Source: Myxococcota bacterium (GTDB lineage: Bacteria > Myxococcota_C > UBA6777). From it: DNA of 64,000 bases. Positions 1 through 64,000 of the stretch are shown piece after piece (the first letter of the stretch is position 1; each line of letters starts with the position of its first letter). Below the pieces are notes generated by a model. That model saw nothing but the letters and a program-made list of their open reading frames with translations, was not told where the DNA came from and searched no databases. A program made the translations under genes and the position numbers. Location: contig JAKLKB010000021.1 of NCBI GenBank assembly GCA_023150835.1, positions 1-64,000 on the forward strand, read 5' to 3'.

Positions 1-165
1 TTTTCATGACACACGCTGTATGCACGACGCGCAGACGCTGCCCGTTCCAACTTCCCCCCGTTCACGGGGGGATTGAGGGGGGGAGAAAAAAAAGGCGATC
101 AAGACCGACTCTACGAGGTTTCCACCTTAACAAGGCGCGTGTGGGGCAAAGCCCCACAAAAACCA
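1..165. repeat. Dispersed intergenic repeat (family C) followed by a GC-rich hairpin
   Basis: Bases 1-146 match bases 46776-46926 over most of their length. Both copies hold the purine-rich block gaggggggg, the phrase cgccttaacaaggcgcgt (ccaccttaa here), and a C-run/G-run inverted repeat around position 55-70. Immediately after it, GTGGGGC-aaa-GCCCCAC at 141-157 forms a perfect 7-bp hairpin like the first hairpin of the three-hairpin element at 10165. No gene is evident before about position 292. Confidence 0.7.
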
Positions 166-363
166 CGCAAACGCGGACTTTTCGTGTTATAGAGGCGGAA
201 GGTGGAGTGTTTCGTTGTTGGAGCTTTGAAGCGGCGCATCGGGCGCGGAAAGGTGGGTGTCGTGGGGTGGTGTAGAGGTGTCGGTGAGTGGATGGCGGCT
301 TCGGTTGGAGTGAGCGGAGCGGCGGTGGTGTTTTGGGTGGTGGTGTTTTGGGGAAGAGTTGGG

Positions 364-1533
364 ATGGCGGCGTGTCCGAAGTCAGCGTCGGGCTTGCAGT
401 CGTATGAGGCGGGTGTTGCGCGTGGAGCGTGGCAGGCCGTTCGGTATCAAGAACCCTTTCCTTACCTTCCGTTGTGGCCGGATTATCGAGGGCAAACGTT
501 GGCGTGGCGGACGGCGATGAAGAAGGCGGGGGAGCGTTTGCAAAAACGGGGTGTACGACGGATTTATCTTGTGCATGGGACGTTTGTGGGGGCGGATGGT
601 TTGGGTGTGGTTCGGTTGTTGGATTCGGTCTTTCCAAAGTTGTCGTGGTGGTTGCATCGGATGCAGCGGCGGATTAAGCGGATGCACGACAGCGTTGCGC
701 AAGATCATGGAAATTTCACAGAAGGTTATGCGAGGCTGCTCGAAGAGGCGCTGGGTGGGAAGCTTCCGACGAAGCGGTTTTTGTGGTCTTCGGAGAATCA
801 CCATCTGGCGCGTTTGTTGGCGGTGTGGCGATTTTTGTTGCAGATGGCGGAGGATCAGAGGGGAGCGCCGTTGAAAAAGGGGGAGCGATTGTTGTTGGTT
901 GGGCATAGCCACGCAGGGCAGGTTTTTGCGTTGTTGACGCATCTACGGAATGCTTCGCCAGAGTCGGTGTTGTTGTGGAAGATCTTGTTGGAGTGGTGGG
1001 GGAAAGAGGCTGTGCGGGAGCGGGCGCGTTTGGAAAAAGCCTTGGAGGTATTGCGTGGTGGGTCGTTGGATCTGGTGACGTTGGGGACCCCTGTGCGGTA
1101 TCGGTGGCGGTTGCGCTCGGATGACCGACTGTTGCATCTGATCAACCATCGCCCGACAGAAGACGCACGAACCAAGGAAGCCCAAGCGCTCGGAGGGTAT
1201 TGGTCGGGGCTTTGGCATACACGGGAGGGGGATTATGTCCAACAACTGGGGATCGCGGGAGCGGATCTGTTGGCGAATACTCCGATGTCTCTGCGGCTGA
1301 ATCGCGAGATGTCCGAGGTTTTGGGTGCGGGGGCCGATCCTGTTTGTTTGCGTGAGCTGTTAAGGCATCGGACGCGACTGCATGAGCGAGGTCAGCATCT
1401 TTTGGTGGATTATGGCGATGCCAGCCCATCTTTGTTTTTTCCGAATGCTTTGCAGACGATCTTCGGACACGGTGTGTATACCGAATTCAAGACGATGCGT
1501 TTTTTGTTTGATCGGGTGATGCGGAGTTTGTAG
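364..1533 (+). CDS. Putative alpha/beta-hydrolase-fold protein
   Basis: The best functional clue is GHSHAG near residue 180, a G-x-S-x-G nucleophile elbow preceded by the strand LLLVG, as in serine hydrolases and lipases. An earlier strand, IYLVHGTFVG near residue 64, fits the first core strand and oxyanion region of the fold. A clear acid and a clear histidine cannot be assigned by eye, so the substrate is unknown. ATG 364 is chosen because it follows GGAAGAG. The frame stays open upstream to 202, and ATG 292 would add a hydrophobic N-terminal segment that could be a signal or anchor. The 3' end overlaps the convergent gene by 47 bp. The hydrolase fold is a reasonable call; the function is not determined. 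Confidence 0.55.
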   Translation: MAACPKSASGLQSYEAGVARGAWQAVRYQEPFPYLPLWPDYRGQTLAWRTAMKKAGERLQKRGVRRIYLVHGTFVGADGLGVVRLLDSVFPKLSWWLHRMQRRIKRMHDSVAQDHGNFTEGYARLLEEALGGKLPTKRFLWSSENHHLARLLAVWRFLLQMAEDQRGAPLKKGERLLLVGHSHAGQVFALLTHLRNASPESVLLWKILLEWWGKEAVRERARLEKALEVLRGGSLDLVTLGTPVRYRWRLRSDDRLLHLINHRPTEDARTKEAQALGGYWSGLWHTREGDYVQQLGIAGADLLANTPMSLRLNREMSEVLGAGADPVCLRELLRHRTRLHERGQHLLVDYGDASPSLFFPNALQTIFGHGVYTEFKTMRFLFDRVMRSL

Positions 1534-2242
1534 CCTTTGCGAGGGGTGTGGAGACTGAAGGAAAGCGTTGTTCGAGATCGTGCAAGAGTCGGTAGACATC
1601 GGGATAACGGCCTGAGTAGACGTGTTGGCCGCAGCCTGTGCGGTCAAGGGTTTCGCGCACAAAGCGGTCGGTGGCGAGGATATCGACGTAAGGTGTGGTG
1701 GTGGCGGCGATCAGCATATCGGCGAGGTCGGAGCTACGGGGATCGCGTTCATGGTTGAGCGAGCGGAAAGCCATGATCCGCGCAAGGATATCGAGAAAGG
1801 GCAGGCTTGCGTCTTCGGGAGGAAGATCGAGGCGTTCGCAAAGGGCGGAGCGTGCTTGGCGGATGCGTTTGTTGAGGTGGCCTTCGAGGGGGTAATCTTG
1901 GATCCATGCGAGGGGCTGGAGATCGGCGGCGAGATCCCACGAGCCTTCGGTGGTGAGGAAGTCTCCTCGTTGGACGACGCGAGATATCTGCTGACGTTGC
2001 AAGATCTCCTGCCAAGGTCGAACCCAATACCCGCGCTGTAGTGCTGGGAAAAAGGATTGGAACGGAGGGCAAAGATAGCCACCGCGCAGCTCAAGGATAT
2101 GAAACGGGCTGACAGGGCAGATCAGCGTGTCGAGGGCCAACAAGCGTTCATAAAGCTGATCAAAGGGTTGGTGCCCGATTTGACCGAGAAGATGTTTGGC
2201 GATACGCGAGGCATAATTTTGGTCAAGATAAAGCAAAAACAT
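1487..2242 (-). CDS. PIN-like domain protein (putative nuclease-type fold)
   Basis: The N-terminus FLLYLDQNY matches the start of PIN-like domains, where the first strand ends in a catalytic Asp. Near the C-terminus, SSDLADMLIAA followed by the strand VDILATDRF resembles the second acidic helix and the T-D pair of PIN nucleases. The 251-residue protein is longer than a VapC toxin, and no antitoxin gene is adjacent, so a toxin-antitoxin role is not supported. ATG 2242 is chosen because it begins directly at the first predicted strand; the frame remains open upstream to 2431, but that part is low-complexity Pro/Ser/Thr. The gene is convergent with the hydrolase and overlaps its end by 47 bp. 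Confidence 0.5.
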   Translation of the reverse strand: MFLLYLDQNYASRIAKHLLGQIGHQPFDQLYERLLALDTLICPVSPFHILELRGGYLCPPFQSFFPALQRGYWVRPWQEILQRQQISRVVQRGDFLTTEGSWDLAADLQPLAWIQDYPLEGHLNKRIRQARSALCERLDLPPEDASLPFLDILARIMAFRSLNHERDPRSSDLADMLIAATTTPYVDILATDRFVRETLDRTGCGQHVYSGRYPDVYRLLHDLEQRFPSVSTPLAKATNSASPDQTKNASS

Positions 2243-2445
2243 CGGATGGCTCGAAAGATTCTGTGGAGGGGGCCAACTGCGTAACTTCGATCTTGTTAGG
2301 AAAGTGTCGCGAAGTGCGGAAGGTAGTGTGCTTTGTGTTGTGTGACAAGGGGCCGCCGTATCAGGGGGGATGGTTTGGGAAGGTGAAGCAAAAGCGTTGT
2401 GTGGCGAGTGTCGGTGAGTGAAGTGGGGCATGAAGCCGACTGTGC

Positions 2446-2475
2446 TTGTGGTATGCGGAGCGGTTAGGGTATAAG
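2446..2475 (+). promoter_or_regulatory. Candidate sigma70-type promoter for addBA
   Basis: TTGTGG at 2446-2451 and TATAAG at 2470-2475 are separated by 18 bp and lie about 110 bp upstream of the addB start. They fall in the 340-bp gap between the divergent PIN-like gene and addB, which otherwise holds no gene. This is pattern matching only. Confidence 0.3.
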
Positions 2476-2584
2476 AGAGGCGCGAAAAAGATCGTCAGAA
2501 GGACCGCATGGCAGCGCAAAGAGCGCTGGGTCGGTCGTCTCGAAGTCGAGTCGTGTCAAGTGGACAGAGACGTGGGAGATCGTG

Positions 2585-5500
2585 ATGGTGGAGCAGACGT
2601 CGGCGTGGTGGGTGTATCGTAGCGTGGAAGATGCGTATGCGCAGGTGATCGCGGAGATCATGTCGTGGCGTCGGGGAGGGGGGAAAGGGCCGCTGGTGGT
2701 GTGGTTGGCGGGAGAGCGGGCCGAAGAAGCTTTTCGTGAGCGGATGGGGTCTTTGGTGGGGGTGCGCTTGATGACGAGTCGCACGATGGCCGAGGCGATC
2801 GTGGAGAAGCATGGCGGAGGGATTCGGTGGATGGGTGGGGAAGCGCAGATCGCGCTGTTGTCGCAAGCGGCGGCATCTCTTCGGATGGAAGGGCTGTTGC
2901 CTGTTTTGGGCGAAGTCTCGAAGAGTCGGGGATTTTTGCAAGTGGTGGTGGGGTGGTTGGAAGAGATGTGCCTGCAAGAGATCCGCAGCGCGGAGTTTCG
3001 TGATGATGCGGAAAGCGCAGGGACGCCGCTGGAGCGGGATCTTGCGCATCTGTATCTTCGTTATGAAGAGATGCAACGATCGCGGGGAGTGCGTGATGAA
3101 GTGCAGCTTTGGGGTGCTGCGCGGGATGCTTTGCATCAGAGAGGAGGCTGTGAGGGGTGGCAGATCTGGCGGGTTGAAACACAAGGGCGAAGTCCGCTTG
3201 AAAGTCGCTGGCTTGCGGCTTTGGTGGAGAGCGGGGCGTGCGTGCGTTTGTTTTTGCCGTGGGATCATCGCAGAACCGACGGTTCGGCGGTTTTGGATGG
3301 TTTTCGAGAGGGATACGGGGCGTTGGTGGGATCGGGGGTTTTGGCGCAAAAGCTTGAAAAAGCAGGGGTGGTTGCGTCACAATGCGCCGAAGATCGGTGG
3401 AAGATCGCCGATGTGATCTTGAGTGGGCCGATGTTAGGGAGAGAACAGTCTTTGGGGGAGGCGTCGCAGGAGGTGGCGTTGTTGGAGGCATCTTCGCGGG
3501 AGTCGGAGATGCGTTGGGTGATGCGGGATATCAAGCAGCGGTTGTTGGTCGGAGAAAAGGCGTCGGATATCGTGGTGGTTTCGGCTTTTTCGGAGACGTA
3601 TCGCAAGAGTGCGGAGGCGATCGCCGCAGAATATGGCGTACCGCTGTCTCTTCCGTTGCATCTTGGTGAGCAGCCATTGATCTTGTTTTTGCAAAAGCTT
3701 TTGCGGATCGCGGGGGTCTATCCTTGGTTGGAGACGATGCAGGTCTTGCGTTCTCCGTACTTGTTTGGGGCGTGTGCGTTGTCGGTTGAAGAGGTTGAGT
3801 GTTTGGACCGATTGACACGAGAACGCCCAGTGATCGGGGGGCGTGCGCAATGGGAAGCCGCGCTACAAAAAGAACAGAGTGTTTTTGGGGAAGAGGAAGA
3901 GGACGAGATCTTCAAAGATCGCAAGTTGTTGGACAAGTTGACAAAGGAAGAAGTGGATACCCTGCGCGAGCGCTTGATGACGTTGTTCGCGTGGTTGACA
4001 CCACCTGAAAAAGCGACGTGGCAAGGCTATCGCTTGTGGGTGGAGCGGGTATTTTTTGGGATATCGGCGGCGTCGACGTGGATGCGCGGTGGAGAGGCAG
4101 AGAGGATCGAGGAAAAGACCGATACGTTGGGGAGTTTGAGGCTTTGGCATCATCTTCGTGCCGAGCAGGGAAGCGGCCAAGAGATGCGTTGGGTGCGTCA
4201 GGGCAGCGGCCAAGAGATGCGGCTGTTGCAGGTGGCGCGCAGTCAGCTGTACGAGATGGAAGCGGTGGATGCGTTGTTGACGAACCGCTCTGCTCATGCA
4301 AGCGAGATCGAAGTCGAAGATGTGATCGATTGGGGAGTCTTTCGAGAGCGTTGGGAAGAGATGCTTGGGAGTCGTCGTTTGGACGAAGGTTATCGCGTGG
4401 GGACGGTGCGTGTGGGGCCGTTGGAGTGGCTGCGAGAGCGTTCGTGGGAGCGTGTGTATGTGTTGGGGATGGTGGAGGGCGAGTTTCCGCGTGCTTTGCA
4501 GCCCGATGTCTTGTATGCACCGCAGGAGCGCGTGAATCATCGACTGCCTTTACGAAAACCGTTGCTGCGCTCGGAAAATGGGTCGTTGTGGTGGCAGTGC
4601 CTTCAGCAGGCACGTAAAGCGGTGCTGTTGTCGCGTCCTTGCTTCGATGAAAAGGGCGTCCCGTTGGAGCCTTCGCCTTATTGGGAGGATCTTGTGCGGT
4701 GCAGTCCTGCGGGGCTGGTGCGTCATCGTTCACAAGAACAAGTGGTGTTGTCGCCGTCGCAAGCCGCGAGTACAGGGGAGTTGTTGGTTTCGCTGGCGAT
4801 GCAGGATGCCCAAGAAGTCCCTGCTGCGTTGGCTCCACGATGGCGCGCTGTGCAACAGGCGTACGCGGTGATGGATGCGCGGCTAGGCGAGGAGCCACCC
4901 GGGATCTTTGAAGGGATCTTAAGAGCTCCTGATATCTTGGAAGATCTAGCATGTGCTTATAACGAGTCGCACCGCTGGAGTGTTTCGCGGTTGAATCGTT
5001 TTGGGAAATGTCCGTATGGTTTTTTTGCCAATTACCTGTTGAGGCTGGAGCCTTATCCTGATCCAGAAGAGGGGATGGATGTCAAACAATGGGGGATCTT
5101 GTTGCATTGGATCTTGGAAAAGATCTTTCAGTGGATGTCTGAGGAAAGCATCGTACCGAATCTTGAGACTGAGCCGAGGATCTTGGAAAAGTTGGGGGTT
5201 TTGTGTGATCAGGCTTTTTCTCTGGCGCAAGTGGGATTGCACTTTCGTCCGAGTTTCTTGTGGCGTTATGAGCAAGCGGAGATCCGTCGGATATTGGGGC
5301 GTTTGCTGCACCATGAATGTCAAGAAAACGCCAAGGAAGGGTATTTGCCGTTGTTTCAAGAATTGAAGTTCGGGATGACGGGTGCGTCGCTGGGTGCTTT
5401 TTCGTACACAAGTCGGGAGGGGGTGTGTTTTCAACTGAACGGGATCATCGATCGGGTGGATCGCCATCCTGACGGGCATTTGCGGATCGTGGATTACAAG

Positions 5501-5959
5501 AGCGGCAGCACGGTGTTTTCGTTGGCGGATATCGCGCAAGGACGGTCACTTCAGGCTGCGTTGTATGCGTTGGTGGTGAATGCGTTGTTGGGACAGTGGG
5601 AGGGATATCGGTCGCAATTTTCGGAAGCGCCCGAGGTGATGCGGAGTTATTATTTGCACTTGCCGACGCGCAAAAAGAGCGGTCATCTGGATCGGATCGA
5701 CAAGCGCCGAAGCAAGAAGACGGAAGCGGTGTTGGCGGTAGCAGGGGAGCGAGCGGCGAGCTTTGTGCAGAAGATCCGCAGCGGTCTATTTCCGAGCGCC
5801 CCGAGTGCTGCGAGCCAAGGAGAAGGGGCTTGTTCTGCGCATTGTGAGTTGGCGTCCTTGTGTCGGGTGACCAGACAAAGCGTGGCGAAAGCACAGAAGA
5901 TGCGATTTTTTGCGATAGCGATGTCCGAAGCGGAGTTTGAGGTGAGTGATGGCGAATAA
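2585..5959 (+). CDS. addB: AddB-like helicase-nuclease subunit (PD-(D/E)XK family)
   Basis: AddB partners AddA in processing double-strand breaks for RecA-dependent repair. The GMVEGEFP motif (about residues 628-635) corresponds to the GxxEGxFP helicase-like motif of AddB. The C-terminal nuclease carries IDRVDR and IVDYKSG (about 953-973), giving the Asp and D-x-K catalytic residues. One Cys in FGKCPYGFF (about 808) and three in CSAHCELASLC (about 1083-1093) fit the split four-Cys iron-sulfur staple of AddB nucleases. No Walker A motif is visible at the N-terminus, as in many non-Firmicute AddB proteins. Start: ATG 2585, with GTG at 2582 just before it, after GGGAG. A GSGQEMR duplication occurs around nt 4170-4220. 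The 3' end overlaps addA by 11 bp, which suggests coupled translation. Confidence 0.8.
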   Translation: MVEQTSAWWVYRSVEDAYAQVIAEIMSWRRGGGKGPLVVWLAGERAEEAFRERMGSLVGVRLMTSRTMAEAIVEKHGGGIRWMGGEAQIALLSQAAASLRMEGLLPVLGEVSKSRGFLQVVVGWLEEMCLQEIRSAEFRDDAESAGTPLERDLAHLYLRYEEMQRSRGVRDEVQLWGAARDALHQRGGCEGWQIWRVETQGRSPLESRWLAALVESGACVRLFLPWDHRRTDGSAVLDGFREGYGALVGSGVLAQKLEKAGVVASQCAEDRWKIADVILSGPMLGREQSLGEASQEVALLEASSRESEMRWVMRDIKQRLLVGEKASDIVVVSAFSETYRKSAEAIAAEYGVPLSLPLHLGEQPLILFLQKLLRIAGVYPWLETMQVLRSPYLFGACALSVEEVECLDRLTRERPVIGGRAQWEAALQKEQSVFGEEEEDEIFKDRKLLDKLTKEEVDTLRERLMTLFAWLTPPEKATWQGYRLWVERVFFGISAASTWMRGGEAERIEEKTDTLGSLRLWHHLRAEQGSGQEMRWVRQGSGQEMRLLQVARSQLYEMEAVDALLTNRSAHASEIEVEDVIDWGVFRERWEEMLGSRRLDEGYRVGTVRVGPLEWLRERSWERVYVLGMVEGEFPRALQPDVLYAPQERVNHRLPLRKPLLRSENGSLWWQCLQQARKAVLLSRPCFDEKGVPLEPSPYWEDLVRCSPAGLVRHRSQEQVVLSPSQAASTGELLVSLAMQDAQEVPAALAPRWRAVQQAYAVMDARLGEEPPGIFEGILRAPDILEDLACAYNESHRWSVSRLNRFGKCPYGFFANYLLRLEPYPDPEEGMDVKQWGILLHWILEKIFQWMSEESIVPNLETEPRILEKLGVLCDQAFSLAQVGLHFRPSFLWRYEQAEIRRILGRLLHHECQENAKEGYLPLFQELKFGMTGASLGAFSYTSREGVCFQLNGIIDRVDRHPDGHLRIVDYKSGSTVFSLADIAQGRSLQAALYALVVNALLGQWEGYRSQFSEAPEVMRSYYLHLPTRKKSGHLDRIDKRRSKKTEAVLAVAGERAASFVQKIRSGLFPSAPSAASQGEGACSAHCELASLCRVTRQSVAKAQKMRFFAIAMSEAEFEVSDGE

Positions 5960-8900
5960 TACGGTGACAGCGCAACAAGCGAAGGCGATCCAGACACAAG
6001 GGCGGCCCTTGTTGGTCGAGGCGGGTGCAGGGACAGGCAAGACGTGGGTGTTGGTCGAACGATTTGTGCATCTTTTGCAGACCCATTCGAGTTGGTCGTT
6101 GGAGAGCGTGGTTGCGATCACCTTTACCGAAAAAGCAGCGCGGGAGATGCGCGGTCGGATTCGTCGGCGGGTAGAGGCTTTGGCGGAGGCGGCGGAAGCG
6201 GACTCGCCTTGGCATCGGCATCGGCAAGCGTTGGATCGTTTGCAGGTGGGGACGATCCATGGTTTTTGTGCGCAGATCTTGCGGGAGAATGCGTTGGTTG
6301 CGGGTCTTGATCCGACGTTTGGGGTGTTGGATGAGCAAGAAGCACAGCTACTCCAAGCGGAGGCTGTACGCGAGACGCTGCGGCGTTTGACGTTTGAGGA
6401 GCGTTTGATCGGGGAGCTACTTTCGGAGCAGCGGATCAGCGATCTTCAGCGGGAGATGGGGGAGATCCTGCGTCAGCGTGCGACGGTGCGCCGACTGTTT
6501 GAAGAGATGCGCGGGCTAGATGATGCTGCGATCTTGGAGCGTTGGCGTGAGGGCGTGCGTGTGATGCAAGCGGTGCTTTGGCGAGATGAGTTGGTGGCGA
6601 ACCCAACCTTGCAAGAGGCGCTCGACTTTTTCTTGGAGATCGATCAAGCAAGTCTCAAGGACGACGACAAGATGACGCCTTGGGTGCGCTTGGCTTACCA
6701 AGCAGCCAAACAGGCGGATACAGGGTCTTCTGCGGAAGATCTGGTCGAGACGCTTTGTGGGATCGGCGATCTGCGGGGAGGAGTGCAGAAAAACTGGACT
6801 TCCAAAGAACAGTTGGCGAAGATCAAGGAGCATTTGGGATTGTTGCGCGATCTGGCCAAAGGACTGGCAGGACGGGGATTTTTAGATCGGGTGGGCGAGG
6901 TTGATCAAGCGGCGTTGTCGAGGCTGCGTTTGTGGTTGCGTGTGTGGGATGTGTTGGAGGCGACCTACCAGCAGATGAAGCGCAACAAAGGGGCGTTGGA
7001 CTTTGACGATCTAGAGATCGAGACCGAAGAACTGTTGCGCAAGGTTCCGCGACCTTCGCGACTGCATTTCTTCTTGTCCGAGATCCGCCACCTGATGGTC
7101 GATGAATTTCAAGACACCAACCAAAGCCAGCAGCGGATCGTGTATGCCTTGGCGCAATCGGCCCAACCAAGCGAAGCACCGCCAGAGCAAGCGGCCAAGA
7201 TGTCCTCGAAAGCGGACATTGCGGATGGATGGAAGGCGGATGCGGTGGACATTGCGGATGGATGGAAGGCGGATGCGGTGGACATTGCGGATGGATGGAA
7301 GGCGGATGCGGTGGACATTGCGGATGGATGGAAGGCGGATGCGGTGGAAGAGGCCGCTTTGCGGACACCGTACACCTCTCAAGCGATACACACAGCGTTG
7401 CTAACGCCGCAAAGTCCGTTGTTTGTGGTGGGGGATGCCAAGCAGAGTATTTATCGTTTTCGTCAGGCCCAAGTGAGCGTCTTTCAACGAACGGCGTCAG
7501 ATATCGCTTCGTTGACGGGGGCTTCGGCCTTGTCGCTGAGCCAGTCGTTTCGGACACACGGTCGTTTGGTTGCGGCGCTGAATGCGATGTTTGCGAAGAT
7601 CTTTGCACCAATAGGCGAGGACTACGAGGACTTTGAGGCGCGACCGAGCGCGTTGCAAGCGGCGCGAGAGCTTCCTGACGAACACCCCGCAGCCAAGGCT
7701 CCTTTGGATATCTTTGTGGTACCGGAAAAAGTAGACGAGCAGCGGTTGTCGTCGGAAGAAGTGCGGATCTGGGAGGGCCGTTGGATCGCCAAACGCATAC
7801 AGGGATTGGTGTCCGAAGGTTTCCAAGTGTGGGACAAGGATCAGCGTGGCTTGCGTGCGATCCGGCTGGGTGATATCGCGATCTTGTTTCGTGCGACAAC
7901 GCACCTGTCGTTGTACGAAGAAGAGTTGAAGCGAGCGGGGCTTGCGTATCAGACGGTGAGCGGGCGGGGATATTATCAACGGCCCGAAGTGCAGGACATG
8001 ATCGCGTTGTTGTCGTGTTTGGATCATCCTCACGACGATCTGGGCCTTGCAGCGGTGTTGCGCTCGCCGTTGTTCAATTTGAGCGATGAGACGCTGTATC
8101 GTTTGCGTTTGCGTCCTGCGATGGGTTCGACCGAAAAGGGCCAGCGTCGGTCTTTTTATGATGCGTTGTTTGAACCACCCGAAACAGATCAAGCAGCGGA
8201 AGTGGCGATGGCTGCGGAGACATTGAAGGGCCTGTGGGGGATGTTGGGGCGAGTGCAGGTGTGGGAGATATTGCGTGAGGCGTTGGAGCGCACAGGGTAT
8301 GAGGCGACGTTGGCGATGCGCGATAGGCGGATGGGCGGGGATGGTCGGCAGTTTGGGAACTTGCAGAAGCTGATGCAGATCGCAAGAGCCAAAGGTGGCG
8401 CGGATCTGGGGGCTTTTTTGCGGCGATTGCGGGATCTTCAAGAGATCGAAGCGCGTGAGGGCGAAGCGATCGGAGAGGTCGAACAAAGCGATGCGATCCA
8501 ACTGATGTCGATCCATGCCGCGAAAGGCTTGGAGTTTCCTGTGGTGATCTTGGCGGATACAGGGCGACGTTTGGCGATCAACGATATAGGGCGTCAACTG
8601 CTCCACGATCCAGCCTTTGGTTTGGTCTGCAAGCTGCGCGATACACAGATGGAGTGGATCCGCCCGTCAAGTTACTTGTGGGGGGAGTGGTGTTCACGTC
8701 GGATGGAGGAGGCGGAGAGCAAGCGGTTGTTTTATGTGGCTTGTACGCGGGCTGCGGATCTGTTGATCGTCTCAGGAAAAGTGGGCGATCGCCATGCTTG
8801 GATGCGCCAAGTCTTGCAGATCTGGGATATCCCTGTGGAGCCTGAAAGATCAGTTGAGGCCGCAAAAGACAGCGTCAACGAGGCGTTGGTTCATGAAAAA

Positions 8901-10136
8901 GCCGGTGTATCCGCACCGAAAGAGATCCCCTCTGAGGTTGATATCCAGACCATCCCCATGCTTCCAAACGGGCCGCGTGCGATCATCTTGCCTGAGGACG
9001 AGGCGGCTTTTTCTGCGAGCCCGTACGGCCCAACCGCCGATATGCCTGCGCTTCGCGACTCTGCTTTTGCACGCGCCAACTTGGAGGCGTCTGCTGCGAT
9101 GCGCACGACTGCGGATGCACCTGCTTTGATGGAGACCGCTTCGGAAACGACCAAAGATGGGGCGTTTCTGACGCTTTCCCATGCTTTTGAGCCTGTACCG
9201 CCCGCCAAGTCTTGGGAGGACGAGATCGCTTCGGCGGCGCGTGTGGAAAATGTTTTGCGCGAAGGGACGGGGATTCGTGTGTTTCGGCTGTTGCGTCCGT
9301 TCGAGGCTCCGCCTCTGCGTGCGATCGAAGAACGCGAAGGTGTGCGTGTGGCGGAATGGCCTGCGTTGAGCCAAGCCTTGCCCACGCGCTCACGGCTGCG
9401 CCCGCTGTTGTCTGTGCAGCTTGTGGATGCGTTGCGTTTTCTTGGGGAAGCAGCCGACGAGGCATCGCAACAGCGCCTTGCTTCGGAGTTTTTGTTGATG
9501 GGGGATGATCGAGCGGGCGTGTACCGCGAAGACCTTTCGCTGTTGTGGATGACGGAGATGTTGGATGCCTCGAAAGAAGCGCATCTTGCGTGGGTGAAGG
9601 TCTGGCGGTCGCGTCTGTTGCGCTCGTTGCTTGCGATCCCGCAGGCATGGGAGCGCACGCAGGGAGAGATCCGCACGCATCTGCAACGCTTGTTGCATCG
9701 AGAGGATGCGTTGTTTCATGTGGATCACATCGCGCTTGGCGAAGAGGTCGAGGTGCTTTGGTGGCGTGATGTGCAGCCCTTTTTGCAGAAGCAATGGGGT
9801 GGATCGCAAGATGTTTTCGTAAGAGAGCCCTTCTTTCTTTCCCTTGGAGGGGGCGAGGTGGCGTCGGGAACGCTGGACGTGCTTTGGCAAGAAGAAGAGG
9901 GCGTGTGGTCGTTGTGGTGTTGGTGTCTGCATCCCACACTCGGATCGTGGGAGTCTGCGTATCTACGGGCGATTGCGCTTCAAGCGGAAGCTGTGGCGTT
10001 GGGCGTTGGGCAGCGTCCGCGTTGTGCGGTCGTGTGTTTGGAGGCCGATGGTTGGGCGATTCAAACCATCTCCGACGCTACTTTGACGGCCACATGGGAT
10101 TCATGGAAAAAAGAGGCGGCTGCTGTTTCCAAATAG
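5949..10136 (+). CDS. addA: AddA-like UvrD/Rep-family helicase with degenerate nuclease domain
   Basis: SF1 helicase motifs appear in order: Walker A AGAGTGKT (residues 25-32), DEFQDTN (about 384-390), GDAKQSIYRFR (about 495), IHAAKGLEFPV (about 855) and LFYVACTRA (about 926). This is the motor subunit of an AddAB complex, placed directly after addB with overlapping ends. Between motifs II and III sit four perfect in-frame copies of an 11-residue unit beginning DIADGWK (nt 7215-7346). The C-terminal region where AddA nucleases have a GxxD...DYKTD pattern reads GTLDVLWQ followed by WSLWCWC, so the D-x-K catalytic pair is absent. The motor therefore appears intact while its own nuclease is probably dead. 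A long variable region, about residues 980-1130, is rich in Ala, Glu and Pro. Confidence 0.85.
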   Translation: MANNTVTAQQAKAIQTQGRPLLVEAGAGTGKTWVLVERFVHLLQTHSSWSLESVVAITFTEKAAREMRGRIRRRVEALAEAAEADSPWHRHRQALDRLQVGTIHGFCAQILRENALVAGLDPTFGVLDEQEAQLLQAEAVRETLRRLTFEERLIGELLSEQRISDLQREMGEILRQRATVRRLFEEMRGLDDAAILERWREGVRVMQAVLWRDELVANPTLQEALDFFLEIDQASLKDDDKMTPWVRLAYQAAKQADTGSSAEDLVETLCGIGDLRGGVQKNWTSKEQLAKIKEHLGLLRDLAKGLAGRGFLDRVGEVDQAALSRLRLWLRVWDVLEATYQQMKRNKGALDFDDLEIETEELLRKVPRPSRLHFFLSEIRHLMVDEFQDTNQSQQRIVYALAQSAQPSEAPPEQAAKMSSKADIADGWKADAVDIADGWKADAVDIADGWKADAVDIADGWKADAVEEAALRTPYTSQAIHTALLTPQSPLFVVGDAKQSIYRFRQAQVSVFQRTASDIASLTGASALSLSQSFRTHGRLVAALNAMFAKIFAPIGEDYEDFEARPSALQAARELPDEHPAAKAPLDIFVVPEKVDEQRLSSEEVRIWEGRWIAKRIQGLVSEGFQVWDKDQRGLRAIRLGDIAILFRATTHLSLYEEELKRAGLAYQTVSGRGYYQRPEVQDMIALLSCLDHPHDDLGLAAVLRSPLFNLSDETLYRLRLRPAMGSTEKGQRRSFYDALFEPPETDQAAEVAMAAETLKGLWGMLGRVQVWEILREALERTGYEATLAMRDRRMGGDGRQFGNLQKLMQIARAKGGADLGAFLRRLRDLQEIEAREGEAIGEVEQSDAIQLMSIHAAKGLEFPVVILADTGRRLAINDIGRQLLHDPAFGLVCKLRDTQMEWIRPSSYLWGEWCSRRMEEAESKRLFYVACTRAADLLIVSGKVGDRHAWMRQVLQIWDIPVEPERSVEAAKDSVNEALVHEKAGVSAPKEIPSEVDIQTIPMLPNGPRAIILPEDEAAFSASPYGPTADMPALRDSAFARANLEASAAMRTTADAPALMETASETTKDGAFLTLSHAFEPVPPAKSWEDEIASAARVENVLREGTGIRVFRLLRPFEAPPLRAIEEREGVRVAEWPALSQALPTRSRLRPLLSVQLVDALRFLGEAADEASQQRLASEFLLMGDDRAGVYREDLSLLWMTEMLDASKEAHLAWVKVWRSRLLRSLLAIPQAWERTQGEIRTHLQRLLHREDALFHVDHIALGEEVEVLWWRDVQPFLQKQWGGSQDVFVREPFFLSLGGGEVASGTLDVLWQEEEGVWSLWCWCLHPTLGSWESAYLRAIALQAEAVALGVGQRPRCAVVCLEADGWAIQTISDATLTATWDSWKKEAAAVSK
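7215..7346 (+). repeat. 33-bp tandem repeat, four exact copies, inside addA
   Basis: Units start at 7215, 7248, 7281 and 7314. Each encodes the same 11 residues (DIADGWKADAV). The period is a multiple of three, so copy-number change would keep the helicase in frame. The array sits in the loop between helicase motifs II and III. Confidence 0.95.
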
Positions 10137-10164
10137 GACAGGAGCGGTTTATTGGGTTTGTTTT

Positions 10165-10227
10165 GTGGGGCTTTTGCCCCACGCCCCACAAGGGGTCGCA
10201 GCCCCCTTGACCCCGTGTAGGCGGGGC
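10165..10227. repeat. Three-hairpin GC-rich element (family A, copy 2)
   Basis: Three inverted repeats follow each other: GTGGGGC/GCCCCAC (10165-10182), CAAGGGG/CCCCTTG (10189-10209) and CCCCG/CGGGG (10211-10226). The copy at 35864-35925 has the same order and spacing, but its stem bases differ in paired fashion. The element lies in the gap between addA and the SDR gene, after the addA stop codon. Confidence 0.75.
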
Positions 10228-10354
10228 GATCAGATGTTTTTCAAACGAATGACGGCTCCGCTTGGAGTGGCGCGAACACGGGTTTTGGGAAACAAGCTGC
10301 ACCGATCAACATGGGTTCTGATCTTTGGGTGGATTTGTAGGAAAGGAGCGGAGG

Positions 10355-11119
10355 ATGGTGGGTCGATTGAACGAGAAGGTGGCGATCGTGACAGGCGGGA
10401 GCCGAGGCATCGGCGAAGCGATCGCACGGGCTTTTGCGGGTGAAGGTGCAAGGGTGGTGATCGCATCGCGCAAGATCGAAGGACTCGAACAAGTCGCTGC
10501 GTCGATCAACGCGGATTATCCCGGGGCGGTGTTTGCAAAGGCTTGTCATCTCGGAAAAGCCGAAGAGATCGCGGCCTTGGTGGATTGGGTGGAAAAAGAA
10601 GTGGGGGTGGCGGAAGTGCTTGTGAACAACGCAGCCACGAATCCTTATTTAGGGCCGATGTTGATGACGCCGGATGGTGCGTGGGAAAAGACCTTCGAGG
10701 TGAATGTGAAGGGATATTTTGTGGCAACTCGCGAGGTGGTGCAGCGCTTGTTGGCGCGTGATCGGGCGGGATCGATCATCAACATCAGCAGCGTGTTTGG
10801 GATGGGTGCTGCACCGTTGCAAGGGGTGTACGGGATGACGAAAGCGGCGATCATCTCGATGACCAAGACGCTCGCCGCAGAGCTCGGGCAAGCCAAGATC
10901 CGTGTAAATGCCGTGGCTCCGGGCCTTGTGGAGACGTACTTTGCGGCGGCGATCGTGCAAGATGAGACGATGCGTGGGCACTTTACTTCGCGTGCGCCGC
11001 TGGGGCGTTATGCGCAACCCAAGGAGATCGCGGGAGCGGTGGTCTATCTTGCTTCGGATGAGTCGTCTTTTGTGACGGGACAAACCTTTGCGTTGGATGG
11101 CGGATACACGAGCTCTTAG
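10355..11119 (+). CDS. SDR-family NAD(P)-dependent oxidoreductase (FabG-like)
   Basis: A classical short-chain dehydrogenase/reductase of 254 residues. The cofactor motif TGGSRGIGEAI is near residue 15 and NNAA near 91. The catalytic residues appear as NISS (Ser) and YGMTK (Tyr, Lys), with IRVNAVAPG and the C-terminal FVTGQTFALDGGY typical of FabG-like enzymes. ATG 10355 follows a strong AAAGGAGCGGAGG ribosome site; an ATG 30 bp earlier is unlikely. It stands alone between the recombination genes and a kinase, so the substrate (3-oxoacyl thioester, alcohol or other carbonyl) cannot be inferred from context. Confidence 0.85.
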   Translation: MVGRLNEKVAIVTGGSRGIGEAIARAFAGEGARVVIASRKIEGLEQVAASINADYPGAVFAKACHLGKAEEIAALVDWVEKEVGVAEVLVNNAATNPYLGPMLMTPDGAWEKTFEVNVKGYFVATREVVQRLLARDRAGSIINISSVFGMGAAPLQGVYGMTKAAIISMTKTLAAELGQAKIRVNAVAPGLVETYFAAAIVQDETMRGHFTSRAPLGRYAQPKEIAGAVVYLASDESSFVTGQTFALDGGYTSS

Positions 11120-11229
11120 CACACCGATCCGACCAAAGCAGACAGCAGGGGCTGGATGAGGCGCATGGAGAGAGTCGGCTGTAGAGCGCCGCACGACGGG
11201 GAAAAAGCGATGCTTTTTAGAGAGAGAGG

Positions 11230-11260
11230 TTGGACAAAGTGGGGGGGGAGGTTCTATACT
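11230..11260 (+). promoter_or_regulatory. Candidate promoter of the PEGA kinase gene
   Basis: TTGGAC (11230-11235) and TATACT (11255-11260) resemble -35 and -10 boxes. The 19-bp spacer is longer than ideal and contains a run of eight or nine G residues. The kinase start codon lies 60 bp downstream. Confidence 0.4.
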
Positions 11261-11320
11261 GCCTGACGCGCCGCGTTTTTGGCATCGTGAAAGTGTAGAG
11301 AGCAGCATTGCAGGACGAAC

Positions 11321-13900
11321 ATGTCACAGACACATCCCACCAGCGAAGAGATCTTGCTTGATGACTTGCGGTTGGTCCGTCGGATCGCCACAGGGGGGAT
11401 GGCCGAGGTTTGGGAAGCCCGTCAGATCGGCGTTCAGGGGTTTGAAAAGCGCCTTGCCGTCAAAGTGGTTTTGCCTCACTTGGTCGAAAATCAAGAATTT
11501 ATCCATATGTTTCTCGACGAAGGCCGCCTTGCAGCGCGTCTGGATCATCCCAATGTCTGCCAGATCTACAAGCTCGGCCATGCGCAAAATGCCAACACGT
11601 ATTATATGGCGATGGAATACATCGATGGTGTGGGGCTGAACACCATCTTGCGCGAGGCGGCGCGGCGCGGCTTGCCTCTTCCTTTCGAGCATTGTTGTCA
11701 GATCATGATCGGGGCGTGTGCGGGGTTGGATTACGCCCATTCTTGTACAGATGCACAAGGACGCCCGCTACATCTGGTGCATCGAGATATCTCTCCACAA
11801 AACTTGATGATCACTTTTGATGGTGCGGTCAAAGTGGTGGACTTTGGGATCGCAAAAGCAGCGACACAGATCCAACACACACGCGCTGGGGTGGTCAAAG
11901 GCAAGTATGCCTACATGTCACCCGAACAGGCGACCGCTGATGTCCTTGATCAGCGCAGCGATATCTTTGCTTTGGGGGTGGTGTTGTGGGAGATGACGAC
12001 GGGGCATCGGTTGTTTCGAGCAGACAACGAGATCGCAACGTTGCACAAGATCATTAGTGGCGATTATCCGCCTCCCTCGGCGTATCGGGATAGTTATCCG
12101 CCTGCCCTTGAGATGATCGTGATGCGTGCGCTCGCACCGAACCGCGAGGAGCGCTACCAAAATTGCGGTCAATTCCAAATGGATCTCGAAGATTTTCTGC
12201 TGCGTCATGGAATGGCCGCAGGCAGCAAGCGTTTGGCGCATTATGTCCGTTGGTTGATGTCAGGCGACGATCTGCCCGCTCCGACGGGTTCTGCCATCAG
12301 TCAAGCGTTTGATATCGGGGAGATGGGCTTGTCCACGCCTTCGCCGAGTCGTCCTGCGATCGGCATATATGCTCCGCCCGCTTCAACGCCCCTACCCACC
12401 GGCCATCTGATGCGACCCCCTCCAAGCGGGCCGATCCTACAAACTGCCACAGGAGCCCGACCGCTTTCCGGCCCCCACACAGGCCCGATGCAGCGAACGG
12501 GTTCTCTTGTCAAACCGCCCGTCGCCGAGGCCCCTACCGAAGGGCCTCCAAGAAGGCGTCGTCGTCGCGGAGGATGGGGGCTGATCTTCTTTTTGCTGTT
12601 GTTGTTTGCGGGGGGAGGAAGCTATCTGTATTACGCCTTTTGGAGCGGGCCGACTTCGACGCCTGAGACTTCGCCTCACTACTGGCTGATCCAAAGTCAG
12701 CCTCGGAACGCAGAACTCTTTGTCAACGGGATCTCTCAAGGCCGAACCCCCAAAGTGATCGTCTTTCCACAAAACAAACGCTTGATCCTCAAGATCTCCC
12801 TCAAGGGACATGAGCCTTATGTCCAACAGTTCAACCAAGTCAGCGAAGAACAAGTCCGACAGCCGCTCCAAGTCAAGTTGGTCCCAGAGTCCGAAGAGGC
12901 GGTCTTTGGTGAGATCGTGATCAATCTCCAGACGCCAAGTGCGCGAGTGATCTTGGACGGCGAGCAGATCAAGCCGATGGTACAGGGCAGCGGCATCTTT
13001 ATGAAGAAGGCTCGGGCTGGGCGCACACACACGCTGGCCGTTGAAGCCGAAGGATTCGAGCCGTTTTTTCAATCGTTTCGAGTCGAAAAGGACAAGCGGT
13101 TTGATTTTCAAGTGCGCTTGAAACGCAGCAAACGCACCCAAACGCCCCGCCGAGCCGCTCCCCGCCGCCGAACCCCATCACGTCGAGAGCCCCCCCGCGA
13201 ACGCTTGCCTGATCCCGGACTTCCGAACATCGACGAACCTACGCCGCGACGCGAAGAAACCAAAGAACAAGCGTGGCTTTCCGTTCAAAGCGAACCCGAA
13301 GGTGCCGAGGTCTGGCTCGACGGCAAACAAATCGGCACCACGCCGCTTTCTCGTACCGAAGTCCTTGCAGGAAAACACAAACTGATCTTGAAAAAAGCGG
13401 GCTACCAAACGATACAACGCGCTTTTTCCCTCTCTGCCGACGAATTAAAACCGTTGTCCTTTGAGCTACCACCCGCCCAAGAAGCCGCTTCGATCAAAGT
13501 GCAATTGGGAGCCTCCCCCAAAAGTCAAGTTTATCTCGACGGTCGTTATGTCGGTGTCACCCCGATCTACAACCACGAAGTGACTGAAGGCACACATGAG
13601 ATCGAGTTCCGCACCCTCCGGTACGGAGCCTCCCACAAGATGTCCGTCTCCGTTCGCTCCCCAAGCCAGCGCATCTTTCATCGCTTTCCTACAGGCGAGC
13701 TTCATGTTCTGACCCGCCCCGCTGCTGTGATCTTCCTCAACAATACCAAGCTCGGACCCGCCAATCGCCCCCCCTACCGAGTGCCTGTCGGGACGTATGT
13801 GGTCCGCCTCGTCGCAGACAACGGAAAGTCCTTGATCGAACGCGGTGTTGTGGTCAAAGCCGACCAAAAGACCAACCTCCGCAAAAAACTCGACCCCTGA
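11321..13900 (+). CDS. Transmembrane Ser/Thr protein kinase with C-terminal PEGA repeats
   Basis: A bacterial Hanks-type kinase. The Gly loop ATGGMAEVW is at residues 23-31, the ATP lysine in AVKVV, the catalytic loop HRDISPQN near 154 and DFG near 174, with YMSPEQA as the activation-segment end. A Pro/Ser/Thr-rich juxtamembrane stretch precedes a basic RRRRRR patch and one membrane helix (about 419-440). Beyond it lie about five PEGA-type beta modules (for example ELFVNG, EVWLDGKQIGTTP, QVYLDGRYVGVTP), probably exposed outside the inner membrane. Kinase plus PEGA is a frequent Myxococcota arrangement. Start ATG 11321 follows AGGACGAAC. The substrate is unknown. Confidence 0.92.
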   Translation: MSQTHPTSEEILLDDLRLVRRIATGGMAEVWEARQIGVQGFEKRLAVKVVLPHLVENQEFIHMFLDEGRLAARLDHPNVCQIYKLGHAQNANTYYMAMEYIDGVGLNTILREAARRGLPLPFEHCCQIMIGACAGLDYAHSCTDAQGRPLHLVHRDISPQNLMITFDGAVKVVDFGIAKAATQIQHTRAGVVKGKYAYMSPEQATADVLDQRSDIFALGVVLWEMTTGHRLFRADNEIATLHKIISGDYPPPSAYRDSYPPALEMIVMRALAPNREERYQNCGQFQMDLEDFLLRHGMAAGSKRLAHYVRWLMSGDDLPAPTGSAISQAFDIGEMGLSTPSPSRPAIGIYAPPASTPLPTGHLMRPPPSGPILQTATGARPLSGPHTGPMQRTGSLVKPPVAEAPTEGPPRRRRRRGGWGLIFFLLLLFAGGGSYLYYAFWSGPTSTPETSPHYWLIQSQPRNAELFVNGISQGRTPKVIVFPQNKRLILKISLKGHEPYVQQFNQVSEEQVRQPLQVKLVPESEEAVFGEIVINLQTPSARVILDGEQIKPMVQGSGIFMKKARAGRTHTLAVEAEGFEPFFQSFRVEKDKRFDFQVRLKRSKRTQTPRRAAPRRRTPSRREPPRERLPDPGLPNIDEPTPRREETKEQAWLSVQSEPEGAEVWLDGKQIGTTPLSRTEVLAGKHKLILKKAGYQTIQRAFSLSADELKPLSFELPPAQEAASIKVQLGASPKSQVYLDGRYVGVTPIYNHEVTEGTHEIEFRTLRYGASHKMSVSVRSPSQRIFHRFPTGELHVLTRPAAVIFLNNTKLGPANRPPYRVPVGTYVVRLVADNGKSLIERGVVVKADQKTNLRKKLDP

Positions 13901-13949
13901 ACGTTTCTTTCCACAAAAACTTGATCCTCGAAAATCCCTTCCTCTTTTT

Positions 13950-13977
13950 TTGTCAGAATCGATCCTCTTCGTACGTT
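13950..13977 (+). promoter_or_regulatory. Predicted promoter TTGTCA-N16-TACGTT (copy 1)
   Basis: TTGTCA (13950-13955) and TACGTT (13972-13977) are 16 bp apart. The same boxes, spacer length and flanks (TTTGTCAGAAT and GTACGTTTGA) recur at 15924-15951 upstream of the isoprenoid-synthase-like gene. Position and duplication support a real promoter for the small-protein/histidine-kinase unit. Confidence 0.6.
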
Positions 13978-14063
13978 TGAGGAAGTGAAGGTTGAAGAGA
14001 TGGTACTCTCCACAAATCAACCTTTGTTTTTCCTTTTCTTTTCTCTTTTTGGAGACAAAAACC

Positions 14064-14387
14064 ATGAAAACCCAGTACGAAGTCCAGTCCAACCCCCAAC
14101 TTTCTCCTGTTCTTCCCCTTGAGGCCGTGCAAGCCTACTTGTTTGCGTTGGTCGATCACGGCGCAATCGAAGGCCGCGTTGGACGCCAAAGCCTGATCGC
14201 TGAACTCGAACCAGCACTCGATATCATCCACCAGATCCTCGCAGGTGCCGAACTCAAGATCCACGTCGAAGTCATCCGCGAACCCGAACCTTTGATCCTC
14301 GAAGAACTCGAACAAAAGCGCCGCGTTGCCGAAAAAAAGGCCAATGAACTGAATGCGATGCTCGGTATGTCTCACGTCGTTGTCTGA
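14064..14387 (+). CDS. Small protein with C-terminal coiled coil, function unknown
   Basis: A 107-residue protein I do not recognise. The N-terminal half is mixed and mostly hydrophobic/acidic. The C-terminal third (EELEQKRRVAEKKANELNAM) reads as a charged amphipathic helix likely to form a coiled coil. ATG 14064 is preceded by GGAGACAAAAACC, a good ribosome site; the frame is open for 72 bp upstream but lacks a comparable signal. It is the first gene after the predicted promoter at 13950 and is followed after 15 bp by a membrane histidine kinase, so the two are probably co-transcribed. It may be an accessory of that kinase, but nothing in the sequence proves it. Confidence 0.65.
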   Translation: MKTQYEVQSNPQLSPVLPLEAVQAYLFALVDHGAIEGRVGRQSLIAELEPALDIIHQILAGAELKIHVEVIREPEPLILEELEQKRRVAEKKANELNAMLGMSHVVV

Positions 14388-14402
14388 TGGCTTTGGTCTG
14401 CT

Positions 14403-15917
14403 TTGGACCTTGTTCTCCGCTTTTTCCCCACCGTGAGCCTCTATTCTCCTGCCTTTTTTTCTTTCAAATCGCGCTGTTTTCTCCTGATTGTTTGGATTGT
14501 CGGAACGCTTTGCTTGTGGCAAAGTGGCGAGAACATCCTCTCGTCGAATGCGCAGGAGAACAACGCCGTGGCTTTTTTCCGCCTTCCTTTGTTTCTTAAA
14601 CGCTCTTTTGCCCGATGGTTGCGTCAACAAGATCTGCGCTTTCTTGCGGATGCTGCAACACTGCGCTCATGGGTGCAGGCCCTTGCTTTCGTCGTGTTGC
14701 TTTTGCTTCTGTTAACGCAGCCCCCCCTCATCCGCACCTTTATGGGTTTGTCTTTTTGGACGGCATTGTTGTGCTTTTTTCCAGCTTTCTTGGTAGGATC
14801 TCTGATCCATATTCAGAAAAACATACCTCCACCAATCGTCGCGGTTTGTACGTTGGGGACATCCGCAGGGGTGTTTTTCTTTTGTATGTCTTTGATGGTT
14901 TTGGCCAAACCGACGGCGGGGATGTTGTTTGGTATTTTTTATCTTTTCGCGGTGGCTTTTTATGGTTGGCTCTTGCGAGCGACGCCGCAGACACCTTTTC
15001 CATTATTTAGCCTTTGGCTTGGGACGTTGGGGGCTTGGTGGCTTGACCAGAACGGCTTTTTTTGGATCTTCGCGGCTTTTTTGTTGCCGATCAGCACACC
15101 TGTGATGTTTTGGTTTGGGGGGTGGGCTTGTCAGTCGGATCTGCGAAAGCGAGAATACGAAAACTTGCGCGAGACGTTGTTTACGCAAAATCGGTTGGAG
15201 CAATCAGCGCAAGTCGAGACGATGCGCCGCTCTTTGACCAAGATCTTGAGTTATGTTCATGAACTCAACAACCAGCTTCAGCCGATCGTGTCGGGCGCGT
15301 GCATCCTCCAAGACGATTCGGTTCAAGAAAATATCCCTGAACAAGCAAGAGAAGTTCTTCGCGATCTGGATGGTGCTGTGCGGCGCGTGGTGGAGATATC
15401 GCGTGTGCTGCATCGTGGTCGGATCGGGGAGGACGAGCGCGCTCATGCTCTGATCCACACGGAGGTTTGTGTTGCGCTCCAAAGGGTTGTGGAGCGTGTA
15501 CAAAAGATGTATCCGAGCGTGCAGATCCAATTGGAGCTTCCGACCTCCGTGCTGTCGCTGCCGATCAGCGGAGGAGAGACAACCTTGCATCGGATCGCAG
15601 AAAATCTGCTCTTGAATGCTTGTCAGGGCCAAGACGGGCGCAACGGAGCAAAGCACGTCTGGCTGCGTCTGCGTTATGACGCCGCACAACACGAGCTTTT
15701 TTTGGAAGTGGAGGACGACGGTGTGGGCTTGCCGCCGTATTTGATTGAGCAGGGGCCGTCGTTGATGGTGTCCACGAAAGGGGAGGCAGGGACGGGGCTT
15801 GGGCTATACAACGTGAGTTTGCTTGCGCGCACCAACGGGGGAGAGTTGCGCTTGGCGAATCGCCGAGAAGGTGGGGCGTCGATCTCGGTGAGTATGCGTT
15901 TTCCTTCGGAATTCTAA
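14403..15917 (+). CDS. Membrane-bound sensor histidine kinase
   Basis: About the first 240 residues contain six or so hydrophobic segments with short loops and no obvious extracytoplasmic sensor domain. A short coiled linker leads to the H-box in YVHELNNQL (His near residue 285), then the N-box AENLLLNAC, the G1 box EDDGVGL and the G2 box GEAGTGLGLYNV, so the ATP-binding lid is complete. The HELNNQL form differs from the common HELRTPL. The start is unclear: the frame opens at TTG 14403 with weak ribosome signals, and later GTG codons are possible. No response regulator is adjacent. It is probably co-transcribed with the small protein upstream. Confidence 0.85.
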   Translation: MDLVLRFFPTVSLYSPAFFSFKSRCFLLIVWIVGTLCLWQSGENILSSNAQENNAVAFFRLPLFLKRSFARWLRQQDLRFLADAATLRSWVQALAFVVLLLLLLTQPPLIRTFMGLSFWTALLCFFPAFLVGSLIHIQKNIPPPIVAVCTLGTSAGVFFFCMSLMVLAKPTAGMLFGIFYLFAVAFYGWLLRATPQTPFPLFSLWLGTLGAWWLDQNGFFWIFAAFLLPISTPVMFWFGGWACQSDLRKREYENLRETLFTQNRLEQSAQVETMRRSLTKILSYVHELNNQLQPIVSGACILQDDSVQENIPEQAREVLRDLDGAVRRVVEISRVLHRGRIGEDERAHALIHTEVCVALQRVVERVQKMYPSVQIQLELPTSVLSLPISGGETTLHRIAENLLLNACQGQDGRNGAKHVWLRLRYDAAQHELFLEVEDDGVGLPPYLIEQGPSLMVSTKGEAGTGLGLYNVSLLARTNGGELRLANRREGGASISVSMRFPSEF

Positions 15918-15923
15918 AAAGAT

Positions 15924-15951
15924 TTGTCAGAATGTTTGGCCTTTGTACGTT
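15924..15951 (+). promoter_or_regulatory. Predicted promoter TTGTCA-N16-TACGTT (copy 2)
   Basis: TTGTCA (15924-15929) and TACGTT (15946-15951) match the promoter at 13950 in both boxes, spacer length and immediate flanks. It lies 37 bp before the start codon of the isoprenoid-synthase-like gene and 6 bp after the histidine-kinase stop. Confidence 0.6.
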
Positions 15952-15988
15952 TGATTGGATAGAAAAGATCAGCGTATGGAGGTGAAAC

Positions 15989-16723
15989 ATGAGCGAAGTT
16001 TGGGTGGTTCGTCATGCGAGAATCTATGTATTTAAGCAGAAGATGGATCGGTTTTCTCGTGCGCTTTTAGGAAAAGTGCTCAATGCAGCGCGTCCTGCAA
16101 ATCTACAGTATTTTTGGGAAATTGGATCGGATGCGGGATTAAATAAGCAGGTTCTTACGGCGCGTTGTGTTGCATTGTTTTTCTTGTTTGCATGGGCGAA
16201 CTTGACGGATGACTTGGTGGATGGGGACGGCTCGTACGTGGAAGATCCTGATCGTTATGGGCCGATCTTGTTGTATCTTTTGCGGAGCCTTGCGGATCAA
16301 GTGGCTTTTGAGGGGGGCGAAGTGACGACGAAGGCGTGGTCTGCGCTCAATCAGCGGCTTGTGGTATGTGCGGCGTTGGGATTGGAAGAAGTGCAGAAAA
16401 AGCCGTGGGATCAAGGTCGTTGGTTGTCTGTTGCGCGTGGCATCGCGGGTGCGCAACACGCTGCATATTTGAGGCTGCTGTGGGATGGGACGGCGTGGGC
16501 ATCGATGAGCGAAGAGATCGGTGAAGATGTGGGCTTATTGTCGCAGTATTACCATGACGAGAAAAGCGAAGATCCGCGTTTGTGTACATTGTCTGAGGCG
16601 GATCGTTTCGCGGTGTTGGTGCAGATGAAAGAGCGCGCAAGAGCGTTGTGGGGGCGCGCAAAAGAAGCAGGAATTCATGGCTTGTGCTTGTTGATCGAGT
16701 CGATGGGATGGGAGGTGAAGTGA
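15989..16723 (+). CDS. Class 1 isoprenoid-synthase-like protein
   Basis: A 244-residue, largely helical protein. Its NLTDDLVDGD (DDLVD at residues 74-78) matches the first Asp-rich DDxxD motif that binds Mg-diphosphate in polyprenyl synthases and class 1 terpene enzymes. A second motif is only partly seen: EDVGLLSQYYHDEKSED near residue 180 sits where FQxxDDxxD is expected but lacks the paired Asp. The protein is also shorter than usual prenyl synthases (about 300). It could be a divergent prenyltransferase or an inactive relative. Start ATG 15989 follows TGGAGGTGAAAC. The stop codon overlaps the next start (TGATG), so translation is coupled with the methyltransferase. Confidence 0.6.
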   Translation: MSEVWVVRHARIYVFKQKMDRFSRALLGKVLNAARPANLQYFWEIGSDAGLNKQVLTARCVALFFLFAWANLTDDLVDGDGSYVEDPDRYGPILLYLLRSLADQVAFEGGEVTTKAWSALNQRLVVCAALGLEEVQKKPWDQGRWLSVARGIAGAQHAAYLRLLWDGTAWASMSEEIGEDVGLLSQYYHDEKSEDPRLCTLSEADRFAVLVQMKERARALWGRAKEAGIHGLCLLIESMGWEVK

Positions 16724-17565
16724 TGGAAACAACAGCGTACTATCAGGAAAAAACGCGGCGAATTTTGGAAAAATACGGCCCGGGGCCGCGAGTGCATTAC
16801 CATCTGGGTGTGTATGAAGAAGGTGTGCAAGGCGCGCAACAGCTTGATTTGTTGCAACGGCAGATCACACAAGGGCAAGAAGATATGATGGCGGTGGCTT
16901 CGGAGTGTTGGGGCGTACCATCGTCTTTGCGAGGGAAGCGTGTGTTGGATGTGGGAGCAGGTTTGGGAGGTGCTTCTTTGTGGATGGCGGGGCACAAGGG
17001 AGCGCAGGTCGATGCGCTGGTGCAGTGCCGCGAGCATGGCGAGATCATTCGTGGATTTGCTGCGCTGAGTGGGTTGGGAGAGCAGATCGGGATTTGTGTT
17101 GGGGATGCGCATGAAACGCCATGTGTCGGGCTGGCGCAGTACGATGCTGTGATGGCGATGGAGAGTCCTTGTTATCTTGATCGGTGGGTGTGGATGCAGC
17201 ATCTTTCGCGCTTGTTGCGTGAGGATGGAGTGATCTGGATCGAGGATGTTTTTCTTACAGAAAGCGCAAGCACCGAAGCGAAAAGCTTCTTTGATCGGTA
17301 TTGGAAAACAGATATCGGGACGATTCAAAGCTATCTTTTGTCTGCAAAGGCTGCTGGTTTTGCTGTAGAGATTCGAGATATAACAGAAAAAACGATGCCC
17401 TTTTGGTCTTTAAGTGCTGAATGGATTCGTTTGGCTTATGCAAGAGAAAAAGAAGAAAAGAAACGTGCTTGTTTGTCTAGATCTTTGGATGCTGCGCTGT
17501 TTCATTTGGATGGTTGGCGTTCACAGCAATTTTGCATCGCGTTGTTGGCGTTGCGTCGGGCATAA
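16723..17565 (+). CDS. SAM-dependent methyltransferase (class I)
   Basis: Residues 74-85, VLDVGAGLGGAS, form motif I of Rossmann-fold methyltransferases. An acidic end to strand 2 is not clear, but CVGDAHE and the AMESPCYLD / LLREDGVIWIEDVF stretches match later motifs of the UbiE/sterol/tocopherol methyltransferase group. The 280-residue length is also near that of geranyl-diphosphate C-methyltransferases. Since it is translationally coupled to an isoprenoid-synthase-like protein, a prenyl-derived substrate is a reasonable but unproven inference. ATG 16723 is chosen because it overlaps the previous stop and follows GGAGGTGA; the frame is open for 75 bp upstream inside the previous gene. Confidence 0.8.
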   Translation: METTAYYQEKTRRILEKYGPGPRVHYHLGVYEEGVQGAQQLDLLQRQITQGQEDMMAVASECWGVPSSLRGKRVLDVGAGLGGASLWMAGHKGAQVDALVQCREHGEIIRGFAALSGLGEQIGICVGDAHETPCVGLAQYDAVMAMESPCYLDRWVWMQHLSRLLREDGVIWIEDVFLTESASTEAKSFFDRYWKTDIGTIQSYLLSAKAAGFAVEIRDITEKTMPFWSLSAEWIRLAYAREKEEKKRACLSRSLDAALFHLDGWRSQQFCIALLALRRA

Positions 17566-17664
17566 GGGAAGGAAGATGAAGGGATACAAGCCCCATCAGT
17601 CGGGGTTTGCAGCGACGGGATTATCGTGTCGGGCGTAAGGGAAGGAAGGTGAAGGGATGCAAGC
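17555..17664 (+). repeat. 37-bp direct repeat (two copies, 73-bp period) carrying ribosome sites
   Basis: The sequence gtcgggc-taagggaaggaag occurs at 17555 and again at 17628, continuing through the following tgaaggg. The first copy contains the methyltransferase stop; the second supplies the ribosome site of the GNAT gene. Copies differ by only three A/G changes. A short inverted repeat, AGCCCC/GGGGTT, lies between them at about 17590-17607. Confidence 0.8.
17576..17638 (+). CDS. Possible 20-residue peptide ORF (MKGYKPHQS...CRA)
   Basis: An ATG preceded by GGGAAGGAAG opens a 20-codon frame ending in SCRA and a TAA. It lies between the methyltransferase and GNAT genes. Its start and stop both fall within the 73-bp-period repeat, so it could simply be a by-product of that duplication. 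A Cys three residues from the end is notable next to an isoprenoid-synthase-like gene, because prenylated peptides are modified near such positions. Evidence that it is expressed is absent. Confidence 0.2.
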   Translation: MKGYKPHQSGFAATGLSCRA

Positions 17665-18532
17665 GTTATCGAGATGTGCGTGGCGTGGTGCGCTTGAAGA
17701 GAATCTGTTGGCGTGTTTGCGAGCGTCGCTTGGTGGGCAGCAAGGGCGCGAAGTTTTCGAGGAGGGGAGCGGATGGAGTGCGTACCGATCGGGCCTTGCG
17801 TTTCCTGCATACAACGGGATCGTGTACTGTCAGGATGGATTCTGTGAAGATTCAAGACTTTTAAAACGTGTTGCAGACTTTCAGGCTGAGGGTTTGCCGT
17901 TTGTGGTCTCCGCCGCTTCTTCGTACGATCTGCCGGTGTTGTGGTGTCGGCGTTTGGGTTTGGTGTCGGCGGGTTCTGTTGCGGCGATGGTTCGGGAGGT
18001 TCGTGAGATGCCTTTGGTGGATCATCCTGTGGAGTTGGAGATCGTGCGTGTGGGGGACGAAGAGGTCTTGGGCGATTGGGTGCGTGTGCAATGCCGAGGC
18101 TTTGGCTTTCCAAGCTGGCTGGAGGAAAGCACAAAGCGTTTGTTGTCAGGGGTATACGAACGCCAAGGAGTGTCGTTGTATTTGGGGCGTTGGCGAGGAA
18201 TCTCCGTTGCGACATCGATGGGCGTCCGAAGCGGCGATCTGATGGGGATTTATAACGTTGCGACACTTCCGGTTGCACGTTGTCGTGGTATCGGGCAAGC
18301 GATGACTGCGTGTGTTTTGGGAGAGGCTTACAAGCAAGGGGCGTCCAAGGTTGTTTTGCAGTCGAGTGCTGCGGGAGAATCGCTGTATCGGCGGATGGGT
18401 TTTTTGACGGTGGGTGGGTTCGAGCATTACGTGTGGGCGTCGTGGCGGCAATGGGTGGGTTTGGTGTTTCATGGGGCGTTTCACCAGATAGCAAGCGCAT
18501 GGCAGCAGCGTTTTGGGCGGCTGCCTGCATGA
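17657..18532 (+). CDS. GNAT-family N-acetyltransferase
   Basis: A 291-residue protein with the GNAT fold in its C-terminal half. IYNVATLPVARCRGIGQAMT (about residues 197-216) contains the strand and R-x-x-G-x-G/A pyrophosphate loop that binds acetyl-CoA. VVLQSSAAGESLYRRMGF is the conserved strand-helix of motif B. The N-terminal half is divergent and may be a second, degenerate GNAT domain. ATG 17657 follows GGAAGGTGAAGGG. It is the third gene of the unit with the isoprenoid-like protein and the methyltransferase, 91 bp after the latter. The acceptor is unknown. Confidence 0.8.
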   Translation: MQALSRCAWRGALEENLLACLRASLGGQQGREVFEEGSGWSAYRSGLAFPAYNGIVYCQDGFCEDSRLLKRVADFQAEGLPFVVSAASSYDLPVLWCRRLGLVSAGSVAAMVREVREMPLVDHPVELEIVRVGDEEVLGDWVRVQCRGFGFPSWLEESTKRLLSGVYERQGVSLYLGRWRGISVATSMGVRSGDLMGIYNVATLPVARCRGIGQAMTACVLGEAYKQGASKVVLQSSAAGESLYRRMGFLTVGGFEHYVWASWRQWVGLVFHGAFHQIASAWQQRFGRLPA

Positions 18533-18549
18533 GAGGGCGGTGGATGGGG

Positions 18550-21500
18550 TTAAAAGGGACTCCCGAAGACAAAGTAGAGTTGATCGGTGCCTTGGTGGAG
18601 TAGCCCTTTGGCGAATCCAGCGCGGATATCGATCAGGCCGCCATAGCCGAGATAAAGTTCGGCTCGGAGTTCGATCCCGATGCCCCATTTGAGATCGGTC
18701 AGGCGGGGTGAAAAGTCTTCAAAGATGATCCCGTTGTCCGAAAAAAAGGCGGCAGTCAGGCGGCGAAAAAACAACGGTGCGGTCTCAATGCCGCGTTCGA
18801 TCTCGACGATGGGAAGACGGTATTCGAGTTTTACTAAGCCATACGTGTTGCCAGAAAAGCGGAAGGGATCGTAGCCTCGGAGGTATCGGTTGCCTGAGCG
18901 CGAACCGTTGAGAGCGGCCTGAAGGAGATCTTGGGCAGGGATGCCGCCCAAAAAAAACAAAGGTCGTGGGCGAAAGTTGGTGCGCCCGATCCCGCCTTCG
19001 AGATGGAGAGCAAAGACGTGTTGGAGCCAAGGCAAGGGGACGTACTCACTCCACGAGGCGAGGACTTGCCAAGAAGTGGCGAGGCTGGCGAGAGCAGGGT
19101 GTTGGAGCTGGAGACTGAGGCGGATCGTGCGCCCGATCTCGGTGGAGATGGAACGCCCGAAACGACGGGCGTTGCTGTAGAGGTAATCGAAAGAGAGCGT
19201 TGCGAGAGGCCCAAATCGCGGATAGATCGGTGGGATATCTGCGGGATGAAGGGGATAATTGGAAGACAAGGGCAAAAGGATATCCAGATCGTAGCGCAGC
19301 GAAAACAGGTGTGTGTCGTAGATCAAGCGGAGGGGGAGGTCGACGCTGAGGCTGTTGTAGATCACGCGCTCTGCAAAGGGGGTTTCGCGGCCATCCAGAA
19401 AAAGACCGAATCGACCGATGCGTTGATACATACCTTGGCGAAGATGAATGCCGATCAAATAACGTTCAAAGTCGTAAGCAAGACTATAAGAAAAGTCGGG
19501 TCCATCGGTGTTGAGGCTGAACGCGATATCGTAGCGATGCCAACGCAAGACATCTTCGCCTGAAAAGCGCAAACCAACACGGACCCCGCTGAGATCGCCG
19601 CTGACCAAGGGAAGCCACGTAAGCGGCGCAAGGGTGTGAAGCGGATCGTAGTGTTGGATCGGATAGATCTGTGTGGGCGTCTGGTAAGTGAGCGTGGGCC
19701 AGCGTTTGTGTGCGGAGGGCGCAGGCATGAGGTAGGTGGCTGGTGGTGTCGGTGGGATGGGCGTGGGGGTGGGCTGTTTGGTTGAGGGGGCGAGGTGGGA
19801 GGCTGGTGGTGTCGGTGGGATGGGCGTGGAGGCTGGTTTGGTCGATGAGATGAGCGTGGAGGCTGGTGGTGTCGGTGGGATGGGCGTGATGGTGGGTTGT
19901 TGGGTTGAGGGCATGGGGTAGGTGGGTTGTTGGGTCGAGGGCATGGGCATTTCAAAGAGATTGAAGCCTTGGTGTTGGTAGCGCAGAAAGAGCAAGGATT
20001 TGCCGTCGGGGGAGATCTCGGGGCTGAAAGCCCCCGTGTATTCGTGGGTAAGGCGACGGCGGATGCGTTGAGGCCATGAGAGGCTGTAGAGGTTGAAAAC
20101 ACCGTCGAGATCGGAGCTAAAGAGGATCTCTTTTCCGTTGGGGTGAAAGCAAGGCTCGATATCTTGGGCGCGATCTTGGGTGAGTGGTGTGATCTGCTGG
20201 GTGTATCGATCCAACAGCCAGATATCGCGGGCTCCGCCGAGTTGCCAAGCGCTCATTACGATCTGGCGCTCGTCTGGGCTGATACGTGGTGAGGAAAGGA
20301 CGGTGTGACGGGGGGGGCGGTAGAGCAGTTGTCGTTTTCCTGAGGCGAGATCGTAGCGCCAAAGACTGGTTTGATCGGCTTCGTACTTGACATAAACGGC
20401 CCATCGGCCCGATGGGGCAAGGTCGATCTCGCGTGCGCGTTCGCCCCACGTCAAGCGTTGAAGTGTTTTGTTTTGAAGAGAAAACCGAAACAGATCGTAG
20501 TAAAAGTACACGCTGTTTTTGGCTTCGGGTTGGCTGATTAAGGCCCATTGACCGCTTGAATGGACCCCCAAAGAGGCGCGCTCGGTGAGGATGCGTAGGT
20601 TGTGTTGTTTTCGGGTGAAACGGTCGATCTGGACAAGCCGTTGATCAAGACGCCCGTCACTTCGATAAAACAAGACGCTGCGTCCGTCGGGCAAAAAGCG
20701 CGGTCGTCCGATCCATTCGCCTTTTTGGGTGAGTGGGCGGGCAGGAGTCATGGGGTACTGGCGGCGTTGTTGTACAAAGGCCCGAAGGTTGGCGTGTTCG
20801 TGTGCAAGCCACTCTTTCCAGAGTTGGGCATACGTTTTTTTGAGGATCGGATGGAGGGTGAAGTTGATCGCAAAAGGGATGAGAGTCGCGCCATAAGCGT
20901 GGCTAAAGCGCATCAATGCGTCTTTTCCGTAGCGTTGGGCGATATAGTGCAAGAAGCGGCTGCCGTAAAGATAAGGAGCGATACCACGCGGCCATTCGGT
21001 GGTGATGTGTGTCACTTGATCAAGGCGGAGCGTGCTTTGTTGTAAGAGTGAAGCGCGGAAAAACATCTCGAAAAAGGAAGAGCGATTGCGGCCTCCGCCC
21101 GTAAATTCGGACTCTACGAAGACTGCCCATCCTTCGATCCACCACAGCGGGAGCAAGTAGTTGGGGGCAAAGCTTTTGCCGAGGATGGCGTTGATGATCG
21201 GCCAGACGCCCGACATGGTGTCGAGATGAAGGATATGGAGGTATTCGTGGTAGATCAGAGCGCGCAACCAATCGTCGCTGTCATTGAGTTGATCGCGTGC
21301 ATCGGGGGGAGCGGTGTAGAGGTAGATCATATTGCGCGGAAGGACGGTGGCTGCGCCGTTTGCGCTGTGGGTGTTGTTGAGGATAAAGACGTGGGTGCGG
21401 CCTTTGGGGGCGTGTCGAGTGTAGGGGACGAGTGTTTTGTGCGCTTCTTCGGCGATGCGTGCGCTGCGAAGGGCAAATCGATAGAGCTTTTGATGGAAGT

Positions 21501-21654
21501 AGACGCGAAAGTGCGGAGTGATCAGGACTTTCCATTGCAGCTTGCCATCGCGGATCAACGAATGTGCCTCAGCGGGGCAGAAAAGCAAGAAAAGACCGAG
21601 CATGACGCCGCCGAAACATCGGATTGAGCGTTTGGAACGCGCTAATGTTAGCAA
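18550..21654 (-). CDS. Outer-membrane fusion: HExxH metallopeptidase, TolB-like propeller, beta-barrel
   Basis: Domains in order: signal peptide ending FCPAEA; a gluzincin-type peptidase with YHEYLHILH (about residue 135) and a downstream Glu in WIEGWAVF; WD40/TolB-like repeats (about 290-560) with motifs such as GRPRFLPDGRSVLF, SGRWAVYV and FSPEISPDGKSLLF; a linker of repeated PSTQQPT and PIPPTPPAS units (about 568-640); and a C-terminal region with alternating strands ending in phenylalanine (VFGSPF), like bacterial surface-antigen barrels. The whole protein is about 1034 residues. TTG 21654 is preferred because AGAGGAG lies upstream and it gives a basic N-region before the hydrophobic core; ATG 21603 and an upstream ATG at 21684 are alternatives. 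The stop lies 17 bp from the convergent GNAT stop. Confidence 0.75.
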   Translation of the reverse strand: MLTLARSKRSIRCFGGVMLGLFLLFCPAEAHSLIRDGKLQWKVLITPHFRVYFHQKLYRFALRSARIAEEAHKTLVPYTRHAPKGRTHVFILNNTHSANGAATVLPRNMIYLYTAPPDARDQLNDSDDWLRALIYHEYLHILHLDTMSGVWPIINAILGKSFAPNYLLPLWWIEGWAVFVESEFTGGGRNRSSFFEMFFRASLLQQSTLRLDQVTHITTEWPRGIAPYLYGSRFLHYIAQRYGKDALMRFSHAYGATLIPFAINFTLHPILKKTYAQLWKEWLAHEHANLRAFVQQRRQYPMTPARPLTQKGEWIGRPRFLPDGRSVLFYRSDGRLDQRLVQIDRFTRKQHNLRILTERASLGVHSSGQWALISQPEAKNSVYFYYDLFRFSLQNKTLQRLTWGERAREIDLAPSGRWAVYVKYEADQTSLWRYDLASGKRQLLYRPPRHTVLSSPRISPDERQIVMSAWQLGGARDIWLLDRYTQQITPLTQDRAQDIEPCFHPNGKEILFSSDLDGVFNLYSLSWPQRIRRRLTHEYTGAFSPEISPDGKSLLFLRYQHQGFNLFEMPMPSTQQPTYPMPSTQQPTITPIPPTPPASTLISSTKPASTPIPPTPPASHLAPSTKQPTPTPIPPTPPATYLMPAPSAHKRWPTLTYQTPTQIYPIQHYDPLHTLAPLTWLPLVSGDLSGVRVGLRFSGEDVLRWHRYDIAFSLNTDGPDFSYSLAYDFERYLIGIHLRQGMYQRIGRFGLFLDGRETPFAERVIYNSLSVDLPLRLIYDTHLFSLRYDLDILLPLSSNYPLHPADIPPIYPRFGPLATLSFDYLYSNARRFGRSISTEIGRTIRLSLQLQHPALASLATSWQVLASWSEYVPLPWLQHVFALHLEGGIGRTNFRPRPLFFLGGIPAQDLLQAALNGSRSGNRYLRGYDPFRFSGNTYGLVKLEYRLPIVEIERGIETAPLFFRRLTAAFFSDNGIIFEDFSPRLTDLKWGIGIELRAELYLGYGGLIDIRAGFAKGLLHQGTDQLYFVFGSPF

Positions 21655-22069
21655 CTGCGTCACTCCTCTTTGAGAAGGATGCAAGCCGAGAGAACGGACG
21701 GTTTTGGCCGAGGAGGACGGGCGGTTTTGGCCGAGGAGGACGGGCGCCTCGTTGCGGTGCTGCGGTGCATGACCTCACCTTTTGGCTCATGGGGCGGACT
21801 GTTTTGGGTGGCATACTTGGGGGCAGGCACGCGATCGAGCGGGGACTCTAACACGGGTTCTTTTGTCTGGAAAGTACCCTTGGATGCGCGAGTTCCGCTT
21901 GGGTTCTTTTGAAGTGATGCTGATCTTCTCGTACTTTTTACGAGCGTTCGTGATCGGGGATTGATTCTCGATTCTTGCCTAGTGTATCAAGTAAGCGCGC
22001 AGCGAAAACGTTTTCCACAACGGAACACGTCAAACCACTTCAAATTTTTTCTTTCGGGAGGCTCGTCGT
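21655..22069. other. Divergent intergenic region with a 23-bp tandem duplication
   Basis: This 415-bp gap separates the fusion gene and the next forward gene and should hold promoters for both. A 23-bp unit beginning ggttttggccgagg is repeated exactly at 21700-21722 and 21723-21745. The right half is AT-richer, with a possible TTGCCT...TATCAA promoter-like pair near 21975. No convincing gene is present. Confidence 0.55.
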
Positions 22070-23656
22070 TTGGCTAAAAAACAAGACAAAAAAAAACCAG
22101 AAGCTCCTGCTCCCGTTGTTGTGCTTCGACGGCGTGGCACAAACACACAGCGAGTCGAAGGAGATCAGGTGCAGGAGGTTGCTTCGCCCGCCAAAAGCTC
22201 GACACAAGCGGTTTCTCCTGCCAGCCATATCCTTCCTTCAACCAATGAATCCTTCATCACCAAAACAACAGACACCAAAACAACAGACACCAAAACAACA
22301 AAAGATGAACCCCAAGACGCGGGTGATCTGAGTGTTATGGATGCGCCTGCATCCTCATCCAACACGGCCACAGAACCTCGATCCAGCAACGACACACAGC
22401 GCCCCGAAAAGAGAGAACAGAAAAAGGTCGAGGAAGGGAACGGACGTTCTGAGCGGCAGATTCGTTTGACACGGATCGATCGCGGTGCTTTCCATAAAAC
22501 ACGGCGCAACGGCTGGATCAAAGGACGTTTGTTGCCTGAAGCGAAGGGCGTTCCGTCGCGGATATCTCCTGATGTCAGGTTGGCGCGGTTTGGAGAGATC
22601 GTGCGAGGTGTCGGCTATTTGGTAGGGATTGCAGAGCAAAGTCCGGACGGAAGGGGATCTGTTCTCGTTCTGGACGAAAAGACAAAAGTTCGGATGGCTC
22701 TTGGTAAGAGACAAAAGGTGCTCGTGAGCAGAGCCGAGGGAAAACCCATTATCGTGATATATTATCCGACGTTTCCGTATTTTCCCAAGTCGCTTTACGA
22801 ATTGCCCCGCGTCGTGCTGGCCTTGAAAGTCGATATCGAACTCACCCCAGAGGCGTCATCGGCAAAGAAAAACTGGGTTGAATTGTGTGGGTGTTTGGCC
22901 AAGGTGTGGGAAGACGGGGTTGTGGTTGTAAACTATGTACTGGGCAGCGGCCAATTTGCCTATACTCCTGTGCGCTGCACGCCATTGGAGGGATGGACGC
23001 AAGATACTTTTGTGCTGATTCGAGGATATTTTGATCTGGAAAAGGGCGGCGTTGTGATGACAGAGGGCGAGACATTGTCTTTTGTTTCCGACGAAGAACT
23101 TGCAGAACATCTGCCGCCCGAAGTGTGGCAAGTGCCGCCGCTGTTTCCGCCTGAACAGATCGAGCTAGAACGTCAAATGGCCCGAAAAGCAAAGCTTTAT
23201 GAATCCAAAGCTCAGCTTTATATGCCAAACCAGAACAAGGCGAGGGAGAAAGGGATTCCTCAACAGCCGGTGGCTCATGCAGAAAAAAGCGCAAGTGCAG
23301 CGGTGAATTCTTTTTCCCCACCCAGCGCAGAAGAAGTACGGAGGATCGCAGTGCAAGGTAAGATGGAGATCAACATCAAGGTCAACGAGTTGCCCAAGGC
23401 GATTGATGCAGAAAATGGGCATAAGCGGATGTTTCTTTTGTGCGACGGAGCCGAAGTTTCGGTGACGCTTCGACCCAAGTTATACAATAAATTTGTCAAG
23501 GATACGCAGGCTTATCCATTGTGGGTTGCGAATTTTCGCGGAACGCTGGGGCCCAGAACAGAGCGAGGGTTTGTGTTGAATAATCCGGGTGTGACAGTGT
23601 TCGAGAAAAAGCCAAAGGAACCCAAAACCTCAGGAGATGAGGAGTCGAAGGATTGA
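22070..23656 (+). CDS. Unrecognised 528-residue protein with low-complexity N-terminus
   Basis: I do not recognise this family. Residues 1-130 are charged and Ser/Thr/Pro-rich, with a short KTTDT repeat (nt 22262-22305). Residues 130-360 look folded, with regular beta-strand patterns (GEIVRGVGYLVGIAEQ, ALKVDIEL, WEDGVVVVNYVLG), and a final folded segment (about 440-505) includes MFLLCDGAEVSVTL. No signal peptide or membrane segment is seen. The start is TTG 22070, supported by CGGGAGG eight bases upstream. The stop overlaps the next gene's earliest possible start, so the two are probably co-transcribed. The basic N-terminus could bind nucleic acid, but that is a guess. Confidence 0.7.
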   Translation: MAKKQDKKKPEAPAPVVVLRRRGTNTQRVEGDQVQEVASPAKSSTQAVSPASHILPSTNESFITKTTDTKTTDTKTTKDEPQDAGDLSVMDAPASSSNTATEPRSSNDTQRPEKREQKKVEEGNGRSERQIRLTRIDRGAFHKTRRNGWIKGRLLPEAKGVPSRISPDVRLARFGEIVRGVGYLVGIAEQSPDGRGSVLVLDEKTKVRMALGKRQKVLVSRAEGKPIIVIYYPTFPYFPKSLYELPRVVLALKVDIELTPEASSAKKNWVELCGCLAKVWEDGVVVVNYVLGSGQFAYTPVRCTPLEGWTQDTFVLIRGYFDLEKGGVVMTEGETLSFVSDEELAEHLPPEVWQVPPLFPPEQIELERQMARKAKLYESKAQLYMPNQNKAREKGIPQQPVAHAEKSASAAVNSFSPPSAEEVRRIAVQGKMEINIKVNELPKAIDAENGHKRMFLLCDGAEVSVTLRPKLYNKFVKDTQAYPLWVANFRGTLGPRTERGFVLNNPGVTVFEKKPKEPKTSGDEESKD

Positions 23657-23661
23657 CAAAG

Positions 23662-24870
23662 ATGCAAGCATCGCATGGATGGTGGTGGATGGTATGGGTT
23701 TGTTTCGCTGTGGTGGCGTGGGGTTGCGGCGTTTCGTACGCGCCTGAGAAAGAAGCCGCGAGCCTCGGATTGGCCCCAACACCCGACAAGATGGGCCCAT
23801 TTACGGTGGGTGTGCGCACGATCAAGATCGTGGATAGCGGTCGCAAACGTGCGGCATATCCCGATGGGCGGCCCTTGGTGATCGAGATCTGGTACCCTGC
23901 GGTGCCTCCCAAAGAAGGGGCTGTGAAGGACAAATACGATCCCAAAACAGATGCTCCCAAAACGACGGTGGATCGGCTGATTGCGGAAGGGATCAATATC
24001 CCGCTTCTTGCGCAAGAAGCGTATCGCGATGCGGAAGTGTACAAAAAAGGCGGGCCGTACCCGCTGATCTTGTTTTCGCATGGAAGCGGCGGAGTACGTT
24101 ATCAGTCGGTGTTTCAATGTCCGCACCTCGCGAGTCATGGTTACGTGGTTGTGGCGGTCGATCACATCGACAACACGCTTTACGATATCCTTGCGGGGAA
24201 AGATGCCCGTGATTCGGGGATCTTGATCCAGTCCGCAGAAGATCGCCCGCTTGATCAAGTCAAAGTGTGGGAAGAGATGAAGCGCCGAAATGCCGACAGC
24301 AGCGACCCCTTGCATCAGATGATCGAGATCGAAAATGTGGGGATTACCGGCCACTCTTTTGGTGGGTTTACATCGGCGTTGACACCGCGTTATTTGCCTG
24401 CGCTCAAAGTGAGCATCCCGCAAGCGCCCTTTACATCGGGTTTAACGGGAGGCGTTGTGTTGCCCGAGCATCTCGCGAAGTTGCCGATCATGGTGCTTGC
24501 AAGCAAAGCCGATCAGACGTTGGATTACGCAAAAGAACAGCGCGGATTTTACGAGCGGATGTTGGAGCCCTCCTTCTTTCAGGCGGCCCGTTATCTGGTG
24601 ACGTTAGAGCGTGGGGGCCATTTTACGTTCAGCAATATGTGTGATCTCGACCTTGCGAAAAATGCCACCAAGCTCGGCTTCAAAAAACCAGAAGACTTGA
24701 TCAACGACGGATGCTCCGAGCTGAACGTCAAGCCTCTCGAAGGCCACCGTTTGACCAATTATTACTCGACGGCTCTTTTTAACGCGATCTTGCGCAAAAG
24801 CTCGAAGAGTCTGGACTTTTTAACACAGATCGCAAGCACCGAAGTCCAATTCGAGAGCAAAGCCCCCTGA
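23662..24870 (+). CDS. Lipid-anchored alpha/beta hydrolase (PAF-acetylhydrolase-like)
   Basis: The hydrophobic N-terminus ends in AVVAWGCGV, a plausible lipobox, so the protein is probably a lipoprotein. The hydrolase core has LILFSHGSGG (oxyanion region), GITGHSFGG with the nucleophile Ser (about residue 233), a candidate acid in ASKADQT and a candidate histidine in RGGHFTFS. Together with VIEIWYP near the start, this matches the platelet-activating-factor acetylhydrolase / dienelactone-hydrolase-like group. ATG 23662 follows GAGGAGTCGAAGG; a TTG at 23653 is also possible. It directly follows the unrecognised gene. The natural ester substrate is unknown. Confidence 0.8.
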   Translation: MQASHGWWWMVWVCFAVVAWGCGVSYAPEKEAASLGLAPTPDKMGPFTVGVRTIKIVDSGRKRAAYPDGRPLVIEIWYPAVPPKEGAVKDKYDPKTDAPKTTVDRLIAEGINIPLLAQEAYRDAEVYKKGGPYPLILFSHGSGGVRYQSVFQCPHLASHGYVVVAVDHIDNTLYDILAGKDARDSGILIQSAEDRPLDQVKVWEEMKRRNADSSDPLHQMIEIENVGITGHSFGGFTSALTPRYLPALKVSIPQAPFTSGLTGGVVLPEHLAKLPIMVLASKADQTLDYAKEQRGFYERMLEPSFFQAARYLVTLERGGHFTFSNMCDLDLAKNATKLGFKKPEDLINDGCSELNVKPLEGHRLTNYYSTALFNAILRKSSKSLDFLTQIASTEVQFESKAP

Positions 24871-24906
24871 CGAAGCCTTTTCCCAAATCGTGGCAGCGAG
24901 GAAACC

Positions 24907-25644
24907 ATGCCGAGCAAGAATTCTTTTTGGCGTTTTTGGATGTTGAGTTGTTTTTTGTGGAGCGTGGTTGGGCAGTGGGGATGCGTTTCGGGGGCTCCGA
25001 TGCGAGGGCCGCGCATCGCACCGAAAGGCCAAGTTCGATTGAATCTGACGCCCAACGCGCTTTCTGTGGTGGTGCCTGTGGCCACATCGTCGAGTTCGAC
25101 TACGCCGCAGCAAACTCCGTCGGTGGTACTTCCTGCTGTGGATATCGCCCTTGCTTACGGCATCAATGAGATCGTGGACCTCCAATTTCATGTGAATACC
25201 TTTGGCTATTTGACGGCGGGGACGGGCTTTCAGTTGGTGCGCAGCAAGTTCTTTGATCTCTCGATCTCATTGGATGTGGGCGGTGTGTTCTTCGGCGTGG
25301 CAGGAGTAAATTTTGGATACCTCACGTTTCCCTTGAATGTTTGGGCGGGATTGAACTTGCACAAGCATTTTGGCATCAACTTGTCGGCGGGTTATCAAGG
25401 GTATTTCTTTTTTGCAGGCGTGAGCAATCTGGCGAGTGCATCGGTGTTTGCGCACACATTTATCAGCTCTTTGGCGTTTGATATCCGTGTCAACGATTTT
25501 TTCACTTTGCGGCCCCAAGGTTCGGTGACGGTGCCGTTTATCGGGGGGGGATATGTGAGCGGATTGCTTTGGACGGCGGGATTGGGGCTGATCTTCACGT
25601 TCGGCGGGCCACCAAAGCAAGCAACGGAGGCTCCGAGAGGATAA
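24907..25644 (+). CDS. Predicted outer-membrane protein with lipoprotein-like signal
   Basis: A basic N-terminus and hydrophobic core end in VGQWGCVSG, resembling a lipobox. After a Ser/Thr/Pro linker, the remainder alternates hydrophobic and polar residues with many aromatic girdle residues (LQFHVNTFGYL, VGGVFFGVAGVNFGYL, GINLSAGYQGYFFF), as expected for a small beta-barrel of about eight to ten strands. A lipid anchor on a barrel is unusual, so one of the two readings may be wrong. ATG 24907 follows GAGGAAACC and lies 36 bp after the hydrolase stop, so the genes are probably one operon. Confidence 0.6.
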   Translation: MPSKNSFWRFWMLSCFLWSVVGQWGCVSGAPMRGPRIAPKGQVRLNLTPNALSVVVPVATSSSSTTPQQTPSVVLPAVDIALAYGINEIVDLQFHVNTFGYLTAGTGFQLVRSKFFDLSISLDVGGVFFGVAGVNFGYLTFPLNVWAGLNLHKHFGINLSAGYQGYFFFAGVSNLASASVFAHTFISSLAFDIRVNDFFTLRPQGSVTVPFIGGGYVSGLLWTAGLGLIFTFGGPPKQATEAPRG

Positions 25645-25920
25645 GACGAGATCCGCCCACGCTGCGAGCAAGAAACGTAGGGGCAGCCCGCTGTGGTTAA
25701 CACTCAGACACTTCGTCTATCTTCTTAGAACCACCGCACGTTTGTCATCAAGCAGGAGAACAAAACGCGCACGTTGCAGAAGATCCGCGCTCGCTCAACC
25801 CCTCACCCCCCCTCTCCCCGATTGTGAGGGGGGGAGTCTATGAGCGAGAAGGTCTTTTTGTTGGCGCTCAACCCCTCACCCCCCCTCTCCCCGATTGTGA
25901 GAGGGGGTGTTGGGAGCGGC
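25645..25920. repeat. Direct repeat (36 bp, 72-bp period) at the 3' end of the RND gene
   Basis: A C-rich unit beginning gctcaacccctcacc starts at 25793 and again at 25865, separated by 36 unrelated bases. Each copy ends in ccccgattgtgag. The second copy lies inside the RND coding sequence and supplies its last residues (HNRGEGG). A fragment of the GTAGGGGCAGCC repeat is at about 25677-25696. Confidence 0.8.
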
Positions 25921-28900
25921 GGGGTGAGGGGGCGTAGAGAGTGCCTTTTCTTCGGCCATTTGCTGTTGTTTGCGGATGTAGCTGGGTTCGAGCGACTCGG
26001 GAGCGGCCCAGACACCGTGGCGCAACCAATAGAAGAAGCGGCGTCCGTCATTGATGGCGAGGTAGAGGCCGGGGACAAGGACAAGGGTGATAAAGGTGGC
26101 GAAGCCGACGCCAAAAGCCAGAGAGATGGCCATCGGGATCAAAAACTGAGCTTGGAGGCTGCGTTCAAAGAGCAAGGGGGCGAGTCCTGCGACGGTGGTG
26201 AGAGTGGTCGAGAGGATGGGGCGAAGACGGCTCTGGCCGCCCTGCCACGAGGCTTCGAGAGGTGACATCCCGTTTTCGATGTTGCGATTGATCACGTCCA
26301 TAAAGACGAGAGAGTCGTTGACGACAACGCCCGCCAGTCCGACGATTCCGAACATACTCAGGATGGTGAGGGGAACGCCCATGACCATGTGACCAAAGAC
26401 GGCCCCGATCAAGCCAAAGGGGATCATGGCCATGACAACGAGCGTTTGGGCGTAGGACTGAAAGACCATCATCAGGATGATAAAGATACCAAAGAGGGCG
26501 AGAGGAAAGGCGATGCGCAAACCGCCGAAGGCTTCGGCTTGTTCGCGACCTTGCCCACCAAAGTCGACTTTGGCGGCAGGAGCGAGCTTTCGGAGATCGG
26601 GGATGTCGCGATTGAGCAGTCCGAGGACGATATCTTGGCGGTTGCCTTTGTCTTCGTCGAGTTCGGCAGTGATGGTAGAGATGCGTTTGCGGTCGATGCG
26701 GCGGATGATCTGTAGATCGTTTGTGGTGCTCCATGCGGCGAGACGCTCAAGCGGGATTTTTTGGCTGTCGGGCATATCGATCCAGATGTCGCGCAGATTT
26801 TGGATACTGCTGCGGCTTTGATCGGGGTAGCGCACAAACACACGGACTTCGTCGCGCCCGCGTTGGACGCGCATGACTTCTTGTCCGTAGACGCGGTTGC
26901 GGATTTGGAGGGCGACTTGTTGGAGGGTGAGTCCGAGACTTTGGGCGAGAGGGGTGAGTTGGAGGCGAAGTTCGCGCTTGCCGGGAGTGAGGTCATCTTC
27001 GATATCGTCGATCCCTGCGTAAGTTGCGAGGCGTTTTTTGATGAAGTCGGTGGCGATGCGGAGTTGTTCGTAGTCGATAGAAGAGATATTGATCTCGATC
27101 GGGCGTCCGACAGGGCCGAGTGCTGCGGCGGCAAAGGCAAGGCTGGTGGTGCCTTGGATCTCCCCGGCTTCTTTTCGCCAGAGGTTGGCGACGGTGAAAC
27201 TGGGGATGGGTCGGCGTTCGCCAGCAAGAAGTTCGATGGTGATCTCGCCGACTTCTTCACCTGTTGGAGGGGAAAAGCCTTGAGCTTGTGCGGTATTTCG
27301 TCCCATCCATTTGGAGGTATGGAGGATCAGATCGGTTTTGTACTTTTTCTTGAGTTGTTCGTTGAGTCGAATCGCGGCTTGTTCGATGTGATCGGCGACT
27401 TCGCGTGTGCGTTTGAGAGGAGTTCCCGGGGTCATGATGAAGCGGGCAACGAGACGGTCCGAATCGATGCGTGGGAAGAAGACGAATTTGACGAAGCCAC
27501 CGCCCATCAGACCAAAGGTCACAAACAACAAAGCGATGGAAAAAGCCACAACGGCCCAACGATGGACGAGAGCGAAGCGCAGAGGGACGGCGTAGAGTTT
27601 GGTGTTGACCCAATTGAAGCCGTTGTCGAGTGCTTCGCGGATACGGTTATTTTGGTGCTTGACGCTGTTGATCGGCTTGAGTGCGTGGGCAAGGTGGGGA
27701 GGAAGGACGAAGATCGATTCAACGAGGCTGATAAAGAGGGTGATGATGACGACGGCAGGGATCATGTAGATGAACTTGCCCGTGAGGCCGCCGACGATGA
27801 ACAGAGGGGCAAAGGCCACCATGGTGGTGGTGACGGCAGCAAGGACCGCAGGAACGACTTCGACGGTGCCGTCGATGGCGGCTTGGACGGGGGATTTGCC
27901 TTGTTCGAGATGGGCATAGATGTTTTCGGAGATCACGATGGCGTCGTCGACAAGGATGCCGATGACAAGGATCAGACCAAAGAGGCTGATGGCGTTGATG
28001 GTGAGGCCGCTAAAGAGCATGACGATCATACTGCCGAGCATGGCGACAGGGAGTCCAGCGGCGACCCAAAAGGCAAGGCGGAGGTTCATCAGAAGCGAGA
28101 GTGTGAGGAGAACAAGGATCAGACCTTGGATGCCGTTTTCGATCAGAAGTTTGAGACGGTCACGCAAGATGATGGTGGTGTCGTTGACAAGGGCGAGTTG
28201 GACACCGGGCGGGAGGATTTTTTTGGATTCTTCGATATAGGCTTTTCCGACGGCAGCGATCACAAGGGAGTCTTCGCCTGTGATGCGTTCGACGTTGACC
28301 AATACGGCGCGTTTTCCGCGAAAAGAGTAAGATTGTGGGTTGTCTTCAAAGGTTTCACGGGCTTGGGCAACATCACGCACGAGGATCGGTGTGGTTCCGG
28401 GTCGGGTGCGGACAACGATATCTTCGAGTTCTTTGGCGAGATAGCGTTTTCCATAAGCGCGCAGGATCAGGTCTTCGTTGCGGGTGCGCAGCGTTCCGCC
28501 AGAGATATCGAGGTTGGAACTTGAGATGGAGCGGGCTACATCGGCGATTTGGAGACCAAATTGGCGGAGGTTCGTTTCGTTGACTTCGATCGAGATCTCG
28601 CGCAGTTTTTCGCCAAGCAGCGAAACTTGTGTGATGGATTTTTTGTCAAGGAGATCATCTTTGACACGTTGAGCGAGGGTTTGGAGGGCAGCCCGAGAGA
28701 CATCGCCATAGAGGGCGAGTTGGAGGACGGGGATGCGGCGCAAGATCTCGAAGACAACGGGGCGTTCAGCATCGGCAGGAAAGGAACTGATCTGCTCGAC
28801 TTGGTCCTTGACATCGCGCAAGACCCGTTCGGTTTTGGTGCCTTTGGCGACTTCGATGTTGAGGATACCGAGGTTTTCGCGGGACTCTGCGGTGATCCGC

Positions 28901-29136
28901 TTGACGCCAGCGATGCCTTGGATGGCTTCTTCGACTTTGATCAAGACGCCCGTTTCCATCTCTGCGGGACCCGCGCCGCGTTGGATCACGCGGACGGTGA
29001 TGGTATCAAGCGCCGTTTCGGGGAAGCTTTCTTTGGGTATGGCGTTGATGGTGACGAGGCCGAGAACACAAGCTGCAGCGGTCAACAAGTTCACGATGGT
29101 CGAATTTTCAACGCACCATTTGACGATAGATCGCAT
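25876..29136 (-). CDS. RND/HAE1-family efflux transporter, inner-membrane subunit
   Basis: A 1086-residue protein of the AcrB-like superfamily. After an N-terminal membrane helix, two large periplasmic regions alternate with groups of membrane segments. The proton-relay Asp pair is seen in GILVDDAIVISENI (about residue 396), and porter-domain phrases such as PKESFPE and the C-terminal AGVVVNDSLVFMDVINR are typical. ATG 29136 is chosen because the membrane helix begins at once and AAAGGAG lies upstream; the longer frame to 29253 adds only low-complexity residues. The C-terminus runs into a dispersed repeat and ends HNRGEGG. It is encoded downstream of its adaptor with a 122-bp gap. No TolC-like gene is in the window. 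Confidence 0.9.
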   Translation of the reverse strand: MRSIVKWCVENSTIVNLLTAAACVLGLVTINAIPKESFPETALDTITVRVIQRGAGPAEMETGVLIKVEEAIQGIAGVKRITAESRENLGILNIEVAKGTKTERVLRDVKDQVEQISSFPADAERPVVFEILRRIPVLQLALYGDVSRAALQTLAQRVKDDLLDKKSITQVSLLGEKLREISIEVNETNLRQFGLQIADVARSISSSNLDISGGTLRTRNEDLILRAYGKRYLAKELEDIVVRTRPGTTPILVRDVAQARETFEDNPQSYSFRGKRAVLVNVERITGEDSLVIAAVGKAYIEESKKILPPGVQLALVNDTTIILRDRLKLLIENGIQGLILVLLTLSLLMNLRLAFWVAAGLPVAMLGSMIVMLFSGLTINAISLFGLILVIGILVDDAIVISENIYAHLEQGKSPVQAAIDGTVEVVPAVLAAVTTTMVAFAPLFIVGGLTGKFIYMIPAVVIITLFISLVESIFVLPPHLAHALKPINSVKHQNNRIREALDNGFNWVNTKLYAVPLRFALVHRWAVVAFSIALLFVTFGLMGGGFVKFVFFPRIDSDRLVARFIMTPGTPLKRTREVADHIEQAAIRLNEQLKKKYKTDLILHTSKWMGRNTAQAQGFSPPTGEEVGEITIELLAGERRPIPSFTVANLWRKEAGEIQGTTSLAFAAAALGPVGRPIEINISSIDYEQLRIATDFIKKRLATYAGIDDIEDDLTPGKRELRLQLTPLAQSLGLTLQQVALQIRNRVYGQEVMRVQRGRDEVRVFVRYPDQSRSSIQNLRDIWIDMPDSQKIPLERLAAWSTTNDLQIIRRIDRKRISTITAELDEDKGNRQDIVLGLLNRDIPDLRKLAPAAKVDFGGQGREQAEAFGGLRIAFPLALFGIFIILMMVFQSYAQTLVVMAMIPFGLIGAVFGHMVMGVPLTILSMFGIVGLAGVVVNDSLVFMDVINRNIENGMSPLEASWQGGQSRLRPILSTTLTTVAGLAPLLFERSLQAQFLIPMAISLAFGVGFATFITLVLVPGLYLAINDGRRFFYWLRHGVWAAPESLEPSYIRKQQQMAEEKALSTPPHPAAPNTPSHNRGEGG

Positions 29137-29258
29137 CAGAAGAGGCTCCTTTGGTGGTGCAAGGCGCGAGGCGAGGATATCCAAACGAAGGGAAGCATCG
29201 CCCGATCGAACGGTGGGGCTTGCTGTGATTCGAGGCGAACACTTCGAAGGCACGGGGG

Positions 29259-30563
29259 TTATCCAGCGCGGGGAGGTTTGTTTTCTTTGGGGGTTGCGAA
29301 GACGGGGGTTCCTTCGACGGGATCGGACAATGGGCTAAGGACGAGTTCTTCTTGGTCTTGGAGTCCTTCGTGGATCAGGACGTATTCGTTGCTGGTGTGA
29401 GCGATCTCGACTTTCCTGCGGATCAAGCGTTTTTGGTTTTGGTTTGTTTGGACGAGGTAAACGTATTTGCCGTCGTAGAGGGCTTGGCGAGGAACACGGA
29501 CGGCATTGGGGATCTTTCGGATGGGGATGCGGACTTGGCAGAAGACGCCCGGGAGAAGGATCTTGGGGTTGACGAGGTCGTTGTTTTGTCGGGTGCTGCT
29601 GCGGAAGTGAACGCGAACCCACAAGTCGATGGTACGCGTTCGCAGATCAAGGCGTCCGCCGACACGTTCGATCACGCCCTTCCATGCGGTGCTAGAGCTT
29701 TGTGGGACTTCGACGCGGATGGTTCCGAGTTTTCGCAGATAGGCAGGGATCTGATCGATGGAGATCTCTTGGTTTTGTTCGTCGCGGATCTTGCGGAGAT
29801 CTTCGAGAGAAAAGGCGACGGGGATCTCGACGGACTCGGTGCTTTCGAGGGTTACGACACCACGACCTGCTGCGACAAAAGCCCCGTTGGTCGGGGTTCC
29901 TTGGGTGACACGCGCATCAAAGGGGGCATATAGGGTGGTTCGGTTGAGGTTGATCGAGGCTTGTTGGAACTGGATCTCGGTGACATCGAGGTTTTGTTGA
30001 AGGCTTTCGAGTGCGCGGATGCGTTCAAGGACACGCAAGCGGATCTTGTCGAAGGTTCCGGGGTCGATGGCGCGGCGTTTGAGCAGAACTTTGTTGCGTT
30101 GTTCGTCGCGCTTGTCGAGTTGGAGGGCATCTTCGGAGAGTTTGATTTGGCGTTTGAGCGAGTCGCGCTGTCGTTTGAGGCGATCAAATTCGAGGCGGTA
30201 GGTGCGGCTATCGATGCGAAAAAGGGCTTGGTTGCGCTTAACGGTCTGCCCGGGTTTGAGATCGCGCAGGGTGTAAGTCAGCTTGCCGGCGACTTCGGGG
30301 ACGATCTCGACGCTTTGATCGGCTTGTGTGGTGCCGAAGCCATCGAGGTACAACCAGAGATCTTTGCGCACGATGCGTTCGGTTTGTACGCGCAAAGACA
30401 GAGCTTGCGGCGGTTTGCGTTGGGGTTTTTTTCGCATATTCACAAGGAAGCGCATGGACATCACGCCAACGACAAGGATCAAAGCGGTGGCGATCGTTGC
30501 ACGGAGGACACGCGATGTGGAGGGAGGAGCGTGATGGTGGGGAGTTTGGAAAGATTCGGTCAC
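29259..30563 (-). CDS. RND periplasmic adaptor (membrane fusion protein)
   Basis: A 434-residue HlyD/AcrA-type adaptor that would link the RND pump to an outer-membrane channel. One N-terminal helix (TALILVVGVMSMRFLV) is followed by the first half of a lipoyl domain (VEIVPEVAGKL), a long alpha-helical hairpin with heptad-like charged residues, the second lipoyl half (LYAPFDARVTQGTPTNGAFV), and a beta-barrel domain ending in VRVPRQALYDGKYVYLV. The start is taken as GTG 30563, with GAGGTG a few bases upstream. The frame is open to 30692, but that stretch overlaps a terminator-like hairpin. The adaptor precedes the pump, as is usual. Confidence 0.85.
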   Translation of the reverse strand: MTESFQTPHHHAPPSTSRVLRATIATALILVVGVMSMRFLVNMRKKPQRKPPQALSLRVQTERIVRKDLWLYLDGFGTTQADQSVEIVPEVAGKLTYTLRDLKPGQTVKRNQALFRIDSRTYRLEFDRLKRQRDSLKRQIKLSEDALQLDKRDEQRNKVLLKRRAIDPGTFDKIRLRVLERIRALESLQQNLDVTEIQFQQASINLNRTTLYAPFDARVTQGTPTNGAFVAAGRGVVTLESTESVEIPVAFSLEDLRKIRDEQNQEISIDQIPAYLRKLGTIRVEVPQSSSTAWKGVIERVGGRLDLRTRTIDLWVRVHFRSSTRQNNDLVNPKILLPGVFCQVRIPIRKIPNAVRVPRQALYDGKYVYLVQTNQNQKRLIRRKVEIAHTSNEYVLIHEGLQDQEELVLSPLSDPVEGTPVFATPKENKPPRAG

Positions 30564-30636
30564 GGGACACCTCGATCTTGGTTTGCCCTGCGCGATCAAG
30601 CGTGGGGAGAAGAGAACAGACGGTGCTTGGATGCAC

Positions 30637-30663
30637 AAAAAAGCCAAGGGGTGTGGCTTTTTT
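30637..30663 (-). terminator. Bidirectional intrinsic-terminator-like hairpin
   Basis: AAAAAAGCCA and TGGCTTTTTT form a perfect 10-bp stem with a 7-base loop, giving a run of six U on either strand. It lies between the upstream histidine-kinase gene and the adaptor gene, both on the minus strand, so it may end the kinase transcript. It is only 74 bp before the adaptor start, so an attenuator role is also possible. Confidence 0.7.
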
Positions 30664-30799
30664 GCGAGGGGTTTATGAGGAGAGTGCTGCAAAAACGCAA
30701 GACCCTGTTTTGGGGTGGAACATAATGCACAGATCGAGGCGCGCTACCGGGGAGGCTTGCAATGGACTGTTGTTGAAAAGGGAACAATCTGTCACTTAG

Positions 30800-30905
30800 A
30801 CGATATCCGAGTGGTGTGTACGCAAAGGTATCGTATGCAGACGCCCTATTATAGGGTAGCCACACCTGTTTGCCCCTACATTTTACGAGCACACAGCGGG
30901 CGGAT
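30800..30905. repeat. Dispersed ~100-bp repeat (family B, copy 1)
   Basis: It starts acgatatccgag and contains cacaaag/cgcaaag, gcagacgccc, a GTAGCCACACCTGT...TTGCCCCTAC core and an acgagcac...gcgggcgga end. It matches copies at 46606, 52491 and 61718. Its right end lies 7 bp from the stop codon of the minus-strand histidine kinase. The rest of 30564-30911 holds no gene. Confidence 0.75.
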
Positions 30906-30911
30906 TGCGTA

Positions 30912-32384
30912 TTACCCGTTTTTGGGGGGATATTGGTGGAGAAAGTCAGGCAAGACAACCGAGATATCGTCTTCTTCAGGGTTGTTGCGGTCAATGCTTT
31001 CTTCGAGAGGTTGTTTGATGCGGAGGGTGAAGGTGGAGCCCTTGTGGAGGACACTTTTGACTTCGAGGCGGCCTCCGAGCAGTCGAGTGAGTTGCAGACT
31101 AATGGCCAGTCCAAGGCCCGAACCACCGTGTTGTCGCTGGGCTGAGCTGTCGGCTTGGTAGAAGGCTTCAAACAAGCGCTGTTGCTTGTCGAGAGGGATG
31201 CCGGGGCCGTTGTCGATGACGCGGAATTTGATCTGGCGTTGGGTGCCTTTGGGTTTTTGGTCGATGATGCAAAAGATCTTGCCGTTTTTGGTGAATTTGC
31301 AGGCGTTGGAGAGAAGATTGAGCAAGATCTGTTTGAGCTTGTTGCGATCGGTGCGGAGGACTTGGACAGTTCCGGGGTTGTGGATGTGGAGGGTGTTGTT
31401 GTTTTGTTGTGCAAGGATTGCAACAGTTGCTTCGATCTCGTCAAGGAAGGGTTGGAGAGGAAAGTTGCTGAGGTGAAGTCGGAGTTTTCCGGCTTCTACG
31501 CGGGAGAGGTCGAGGATGTTGTTGATCAAGGCGAGAAGTTGGGTTCCTGCGCGTTGGATCTTGAGGAGGTCTTCTTGGGTGGTGGTGTCGGCCTCGGTGA
31601 GTTCTTCGAGCAAGAGCTCGCTGTAGCCGATGATGGCGTTGAGGGGAGTGCGTAGCTCGTGGCTCATGTTGGCGAGGAAGATGCTTTTGGCGCGGTTGGC
31701 TTCTTGAGCGCGGTCGCGTTCGATTGCGAGTTCTTCGTTGGCTCGATTGGATTCTTGGATGCTAGTGCGTAAGAGTTCGTAAGATTGTTGCCAAATGGTT
31801 TCGTAAGCATAGGCGACAAAGCTTAGAATGATCGCGATCGAGAGCAGGATCAGTACAACGATGCCCATCCACGTTGCAACACGAGGAGGTTGGGTGGTCG
31901 GGAGACCGTACAGCTTGGCGATGTAAAAAAGCAGGATGACAAACACGACGGTCAAGGTGGCAGCGAGGCCGATGCGTTTTCCAAAGAGAAAGGTCGAGAG
32001 CGGAGGGAGCAAAAGGTACCAGATGAGGTTGTAGATGGAAAAGCCGCCGTGTTGGGCCGTTGCAAGGGTGAAGATCGTAAGCAGGATGCTGACAAATGCT
32101 GTGCTGAGCAGTTGGAAAGAGACACCACGTTTAAGCAAAAAAGGCAAACTCAGGTGGATCGAGCTGATCACCAACGTCGCGCTCACAAGAAACCCCGCGC
32201 CTTGCTCAAAACGCCAAAGAGCAGGGACAAAAACGACGGTCAGCCCGTTGATTCCGAAGGTAAACAACACAAACATCCGCAGACGTAGGCGTTGCATCAG
32301 GTTGGTGTGTTGCTCTTCGGGCGGGATGAAGTGATCCGCAAAGCGGAACAGGAAAGGCACCGTGTCTTGGGGATGATCGGCCAT
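30912..32384 (-). CDS. Membrane-bound hybrid-less sensor histidine kinase
   Basis: A 490-residue protein. About six hydrophobic segments (residues 35-200) form a membrane sensor without a large external domain, followed by a coiled coil (SNRANEELAIERDRAQEANRAK). The dimerisation domain has the classical H-box SHELRTPLNAIIGY, then N-box LLSNACKFTKNG, G1 DNGPGIP and G2 GGSGLGLAIS. No receiver domain is attached and no response regulator is nearby. ATG 32384 is chosen since the codons upstream look non-coding. The stop is 7 bp from a family-B repeat. The efflux operon lies just downstream on the same strand, so a regulatory link is possible but not shown. Confidence 0.88.
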   Translation of the reverse strand: MADHPQDTVPFLFRFADHFIPPEEQHTNLMQRLRLRMFVLFTFGINGLTVVFVPALWRFEQGAGFLVSATLVISSIHLSLPFLLKRGVSFQLLSTAFVSILLTIFTLATAQHGGFSIYNLIWYLLLPPLSTFLFGKRIGLAATLTVVFVILLFYIAKLYGLPTTQPPRVATWMGIVVLILLSIAIILSFVAYAYETIWQQSYELLRTSIQESNRANEELAIERDRAQEANRAKSIFLANMSHELRTPLNAIIGYSELLLEELTEADTTTQEDLLKIQRAGTQLLALINNILDLSRVEAGKLRLHLSNFPLQPFLDEIEATVAILAQQNNNTLHIHNPGTVQVLRTDRNKLKQILLNLLSNACKFTKNGKIFCIIDQKPKGTQRQIKFRVIDNGPGIPLDKQQRLFEAFYQADSSAQRQHGGSGLGLAISLQLTRLLGGRLEVKSVLHKGSTFTLRIKQPLEESIDRNNPEEDDISVVLPDFLHQYPPKNG

Positions 32385-32844
32385 TTGTCGTCCATCGTTG
32401 TGTAGGACAAAAACAAGAGTGTGCTTGCCAACGGGTGAGGTCTCTCTTACGCTGGTCGGTCGGTTGGATCGTATTGTGCTTTGAAGCGTGCAGATCACAA
32501 GGTGCTTTTTGCTGCGAGTGGATCTTGTGAAAGACCAATCTGGCCAAGGCATCGGCCATTGGGCGTTTTTTCTGCGCATCCCCCACAAGCACAAAAACAG
32601 ACGAGACCTTCAGCTTGATGGCGTACCGACCCCCCCCCCTCAAACGCCGTCATCCAGAGCAAGGCCAAGGGCCGTAGGCATCGAGAACAAGGCCAAAAAC
32701 GGCAAGGCAAAGATCAGAAGCGAGAAGGCAAACCACTGCAACGCACCGCAACATGCCGTTGAAGTGGTTTCGCGTGCGCCCACATCATGCGATGGATGGG
32801 CGCAAGATGGACACAGCAAGAAAAAGTCGAAAAGGATGCGAAAC
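32385..32844. other. Divergent intergenic region with a C10 homopolymer
   Basis: This 460-bp gap lies between the divergent histidine kinase and Cys-repeat lipoprotein genes. A run of ten C is at 32630-32639. The forward frame of the lipoprotein stays open through much of the gap but shows no ribosome site or signal before 32845. No other gene is convincing. Confidence 0.5.
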
Positions 32845-33849
32845 ATGAGACAACGTTGGTTTCGATGGACGATGTTGGCGACAAGTGTGTTGTTTCTTTC
32901 GGGCTGTGCGGGGTTTGCGCGAGGTGGTTGGACGGTGATGTTGTTTTTACTGGGGGCATTGGGGCTTGCGAGCCTCTTGCAGACCCAAGCAGCGTGCGTC
33001 TCACCAACCCTCGGAGAAGCCCAACAGGACGGCGAGATCACGGGAGACGGAGGGACGCAGAAAGACGGCGTTGTGAGCGAAGTGCAACCCGAAGGCTCTT
33101 GGGAACGCTGTTGCAACAATGGAAAGATCAGCACATGCTTTTGTGCTGCGGGAGTTTCGTGCAACTACGGATGGTTCACGGATTGCGGCAACGGGACGTG
33201 TGTTTCCAGTCCAAGCCAGTCGTGCGGAGAAGGAAGCGCCGAAGTATCGGCTGAAAGCAGCGTCGAGGTGGTGCCTGAACGGATCAGTGAAGTGCAACCC
33301 GAAGCCGTCCCCACCGAGTCCCAGCCCGAAGGGACGTGGGAAACATGTTGCAAGGAAGGGAAGATCAGCACATGTTTTTGCCCCGGCGGAGCTGTCTGTA
33401 ACTACGGACAGTTCAGAGATTGCGGCAACGGGATATGCACGTCCGATCTCGGCCAAGCCTGTGCAGAAGTGATCCCTGAAAAGACAGCAGAACCTCAACC
33501 CGAGATGTCCGCAGAAGTCCAGCCTGAGGGTTCTTGGGAGCGCTGTTGCAAAAGCGGCAAGATCGACTCGTGCTTTTGTCCTGCGGGGGTGGCGTGCAAC
33601 TACGGATGGTTCACGGATTGCGGCAACGGAACATGTACTGCCGATCCCAGTCAGACCTGCGCAGAAGTGATCCCTGAAAAAGTCGCAGAACCGACCCAAG
33701 AGGCCCAACCCGAAGGCGCGTGGGAAACGTGCTGTGTCAACGGAAAGATCGATTCCTGTTTTTGTCCCGCAGGTTTGGCTTGCAACTACGGCTGGTTTGT
33801 GGACTGCGGAAACAAGACGTGCGTTCCGCGCAACTCACAATGCCCCTAA
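32845..33849 (+). CDS. Lipoprotein with four Cys-rich repeats
   Basis: A 334-residue protein. The signal peptide ends in VLFLSGCAG, a good lipobox, followed by a second hydrophobic stretch. The rest is four copies of a module of about 38 residues, with the pattern W-E-x-C-C-x3-G-K-I-x-[ST]-C-F-C-x2-G-x2-C-N-Y-G-x-F-x-D-C-G-N-x-x-C, joined by Glu/Pro/Gln-rich linkers with repeated phrases like AEVIPEK and EVQPEG. Each module has eight or so Cys, likely disulfide-bonded outside the cytoplasm. I do not recognise the module. ATG 32845 has AAAGGA eight bases upstream. The gene is followed after 15 bp by the ferritin-like gene and may share its transcript. Confidence 0.75.
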   Translation: MRQRWFRWTMLATSVLFLSGCAGFARGGWTVMLFLLGALGLASLLQTQAACVSPTLGEAQQDGEITGDGGTQKDGVVSEVQPEGSWERCCNNGKISTCFCAAGVSCNYGWFTDCGNGTCVSSPSQSCGEGSAEVSAESSVEVVPERISEVQPEAVPTESQPEGTWETCCKEGKISTCFCPGGAVCNYGQFRDCGNGICTSDLGQACAEVIPEKTAEPQPEMSAEVQPEGSWERCCKSGKIDSCFCPAGVACNYGWFTDCGNGTCTADPSQTCAEVIPEKVAEPTQEAQPEGAWETCCVNGKIDSCFCPAGLACNYGWFVDCGNKTCVPRNSQCP

Positions 33850-33864
33850 AAGACGAGAGTTCAG

Positions 33865-34665
33865 ATGTCGCATAAAGCAAAATACGCAGGTGGTGATTTG
33901 GGGGCTTTTCATCGTGGGTTGATGGGAGAGCCGATCCCGTTTGAGACGTTTCGATTGGACAAGTTCGCGCCCGAGTGGCTCGAAGAAGCCCGAAAGATCT
34001 GGCTCAATCGGTTTCACACAGAGTTTCGCTCGGTGCAGATCATGAATCGCTTTTTAGAAGAGATCTTGGGGGCGGGTGATCCGCTGGATGTGTATGCAGG
34101 GGCTGTGGATATGGTGCAAGACGAGATCCGTCACGCAGCACTGTGCGCCGAGATGTGCCGAGCGTTGGGGCAAGATCCTGTGTTTCCGACGCCGCTGGTG
34201 ATGCCCTTGCCCTCGGGTTATACACAGGCCCCGATGGCTGAACGCGCCTTGTCTACGGCAATTACCATGTTGGGGATCAGCGAAACCCTGTCTTCGGGGT
34301 TTATTGTCGATCTGCAAGAGCGTTGCAAAGAGCCCGTGGTTCGGGATGTTTTGGATCGCACGATGGAAGATGAAGAAGGGCACCACGGTTTCGGCTGGGC
34401 GTATATCAAGGCTTCACTCGGGCGTTTTCCCAAAGAAACGCTTGGCGATTGGCGTTATTTGGTGCAACAAACTCTTGCGCCGCACCACCAATTCGTCGAG
34501 CAGACGTTGCGTGATCTTCCCCCGACCAAGAGGCACTTGGACGCATGGACCGATGAAGAATACATCCCGCTAGGGATGTTTAGCCCGCAACGTCAGGCAT
34601 TGGTTTTTGTACGGACTTTTGACCATACTCTGGCCCCCAAGCTACGGGAGATGTCGTTACTGTGA
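33865..34665 (+). CDS. Ferritin-like diiron-fold protein
   Basis: A 266-residue helical protein. Candidate iron ligands come in the ferritin-like order: Glu in RFHTEFRSVQ, E-x-x-H in QDEIRHAAL, Glu in ISETLSSGF and E-x-x-H in DEEGHHGFG. This fits the ferritin-like superfamily of diiron oxygenases and oxidases rather than storage ferritin, whose length is about 160. Chemistry and substrate are unknown. ATG 33865 lies 15 bp after the Cys-repeat lipoprotein stop. Its 3' end overlaps the convergent lipoprotein gene by 9 bp. Confidence 0.7.
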   Translation: MSHKAKYAGGDLGAFHRGLMGEPIPFETFRLDKFAPEWLEEARKIWLNRFHTEFRSVQIMNRFLEEILGAGDPLDVYAGAVDMVQDEIRHAALCAEMCRALGQDPVFPTPLVMPLPSGYTQAPMAERALSTAITMLGISETLSSGFIVDLQERCKEPVVRDVLDRTMEDEEGHHGFGWAYIKASLGRFPKETLGDWRYLVQQTLAPHHQFVEQTLRDLPPTKRHLDAWTDEEYIPLGMFSPQRQALVFVRTFDHTLAPKLREMSLL

Positions 34666-35706
34666 TCGGACAGGTGTGGCGCGTTGGTTTGTTTGTGTGG
34701 GACGCTGCGTAGGGGGAAGGGCTTGTAGCGCAAACTCTTGAAATAGCGGATTGACGCGGATTTGAGAGATGCGATCTCGCAACGAGACGACTGTTTGGAG
34801 GGGGGTAGCGGGTGGAGCAAGAAGAAGGATGCGTCGTTCGTTGGGATGGTGCCGTCGGATATCTTGAAGGCATCGGGTGAGTGTTTGTGGATCGCGCAGA
34901 AGTGTGCTTTGTGGAAGGGTCGGAAGGATGGGGTGTTGCATCAATAGGCTGTTCCATAGGCCGCAACCTTCTGTGATGGCGCGTTCGTTGATCCAGAAAG
35001 CGATCCCTTTGGGTTGAAGAGCAAGGACGATGCGTGCAGGGTTCGGATCGGGTGGAAGAGGGTAAGGCGGAAGGCGGATACGAGCGAGTTTTCGTCGGAT
35101 AGAGCGAGCGCATCGGTCGCAAGGTTGTGTCGAAGGCGTAGGCTGTAGAGTTTGGAGCGCTCTTTGCCATGACTCGGTTTGTGCGGGAGAGAGCCAAGGC
35201 AACCAAGCAGGCTGACATCTGGTTGTCGAAGCCTCGGAAGGTGGGGACGGATCGACTTGGCAGACCCGCCAAGCGATGCGGATCGATGGACGTTGAGGCA
35301 GGAGAGCCATGAGAGCGAGAAGGTCGCGCAAAGAGGCGGTCGCTTTGGCTTCGAGAAGAAAGGAGGACGAGGTTTGCAAGCGGAGGTGAGCGATCTGGCA
35401 AGTACGATCAGAAAAAGGCGGAACAAGAGGACAAAAAGAGAGAGCAGGCCGTAAAGCCCATCGTTGCTCGCGCAGGGCGATCCGCAAAGCATCCGAGGGG
35501 AGCGTTTGAAGGGGCTGCGCATGGTGAGCGCGTGGAAGATCCGAGGTCGCGTGTGGACGCGCACAAGCCGAGAAGGCGAAAAGGCAAAACCAACACACCG
35601 CAAAAGCCCCAAACAATGGGCGCGAACGTGGAGGTGCTGGTGGGTGGAAAGCAGGGGCTTCTTGTTTTCGAGATGGCATCGGCATTAAGGTGTTGCGTCG
35701 TTTCAT
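34657..35706 (-). CDS. Putative lipoprotein, function unknown
   Basis: A 349-residue protein with a basic, Pro-rich N-terminus and a hydrophobic segment ending in AFSACARP, which fits a lipobox. The mature part is Leu/Pro/Arg-rich with several Cys. Its last 70 residues (RRILLLAPPATPLQTVVSLRDRI) resemble the periplasmic strand-helix of ExbD/TolR-like proteins, but the match is weak. Three nearby ATG codons (35706, 35685, 35679) could each be the start; none has a strong ribosome site. It overlaps the ferritin-like gene end by 9 bp on the opposite strand. Base composition is like its neighbours. Confidence 0.5.
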   Translation of the reverse strand: MKRRNTLMPMPSRKQEAPAFHPPAPPRSRPLFGAFAVCWFCLFAFSACARPHATSDLPRAHHAQPLQTLPSDALRIALREQRWALRPALSFCPLVPPFSDRTCQIAHLRLQTSSSFLLEAKATASLRDLLALMALLPQRPSIRIAWRVCQVDPSPPSEASTTRCQPAWLPWLSPAQTESWQRALQTLQPTPSTQPCDRCARSIRRKLARIRLPPYPLPPDPNPARIVLALQPKGIAFWINERAITEGCGLWNSLLMQHPILPTLPQSTLLRDPQTLTRCLQDIRRHHPNERRILLLAPPATPLQTVVSLRDRISQIRVNPLFQEFALQALPPTQRPTQTNQRATPVRSQ

Positions 35707-35863
35707 GGCGTCCTGTCGTTAAGTCTCTGTACAATGGGGCGTTTGGGGTGGAACGATGGTTTCCCCTCCATTCGCGCCAAACCGTGTATGAGATGGATCG
35801 AGCGATCAATCGGGACGTTTGGATGGAGAATGAGGATGGGACTTGTGTTGTTGGGTGGTTTTC

Positions 35864-35925
35864 GTGGGGTTCCACCCCATACCCCGCAAGGGAGCGCGAC
35901 TCCCTTGACCCCGAATTGGCGGGGT
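35864..35925. repeat. Three-hairpin GC-rich element (family A, copy 3)
   Basis: Stems: TGGGGT/ACCCCA (35865-35879), CAAGGGA/TCCCTTG (35887-35907) and ACCCCG/CGGGGT (35908-35925). Order and spacing equal the 10165 copy, while stem bases differ in paired fashion (GGGGC:GCCCC becomes GGGGT:ACCCC; AGGGG:CCCCT becomes AGGGA:TCCCT). It lies in the 321-bp gap before the methionine aminopeptidase gene, which holds no other gene. Confidence 0.75.
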
Positions 35926-36027
35926 GAACAGTCACCGTTCAAACAAGCAGCAGTGCTGCTTGAAGCACTGTGAACACGGGGTTTTTTGTCCACCGCGTCA
36001 CTCCTGTGAGAAGAAAGAGAAAGCCGG

Positions 36028-36786
36028 ATGATCGAATTAAAGAGTGCAAAAGCTGTTGAGAAGATGCGTGAAGCAGGGCGTTTGGCCGCAGCCACGCTGG
36101 AGATGATTCAACCTCACGTCCAACCCGGGGTCTCCACAGAGCGTTTGAATCAGCTTTGCCACGATTTCCTCATCGAACACAAGGCCATCCCCGCGCCGCT
36201 GAATTATCGAGGATTTCCCAAGTCGATCTGCACCTCCATCAACGAAGTGGTGTGTCATGGTATCCCTTCCGAGGCACAGATTCTTGCGGAAGGTGATATC
36301 ATTAACGTCGATGTGACGGCGATCTTAGACGGTTATCATGGCGACACAAGCTGTATGTTTTGTGTGGGCGAAGTCAGCAAGCCAGCCCGAGATCTGGTAG
36401 AAGCCACAAAGCAAGCGTTGTACGCAGGTATCCGTGTGTGCGCTGTGGGCGCAAGGATCGGCGATATCGGTCATGCGATCCAGTCCTTGGTTGAACCGAT
36501 GGGTTATTCGGTGGTTCGGGACTTTACGGGACACGGGATCGGACGGCGCTTTCATGAAGATCCGCAGATCCTTCATTATGGCAAAAAAGGCGTGGGGCCG
36601 CGTATGCGCGAAGGCATGACTTTTACGATCGAGCCGATGATCAACCTTGGGACATGGAGGGTCGAAGTCATGGAAGACAATTGGACGGCAGTCACATTGG
36701 ATCGCAAGCTATCAGCCCAATTCGAGCACACGATCTTGATTACCGCCGAAGGTTACGAGATCTTGACGCCTTCGTCTCTGTTTTAG
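36028..36786 (+). CDS. map: Methionine aminopeptidase, type I
   Basis: This enzyme removes the initiator Met from nascent proteins in the cytoplasm. The 252-residue protein has all five metal ligands of the pita-bread fold: Asp in IINVDVT, Asp in YHGDTS, His in TGHGIGR, Glu in FTIEPM and Glu in QFEHT. The substrate-pocket His in VCHGIP is also present. Length equals the bacterial type I enzyme, with no N-terminal SH3-like extension. The ATG start lies at the normal N-terminus (IELKSAKAVEKMREAG). Usual partners such as secY, adk or infA are not adjacent, so it is a stand-alone copy. Confidence 0.96.
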   Translation: MIELKSAKAVEKMREAGRLAAATLEMIQPHVQPGVSTERLNQLCHDFLIEHKAIPAPLNYRGFPKSICTSINEVVCHGIPSEAQILAEGDIINVDVTAILDGYHGDTSCMFCVGEVSKPARDLVEATKQALYAGIRVCAVGARIGDIGHAIQSLVEPMGYSVVRDFTGHGIGRRFHEDPQILHYGKKGVGPRMREGMTFTIEPMINLGTWRVEVMEDNWTAVTLDRKLSAQFEHTILITAEGYEILTPSSLF

Positions 36787-36814
36787 CAGCGTTTTGGAAC
36801 GGGATGTTTGCACC

Positions 36815-36925
36815 CACGTTGCGCATCGAAAGAAACGTGTTCTATTGCATCGTAGTATTTCTTAGCTGCGTCAACACTGCTATGCCACACGTTGCGCATC
36901 GAAAGAAACGTGTTCTATTGCATCG
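36815..36925. repeat. 38-bp identical repeat pair with 35-bp spacer (CRISPR-like or regulatory)
   Basis: The unit cacgttgcgcatcgaaagaa... occupies 36815-36852 and 36888-36925 with no mismatch, and the 35 bases between are unrelated. Each unit contains an ACGTT/AACGT inverted repeat. Sizes match a one-spacer CRISPR, but no cas genes are present. The pair lies in the 332-bp gap upstream of the Gly/Met-rich gene and could equally be a regulatory duplication. Confidence 0.6.
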
Positions 36926-37118
36926 GTGTGTGAAGAAATTCTTGAAAAGAAAGATGTTTTTGTTTTTGATGGATGCCTTTCGGGATGGCTTTTGTTTTTG
37001 AGAGGCAACTTTTTTGGGTTCGATCCGAAAACAATCTACGAAATCGTTTTTGACCGTGTGTTGGCTTGGCCCACACTCTTAAAACTCTTCGTCACTTTAC
37101 TCTCCAAGGAGTCCAAAC

Positions 37119-39080
37119 ATGTCTATTCAATTCGGCAGCTTGAATCCCGCTCAGATCGCACAAAACTTTATGTCGATGTCGACCCAAGGTGCTTCGGCTC
37201 CTACAGGTGGCCTGATGAACGCTGTGCAAGGTGCCAGCAACATGATGCAAGGCATCTTGGGCGGCGCGAGCGCATTTGCAGCAGGCGGTGCATTTGCATT
37301 TGGTGGCGCGTTTGGATTCGGCGCAGCAGGCGCAGCATCGGGCTTTTTGAATCCCCCCAACCAATCCTCGGTCCAAAATGGATTCTCTCAAATGGTGGGC
37401 GGTGGTTTGGCAGGTCTGAACCAAGGCTGGAACGCGATGGGCAATATGTTGTCTGGCGCGATGGGCGCGATGGGCGGTCTGGGTGGCGGTCTCTCTGGCA
37501 TGATGGGCCAGATGATGAACACCATGAAGATGATCGGCGGGATGTTGAACCTCGTCGGTGGCTTGATGAAGATGGCGCAAGATCTCAAAAACGCAGCCAA
37601 TCCCGCCACCACCGGCCAACCCACCGGCCAACCCCAAATGCCCAGCATCCAAAATATGCCCGGCGCACAACCCGGCAACAAGGCCAACTTCCCCGGTCAA
37701 GCAGGCTCCGACTTTCTCAACAAACTCCCCAATGATCCGAACGGTGTGGCTCGCCAACTCAACGTCAGCGGTAGCTCCGATGTGAAGCACATCAACAACG
37801 CTGTCGGCAAACTCAAGACCGCCAAACCGACGTTGACCCCCGCTCAAGAAGGCCAAAAGCCCGGCAAAGCACAACTCCAACTTTCTCAAGCCGATGTCGA
37901 TGCGATCCGCAGCGCACCCAGCGACAAAGCCGCCAAAGAACTCGTGATGAAAGCCATCGCGAAACAAACGGGCGTCAACGTCAAAGACATCAACATGGAA
38001 GACAAAAACGGTATCCGCAACAACTCCAACCGTGAAGCCCTCAACAAACTTCTCGGCACCAACGTTCGCAGCGGTGTGGAGAAAAACTCGGGTTCTTCGT
38101 TGGCTCTTGATTCGATCGCTGAAAGCGTTGCCAAATCGGTGCGCGGCGGTGACTTTGGTTCTACTCAAGTCCAAACCCCCGGCCAGATGGTGATCGCAGG
38201 CGGTGCATGGGGCGGCGCTGTGGCCGGTGGATTCGGCGGTGGATTCGGTCAAGTCGGTGAAGAAGGCGGATTCGCAGGTTCCTATGGTGGCGCGTTTGGC
38301 GGTGCGTGGGGTGGTGCTGCATTGGGCGCATTCTTCGTCCCCGGCCAAACCCAAAACATCCCCAACCCCTCTTCGGGCCTCAACGTTGATCTGGCCGCTT
38401 TCACAGGCGCAGCCGAAGAAGTCGGCAAGTTGGCTTCTCCCTTGATCTTTGACCTCGCAGGCACCGGCCTTGACCTCAAAGGCGGCGGCATGATCGAAGT
38501 CGATATCGATGGCGACGGCAAGATGGAACTGATCACCGATATCGATGCAGAAAACGGTCTTTTGGTGTTCGATTCGACGGGCGCTGGCCTCGGCGTGATC
38601 ACGGGTGCTGATATGTTCGGAGACAACACCGACCTCAGCAAATACGGCGTCAAAGCCCCCACCCAAGACGGCAAGTTCAAAGACGGATTCCAAGCCCTCC
38701 GTGCGCTGTGCGAACACTTCAAACTGGTGAATGACACCAAGCAATACCTCGATCAAGGCGACCTCGCTTTCCTCGAAAGCAAGATCGGTCTGCGTATGCG
38801 CGTCGGTGGTGTGGTCTCGGGTGATGACCGTCAATTCGCCGAGATCGGCGTCTCCGAGATCAACCTCGGAAACCCCGCCCAAACCCAACACCTCGATGAT
38901 GCCAAGACCGACCGTTGGGGCAACAAACTGATGCTCCAAGATGGCGCAACCTTCACCGTTTACTCCGAAGTCCGCAAGTACGCCGATATCTGGTTCAAGA
39001 TCCAAGCTCGCCTCGGCGACACCGTGGCCAAACCCGAACTCAAGCCCTTCTCCAAAGCTCAACTCATGAACCTCCGCTAA
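37119..39080 (+). CDS. Gly/Met-rich protein with RTX/FrpC-type C-terminal domain
   Basis: A 653-residue protein with a single Cys. Residues 1-160 are Gly/Ala/Met-rich and amphipathic (MMQGILGGAS, MGGLGGGLSGMMGQMM), like membrane-interacting secreted proteins. Residues 160-330 are Gln/Asn/Lys-rich; a second Gly/Ala segment spans 345-420. Residues 440-520 (PLIFDLAGTGLDL, VDIDGDGKMELIT, GLLVFD, ADMFGDNT, GFQALRALCEHF) match the domain found near the C-terminus of many RTX/FrpC-like secreted proteins. The nonapeptide calcium repeats are absent. There is no N-terminal signal peptide, so export, if any, is by another route. ATG 37119 follows AAGGAG. Codons are markedly C-ending compared with neighbours, suggesting high expression. 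Confidence 0.75.
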   Translation: MSIQFGSLNPAQIAQNFMSMSTQGASAPTGGLMNAVQGASNMMQGILGGASAFAAGGAFAFGGAFGFGAAGAASGFLNPPNQSSVQNGFSQMVGGGLAGLNQGWNAMGNMLSGAMGAMGGLGGGLSGMMGQMMNTMKMIGGMLNLVGGLMKMAQDLKNAANPATTGQPTGQPQMPSIQNMPGAQPGNKANFPGQAGSDFLNKLPNDPNGVARQLNVSGSSDVKHINNAVGKLKTAKPTLTPAQEGQKPGKAQLQLSQADVDAIRSAPSDKAAKELVMKAIAKQTGVNVKDINMEDKNGIRNNSNREALNKLLGTNVRSGVEKNSGSSLALDSIAESVAKSVRGGDFGSTQVQTPGQMVIAGGAWGGAVAGGFGGGFGQVGEEGGFAGSYGGAFGGAWGGAALGAFFVPGQTQNIPNPSSGLNVDLAAFTGAAEEVGKLASPLIFDLAGTGLDLKGGGMIEVDIDGDGKMELITDIDAENGLLVFDSTGAGLGVITGADMFGDNTDLSKYGVKAPTQDGKFKDGFQALRALCEHFKLVNDTKQYLDQGDLAFLESKIGLRMRVGGVVSGDDRQFAEIGVSEINLGNPAQTQHLDDAKTDRWGNKLMLQDGATFTVYSEVRKYADIWFKIQARLGDTVAKPELKPFSKAQLMNLR

Positions 39081-39084
39081 TCAC

Positions 39085-39170
39085 CGCTTCTTTTTTCTGT
39101 CCCCCTCGCTTCTTTTTTCTGCCCCCCTTGCTTCTTTTCTCTCCCCCTCGCTTCTTTTCTCTCCCTTTCC
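39085..39170. repeat. Pyrimidine-rich 20-22-bp tandem repeat, four units
   Basis: Units of the form cgcttcttttctctccccct begin at 39085, 39107, 39129 and 39149. The whole stretch is C/T-only apart from single G residues. It starts 4 bp after the stop codon of the Gly/Met-rich gene. Confidence 0.85.
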
Positions 39171-39244
39171 GAACATGACGCCATTGACAAACAACCGATG
39201 TTCGCGGATGTCCAAGCGGCAGGGCTGTTTGTTTGAAGGGCGAC

Positions 39245-39311
39245 CGCTTGTGCCGCCAAACATGGGGTCAAGGGGGCAAAGCTCTATGGCGGGGTCTGGG
39301 GTGAAACCCCA
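39245..39311 (-). repeat. Degenerate three-hairpin element (family A, copy 4)
   Basis: On the minus strand TGGGGT-ttc-ACCCCA (39297-39311) is followed by accccgcc, gcccccttgacccc and ggcggc in the same order as the 35864 copy. The second and third stems no longer pair fully. It lies in the gap before the SRPBCC gene. Confidence 0.55.
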
Positions 39312-39451
39312 CAAATCCCCGACAGGTCGTCCAGATCCAAACAGAACGTATACCGCGAAGGGCAGGCTTGCATTTTGGGGGCGGATCGGGTATCAAGGGC
39401 AGTCTGTCCGATGCACACAAACGAATCGACCGAGCGAAGGAGGCGTGTCCC

Positions 39452-39988
39452 ATGCGTTTAGAAAACGAAGATATCATCCATCAGCCCGCAGAGATCGTGT
39501 ACCCCTTGGTGCGCGATCAGATGGTGAAACTGCTGCCTTATCTCCCCGATATCGATCGCATCGAAGTGATCAAACACGAGCGCATTTCTGAGACGCGTGT
39601 GGAAGTGATCAACAACTGGTACGCCAAAGCCAATGTGCCGTCGATGATCAAAAGCTTTGTCAAGCCCGAGCTTTTTTCGTGGAAAGACTTTGCGTTATGG
39701 AAAGACGACGAGTTCTGCGTGGACTATCGTTTGGAATCTTTTATGGGGGGTGGGATCTATGATGCGCGTGGGACGAATTATTTTTCGCCCACAGGTGACG
39801 GCAAAACCCGCATTCGCGTGACGTGCGATATCACGATCTACCCTGAAAAGATCCCGGGTGTTCCGAGCTTTTTGGCGAAGAAGGTGTTGCCTACCATCGA
39901 GTCGACGATCCGCAAGATCATGGAACCGAACCTGACGAGCCTTGGCAAAGGCTTGACAGCCTACTTTAACGATCCTGCAAACCGATAG
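39452..39988 (+). CDS. SRPBCC/START-like domain protein
   Basis: A 178-residue protein with the look of a helix-grip fold. It begins with a strand and helix (IIHQPAEIVYPLVRD), has several beta strands in the middle (RVEVINNWYAK, DDEFCVDYRLESF, TRIRVTCDITIYP) and ends in a long C-terminal helix (AKKVLPTIESTIRKIMEPNLTSLGKGLTAYF). SRPBCC proteins bind hydrophobic ligands; the ligand here is unknown. It has no signal peptide, so it is cytoplasmic. ATG 39452 follows AAGGAGG. It is followed by two close genes (9 bp, then 24 bp), suggesting one operon. Confidence 0.65.
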   Translation: MRLENEDIIHQPAEIVYPLVRDQMVKLLPYLPDIDRIEVIKHERISETRVEVINNWYAKANVPSMIKSFVKPELFSWKDFALWKDDEFCVDYRLESFMGGGIYDARGTNYFSPTGDGKTRIRVTCDITIYPEKIPGVPSFLAKKVLPTIESTIRKIMEPNLTSLGKGLTAYFNDPANR

Positions 39989-39997
39989 GCGGCAACC

Positions 39998-40243
39998 ATG
40001 TGGATGGGTGTATTGTGGATCCTCTTTGGTGTGGTGGTGATCCTTGCGCCATGGCTTGGGCAACGGGCGTTTTTGTTGCCTGTGATCGATATCAGCGTGG
40101 GGTGGGTGATCTTGTTGATGGGGGTTTTTCGCGTGTATGTCGGATGGCGTATGGAAAAGCAGCGAGAAAAAGCCGAAGAGATCCGACGACTGCGCCGAGA
40201 GCATACGCATACTGCAAGCGAACGCGATGAGAAGGACGCTTAA
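39998..40243 (+). CDS. Small two-helix membrane protein
   Basis: An 81-residue protein with two hydrophobic segments (VLWILFGVVVILAPW and ISVGWVILLMGVFRVYV), a short loop between them, and a charged Arg/Glu-rich C-terminal tail that would face the cytoplasm. I do not recognise the family. It starts 9 bp after the SRPBCC gene stop and ends 24 bp before the DUF4388-DnaJ gene, so it is probably co-transcribed with both. Its size and position suggest a membrane accessory, but the partner is unknown. Confidence 0.65.
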   Translation: MWMGVLWILFGVVVILAPWLGQRAFLLPVIDISVGWVILLMGVFRVYVGWRMEKQREKAEEIRRLRREHTHTASERDEKDA

Positions 40244-40267
40244 ATCGAGTCGCATGGGCGGTAGCTT

Positions 40268-41362
40268 ATGACGTCGTTGTCCTCAAAAGACCAACTCACC
40301 GCAACAGACGCTTCGCTTGGGCAACAACCCGTTTTGTTTTTTCAAGGGCGGATCTTGCCGCCCGGGGAACCCCCGTCGTACGCGGGTGATATCACAGAAC
40401 GCGGCTACTTGCGGTTGTTGTATTTGTTGGCGGTAGGAGAACGAACGGGGCGTTTGCGTTTGCAACGCGGCAAAGAACAGATCGATTTGTTCTTTCAAAA
40501 GGGACAGCCCGTGTATGCGGCATCCGATCGTCCAGAGTATCGGTTGGGGGAGGTGGTGTTTCGTTTGGGACTGTTGGAGCGCAATCGCTTGAGCCTTGCG
40601 ATCCAAAGCGCACGGCGTCAAAGCCAAGCACTCGGCCAGATCCTCTTGCGCGAAGGCTACCTCACAGGGCCGCAGATCCGACACGCCCTGAATCTCCAGC
40701 TAAAAGAGCGGATACTCCAAGGTTTTGAATGGCGCGAGGGGCGTTACTTGTTTTTCCAAGATCAGCGCCTTGCCGCAGAGATCCCCACCGATCTGGACTT
40801 TTGGGGCGCGCTCAAAGAAGGAGCTATGCTGCGGATGCCTGTTGAACGCTGTCAATCAGCATTGTATCCGCTGCTTCACCGACGGCTTGCTCGCTCGCTT
40901 CACCCTCAACTCTCTGTTGAAGTGTTCTCTTTTTCTGAAAGGCTTCGTGATTTTTATCTGTCGATTACACAGATCGATTCTGTGGCAGACTGCATGGAAG
41001 TAGGTTTGCAAAAAAAGATCTTTTCGGAAGAAAGTTATCTGCGTTTTGTGTATCTGCTGTGGCAAACAGACTTGTTGTTGATCCGCGAGCCGCTGATAGG
41101 AGAGGTCACACGCCAAAAGCTGGCGCAGATCGAGCAAAAGATCTCCGAGATGCAGGAACAAAGTCGTTTGGAGCGACTTGGTTTGCGCCCGGGAGCGACT
41201 CCGTTGGAGATCCGACGCGCCTATCTCAAACAAGCCCGTCGTTTCCATCCCGATCAATGGCCTCCTCACATCCACCCAAGTGTCCGAAACAGAGCGGAGA
41301 TCGCGTTTGCTCTGATCGGGGAAGCCTACCGACAATTGGCGGAAGGAGCGCGAAAACATTGA
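40268..41362 (+). CDS. DUF4388-like protein with C-terminal J-domain
   Basis: A 364-residue protein. The N-terminal part (about 30-110) has GDITERGYLRLLYLLAVGERTGRLRL and LFFQKGQPVYA, matching the DUF4388 pattern common in Myxococcota and related bacteria. A middle helical domain continues with LGQILLREGYLT. The last 65 residues form a J-domain with the HPD triad in ARRFHPDQW, so it probably recruits DnaK. No zinc-finger or substrate domain of true DnaJ is present. The ATG start has a weak ribosome site (GGCGGTAG). It is last in the operon with the SRPBCC and small membrane proteins. Confidence 0.8.
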   Translation: MTSLSSKDQLTATDASLGQQPVLFFQGRILPPGEPPSYAGDITERGYLRLLYLLAVGERTGRLRLQRGKEQIDLFFQKGQPVYAASDRPEYRLGEVVFRLGLLERNRLSLAIQSARRQSQALGQILLREGYLTGPQIRHALNLQLKERILQGFEWREGRYLFFQDQRLAAEIPTDLDFWGALKEGAMLRMPVERCQSALYPLLHRRLARSLHPQLSVEVFSFSERLRDFYLSITQIDSVADCMEVGLQKKIFSEESYLRFVYLLWQTDLLLIREPLIGEVTRQKLAQIEQKISEMQEQSRLERLGLRPGATPLEIRRAYLKQARRFHPDQWPPHIHPSVRNRAEIAFALIGEAYRQLAEGARKH

Positions 41363-41375
41363 GAGAGAAAGCGAT

Positions 41376-43478
41376 TTAGCGAGGGGAGGAGGGGAGGCTA
41401 TCTGCGATGATCTCGGCGATATCGCGGGCTTTGACGTCTTCAGCGCCGAGGTCGTTGAGTCCATCGCGGATCATGGTGAGGCAGAAGGGGCAGTTGGTGG
41501 CGACGGTGGTTGCGCCTGTTTGGACGATCTCCTTGACGCGGTTGTGGTTGATCCGCTCGCCTGTGTGTTCTTCGAGCCACATACGTCCACCGCCAGCGCC
41601 ACAGCAGAAGCTTTGTTTGCGGTTTCGTTCGAGTTCTTTGACTTGGAGTCCGGGGACGCTGTGCAGGACGTGGCGCGGTTGGTCGTAGACTTCGTTGTAT
41701 CGGCCCATATAGCATGAATCGTGGTAGGTGACGAGTTCGTGGAAGTCTTGGTTGGGTTGGATGCGCTTGTCCTTGATCAGCTCGGCGATCAGTTGACTGT
41801 GATGGAAGGTCTCGTAGGAGACGCCAAATTGCGTGTATTCGTTTTTGATCACGTTGAAACAGTGGGGGCAGTGCGTGAAGACTTTGCGCACCTTGTGTTT
41901 TTCGAATTGCTCGATATTGGCTTTGGCGAGCATTTGGAACAGCATCTCGTTTCCAAGGCGGCGGGCTGTATCGCCGTTGCAGGTCTCTTTTTTCCCGAGG
42001 ATGGCGTAGTTGACGCCCGCAGCTTGGAGGATCTTGGCGAGTGCGATCGATACTTTCTTTTGGCGATCGTCATACGCGCCCGCACATCCGACATACCAGA
42101 GGTATTCGAAGTTGGGATTGGTGTCGACGGTTGGGATCTGGATGTCGGTTTCTTGGGTCCATTTGTCGCGTTCCATCGCGTTGACGCCCCAAGGATTGCC
42201 TTGGGTTTCCATGCCCTTAAAGACATTGACGGCTTCTTCGGGGAATTCTGCGCGGACCAGTACGTCGTTGCGGCGCAGATCGATGATGCGAGGGACTTGC
42301 TCGATGAAAAGCGGACAAGCGGACTCACACCAACCGCAGGTTGTACAAGACCACACGGTTTCTTGAGAGATCACATCAGGTTCCATCGAAGGGAGAGTGT
42401 CGATCTTTCCTGCGAGGATGGCGTCTGCGGACTTCATCAAGTGCTCGCGGATGGTCAGGTTGAGTCCTTTATGAGACAGCGGCTTATCGGTGATATAGGT
42501 TGGACAGTGCGTCAGACAACGGCCACATTCGGTACAAGAATAGGTATCAAGAGCTTGTTTCCAAGAAAGCCGTGTGGCGTTGCTGATGCCCACACGTTCG
42601 AGGTCTTCTTCGGTGGCCTCTTCAAAGTCGATCCCCGGGCTTGGGAGCTGCCCGTTCGGGCGGATGCGTTGAAAAAAGACGGTTGCAAGGCCGGTGATGA
42701 CGTGAAAGTGCTTGCCGATCGGGAGAAAGTTGAGAAACACCAAGAGCAGGCTACAGTGCGCCCAATAGCCAAAGGCCCCTGCTTGGTAGGCTGTTTGGCC
42801 CGATATCCCGAGGAGATGAAACAGGCCCACTCCGATACTCAGAGCAGGATGAGACAGGCCAACGTGCGCGTCTTTGATCGCCCCCGAGATCACCATCCCA
42901 GCCTCAAACATCACTTCCGTCACCATCAGGCTCTGAATGAACAGGATGATCAAGACGCCCTCAAAGGACTCGCTCATCCGCGCAGGCTTTTTGAAAAGAC
43001 GAAGGTACAAGAAATAACTCGCCCCAAGAAAAGCGAGGATCACCACGATATCTTTGAGAAAAAGATACAGCTTTCCGCTGAGACTGTCTGGCCCAAGAAG
43101 CGGAAAATGGAAAGAAAAACCACCATAAGCCATCGCAAAGATCGTCAGCGTTCGGATGCTGAGTACCAAAAAAGCTGTAAAGATCAGGATGTGTGCAAAG
43201 CCGATGGTTTCTTCGTTTTTGTCCATCATTCGGCCTTGGCCGAGGCCAAAACGCAGCAAGCGCTTGGTGCGCTCGCCGATCTGTTGAAATGCCGAAGCGT
43301 CGTGGCGCATCTTGAACAGGATACGCATACGCTTGTTCATTAGGTAGCCAAAGACAGCGAGAGAAATCAGCAGCATCACACTCATAATCAGAGGGTGGGT
43401 GGTCTGAGAAAGGGCAGTGGGGGCTTGCGCTGCCGCCAACCAAAAAGGCAAGAACAACGCTGTGATCGGTGTTGGCAT
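41376..43478 (-). CDS. Membrane Fe-S oxidoreductase (ETF:menaquinone oxidoreductase-like)
   Basis: A 700-residue protein. The N-terminal third is a NarI-like membrane domain with about six helices and several His that could ligate heme b. A ferredoxin-like domain follows with two 4Fe-4S motifs (CTECGRCLTHCP and CTTCGWCESACP). The C-terminal half has two CCG-type domains (CGAGGG with Cys pairs; HDSCYMGRYN) as in heterodisulfide reductase and glycolate oxidase subunits. This arrangement matches the delta-proteobacterial oxidoreductase thought to pass electrons from electron-transfer flavoprotein to menaquinone during fatty-acid oxidation. No etfAB genes are adjacent. ATG 43478 follows AAGGAG on its strand. 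Confidence 0.85.
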   Translation of the reverse strand: MPTPITALFLPFWLAAAQAPTALSQTTHPLIMSVMLLISLAVFGYLMNKRMRILFKMRHDASAFQQIGERTKRLLRFGLGQGRMMDKNEETIGFAHILIFTAFLVLSIRTLTIFAMAYGGFSFHFPLLGPDSLSGKLYLFLKDIVVILAFLGASYFLYLRLFKKPARMSESFEGVLIILFIQSLMVTEVMFEAGMVISGAIKDAHVGLSHPALSIGVGLFHLLGISGQTAYQAGAFGYWAHCSLLLVFLNFLPIGKHFHVITGLATVFFQRIRPNGQLPSPGIDFEEATEEDLERVGISNATRLSWKQALDTYSCTECGRCLTHCPTYITDKPLSHKGLNLTIREHLMKSADAILAGKIDTLPSMEPDVISQETVWSCTTCGWCESACPLFIEQVPRIIDLRRNDVLVRAEFPEEAVNVFKGMETQGNPWGVNAMERDKWTQETDIQIPTVDTNPNFEYLWYVGCAGAYDDRQKKVSIALAKILQAAGVNYAILGKKETCNGDTARRLGNEMLFQMLAKANIEQFEKHKVRKVFTHCPHCFNVIKNEYTQFGVSYETFHHSQLIAELIKDKRIQPNQDFHELVTYHDSCYMGRYNEVYDQPRHVLHSVPGLQVKELERNRKQSFCCGAGGGRMWLEEHTGERINHNRVKEIVQTGATTVATNCPFCLTMIRDGLNDLGAEDVKARDIAEIIADSLPSSPR

Positions 43479-43864
43479 GAGGGCGCGACTCCTTACGTTG
43501 GGGGGGGGACGGATCTTCTGAAAACTATCCTTGTGCGTTTCAGGTTCGTGACAAACTGCGGTGGTTATAGGCTGTTTGTGCATCTCGGTCAAGGCTCTGT
43601 TTGTTCGGGATGAATCTCGATTCAGAGCGGGCAGAGAAGGCGCGATGGGTTTGTGGTGAGGGAGTGTTGCGGGAGAGTGGGAGGGGGTGGTGCGGAGCGG
43701 ATAGCGGTGGTTGGGTGAGGAGGAGGCTTGCTTTTGGTGTGGGCGTCAGTTATAACGATCGACTGTTGTGACCCCGCAAAACCGAGAGATACGCGCCTCA
43801 AAAGACGCAAGGTTGCGTTGGATATTGGGGCCGATAGAAAACGCTGAGGCGGAAGGAATAATGG
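43479..43864. other. Divergent intergenic region upstream of the Fe-S and FHA-CpaF genes
   Basis: A 386-bp gap that should hold two divergent promoters. A run of nine G is at 43500-43508. No repeat family or convincing small gene is seen; a 94-codon reverse frame here has low-complexity composition. Confidence 0.4.
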
Positions 43865-46606
43865 ATGCTGCGGATAATCATTCAGGAAAAGAATGGGGGG
43901 CGGCAAGAGGTGGCGTTAGACAAGGACGAGATCAGTATCGGACGTGTCCCTGCCAATGATTTGCACCTTCCGAAGAACAACGTCTCAAAAAAGCACGCCG
44001 TGATCGTTCGTCAAGGAGCGAATTGGCAGCTTGTCGATATGCGTAGCACCAACGGCACGTTTATCAACGGCCAACAGCTTCAAGGAAGTCATGTCCTTCA
44101 ACCCAACGATCAGGTGATCATTGGAGATTTTTTGCTCCAATTTGATCTTGCTTCGGCCAACGATGCGATGCGGCCTCCCCCTGTTCCTGCGGGTCCGCCA
44201 TCGATGAGTTCTCCGTCGATGAGTCCGCCGTCGATGTCACCGATGGGGCCGCCGTCGATGCCTCCGATGGGACCACCACCCGGCCCACCGCCGTCGATGC
44301 CTCCGATGGGACCACCACCCGGCCCACCGCCGTCGATGCCTCCGATGGGACCACCACCCGGCCCACCGCCGTCGATGTCGCCGATGGGACCGCCGCCGTC
44401 GATGTCGCCGATGGGACCGCCGCCGTCGATGTCGCCGATGGGACCGCCGCCCGGGTTGGGCGCGCCGCCCCCTCGTCCGCCTGCACCGCCGATGGGACCG
44501 CCGATGAGTCCGATGTCTCCGATGGGATCGTCTCCGTCGATGTCGCCGATGAGTCCCCCTCCCGCTCCGCCGTCGATGCCGTCGATGGGACCGCCGCCCG
44601 GGTTGGGTGCGCCGCCCTCTCGTCCCCCTGCTCCTCCGATGGGGCCGCCGGGCGTGGGCGCACCTCCTGCGATGTCGGGCGATATGGGGATGCGACCGCC
44701 ACCGCCCCCGGGAGGCGGGCTAGGGTCCGCACCTCCAAGCCTTCCGAATCGCCCCGCAGCGTTTGATATGAGCGGACGACAACGTGCGTCCACATTGCCG
44801 ATCAGCGATGTTCCGCCGAGTCCTCCGCCCTCCAAAGCTCCGACGTCGTCTGTGCCTCCGAGTCTCGCGCCTCTTGGACAACCAACGGCCCCCTCGAAAG
44901 CCTTTGGTCAAGGACTTTCAGACGAAAGTCCCCATCGCGCTCAACAAGATATCGATCTTGTCGATCAATGGGATCGTGGACAAGACGATATCGCAACCCC
45001 TGCACCGCCATCCATCGAGCCGGATATGTTGACGGCAGATCATGACGCAGTGCTTTCGGACAGATCAGATCTTCCCGGCGGACTTCAAGAACCGACCGAA
45101 CACCAGCCCGAGCCGCCCCCTCGTTCTGTTTCTGCGTCTTCTGAGATCGGATCGCCCTACGCTAAAGGGCCAATCGCCGCTCAAAAAGCGACGCCTGTCC
45201 CGCCTTCTGCCGCGTCTATTCCGCCTAAATCGGTGCCTGTGCTGAAACGCTCGGCTGCCCCGCCAACCCCTGTCCCAGTACCTCAAAAAGCTGCGCCCCC
45301 AAAAGCCGCGCCCCCAAAAGCCGCGCCCCCAAAAGCCGCGCCCCCAAAAGCTGCCAAAGCACCCAAGATGCCGCCCAAACCCGCACCTGTGGTCTTTGAG
45401 GGCCTTTCCGAAGCGCACTTGGCTTTGTTGCAGGCTGCCCATGTGGTTTCGCAAGAAGCCATCGCACAAATGCCTTCTTTGCAAGAGGTCGTTGTGTCGT
45501 CCCCTGCGTTGCACGAAGAACTTCATGCGATCTTGCCGAGCGCTCTTGATCTCGCCCGTTCTAACGGACTTTCCGAGGGGACAGATGACGAGGGGATGCT
45601 GTTTGACCTTGTTTCGCGTGAGCTGTTGGGGTTCGGTGCGCTTGAAGAATTGTTGGATGATCTGAGCGTGACGGCTGTCATGGTGAGTGGACACCAACAA
45701 ATTCTGATCGAAAAAGAGGGGCAGATCAGCCCATCTCTGCGGTTTTTTTCAAGCGAACAGGCCCTTGCGAGGGCGATCTTGCGCCTTGCGACGTTGGCGG
45801 GTGAGTCTGCCGAAGCGTTTGGTGTACTTGAAACACGCCTTCCCGATGGGATCTGGTTTCATGCGATCTTCCCGCCCTATGCGCGTCGAGGGATCTCGTT
45901 AACGTTGCGCAAACCTCGCACAGAGCGGCTGTCTCTTGACGAAGCGTTGGACGAAGGCTTCCTCAGCGGCGATATGGCTGAAGTGCTGAAACAAGCGGTC
46001 GAACGGCGTTGCAATATCCTTGTTTCGGGTACGGACCAAGACGGGCGCATCGGCTTGTTGAACCTGCTTGCAGACGCCATCCCGAGCCACGAACGTGTCG
46101 TGTCGATCGAGTCTTTCGGAGACCTACAGTTCTCTCAACTCAACTGGGTGGCGCTGACGCAGCGCGGCGGTGATCTCCAAGGCCAAGGGGCTGTTCCTCA
46201 CAGCGCACTCCTCGAACAAGCCCTGCGTATCCGACCCCAACGCTTGGTCTTGGCGGAGATGGCTTCCAAAGAGGCGGAGATCTTGGTGCCTGCGTTGGTC
46301 GCAGGCATGGATGGTGTGATCTGTGCGCTGGGTGCTTCCTCTGTGGCACAAGCACAGCGTCGATTGGTCGCCTCGCTCGAAGCCGAAGGCGTTCGCTCCG
46401 CCTCAAAACAGATCGCCGAAGCGTTCCAACTGTTCGTACAGATCGGCACTTTTGCGGATGGTTCTCGCCGTGTTCTTTCGATTACGGAGATATCTACCGA
46501 CGAACAAGGAGAGCCTTGGCTGAGCGAGTTGTATCGCTTTGAAAGTGATTCTCCCGCTTCTTCGGACGGTCAGTTTGTGGCAGTGGCCGAACCTTCTTTC
46601 CTCTAA
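43865..46606 (+). CDS. FHA domain fused to a CpaF-like secretion ATPase lacking catalytic motifs
   Basis: A 913-residue protein. Residues 1-95 are a forkhead-associated domain (ISIGR, the SKKH and RSTNGTFING signatures), which normally binds phospho-Thr. A long Pro/Met/Gly/Ser-rich region follows, containing tandem PPSMPPMGPP-type units (nt 44210-44460) and KAAPP repeats (nt 45292-45355). From about residue 515, the chain matches CpaF: TRLPDG, IPPYA-like FPPYA, SLTLRKP, SLDEAL, ERVVSIES, and DGSRRVLSITEI. The Walker A position reads SGTDQDGRIG instead of GxxGxGKT, the Walker B position reads VLAEMASKEA instead of VGEVRGGEA, and the His box TLHANS reads ALGASS. All ATPase motifs are therefore missing. 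ATG 43865 follows GGAAGGAATAATGG. No other pilus gene is nearby. Confidence 0.85.
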   Translation: MLRIIIQEKNGGRQEVALDKDEISIGRVPANDLHLPKNNVSKKHAVIVRQGANWQLVDMRSTNGTFINGQQLQGSHVLQPNDQVIIGDFLLQFDLASANDAMRPPPVPAGPPSMSSPSMSPPSMSPMGPPSMPPMGPPPGPPPSMPPMGPPPGPPPSMPPMGPPPGPPPSMSPMGPPPSMSPMGPPPSMSPMGPPPGLGAPPPRPPAPPMGPPMSPMSPMGSSPSMSPMSPPPAPPSMPSMGPPPGLGAPPSRPPAPPMGPPGVGAPPAMSGDMGMRPPPPPGGGLGSAPPSLPNRPAAFDMSGRQRASTLPISDVPPSPPPSKAPTSSVPPSLAPLGQPTAPSKAFGQGLSDESPHRAQQDIDLVDQWDRGQDDIATPAPPSIEPDMLTADHDAVLSDRSDLPGGLQEPTEHQPEPPPRSVSASSEIGSPYAKGPIAAQKATPVPPSAASIPPKSVPVLKRSAAPPTPVPVPQKAAPPKAAPPKAAPPKAAPPKAAKAPKMPPKPAPVVFEGLSEAHLALLQAAHVVSQEAIAQMPSLQEVVVSSPALHEELHAILPSALDLARSNGLSEGTDDEGMLFDLVSRELLGFGALEELLDDLSVTAVMVSGHQQILIEKEGQISPSLRFFSSEQALARAILRLATLAGESAEAFGVLETRLPDGIWFHAIFPPYARRGISLTLRKPRTERLSLDEALDEGFLSGDMAEVLKQAVERRCNILVSGTDQDGRIGLLNLLADAIPSHERVVSIESFGDLQFSQLNWVALTQRGGDLQGQGAVPHSALLEQALRIRPQRLVLAEMASKEAEILVPALVAGMDGVICALGASSVAQAQRRLVASLEAEGVRSASKQIAEAFQLFVQIGTFADGSRRVLSITEISTDEQGEPWLSELYRFESDSPASSDGQFVAVAEPSFL

Positions 46607-46690
46607 CGATATCCGAGCGATGTATCCACAAAGGAGAGTACGTAGACGCCCGATTGTTGGGCAGCCACACCTGTCTGCCCCCATAGGCGT
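46606..46690. repeat. Dispersed repeat (family B, copy 2)
   Basis: It begins acgatatccgagcg, sharing its first base with the FHA-CpaF stop codon, and continues through cacaaaggagagtacgtagacgcccg, ttgggcagccacacctgtctgcccc. The copies at 30800 and 61718 match over most of this length. Confidence 0.75.
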
Positions 46691-46775
46691 TAGGTTAAGC
46701 TATGGTTGGCCCCCCACCGAAGCCAAAGACCGTGAACAGGGGAGGGAGAGAAAGTCGGAGGCAGCGAGGTTTTGG

Positions 46776-46926
46776 TTTTCCATGCCGCACGCTGTTTGCA
46801 CGAGAGAGCGTCTTTGCCTGCTCCAACTTCCCCCCGTTGGCCGGGGGGAATGAGGGGGGGCGACAAAAGAAAGAGCGATCATCCTCGATTCTCCGATATT
46901 TCCGCCTTAACAAGGCGCGTATGGGG
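46776..46926. repeat. Dispersed repeat (family C, copy 2)
   Basis: Matches the left edge of the window (1-146). It holds a CCCCCCG/CGGGGGG inverted repeat, a G-rich run, and ccgccttaacaaggcgcgta. It forms part of the 642-bp gene-free stretch between the two FHA-protein genes. Confidence 0.7.
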
Positions 46927-46938
46927 GGTGCCTCTACG

Positions 46939-47212
46939 TGTTGGAAATCACACGATGTTTCGTAGGGGCAGGCCCCCGTGCCTGCCCGATCTCTGTTGCG
47001 TCGGTGACCTCTTCATCGCCATCTGTTCTGAACGAGCCCCAACAACAGGGCAACCACAGGGGGTTGCCCCTACGTGTTGGAAATCACAAGGTGTTTCGTA
47101 GGGGCAGGCCCCCGTGCCTGCCCGATCTCTGTTGCGTCGGTGACCTCTTCATCGCCATCTGTTCTGAACGAGCCCCAACAACAGGGCAACCACACCTGTC
47201 TACCTTGACCGT
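46939..47212. repeat. 136-bp tandem duplication containing GTAGGGGCAGGCCCC hairpins
   Basis: Each unit starts near acgtgttggaaatcac and runs through cgtaggggcaggcccccgtg and ggtgacctcttcatcgcc to acagggcaaccaca. The unit starts are 136 bp apart (ttggaaatca at 46941 and 47077), and the copies are almost identical. The second copy's tail diverges into the family-B phrase cacctgtct. No gene is present. Confidence 0.9.
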
Positions 47213-47248
47213 GTTCGATCACACGATGAGCGGGGCGTGGGGCGTCTT

Positions 47249-48130
47249 TTAGTACACGTTCGGATAGACGGCCCAGATCTCTTGATTGATGCGTTGTGCA
47301 ACATCGAGCAACATCTCGATCGAAGGGCCGGGGAAGCGTTCGGGGAGGGGGATGGGGGCGGGTCCAAGGACACCGTAGGTTTCGTGAGGCTCGTAATGAC
47401 CGGGGAAGAGACCTTGGCCGAAAGGATTGGACGGGGCGTTGCTTGGCATACTTGCGGCCTCGGTGGGTATGCTTGCAGCGTTTGAAGGTACGGGCGAAGA
47501 GGGCGAGTTGTAGGCGGGGCTTGCGGAGGTTGGAGAGGCGGAATAAGCGAGGCTTGCGGTGGTGGGGGCGTCCGACATCAAGTGAGCGTGTTCGTTGGTG
47601 GATTCGAGGATGGCGTCATCACCGATCTCGATGACATCGTGTTGGCCTGTGGCATGGCCGGGAAGCTGAGTGCCGTCGAGTGAAAAGTCTGGAAGGCCCG
47701 ATAGTTCGGCGTCAAGGGCCACAAGGGCATCGTCCATTTCGGCGGCTTGAGCGATCGCAGACGTAGCGTTGGAAGGGGCCGAACCAGCGCGATCTGCGGT
47801 GCTTTTGAGGGCATCCGCGCCGATGTATACGGTGATACGGGTTTGCCCGACTTGGAGCAGATCGCCGTTTGACAGCTTGCCACGGGCTCCGACGCTTTTT
47901 CCGTTGACGGAAGTGGAGGCGGCTCCCATATCCACGACGTTGACATCGCTTTCTTTTCGGATATTGATGGCAGCGTGAACTCGCCCGATGCTTGGGTCTT
48001 CGAGCGGCACGTCGATGCCTTTGCGAGCGCCGCGTCCGATCTTGAGGACGGTGCTGTCCTCGAAAAACATCTCGTGTACGGGTGTGTTGGGTTCTTGAAT
48101 CACCAGTCGGATCGGTACATTGTTTGACAT
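47249..48130 (-). CDS. FHA-domain protein with Ser/Pro/Ala-rich linker
   Basis: A 293-residue protein. Residues 1-105 are a forkhead-associated domain (LKIGRG, DPSIGRVHAAI, STSVNGKSV). A low-complexity Ala/Ser/Pro/Asn middle section follows. The last 35 residues (PERFPGPSIEMLLDVAQRINQEIWAVYP) look like a conserved helix. There is no enzyme domain, so it is probably a phospho-Thr adaptor; either Ser/Thr kinase in the window could be a source of its ligand, though nothing shows this. ATG 48130 follows GAGGGGCACG; four extra upstream codons are possible. It faces the FHA-CpaF gene across the repeat-rich gap. Confidence 0.85.
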   Translation of the reverse strand: MSNNVPIRLVIQEPNTPVHEMFFEDSTVLKIGRGARKGIDVPLEDPSIGRVHAAINIRKESDVNVVDMGAASTSVNGKSVGARGKLSNGDLLQVGQTRITVYIGADALKSTADRAGSAPSNATSAIAQAAEMDDALVALDAELSGLPDFSLDGTQLPGHATGQHDVIEIGDDAILESTNEHAHLMSDAPTTASLAYSASPTSASPAYNSPSSPVPSNAASIPTEAASMPSNAPSNPFGQGLFPGHYEPHETYGVLGPAPIPLPERFPGPSIEMLLDVAQRINQEIWAVYPNVY

Positions 48131-48233
48131 CGTGCCCCTCATCTCGCCGTCGTGTCGTGTGTGGGAGAAAACGTAGACCGTTCTTAAAGCACTTTGCGGT
48201 TGGATGCAAGAGATCCACCGAAGGAGTCCGTGT

Positions 48234-48896
48234 ATGCGAAAGATTCATCGTCCCCCGTTGCGTTTTGATCGCGTTATGGTGGATTGGCGTACAGTGGGGT
48301 TGTTTCAGACCAACAGCTTTCTTGTGATATGCGAAAACACCCGTGAGGCGGCGATTGTGGATTCTTGCGGTGAGTTTGATGTGCTGCAAGCGATGATCGC
48401 CTCGCACGAAGGGATCAACGTGCGCTACTTGCTCCAGACTCATGCTCATCTCGATCACGTCGCAGCACTCGCAGAGATGAAGGCTTGGAGCCAAGCGCCG
48501 ATCGTCTTGCATCCCGAAGAAGCCCCGTTGTACGAAGCGGTTCCGATGCAGTGTCGGTTGTTTGGTTTGCCTGAGATCGCTTCGCCGCCAGCCCCCGATC
48601 GATGGGTGCGTGAAGGTGACACCCTGCCGCTTGGCGATCTGACGATCCAAGTCATCGAAACCCCGGGCCATACGCCCGGAGGGATCTCCTTCGAGATCGC
48701 AGAGCATCTTTTTGTCGGAGACACCTTGTTCCAAGGTTCGATCGGTCGATCCGATCTGCCGGGGGGGAATTCCGCAACGCTGATGCGTTCGCTGCATCGC
48801 TTGATCACATGGCCCGAACAGACGCTGGTGTTTTCTGGACACGGGCCTGTGACCACCATCGGGCGCGAACGAGATCACAACCCCTTTTTGTCCTAG
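48234..48896 (+). CDS. Metallo-beta-lactamase-fold hydrolase (glyoxalase II-like)
   Basis: A 220-residue protein with the full metal-binding set: THAHLDH (first cluster), the His of TPGHTPGG, the Asp of FVGDTLF, and the His of FSGHGP. The order and spacing match hydroxyacylglutathione-hydrolase-like and related thioesterase MBL proteins of about 210 residues, without the extra C-terminal substrate domain of true glyoxalase II. The natural substrate is uncertain. ATG 48234 follows AAGGAGTCCGTGT. It diverges from the FHA-protein gene. Confidence 0.88.
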   Translation: MRKIHRPPLRFDRVMVDWRTVGLFQTNSFLVICENTREAAIVDSCGEFDVLQAMIASHEGINVRYLLQTHAHLDHVAALAEMKAWSQAPIVLHPEEAPLYEAVPMQCRLFGLPEIASPPAPDRWVREGDTLPLGDLTIQVIETPGHTPGGISFEIAEHLFVGDTLFQGSIGRSDLPGGNSATLMRSLHRLITWPEQTLVFSGHGPVTTIGRERDHNPFLS

Positions 48897-49063
48897 CGCC
48901 CCCATCCCCCCGTCCCTCCAAGTCTCCAAAGAACGAGGAGAGCAAAGCCCGCGCAGAAGCCTTGGCGGCGTCATGATCTCTTGCTTCTTCGTGCGGTGGC
49001 GTGCTATGTAGGGGGAAACACCGCGCATGGGGGCGGTCGTCTGGGTCCAATCGGAGGTTTGTG

Positions 49064-50446
49064 ATGTTTCGTCTGCGGTTTTCTTTTGTGTGGATGGTGT
49101 TGTTGTTTCTCGGCGTCCTTGTGATGCCTGTGGGATGTGATAGTGGCCTCAAGCCTTGCAAAACCCGCAATGATTGTGCAGATCCCGGGACGGATATCTG
49201 CTTGCGTGGGTTTTGCTTCTTGCGCTGTACGACAGACAAAGACTGCACCAATGGGAAAAAATGCAACGCACAAGGCGGATGCGGTGAACTGCCCGATAGC
49301 GGGACGCCTGTGGGCGATTGCTCTAGCGGAGACACGCGCAAATGTTATAACGCTGCCTCGGGATGCGTGGAAGATAGCGGTCAATTCTTGTGCAAAGGCA
49401 TCTGCAAAGAAGGGACGCAGAAGTGCGGAACAGACGGAAAGTGGGGCGCTTGTGAAGGACAGATCGTTCCTGAAAGCAAAGAAGTCTGTGGCGATGCGAA
49501 AGACAACAACTGCAACGGCGAAACGGACGAAGGTTGCGGAACCGTGATCTGTACGCTCGGCCAAAAGAAAGCCTGTTTTACGGGAGCGACGGGTTGCACA
49601 CAAAGCGGAGATACCTACTCTTGCAAAGGCAATTGCAAGGCAGGCGACCGAGTCTGCCAACCCGGAACGGACGGAAAGCCCGAATGGAGCGAGTGCAAAG
49701 ACCAAGTCTTGCCGATCGCAGAGTCTTGTACCAACAACATCGACGACAACTGCGACGGAGAAGTCAACGAAGGCTGTGCTTGTAAAGTCGGCGAATCCCG
49801 CAAATGCTCGGCCCCGAATGGTTGTGGAGGCATCCAAACTTGCCAAACCAAAGGGGGCGGGTCTGAATGGACGACTTGTGTGGCGTCTGCACCAAGCGAC
49901 GAAGTCTGCGATGGGATCGACAATGATTGCGACGGAAAGATCGATAACGTCAAAGGTTCGGACACCAAGCTCACACGCGACTGCGCCAAGCTGTGCTTCA
50001 AAGGCAAAGAAACTTGTACTGACGGCAAGTTTCAAAACTGCGATGCCGAAGACCCCATCCCCGATGGCAAGGGCGAACACGAAGACACCGATGGCGACAA
50101 GATCCCTGACGTTGAAAAATGGTGCAATGGTCGCGATGACGATTGCGACGGTCGCATCGACAACGTCAAAGGGCGCGATGTCAAGATCCGCCGTAGCTGT
50201 GACCCTTCGACCCCGGGAAAACCCGTGTTTGGTCCATGCAAAGACAACGCTTCGCAAGAGTGCGCAGACGGCGCAACCATCGGCAATCCCAAGTGGGGGA
50301 CTTGTGAAGGCGGAAAGCCCGCAGACGCCGAAGCTTGTGATGGTGTCGATAACGACTGCGACGGTCAAATCGATGAAGATGCCGTCTGTCCCGATGGAGA
50401 AAAGTGCCAGAAAAACACCCTTGGCAACAAGGTTTGTGCGCCCTAA
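49064..50446 (+). CDS. Cys-rich lipoprotein with MopE-like DNDCDG repeats
   Basis: A 460-residue protein. The signal peptide ends in VMPVGCDSG, a lipobox with Asp at +2. The mature protein has five copies of an Asp/Asn/Cys motif (DNNCNGETDEGC, DDNCDGEVNEGC, DNDCDGKIDNV, DDDCDGRIDNV, DNDCDGQIDED) as in the MopE-type metal-binding repeat family common in Myxococcota. Between them lie other Cys-rich segments (CCTDKDCTNG-like CRTNDC, KCGTDGKWGACEG). The Asp/Asn clusters could bind calcium or other metals; this is known for related proteins, not shown here. ATG 49064 follows GGAGGTTTGTG. The next gene starts 78 bp downstream. Confidence 0.85.
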   Translation: MFRLRFSFVWMVLLFLGVLVMPVGCDSGLKPCKTRNDCADPGTDICLRGFCFLRCTTDKDCTNGKKCNAQGGCGELPDSGTPVGDCSSGDTRKCYNAASGCVEDSGQFLCKGICKEGTQKCGTDGKWGACEGQIVPESKEVCGDAKDNNCNGETDEGCGTVICTLGQKKACFTGATGCTQSGDTYSCKGNCKAGDRVCQPGTDGKPEWSECKDQVLPIAESCTNNIDDNCDGEVNEGCACKVGESRKCSAPNGCGGIQTCQTKGGGSEWTTCVASAPSDEVCDGIDNDCDGKIDNVKGSDTKLTRDCAKLCFKGKETCTDGKFQNCDAEDPIPDGKGEHEDTDGDKIPDVEKWCNGRDDDCDGRIDNVKGRDVKIRRSCDPSTPGKPVFGPCKDNASQECADGATIGNPKWGTCEGGKPADAEACDGVDNDCDGQIDEDAVCPDGEKCQKNTLGNKVCAP

Positions 50447-50524
50447 GGCGGTTCACCTTTTGGAATACGATTTTTTTTGCCAACTGCGTAAGCTCTATTT
50501 CTTACAGGATAGCTGAGGTTTTGG

Positions 50525-52489
50525 ATGTTTGGGTTGTTTTTGGGTGGATCGAGTGGTTCGGCAGGGCGCACAAAAAAAGCACGTGTGTTCTTGCGTTTGT
50601 TGGCGCTGTCGGGCCTTTTGAGCCTTGGGGCCTTGGGGATGGCGTGTGGCCGTGAAGGATACAAACCGCCCGATCTGACGGACAAAGATGTGCATTTGAC
50701 GGTGTTGCATACAAGCGATATCCATTCGCGTTTGTTGGCGTATCGTTTGGTTCCTGCCCGAACAGATCGGGAGTTGGGGTTGGATGGCGACGGGCCGTTC
50801 GGTGGGGTGGCGCGGATCGCGCACATCATCAAAGAAGAACGCGCCAAAGCCGATCGCGTCTTGTACCTTGATTCGGGCGATCTCTTCCAAGGTGCGCCGA
50901 TCTTCAACGTCTTTGAAGGCGAAGTCGAAGCCCGCGCCCTCTCCACCATGCAGATCGATGCGTATGTTCTCGGAAACCACGACTTTGATAACGGAGGCTT
51001 GGTCCTGAGCCGCCAACTGGCGTGGTTTTCGTCTTACCCCATCCTTGCGGCCAACTACATGGCGATGAACGATTCACGCCGCGTTGCTTCGGAGGAACTT
51101 CGCCGCTTGATGCAGCCGTATTCGATCTTTAACGTCAAGGGCTTGCGTGTCGGGGTGATCGGCCTCGCCAATACCAGCTCCATGACCAGTCTTGGCGAAG
51201 GCGGAAACACGCTTGGTTTGACCGCTTCTGAGCAAAACCAAACCCTTCAACGCTACATCAACTTGATCAAAAATCGTGTGGATCTGGTCGTCACCCTGAC
51301 ACATATCGGACTGACCGAAGACGAACATCTGGTGAGCGGCTATTATCGCAGCGACTCGATTCTCGGCGTCAACGACAAGACCCAAGAAACCATCGTCGAG
51401 CGCAAGTGGGTCGAAGGAGTCCGTGGCCTCGACATGATCGTAGGCGGTCACCATCACGTCGTCTTGAATCCACCCAAAAATCTGCTCGACGCCGACAATC
51501 GGGATGTTTTGTTGATCCACTCTGGCGCTTTTGCCAAGTTTGTCGGACGCGCCGATGTCGTGGTGCGCAACGGCGATATCATCTCCCATCGCTACAACGC
51601 CATCGGTGTGACGAGCGCCATCAAAGAAGATCCCGAGATGGTGCGGATGCTCGAACCTTATGTCTTTGAACTCAACCAAAAGATCGATACCACGCGGATC
51701 TTTGCTTTCGCCCCTTACCTTGTGCCGCGTTTTGGACGTGGGACGGGCGATTCTTCGCTCGGAAACCTTGTTGCCGAAGCGATGCAAGTCCGCCGTCGAG
51801 TCGAAGCGGACTTTGCCTTGACCAACTCCCTCGGTATCCGCACAGACCTCCAACCCGGTGCTGTTTCGCTCGAACAGTTCTACGAGATCTTTCCGTTTGA
51901 AAACACCGTAACGACGCTCTTTGTGTCAGGCAAAGAGATCCAAGAACTGTTGGACTTTGTGACGGAACGCTCGACAGGACGGGGTTGTCAGTCACAAGCA
52001 CAGATCGCAGGCATGAGCTTTGTGATGAATTGTGGCGCAACTCCCCCACGTGCCGACTTGATCTGTATCGGAGCGAGTCGAAACCCGACGTGCAAGCCCG
52101 ATTCTCCGAAAGATAAAGTCTGCTTCGATCCGCTTGCCACCGAAGGGCCGCGTACTTGTTTGTGGGGAACCCCCGTCAAGCCCTTTAGCTCTTACAAACT
52201 CGCCGCAAACGATTACATCGCCAACGGCGGATCGGGCTTCCGCGTCCTTCAGCGAAACACCACACAACGCGACACCCGCGTCTCTCTGCGCGATGCCTTG
52301 ATCGAGTACATCGAAGGCTTGCCCGATTGCAACAAGTGGCTCGCTTCTGTCGATGCGCAGCGCAAAACCGAAGGCCGTTCGCCTCTTTCTGATGAAGAAA
52401 AAGAAAAACTCGTCCCCAAATCCTACCGCTCTCTCCCCTGCATCCTCGGCGCAGAAGACGGACGCATCCGCCGCCGTCTCACCGAATAA
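50525..52489 (+). CDS. 5'-nucleotidase/metallophosphatase lipoprotein (UshA-like)
   Basis: A 654-residue protein with a basic N-terminus and a lipobox in LGALGMACGRE. The calcineurin-like metallophosphatase domain shows all motifs in order: HTSDIHS, DSGDLFQG, GNHDFD, LTHIG and GGHHH. A C-terminal 5'-nucleotidase domain follows, with SSLGNLVAEAM, FALTNSLGIRTDL, FPFENTV and the substrate loop YIANGGSGF. Between them lies a Cys-rich insert (about residues 475-530, with five or so Cys) not usual in UshA. It probably hydrolyses extracellular nucleotides or related phosphoesters. The family-B repeat at 52491 begins one base after its stop. Confidence 0.92.
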   Translation: MFGLFLGGSSGSAGRTKKARVFLRLLALSGLLSLGALGMACGREGYKPPDLTDKDVHLTVLHTSDIHSRLLAYRLVPARTDRELGLDGDGPFGGVARIAHIIKEERAKADRVLYLDSGDLFQGAPIFNVFEGEVEARALSTMQIDAYVLGNHDFDNGGLVLSRQLAWFSSYPILAANYMAMNDSRRVASEELRRLMQPYSIFNVKGLRVGVIGLANTSSMTSLGEGGNTLGLTASEQNQTLQRYINLIKNRVDLVVTLTHIGLTEDEHLVSGYYRSDSILGVNDKTQETIVERKWVEGVRGLDMIVGGHHHVVLNPPKNLLDADNRDVLLIHSGAFAKFVGRADVVVRNGDIISHRYNAIGVTSAIKEDPEMVRMLEPYVFELNQKIDTTRIFAFAPYLVPRFGRGTGDSSLGNLVAEAMQVRRRVEADFALTNSLGIRTDLQPGAVSLEQFYEIFPFENTVTTLFVSGKEIQELLDFVTERSTGRGCQSQAQIAGMSFVMNCGATPPRADLICIGASRNPTCKPDSPKDKVCFDPLATEGPRTCLWGTPVKPFSSYKLAANDYIANGGSGFRVLQRNTTQRDTRVSLRDALIEYIEGLPDCNKWLASVDAQRKTEGRSPLSDEEKEKLVPKSYRSLPCILGAEDGRIRRRLTE

Positions 52490-52490
52490 G

Positions 52491-52604
52491 ACGATATCGA
52501 AGAGATGTGCGCTTGATGAGTCGGCGTGTTCCGCTGTAGACGCCCTGTCTTTGGGCAGCCACAGGGGGCTGCCCCGACATATACCGATCACACTACGGGT
52601 GGAT
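52491..52604. repeat. Dispersed repeat (family B, copy 3)
   Basis: It begins acgatatcgaagag immediately after the nucleotidase stop codon. GGGCAGCC and GGCTGCCC form a perfect 8-bp hairpin stem at its centre (near 52553-52574). It ends atcacactacgggtgga, like the other copies. Confidence 0.7.
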
Positions 52605-52638
52605 CTCGTACAAGAGAGCACCGAAAAGAGACGCTCTC

Positions 52639-53577
52639 TTAGGTCCCACCGACCGCCTGATCAGAAGCCCGCTCCAAGGTTTCCGAAGCCAGCCGTTTTT
52701 TGGCGATCGCGACAGAATCAGGATCAAGTTCGAACCCGATATAGTCTCGGCCACAAGCCTTTGCAGCGACCAAGGTCGAGCCGCTGCCGCAAAAGGGATC
52801 CAGAACCGTCTGCCCTTTTTGGGTGGTCAGCTCGATGAGAACACGCATAAGGCTGAGTGGTTTTTGGGCCAAATGGAGACCGCTCTCGCCTCGCGCAAAG
52901 CCGGAGCGGAGGATGTTGTCGGGCGTTTTTTCGTACGCAACAAACGCGGTTTCGTTGTAGGCTCCGACCTCGTGCGTGACAACGTTGTCAGCGATGGTTG
53001 AACCGATCGGGTAGGGCTTGACAAACCAAAGGACGGGTTCGTAGGTCGGGCGAAGATTTCCGACCCGCCATCCTTCCCATCGCGAAGCGTTCTCGCTGTC
53101 GCCTCTTCGGTCGAAAACCACGCTCACTCGTTGCGCTCGGTGAGGCGCGGACTCTCGAAGCCAAGCCAGCGAGTCTTTGAACGTGAACCCGACATCCTCG
53201 AAAGCCACAACACATCGGTGTGAGAGTCTTCGTCCCGCAAAAACCATCGCGGATCCGCCCGGCTTTAGGACGCGCAGCCATTGTTGTGCAAAGGACGCAC
53301 ACCATCGTTGGTATTCCAAGGGAATCTTTCGATCGGCTTCGGACCAGCCATTCAAGGGTTTTCCTCTGCGCTTGAATACGGAACCTGCGCGTTCTTGGGC
53401 TGGACTGGAGCCAAGCAGGGCAGCGTTGGTGTTGTTGTGCAAGACATCCCACTCGTCAGCACCGATGCCGTAGGGGATATCACTCAAGATCAGATGAACA
53501 CTTTGCGTTGGAAGCTCCGAAACACCTGCGATTCCGTCGCCTTGAACGACATGATTCAGACGCGTGTGATTGCTCAT
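52639..53577 (-). CDS. Site-specific DNA methyltransferase, beta-class order
   Basis: A 312-residue protein. The catalytic motif IV appears first as SDIPYG (residues 32-37), a variant of DPPY, and the SAM-binding motif I comes late as LDPFCGSGST (about 268), followed by GFELDPDSV. This order defines the beta class of N6-adenine or N4-cytosine methyltransferases, with the target-recognition region between (about 90-230). A partial FxGxG and IELTTQKGQTV segment precede motif I. No restriction endonuclease or specificity gene is adjacent, so it is probably an orphan methyltransferase. ATG 53577 has a weak ribosome site. It lies 36 bp after the AgmX-like gene on the same strand. Confidence 0.88.
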   Translation of the reverse strand: MSNHTRLNHVVQGDGIAGVSELPTQSVHLILSDIPYGIGADEWDVLHNNTNAALLGSSPAQERAGSVFKRRGKPLNGWSEADRKIPLEYQRWCASFAQQWLRVLKPGGSAMVFAGRRLSHRCVVAFEDVGFTFKDSLAWLRESAPHRAQRVSVVFDRRGDSENASRWEGWRVGNLRPTYEPVLWFVKPYPIGSTIADNVVTHEVGAYNETAFVAYEKTPDNILRSGFARGESGLHLAQKPLSLMRVLIELTTQKGQTVLDPFCGSGSTLVAAKACGRDYIGFELDPDSVAIAKKRLASETLERASDQAVGGT

Positions 53578-53613
53578 TTGCTTCGTGCGCTTTCTTGAGA
53601 TCGCATCAGAAGA

Positions 53614-54846
53614 TTAAGGGCGTTGATCAGGGCGCATACAGCGGCATTTGACGCGGGGGCCGGGGGCGAGGCATTGGCCTTTTTCGTCGTACTGATAACA
53701 AGGCTTGGCACAACGCCAGATCTGGCCTTGGGGGCAGGGTTGAGGGGGTTGGGTGTTTGGAGGGGAGGGGTTGTTTTGAACGATCGAGCGGTGGGAGGGA
53801 GGTGTGTTTGTGGGGGGCATGGTTGCAGAAAAGGCCGAAGAACGGGGAGGTTGGAGAAAGGCAAAGGCGAGGCGCAAGGAGACGGCGGTGGGAGCGGCGT
53901 TTGGGGTGGGGCGAAAGCGCATACGTTGGACTTGTTGAAGCAAACAGGAATGGAGAGAGGCGTGTTGAAGGGTGGCGGATCCGATGTGGGCTTGTTGTGG
54001 ACGCCCGAAGGATGGGATGGTGTAGCGCAGCGTGATCTCGCCTTGGGGGGGATAAGGGCGGATATCGCGGAGGTTGCGATAGCATCGTGTAAAAAAAGGC
54101 ATACGTTGGCGGGCCGCTGTTTGCAATCGCGTTTGGGCGATGGGGCCGTTGCTTTGGATGCCCAAGATGCGGATGTTCGGCTGTTTGTGGACAAACCAAC
54201 ACTTGCAGACGGGCTGCGGAGCTTGTTGGATGCAGCGTTTTCGGGCGTCTCTGGAAAGACAAGGGCGCAAGCATCGGTGTTGATGGCCTTCTGGGCAAGA
54301 AGAGTCCGTGTTGTGGGGGGGCGTGTTTTCGGTGCTTTTGGGGGGCAGGAGCGCTGAGCCTTGTGTGGGGTCTTTCGAGGCCGCTGCGGTTTGGGGTGGT
54401 GTGTGTGGAAGAAGCGGATCGGTCGATGGCGAAGAAGGCGGAGTCGCGGTGGTGTGGGGAGGCGAGTTTGTGGTGGATAGAGGATTTGTGGGCGAAGAGT
54501 GCGTGGAGGCAGAGAGCCGAGCAGCGGGCGTTGCAGGGGGAGGCGTGGTGGGGTCGGTGGGGTCGGGTGTCCCGAGCGATGGAGGAGCAGGATTCATATA
54601 ACCGCGCCAATAGCCCGATACACCGAAGAGAAGCAGTAGCGACATCCAGATCCAGCCAAGTCTTGCGTGTTGGCTTGTGCGTTCGGCGCGTTGAAGGCGG
54701 AGGCTGAGATCTTCGATCTGCGCCATGAGACGGCCTTGTTCGCGTAGAGCCTGATCGCGCTCGGCTTCGATACTTGGAGGGATGGGCGTCGAGGGGTTTG
54801 GTGCGTGCGAAGCATCCGAAGAAAAAGCAGACGTAGGTTGCGGCAT
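53614..54846 (-). CDS. AgmX/TonB-like protein flanked by two Cys-rich modules
   Basis: A 410-residue protein. A coiled coil (IEAERDQALREQGRLMAQIEDL) is followed by one membrane helix (about 63-81) and a long Pro/Ser/Thr-rich linker, as in TonB-like proteins. The C-terminal domain (PFFTRCYRNL, GEITLRYTIPSFG, SCLLQQVQRMRFRP) matches the AgmX/PglI domain of myxobacteria. On each side of this domain is a Cys module with the same pattern: CP-x-G-x4-C-x2-PC-x8-C-x7-C-x-C (at about residues 183-216 and 373-405). ATG 54846 follows AGGAAG. It lies downstream of the sigma/anti-sigma pair on the same strand. Envelope role likely; partner unknown. Confidence 0.7.
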   Translation of the reverse strand: MPQPTSAFSSDASHAPNPSTPIPPSIEAERDQALREQGRLMAQIEDLSLRLQRAERTSQHARLGWIWMSLLLLFGVSGYWRGYMNPAPPSLGTPDPTDPTTPPPATPAARLSASTHSSPTNPLSTTNSPPHTTATPPSSPSTDPLLPHTPPQTAAASKDPTQGSALLPPKSTENTPPHNTDSSCPEGHQHRCLRPCLSRDARKRCIQQAPQPVCKCWFVHKQPNIRILGIQSNGPIAQTRLQTAARQRMPFFTRCYRNLRDIRPYPPQGEITLRYTIPSFGRPQQAHIGSATLQHASLHSCLLQQVQRMRFRPTPNAAPTAVSLRLAFAFLQPPRSSAFSATMPPTNTPPSHRSIVQNNPSPPNTQPPQPCPQGQIWRCAKPCYQYDEKGQCLAPGPRVKCRCMRPDQRP

Positions 54847-54937
54847 CAAGATCTTCCTGCGTATGTATCGAAAAGAACAGCAAGCGAAACGGTACGCCGC
54901 ATCTTAGACGAGATCCATCCGTGAAGTAAGTGAAAAA

Positions 54938-54973
54938 GTAGGGGCAGCCCCCCGTGGCTGCCCAGCCACAGGG
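54938..54973. repeat. GTAGGGGCAGCC hairpin fragment (family B core)
   Basis: GGGCAGCC (54942-54949) and GGCTGCCC (54956-54963) form a perfect 8-bp stem, with the flank agccacaggg as in the 52491 copy. It lies between the anti-sigma and AgmX-like genes. Confidence 0.75.
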
Positions 54974-55049
54974 CGTTTACAATGAACCGTATCGACGCTT
55001 GTGGGTACGCTTCTCATGGACCATGATCGCAAACGAATCGCGTGCTAAC

Positions 55050-55421
55050 CTAGCACGCCGTGGTACCGATGGGATTGACGGTACCGTGAGTGTGTACATC
55101 CGCGTCGTCATCGAATCCGAGTCTGGCGAGGGTTTTGGCGAGAAGGTGAGCGGGTGGTTCTTGATCGTGCCATAGGGTGAGAAGACTTTGTTGTTGTTGG
55201 GCTTGGGCGTGGAGCGTTTGACATTGTGGCGAACTTGCGATCTCGGCCTCGACACGTTTGGATTCCTCTTCGGACAACAACGCATACAAATAAGCGTTCA
55301 TTTGATCCTCCGGGCTTGCCACTTCGAGACCTTCTGACGCAAGGGCATCTTGGGTAAATGACTTGGTAGATTGTGCGAGGTCGGCAAGGAAGTGGATGTT
55401 GTTTTTCTTTGAAGAGTTCAT
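55050..55421 (-). CDS. Putative anti-sigma factor
   Basis: A 123-residue soluble protein. The central part (EDQMNAYLYALLSEEESKRVEAEIA) resembles the N-terminal helical domain of anti-sigma factors (LxxYLxGELSxxExxxVExHL), but the Zn ligands H-x3-C-x2-C are not present; only one Cys is seen (SPQCQTL). No membrane segment is found. It begins 25 bp after the sigma-factor stop on the same strand, a typical sigma/anti-sigma arrangement, and this position is the main support for the call. ATG 55421 follows AAAGGGCTACGGCC; the frame is open upstream inside the sigma gene. Confidence 0.6.
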   Translation of the reverse strand: MNSSKKNNIHFLADLAQSTKSFTQDALASEGLEVASPEDQMNAYLYALLSEEESKRVEAEIASSPQCQTLHAQAQQQQSLLTLWHDQEPPAHLLAKTLARLGFDDDADVHTHGTVNPIGTTAC

Positions 55422-55446
55422 GGCCGTAGCCCTTTCTTGTGCATCT

Positions 55447-56148
55447 TTAGAGGGATGGTTTGTGGTGTGTGTTTTTTTGTGATTTGGGGTTTTTAGAAGA
55501 AGTCGAAGAGGAAGAGTCGTCGAGGGTATCAGAATCTTTGAGATCTCGAGGATTATCGCCTGTAGGGCTAAGCTGTCGGAGGTAATGACTGAGTTTTTGG
55601 AGGGCGGTGTGCATTCTGGACTTGACGGTGCCGAGGGGGATATCGAGGGTTTCGGCGATCTGTTCGTAGGGGAGGTGTTGGTACTGGTAGAGGACGAAGA
55701 CGGCACGGATGGCGGGGGGTAATTTTTCGACAGCTTCTTGGATACGTGCGCCGAGTTGTTGGCGGTAGAGTTCGTCTTCGGGGTTGGGGGAGTGCCCTTC
55801 GAGACGATCGGCGAGGGTTTGGTTGGTGTCGCCTTGTTCGGCTTCGAGGGAGACGTTGTGACGGTTGCGTTGGCTGCGCAAGGCGTCGATACAGATGTTG
55901 TGTGCGATGCGGTAGGCCCAAGGAGAGAAGGAGGCACCGCCGCGAAAGTGTTCGAGATTGTTGTAGATGCGAAGGAAGGTTTCTTGGAAGAGTTCTTCGG
56001 CGACGGCGGGTTGTCGTACCATGCGGAGGATGTAGTTGTAGAGGGGGCGTTGGTAGCGTTGGAGGAGTTCTGCGAAGGCGCGTCGATTGTTGTGTTGACG
56101 GGCGGCTTCAACGAGGTCGAGGTCGGTCAAGGTCGCATAGTTGGTCAT
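55447..56148 (-). CDS. ECF-type RNA polymerase sigma factor
   Basis: A 233-residue ECF sigma factor. Region 2 has LDLVEAARQHNNRRAFAELL, VRQPAVAEELFQETFLRIY and PWAYRIAHNICIDALRSQ. Region 4 has LPPAIRAVFVLYQYQHLPYEQIAETLDIPLGTVKSRMHTA, with the helix-turn-helix. A Ser/Lys-rich tail of about 30 residues ends the protein. ATG 56148 is chosen as the first codon before the conserved region 2, although the ribosome site is weak. The same frame stays open for about 600 bp upstream (to 56751). The anti-sigma-like gene lies 25 bp downstream; AgmX-like and DNA methyltransferase genes follow further on. Confidence 0.9.
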   Translation of the reverse strand: MTNYATLTDLDLVEAARQHNNRRAFAELLQRYQRPLYNYILRMVRQPAVAEELFQETFLRIYNNLEHFRGGASFSPWAYRIAHNICIDALRSQRNRHNVSLEAEQGDTNQTLADRLEGHSPNPEDELYRQQLGARIQEAVEKLPPAIRAVFVLYQYQHLPYEQIAETLDIPLGTVKSRMHTALQKLSHYLRQLSPTGDNPRDLKDSDTLDDSSSSTSSKNPKSQKNTHHKPSL

Positions 56149-56716
56149 CGGTATCCACGATCCCATCGGGAGAAGGAGAGCCCAAGGCGTCGTTGGGGCT
56201 ACGTGATCTATGCAGAGAGTTTCGCGGGCGTTTGAGGCGTGGAGGTCGGATTCATGGGGCATAAAGAGCAGGACTCGCGCAGCACGTTGTTTGTCGCGAC
56301 AGGGTTTTCGCGAGGACAAGGCCGCATCGCCAGGCGAGTACTGTGGGCCGGAAACCGCCAGCGTTGGGGTCGGTTGGTGATCGAGGGGTAGCCAACAACC
56401 GGCCACAAAGAGAGGAAGCATAGAACGCGAAGAGGGGATCGTCAAGCGAGGGCAAGAGGAAGGAAGGAAAGGTGATGCGCCTTGGAGGCCCTTGGTGTGG
56501 GGCTTTTGTAAGTCGAGATGTTTTTGGTGAAAGGCGGCGATCATGCGTGTATTCCTTGTTTGATCCGATCTTCCTCGTGGTGTGGAGCGTAGAGGTCGGG
56601 AGTATCCGACGAAGAGCAGGCCGCTCGATCGCTTGGCGATGGATGCGGTGCGCAGAATGTGCTGTTTTACGGAGCGGCTTTTGGATTGGTTCGTTTCTTG
56701 TTTGCGATGGAGAGAT
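56149..56716. other. Divergent intergenic region with open upstream frame
   Basis: A 568-bp gap between the sigma gene (minus) and tlyA (plus). The sigma frame is open through it and includes an ATG at 56421 followed by MLPLFVAGCWLP, which looks like a lipobox, but there is no ribosome site. No repeat family is recognised here. Confidence 0.4.
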
Positions 56717-57526
56717 GTGAAGGTGGAAAAGAAGAAAGAGCGGTTGGACAAGATGTTGGTGGATCGGGGGATGTGTGAGAGTCGGGCGAAGGCGCAAGGG
56801 TTGATTATGGCGGGTCAGATCGTCGTGGGAGATCAGCGGGTGGAGAAAGCGGGTGCGATGGTGAGCGTGGACGCAGAGATCCGAATCAAGGGGGAGGTGT
56901 TGCCGTACGTGTCGCGTGGGGGGTTAAAGTTGGCAGCGGCGTTGGATGCGTGGGAGGTGCGGGTGGACGTAGATTGTGCGGTGGATCTAGGTGCATCGAC
57001 GGGCGGATTTACAGATTGCCTTTTGCAGCGGGGGTGTCGTAAAGTCGTAGCGATCGATGTGGGTTATGGACAGCTTCATCCCAAGCTGCGAAGCGATCCG
57101 CGAGTGATCAACCTAGAGCGAACGAATGCGCGGTATGTCGTGCGTGAGGATCTGCCGTTGGGACCGAGTGATTCGATTGGATTGTTGGTGGCAGATCTAT
57201 CGTTTATCTCGTTGGAGTTGGTGATCGAGGCGATGGTAGGGCTGGTTTCAGAGGGCGGCGAGTATCTTTGGTTGATCAAGCCGCAGTTTGAGGTGGGCCG
57301 AGAGCAAGTGGGTCGTGGTGGCGTGGTGCGCGAGGAGGAGATGCGGCAGCGGTGCGCGGAAGAGATCAGCGCGGTGGCAGCGCGTTATGGTCTGCGGGAG
57401 TTGCGGCGGATGGATTGTCCAATTCACGGTCCGAAGGGCAATATCGAGATCTTGATGTGGTTGCGAAAAGAGGGTACGCCTCTCATTCAACAAGAGGAAC
57501 GGAGCAGCGAAAGCGATGCAGCGTGA
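56717..57526 (+). CDS. tlyA: TlyA-family rRNA methyltransferase
   Basis: TlyA methylates the 2'-OH of rRNA cytidines. An N-terminal S4 RNA-binding domain (RLDKMLVDRGMCESRAKAQGLIMAGQIVVG) precedes an FtsJ/RrmJ-like domain: motif I DLGASTGGFTDCLLQ, Asp in LLVADLSFISL, and KPQFEVG. The K-D-K-E tetrad is visible as Lys in GGLKLA, Asp in ADLSF, Lys in IKPQF and Glu in NIEILMW. Length (269) equals the family. The start is uncertain: GTG 56717 or 56723, both after GGAGAG. Its stop overlaps the FadL start by 11 bp, so translation is coupled. Confidence 0.92.
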   Translation: MKVEKKKERLDKMLVDRGMCESRAKAQGLIMAGQIVVGDQRVEKAGAMVSVDAEIRIKGEVLPYVSRGGLKLAAALDAWEVRVDVDCAVDLGASTGGFTDCLLQRGCRKVVAIDVGYGQLHPKLRSDPRVINLERTNARYVVREDLPLGPSDSIGLLVADLSFISLELVIEAMVGLVSEGGEYLWLIKPQFEVGREQVGRGGVVREEEMRQRCAEEISAVAARYGLRELRRMDCPIHGPKGNIEILMWLRKEGTPLIQQEERSSESDAA

Positions 57527-59054
57527 GCAGAAAAGCGCGAAACAACGGCGTATGCAAAGGATTCGGGGTTGGGTTGTGCGGTGGGGCTGGGTTGGGTTGT
57601 GTGTGTGTGTGTGGTTATGTGCGATAGGATGGGATCATGACGCCCATGCAGCGGGGTTTTTTGTTCCTTCGGTGGGTGCGCGAGCGAGTGGTATGGGGGG
57701 AGCGTTTATTGCGGGGGGCGATGATCTGACGGTGATGTGGCACAACCCTGCGAACCTTGCGCGGATCAGTGGTTTGCAAGTGCAGTTGGATGGGGCGTTT
57801 GTGTGGGTTCCGTTTTCGTTCACACGCGCACCGATGGATGGGAAGAAGCCGTTTCCAACGAGCGAGAATGTGGGGGATATGCAGCCTGTACCGTTTTTGG
57901 GGATCAGTTATGACTTTGGGGCGCTCAAGTTGCCGAAGATGCACAAGCTGGTGGTGGGGATCGCCGCGTGGGCTCCGTACGATGGCAATTATTATTGGGA
58001 CAAAGATGGGAGCGGAAAGATCGCACAGCCCGATTGCTTGGGAGACAAGAAGGACAGTTATTTGTGCCAGACCAACGGGCCGCAACGCTACTCTTTGCAG
58101 CGTTATGATCCGATCCAGTTGTACCTTGGGATGGCGCTTTCGTACGGGTTGGAATTGCCATTTATGAGCGTCTATATCGGGGGGGGGTTCCAGCTTGTGA
58201 AGACGGATATCTATCAGAGTTTGACGGTCAAGCTGATCAACCCCGATACGACAAATACATCGGATGACGCACCGATCGAAGTGCAGGCCGGATCAGCGTT
58301 TCAGCCTTCGGGGAATTTTGGTTTGACGTTGGCCTTTCCGATCGGTTTGTCGTTGGCGGCGTCTTTCCAATTGCCGTTGGGAGTTCGGATGGAAGGGACG
58401 TTGAAGGCGGAAGTGCCGAAGGATTTTCAAGCATTGGCTTCGTTGAAGGGGGACAAGGTCAAGGTCAATTTGGAGTTGCCTTGGATCTTGCGTACAGGGA
58501 TCGCGTACCAGCCGACGTTTTTTCCGCGATTGAAGCTTGAGGTATCGTTTGTGTACGAGGCTTGGAGTTCGCTCAAGGAGATCGTGCTTGATCCCTCGGA
58601 GATCACGATCGACTCGCCGATCCCTGCGTTTAAAGGCCCTGTTCCGATCGTCAAGATCCCGCGAAACTGGCAAGATTCATGGTCGGTGCGTGCGGGCGCG
58701 CAGATCGAGATCATCCAGCGTTATCTGTTTGCGCGGGCGGGCTATTTTTATGAAAGCGGCTCGGTTGCCAACAAGCACTTTAACGTGTCTTCGGCGCATG
58801 GGGAGCGCCACGGGATCGGCGTGGGGTTGGAAGGTCAGCTTCATTTTGGAAAGCACCATCTGCGCCTTGCTGCGTCATTTACGCACGTCTTTATGCAAGA
58901 ATTGGTGGTCGCAAACAGCGAGGAGCGGGTGGTGATCTTGTCGCAAAAAGAAGAAGATCGCCTCAAGAATCCGCCACCTGCCGTTGGAAACGGGACGTAT
59001 CGGGCGGGGATGGAGTTGTTTTTGTTGTCGCTGACGTACCACTGGGGCGATTAA
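57516..59054 (+). CDS. FadL/OmpP1-family outer-membrane transporter
   Basis: A 512-residue protein with a signal peptide (WVGLCVCVWLCAIGW ... AHA) and then the FadL signature AGFFVPSVGARASGMGGAFIAGGDDLTVMWHNPANLA. The remainder alternates in beta-strand fashion with aromatic girdles, as expected for a 14-stranded barrel that passes hydrophobic compounds. The last strand ends LLSLTYHWGD. ATG 57516 lies inside the tlyA 3' end. The pairing with the ETF-type Fe-S protein in this window would fit fatty-acid uptake and oxidation, although they are 14 kb apart. It ends 7 bp before the convergent kinase gene. Confidence 0.9.
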   Translation: MQREQKSAKQRRMQRIRGWVVRWGWVGLCVCVWLCAIGWDHDAHAAGFFVPSVGARASGMGGAFIAGGDDLTVMWHNPANLARISGLQVQLDGAFVWVPFSFTRAPMDGKKPFPTSENVGDMQPVPFLGISYDFGALKLPKMHKLVVGIAAWAPYDGNYYWDKDGSGKIAQPDCLGDKKDSYLCQTNGPQRYSLQRYDPIQLYLGMALSYGLELPFMSVYIGGGFQLVKTDIYQSLTVKLINPDTTNTSDDAPIEVQAGSAFQPSGNFGLTLAFPIGLSLAASFQLPLGVRMEGTLKAEVPKDFQALASLKGDKVKVNLELPWILRTGIAYQPTFFPRLKLEVSFVYEAWSSLKEIVLDPSEITIDSPIPAFKGPVPIVKIPRNWQDSWSVRAGAQIEIIQRYLFARAGYFYESGSVANKHFNVSSAHGERHGIGVGLEGQLHFGKHHLRLAASFTHVFMQELVVANSEERVVILSQKEEDRLKNPPPAVGNGTYRAGMELFLLSLTYHWGD

Positions 59055-59060
59055 AAAAGC

Positions 59061-61046
59061 TCAAGAAAAAGAGGAGGATGAGGAGCGGGAGGGGGATTCT
59101 TCGCGGGTGTCATGGTTCCAAAGCAGAAAGACGCCTGTAAAGACGGCGAGATTGGCGGCGCTCAGGAAAAGATAGACCCATGAGGGGTAGAGGATCGCGG
59201 CGATCATGCAAAAGAAATACATGACAACATAGCGAAGCATCCGCCAATCGAGGGAGATCATCATACTGGCTGTGAATGCAAAGACCATCGGCATCTCAAG
59301 GACGAGCATTTGATGGGGGGTGGTGTTGGCGCGCATCCCTGCGAGTCCATGAAAAATGAAGGTAAACGCCAAGAGCAAGATGTTGTAAGAGATCTTGCGA
59401 TTGATGGCATTTTGGAGGAGGCGTCCGCGCATCAGATAAAACAAGCCCGCGATCAGGAGGGTGGAGACGATATCGGACTGAATGCGATCCCACATCCCGC
59501 CTTGGGAGTAGCCGGCTTGTTCGAGATAGCGGGTGATTAAGGGAGAGAGGCCCCATGTAAAGCCCAAGGCAAGGGCAAAATAGCTGCGTCCTCTTGCGCC
59601 GATGGTGAGGCTCGCGTCTTGCTCCATCTGCTTGAGTTTGCTGTATTCTTCGGCACGTTGGAAGTCGTGTTGAAGAAGATCTTGGATCGCTTGTTGGAGA
59701 GGTTCATTTTCGGCGGGAGGCAGGGGATCTTGCTTGTTGAGTTCGTGCAAGAGGCGTTGGGCAGCGCGGGCGTTGCGTTGTTGGATCTCGTAGCGGATCA
59801 TCAAGGTGAGTGCGCCTTGGAGACCTGCGCGTGCGTGCGGATTGTCGGGCCATTCGCGCAAGGCCTGTTGGAATCCAAAGCGCGCTTCGGAAAAGAAGCT
59901 ATGGATCTGAACGTGGGGATCGTTGTAGCGGCTATCATGGAAATCTTCGGCGTGTTGGAGGGTTTTGCTGAGATCGCGTAATCGCTGTTCTGCGTACTCG
60001 CTGAGCTGCCGAGAGCTGCGGTGTTTAAGAAAAGCCGCGAGGGCTTGGCGCAGTTCTTGGGCGGTACGGAATCGTAGGTTTTGATCGAAGTGCATGGCTT
60101 TGTGTGCGATGGCCGCGAGATCAGGGGGGAGGTGTCGTGGGTAAGGGTAGGGCGGAGAAGAGTAGGCGTGATGGAGGATCTCGGCGATACTTTGGCCTGT
60201 ATGGGGAGCTTGGCCGACCATGATCTCGTGCAAGATCGCACCCAACAAGTACACGTCGGTGGTGGGACTCCATGCGGCGCGTTGCCAGTCGACCATCTCA
60301 GGCGGCATATAGGCGGGTGTACCCGAGATCCCTTTGATATCGCCGACAGAGGGGACGCCCTCAAGCGGTCCAAGCCAACTGACGGCGACACCCCAGTCCA
60401 CGACGTAGACTTCGCCGAACTCGCCGATCATCACGTTGTCGGGCTTGAGATCGCGGTGCAAGATGCCCTTGCTGTGGGCAAAGTGGATCGCGTTGCAGAC
60501 CTGCATCAACGTGCGAAGGTGCCATTCGAGAGGATCAAAACCGGTATCGCTGTATTCGGGGATCTTTTTTTCGTCGAGCAGCAGATCGCTCCATGCGAGA
60601 CCTTTGACTTTTTTCATCACTAAAGCGGGGGAGTCTTCGTGGGTGCGGCCAAGCGCGTACACAGGGATGATGTTGGGATGTTCAAGATAGCCTGTAATCC
60701 GGGCTTCTTGAAGTAGCCGTTGGACAGCTTCGTGGGTGCGGTATTCGGGGGGAAGCATCTTGATCGCGACTTCGCGGGAGAGGGCGGATTGACTGGCAGA
60801 CCAAACTTCGCCCATGCCACCGCGCCCAATGCGATCACGCAACACAAAGTTGACGCCTTCGGTGTGTTGTTCTTCGTTTTCGATCAAGAGTGGCAAGGAG
60901 CGCAGCGGGATCGCGTAGTCGCTCAGGTGAGATTCGGGCATCAACGTGGTGCGAAAAGCGAGGGTGGGTGAACTGGGGTTTCCTTCCGTAAGGGAAAGGC
61001 TCAACCAAACCTGCTCAAATTCCGCGCGCTTGGGGGATGAATCCAT
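59061..61046 (-). CDS. Ser/Thr protein kinase with C-terminal membrane region
   Basis: A 661-residue Hanks-type kinase. Motifs: GRGGMGEVW (about 72-80), VAIKML, HRDLKPDN (about 195), VVDWGVAV (DWG replaces DFG) and GTPAYMPPE. A helical region rich in Ala/Arg/Glu (about 360-490) follows, with TPR-like patterns (NPHARAGLQGALTLMIRYEIQQRNARAAQRLL). Six or more membrane helices lie from about 490 to 645, and the tail is Ser-rich. The usual order of kinase-TM-extracellular sensor is therefore absent; the sensor may be the membrane domain. ATG 61046 has AAAGGAG 12 bases upstream; ATG 61088 is an alternative. The frame is open to 61223. Confidence 0.88.
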   Translation of the reverse strand: MDSSPKRAEFEQVWLSLSLTEGNPSSPTLAFRTTLMPESHLSDYAIPLRSLPLLIENEEQHTEGVNFVLRDRIGRGGMGEVWSASQSALSREVAIKMLPPEYRTHEAVQRLLQEARITGYLEHPNIIPVYALGRTHEDSPALVMKKVKGLAWSDLLLDEKKIPEYSDTGFDPLEWHLRTLMQVCNAIHFAHSKGILHRDLKPDNVMIGEFGEVYVVDWGVAVSWLGPLEGVPSVGDIKGISGTPAYMPPEMVDWQRAAWSPTTDVYLLGAILHEIMVGQAPHTGQSIAEILHHAYSSPPYPYPRHLPPDLAAIAHKAMHFDQNLRFRTAQELRQALAAFLKHRSSRQLSEYAEQRLRDLSKTLQHAEDFHDSRYNDPHVQIHSFFSEARFGFQQALREWPDNPHARAGLQGALTLMIRYEIQQRNARAAQRLLHELNKQDPLPPAENEPLQQAIQDLLQHDFQRAEEYSKLKQMEQDASLTIGARGRSYFALALGFTWGLSPLITRYLEQAGYSQGGMWDRIQSDIVSTLLIAGLFYLMRGRLLQNAINRKISYNILLLAFTFIFHGLAGMRANTTPHQMLVLEMPMVFAFTASMMISLDWRMLRYVVMYFFCMIAAILYPSWVYLFLSAANLAVFTGVFLLWNHDTREESPSRSSSSSFS

Positions 61047-61207
61047 CTTTTTCGACTGCTCCTTTGCTTCCGCAAGGTCCGTCTCCATCGCGGTAGAAGC
61101 TTTCTTTTGGGGAGGGGGCCTCCGTTCCACACGGCAGATCAAAGCACAAAGCACAGCACACAACAACTGAAAAGATGACGGTCGTTTTATCGCGCACGAA
61201 AAAACGA

Positions 61208-61256
61208 AAAGCAGCATATCCAAAGATCAGAAAAAATCTTGGATACGCTGCTTTTG
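61208..61256. terminator. Long terminator-like inverted repeat
   Basis: AAAAGCAGC...TATCCAA...GAT and ATC...TTGGATA...GCTGCTTTT form a stem of about 20 bp with one or two mismatches and a small A-rich loop. T-runs occur on both strands. It lies upstream of the kinase and may terminate a transcript coming from the XRE side. Confidence 0.6.
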
Positions 61257-61543
61257 CGTTTGAGTTGAGCTTTCGGAACACGCTCTTTCGGTTTTTGAAG
61301 CAACAGGCTGAGAAGGTGACAGACTTTTTCGCATCACATCTTTGACATGTTTTATGTATGCGCTACAGGCGCTCTGTCTGTGGGAAAAAACCAGATCACC
61401 AACAAAGAAACAAGGCATCCGACACAACAGATATCAAACATCAATCCATACGAAAAACAAAACAAAACAAAAAGGCTTGCCAACAAAGATGCTTTCAATC
61501 ATCTTTACATTAAAAAAACACAAAAAATCCTTGATCGATAGAA
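61257..61543. other. AT-rich gene-free stretch before the 46-bp array
   Basis: Notably AT-rich compared with the rest of the window, with many A-runs (for example caaaacaaaacaaaaagg). No gene or known motif is evident. Confidence 0.4.
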
Positions 61544-61700
61544 CATACTTACAAAACAAATGGCTTCATACAAAGATGCAAACACAACACATACTTACAA
61601 AACAAATGGCTTCATACAAAAATGCAAGAACAACACATACTTACAAAACAAATGGCTTCATACAAAGATGCAAACACAACACATACTTACAAAACAAACA
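61544..61700. repeat. 46-bp AT-rich tandem repeat, three full copies and one partial
   Basis: Units start with catacttacaaaacaaatgg at 61544, 61590 and 61636, and a partial unit at 61682. The second copy carries two or three substitutions. Open frames across the array are made only of the repeat and are not convincing genes. Confidence 0.9.
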
Positions 61701-61717
61701 AGCCCAGCAGCATCATA

Positions 61718-61821
61718 CGAGATCGGAGTGATGTATACACAAAGGAGAGTACGTAGACGCCCGATTCTTGGGCAGCCACACCTGTCTGCCCCTACCTTTT
61801 TACGATCACGCAACGGGCGGA
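61718..61821. repeat. Dispersed repeat (family B, copy 4)
   Basis: Starts tacgagatcggagtgatg, contains cacaaaggagagtacgtagacgcccg, ttgggcagccacacctgtctgcccctac, and ends acgatcacgcaacgggcgga. It is nearest in sequence to the 46606 copy. Its right end is 25 bp from the stop codon of the XRE gene. Confidence 0.75.
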
Positions 61822-61846
61822 TGTCTAAGTCCTCTCGATACTTGCT

Positions 61847-62086
61847 TTAATGCTCATCTTCAGGGTTTTTTTGGGGTTCCTCTTCGTCGCTAGGAAAGAC
61901 GAGGTGCCGATCTTTGATGTCGATATCCAAAGCTTTGAGCAATTTTCGTTTGGTGGCGTGGCGGCACTTTTCGCCGCGCTCGATGCGATCGATGGTCAAG
62001 ACAGAGATACCTGCTTTGCGTGCGAGTTCAGCTTTGCTGATCATCTGTTCCTCGCGTACTTTTTTGAGATAGTTTTTTTCTGTCAT
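61847..62086 (-). CDS. XRE-family helix-turn-helix regulator
   Basis: A 79-residue protein almost wholly made of one HTH domain: YLKKVREEQMISKAELARKAGISVLTIDRIERGEK, with the recognition helix at GISVLTIDRIERG. The acidic tail (DEEEPQKNPEDEH) follows. Size suggests DNA binding without a ligand domain. ATG 62086 follows AAGG. The AT-rich region just upstream (62087-62150) could hold its own operator; I do not recognise a palindrome with confidence. The target genes are unknown. Confidence 0.9.
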   Translation of the reverse strand: MTEKNYLKKVREEQMISKAELARKAGISVLTIDRIERGEKCRHATKRKLLKALDIDIKDRHLVFPSDEEEPQKNPEDEH

Positions 62087-62221
62087 TTAGGTACCTTGCG
62101 TGTCCTTGTGATACACTAATTAAGCGTAATTTTCATTGACTATGCTTGTTTTTGTGAGCGGACACAAATTCTGTGCGCAAAAAAAAGATAGGGTATTGTT
62201 TTGGAAGGGGAATGAGCGGAT

Positions 62222-63172
62222 TTAGGTCGAAGGTTCTGGGGAGGGGAGAGTGTGTGCGATGGCATACCATGCGGAGGAAGCGGGGAGGAGGGCGCTCCAA
62301 GAGCGGGGGAAGGCATGGGGGCCGAAGAGTGCGCCGAGGAAGGCCCCTGCGACGAGTCCGAGGGTGGGGTAGGGGCCTTTGCGTTGGAGGAGGGCGATCA
62401 AGCGGAGGTGGGGAGGATCGTGGAGGAGGAGCGTGCGGTAAGCGGCTTGGAGAGAAGTGACGACATAGCCGTTGGGGTCGAGGGCTTGGAGGGGGAGCAT
62501 GGGGGCGGATTGGATGGCTTGGGTGACGGTGGGTCCGATGCCAACGAGGCAGAGGGCGGTGTGTCGGTGTTCGCGCCACTGATCGAGGAGGAGCATCCGC
62601 AGGAGACGAGAGGCAAACAGAGAAGCGTCGAGACATCGGGGGTCAGGATGGGTTTGTGCGCAAAGAGCAAGGGTTTCTTGGGCGAGGCGTTTGGGGTGGT
62701 TGAAAAAGAAGAAGGGAGCGAGCAAGGAGCGTTTGAGTCCGCCACTTCCGGCGGCTTGCTTTCGGGAGTCTTCCCAGACTTGGCGTGCGAGAGAAGGGAG
62801 ATCGGGAGAGGTGGGATCGGGTTCGATATCGCTGTCAGAGAATGTGGTGGTAAGAGGTTTTTGTGGTTCAAGAGCGGCCTCAAGGAGTCCGACGACACGC
62901 TCGGTTTGAGGGCCGACAAGCAAGGTTTGATCGCGATAAGAATCGAGGAGGAGTTGTTGTCGGCGCGTTTCGTTGGGTGGGTCACCTTGCAAGAATTCTT
63001 TGGAGAGAGCGAGCAGGTAGCGAAGATCGGGACTCAGCGGGGGGAGACGAAGATGAGAAGCCGGTGTGGTGAGATCGTGAAAGGAGAGGGTGCCTTCGTG
63101 GAGGGCTTGTCCGATGGAGTACCCAGTGATCATGCCGATCAATCCGCCAGAGATTCGATCTTGTCGGTTCAA
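62222..63172 (-). CDS. Degenerate ADP-ribosylglycohydrolase-fold protein
   Basis: A 316-residue helical protein. The start DRISGGLIGMITGYSIGQALHEG resembles the DraG/ARH N-terminus (DRIxGALxGxAxGDALG). SGGLKRSLLAPF and THPDPRCLDASLFASRLL match the next motifs (GxxMRxxPLA; THxDPxA). The last part, ALxxKGPYPTLGLVAGAFLGALFG, stands where GGDTDTxAAxxGAxxGA is expected. Both the first metal motif (TDDT after the N-terminus) and the GGDTD motif are absent, so hydrolase activity is unlikely. TTG 63172 is the only start before the conserved residues, with AAAAGG upstream. No ADP-ribosyltransferase is adjacent. Confidence 0.6.
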   Translation of the reverse strand: MNRQDRISGGLIGMITGYSIGQALHEGTLSFHDLTTPASHLRLPPLSPDLRYLLALSKEFLQGDPPNETRRQQLLLDSYRDQTLLVGPQTERVVGLLEAALEPQKPLTTTFSDSDIEPDPTSPDLPSLARQVWEDSRKQAAGSGGLKRSLLAPFFFFNHPKRLAQETLALCAQTHPDPRCLDASLFASRLLRMLLLDQWREHRHTALCLVGIGPTVTQAIQSAPMLPLQALDPNGYVVTSLQAAYRTLLLHDPPHLRLIALLQRKGPYPTLGLVAGAFLGALFGPHAFPRSWSALLPASSAWYAIAHTLPSPEPST

Positions 63173-63349
63173 GGTTGGGCCTTTTGTTGTGACGAACGAC
63201 CCGCAAGAACAGAGGGGTGGAGGAGGTGAGCGCGGGCGAGGTTCGGTGGGGTTGGGAGGAGCGCAGACGCGTTTTGAGGAGGCTGAGCAGGTGTCGTCCG
63301 CAGACGGCGGCCAACACGACCCCCCAAGTGGTACTTGAGGCGATCGTGG

Positions 63350-64000
63350 TTAGACGAGGCTGATCAGGTATTCGCCTGCGACGTGGGCGAGGTAGGCGAC
63401 GATGCTCAATTCGCCTTGGGTAAAGGGCCGATCGCCCGGGTTATTGTAGAGCTGAATGGCTCCGAGGACGCGCTTTTGGTGTTGGACGGCGGCACAAAGC
63501 ATCGAGCCCGGAACGATTCCGATGTTGTTGAGGATATCGTTTTGGAAGCGGGGGTCTTGCTGGGCGTTGGCGAGGACTTGGTTGATGCCTTCTTTGGCAC
63601 AAAAGCCCGCGATGCCTTGTCCCATGGGGATGCGAAAGTTCAAGAGTTCATCGGCACGTTCGCCTGCGCTGACTTCGAACCAGAGTTCTTGGTGCGGGCT
63701 GTTGATATCGGTGAGCAGGACGGCGCCGCCTGCTGCGTTGACGTTGCTCATCGACAGATCGAGAACGAACTGCATCGCAGCGTGCCGATCTTCGCCATGA
63801 TCATAGATCTCCATCGCACGCATGAAGGCGTCGGCGAGGATCTCTGTGGTCATCCCGGGCTTGTATTTGCCTTCGCTGTCGGAAAGCGAGAGCGACTGCG
63901 AGGCACCTCGCGCAGGGGATTTGGCGGGCGCAGGTGCGGGCTGTGCGGTTGGTTTGGCAGGCGCGGGTTGTGCTGGAGGTGGAGAGGAAAAGGCGGATGC
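63350..64000 (-). CDS. GAF-domain protein, N-terminus beyond the window (partial)
   Basis: The reading frame is open to the right edge. The portion seen has a Pro/Ala/Lys/Ser-rich linker (63854-64000) and then a C-terminal GAF domain: MQFVLDLSMSNVNAAGGAVLL, IPMGQGIAGFCAKEG, VLANAQQDPRF, SMLCAAVQHQKRVLGAIQLYNN, and a terminal helix. GAF domains bind small ligands or act in signalling. ATG 63853 inside the frame would give a 167-residue GAF protein, but the coding character of the sequence before it points to a longer gene. Upstream domains cannot be seen. Confidence 0.8.
   Translation of the reverse strand, partial: ASAFSSPPPAQPAPAKPTAQPAPAPAKSPARGASQSLSLSDSEGKYKPGMTTEILADAFMRAMEIYDHGEDRHAAMQFVLDLSMSNVNAAGGAVLLTDINSPHQELWFEVSAGERADELLNFRIPMGQGIAGFCAKEGINQVLANAQQDPRFQNDILNNIGIVPGSMLCAAVQHQKRVLGAIQLYNNPGDRPFTQGELSIVAYLAHVAGEYLISLV

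Follow-up and report, generated by a model that had tools for sequence, protein, structure and literature searches.

An FHA-CpaF protein with a decayed ATPase site: a probable phosphothreonine-reading scaffold that appears to derive from the Kil motor KilF

KilF, the ATPase of the prey-killing Kil system of Myxococcus, is a CpaF ATPase that carries a fused N-terminal FHA domain (PMC8460266, PMC12075869). Fusions of FHA and CpaF are thus already known under that name (PMC8460266). Residue roles in such a motor are given for Caulobacter CpaF, in which K287 coordinates the gamma-phosphate and the K287A substitution abolishes ATPase activity (PMC12019362). In the literature searched we found no report of a role for the FHA domain of KilF; nor did we find, in a search that had most subscription journals outside its scope, a description of a pseudo-ATPase form of CpaF or KilF. 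Here we describe an FHA-CpaF protein that is best explained, as a whole, as a pseudo-motor descended from KilF that probably serves as a scaffold reading phospho-Thr.

The window analyzed, a stretch of 64,000 nucleotides, is nearly all of a 64,075-bp contig (C150) in a MAG (G000) of 7.56 Mb that is 93% complete and 2% contaminated. The gene lies at 43865..46606 on the forward strand, as do all of its features given below. It is an intact open reading frame with an ATG start that encodes 913 aa, and it has orthologues in four further genomes of the lineage (G001 to G004), which together with G000 are the five genomes of this phylum in the set analyzed. An FHA domain occupies aa 1-97 (43865..44155; Pfam 3.9e-18 over aa 23-87). 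It is followed by a low-complexity linker rich in Pro, Met and Ser (aa 98-505; 44156..45379), read from the sequence, which spans about 410 aa and differs in length among the orthologues. The remaining part, aa 506-913 (45380..46603), aligns end to end with CpaF/TadA over about 400 aa (TIGR03819 1e-50, under that model's curated cut-off; PDB CpaF 8rkd/9e24, 5e-40). A sequence-only reading of this stretch had proposed this make-up of FHA domain, long linker and CpaF-like C terminus, and the analysis confirms it on each point.

That reading had also held that the CpaF fold is probably kept. An AlphaFold2 model of the C-terminal domain, built from 41 aligned sequences, reached a pLDDT of 87.6 and a pTM of 0.79, and its best structure matches were solved CpaF proteins (9e24: Z 35.5, rmsd 4.7 over 390 residues, 27% identity). 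Profiles, model and structure comparison all point to a CpaF-type NTD followed by a RecA-like CAD, and they support the view that the fold is kept. Compared with the CpaF/TadA motors of Tad pili (PDB 9e24, 8rkd, 8rjf), the window protein shares the full-length fold, the arginines R217 and R347 and the acidic residues (Caulobacter numbering). It differs from them in lacking the catalytic Lys and the His box and in its fused FHA domain, and no Tad pilus system was found in its genome.

The N-terminal FHA domain joined to CpaF, the feature that marks KilF, is present in the window protein and in its orthologues. An FHA profile built from the lineage scored the FHA domains of intact FHA-CpaF proteins at 64-99 bits in nearly all cases (a few at 49-57 bits), whereas FHA proteins without CpaF reached 57 bits at most. 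The nearest relatives of this FHA domain are hence those of FHA-CpaF, or KilF-type, proteins, and it is from this difference in scores that we read the protein as KilF derived. CpaF-domain trees do not fix the place of the lineage, because it sits on long branches and its placement is unsure. Judged by its FHA domain and its architecture, the protein appears to have arisen from KilF, an origin that the sequence-only reading had not considered. It resembles KilF in having an N-terminal FHA and a CpaF-type C-terminal domain, in the fold, and in an FHA domain closest to those of Myxococcota FHA-CpaF proteins from Kil-like loci. It departs from KilF in the loss of the P-loop Lys, of the arginine finger R223 and of the His box, in the linker of about 410 aa, and in its neighbors. 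Canonical Myxococcota FHA-CpaF genes adjoin a KilC-like secretin gene in 11 of 11 loci and often a prepilin peptidase gene and an FHA-TPR gene too; such a secretin stands beside none of the four lineage loci, and the window locus shares no gene order with Kil loci beyond the FHA-CpaF gene itself.

We mapped the catalytic residues in an alignment of the domain with Caulobacter CpaF and about 60 other sequences, taking residue roles from PMC12019362. The strings quoted in the sequence-only reading are present. Walker A reads SGTDQDGRIG (aa 721-730; 46025..46054), with R728 at the position of K287. A functional CpaF has GxxxxGK[ST] here; all five orthologues have Arg in place of the Lys. Walker A is SGTDQDGRTA in G001, another MAG of the same genus whose domain is 97% identical, and SGDPGSGRTT, SGAPGSGRTT and SGARGSGRSS in the orthologues from two other genera. 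Of the three arginine fingers, R217 (Arg658) and R347 (R788; 46226..46228) are kept, while R223 is replaced by Trp in 5/5 orthologues (W664 in the window protein; 45854..45856). D215 corresponds to Glu656. The His box has become ALGASS (aa 821-826; 46325..46342), and the five orthologues carry Gly, Gly, Arg, Arg and Gln where the His is expected. On the other hand, the Asp-box acid E312 is E or D in every orthologue (D753 here; 46121..46123), as is the Walker B acid E357, which is E798 within VLAEMASKEA (aa 795-804; 46247..46276), where the next conserved Arg is lost. K287R, R223W, D215E and the absence of the His box are thus common to all five proteins.

With no P-loop Lys, no His box and only two of the three arginine fingers left, hydrolysis is very unlikely, and we conclude that it has very probably been lost in all five orthologues. 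The sequence-only reading had argued for this loss on the ground that every ATPase motif is replaced. The loss remains very probable, but the ground was too broad: the P-loop Lys, R223, D215 and the His box are replaced, whereas R217, R347 and the acids of Walker B and the Asp box are retained.

These retained residues are what recommends the main rival explanation, in which the protein would bind nucleotide without turning it over and act as an ATP/ADP-gated switch that alters the ring and FHA-mediated assembly. Three of the five orthologues even keep GxxGSGR(T/S), with only the Lys lost. However, the missing Lys is the one that in Caulobacter contacts the gamma-phosphate and whose mutation abolishes activity (PMC12019362), and it is gone in 5/5 orthologues; the P-loop itself is eroded in the genus of the window (DQDGRIG), and Trp replaces R223 throughout. 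We regard the switch as unlikely, though it is the alternative that fares best.

The single-domain TadB/TadC pair (KilG/KilH type, single T2SSF) was not found by PF00482 in any of the five lineage genomes. The matches there were only of the two-domain PilC/GspF kind; among them were one protein interrupted by a stop in G002 and one weak 429-aa match in G004. Five Myxococcota genomes with canonical FHA-CpaF, examined as a control, each showed two extra single-domain PF00482 proteins of 281-327 aa. A KilC query retrieved from the lineage genomes only distant secretins of other systems (26-35% identity) and no KilC-like secretin. No canonical CpaF was found in the five genomes either. The window genome thus differs from those with a Kil system: the searches found in it neither a Kil platform nor a KilC-like secretin nor a canonical CpaF. 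The lineage MAGs are only 86-94% complete, and so the case for these absences is that five genomes agree. Since the genomes show no TadB/TadC-type platform and no active CpaF, the protein drives no Tad or Kil pilus in them, within that completeness; the earlier proposal that it is no secretion motor is upheld.

Could it instead regulate a different secretion-type ATPase, such as PilB/PilT or that of a T2SS, as a subunit of a mixed ring or docked onto it? Other T2SSE-family ATPases are indeed available, at 10-16 matches per lineage genome, and the protein retains some inter-subunit arginines along with its fold. But these ATPases are distant, the profile of this domain matching them weakly or not at all, and we saw no T4P or T2SS gene adjacent at the loci. 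We consider such a subunit improbable.

Each of the five lineage genomes carries exactly one FHA-linker-CpaF gene, with its reading frame intact, and the five proteins form one well-supported group in trees (one tree took four of them). Between G000 and G001, dN/dS was 0 for the FHA domain (no amino acid change), 0.049 for the CpaF domain and 0.040 for the neighboring FeS oxidoreductase. The phosphopeptide-binding signature of the FHA domain (GR26-27, S41..H44, STNGT61-65, N68) is invariant in the lineage. The gene is real and under purifying selection. Sequencing error and a pseudogene, the former raised as a possible objection in the sequence-only reading, are ruled out by the independent MAG G001, the intact frames and the dN/dS of 0.05; the losses are shared by the copies in all five genomes. 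Close orthologues with intact Walker A/B motifs had been named in the same reading as counter-evidence; all five copies of the lineage are without the P-loop Lys. A profile scan of GTDB species genomes gave, among the best 80 matches, three lineage members and CpaFs of other phyla; no viral relatives were found. That the protein is being lost, a decaying relic in which only the FHA domain is functional and the CpaF domain is passively kept, would fit the low identity of the CpaF domain between genera (only about 32%, with the FHA domain far better conserved) and the loss of the last ~18 residues in the genus of the window, but is already disfavored and most unlikely given intact frames in all five genomes and a dead-domain dN/dS close to that of the FeS enzyme, with 0.075 for the dead domain of a pair from another family (G244/G245).

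The gene belongs to a conserved lineage block comprising a START-like protein, a DUF4388/DnaJ protein, a divergent FeS oxidoreductase, the FHA-pseudo-CpaF and a second FHA protein (the START and FeS names are putative, read from sequence). The second FHA protein, of 297 aa, is encoded convergently at 47249..48142 on the reverse strand and is a possible partner. Its gene is adjacent in four of the five genomes (the window, G001, G003 and G004), and in the fifth the contig breaks off too early. Immediately downstream in G002 and G004 there is a response-regulator/Ser-Thr kinase gene. The loci of the window and G003 lack it, although RR-kinase relatives occur elsewhere in every one of the five genomes. 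No kinase remnant was found in the window gap at 46607-47248. The sequence-only reading had asked whether such proteins neighbor FHA proteins or kinases: a second FHA gene is adjacent in 4/5 genomes, and the kinase gene in only 2/5.

Several other features of these regions may be recorded. The intergenic stretch 46607-47248 contains, as seen by eye, a near-identical direct repeat of about 115 bases holding GGGCAGGCCCCCGTGCCTGCCC. The CDGxDNDCDG motif recurs in a protein encoded at 49001-50446 of the window; the same block in G003 holds a homologue. Two further Ser/Thr protein kinase-like genes are found in the window, at about 11300-13900 (forward strand) and 59064-61223 (reverse strand). G002 (L044:4616-7486) and G004 (L043:163-2910) hold a second decayed CpaF, P2, with a GSGV P-loop, beside a Ser/Thr kinase gene. 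Like the window protein, P2 is a CpaF domain of this lineage without the P-loop Lys; unlike it, P2 has no FHA, has its CpaF domain at the N terminus with a tail of ~600 aa, and groups with a different CpaF lineage (L020/L031).

Taken as a whole, the pseudo-motor descended from KilF remains the explanation we favor, and a phospho-Thr-reading scaffold is its most likely role. We infer this role because the FHA site and the fold are kept, kinase and FHA genes are linked to the gene, and selection maintains it. The ancestor would have been KilF, the CpaF/TadA ATPase with a fused FHA domain that serves the Tad-like Kil system of myxobacteria. The lineage, lacking pilus platform and active CpaF, would have retained the FHA-CpaF protein while its catalytic site was worn down by an Arg in place of the P-loop Lys, a Trp in place of finger R223 and the disappearance of the His box, with strong selection holding on to the fold and to the phosphopeptide site of the FHA domain. 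In its present form the folded protein probably serves as a platform, perhaps an oligomeric one; its FHA domains would read phospho-Thr marks made by Ser/Thr kinases, and client proteins could be gathered via the long Pro-rich linker. Loss of hydrolysis, phospho-Thr binding, oligomerization, scaffolding and the clients are all inferred steps of this scheme.

Decay of this kind recurs, a point that also goes beyond the sequence-only reading. On reexamining low-scoring Myxococcota matches, we found dead FHA-CpaF proteins in seven other families (loci L268-L276 and L279, in genomes G244, G077, G241, G250, G075, G230, G240, G245, G242 and G071). Their Walker A motifs read STNSNADGTA in f60, SVGPGAGATA and SVGPGVNATA in f63, CAANGADLNA in f76, SSASPEMTSV in f78, AGSPGADLGT in f79, CGGPGAQIGT and CGGPGAGSGT in f80, and SGAPGTRRVQ in f85; one near-intact intermediate, AGAAGAGKTG, occurs in f59. 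The FHA signature is intact in all of the dead proteins. In 8/8 genomes searched again at E 1e-10 the dead protein was the sole CpaF match; G071 (f60) also encodes an intact CpaF that carries no FHA domain. A KilC-like secretin was found at none of the eight loci examined, against 11 of 11 canonical loci, and at these eight an FHA-TPR gene is adjacent in three and a double-FHA gene in two. The FHA tree does not join the dead forms, but a single clade is not rejected (p-AU of 0.25 for FHA and 0.54 for CpaF), and the trees are compatible with one origin as well as several.

We put at even odds the broader reading that FHA-pseudo-KilF proteins are a recurrent class of pseudo-motors in Myxococcota-like bacteria without a working Kil system, dead phospho-reading scaffolds sometimes accompanied by an adjacent FHA or FHA-TPR gene. 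If that reading is true, KilF has a signaling function that is separable from driving a pilus. A dead motor with FHA and fold kept, and sometimes an FHA neighbor, suggests a second, non-motor job for KilF, and with these natural dead forms that job could be studied in the absence of pilus activity.
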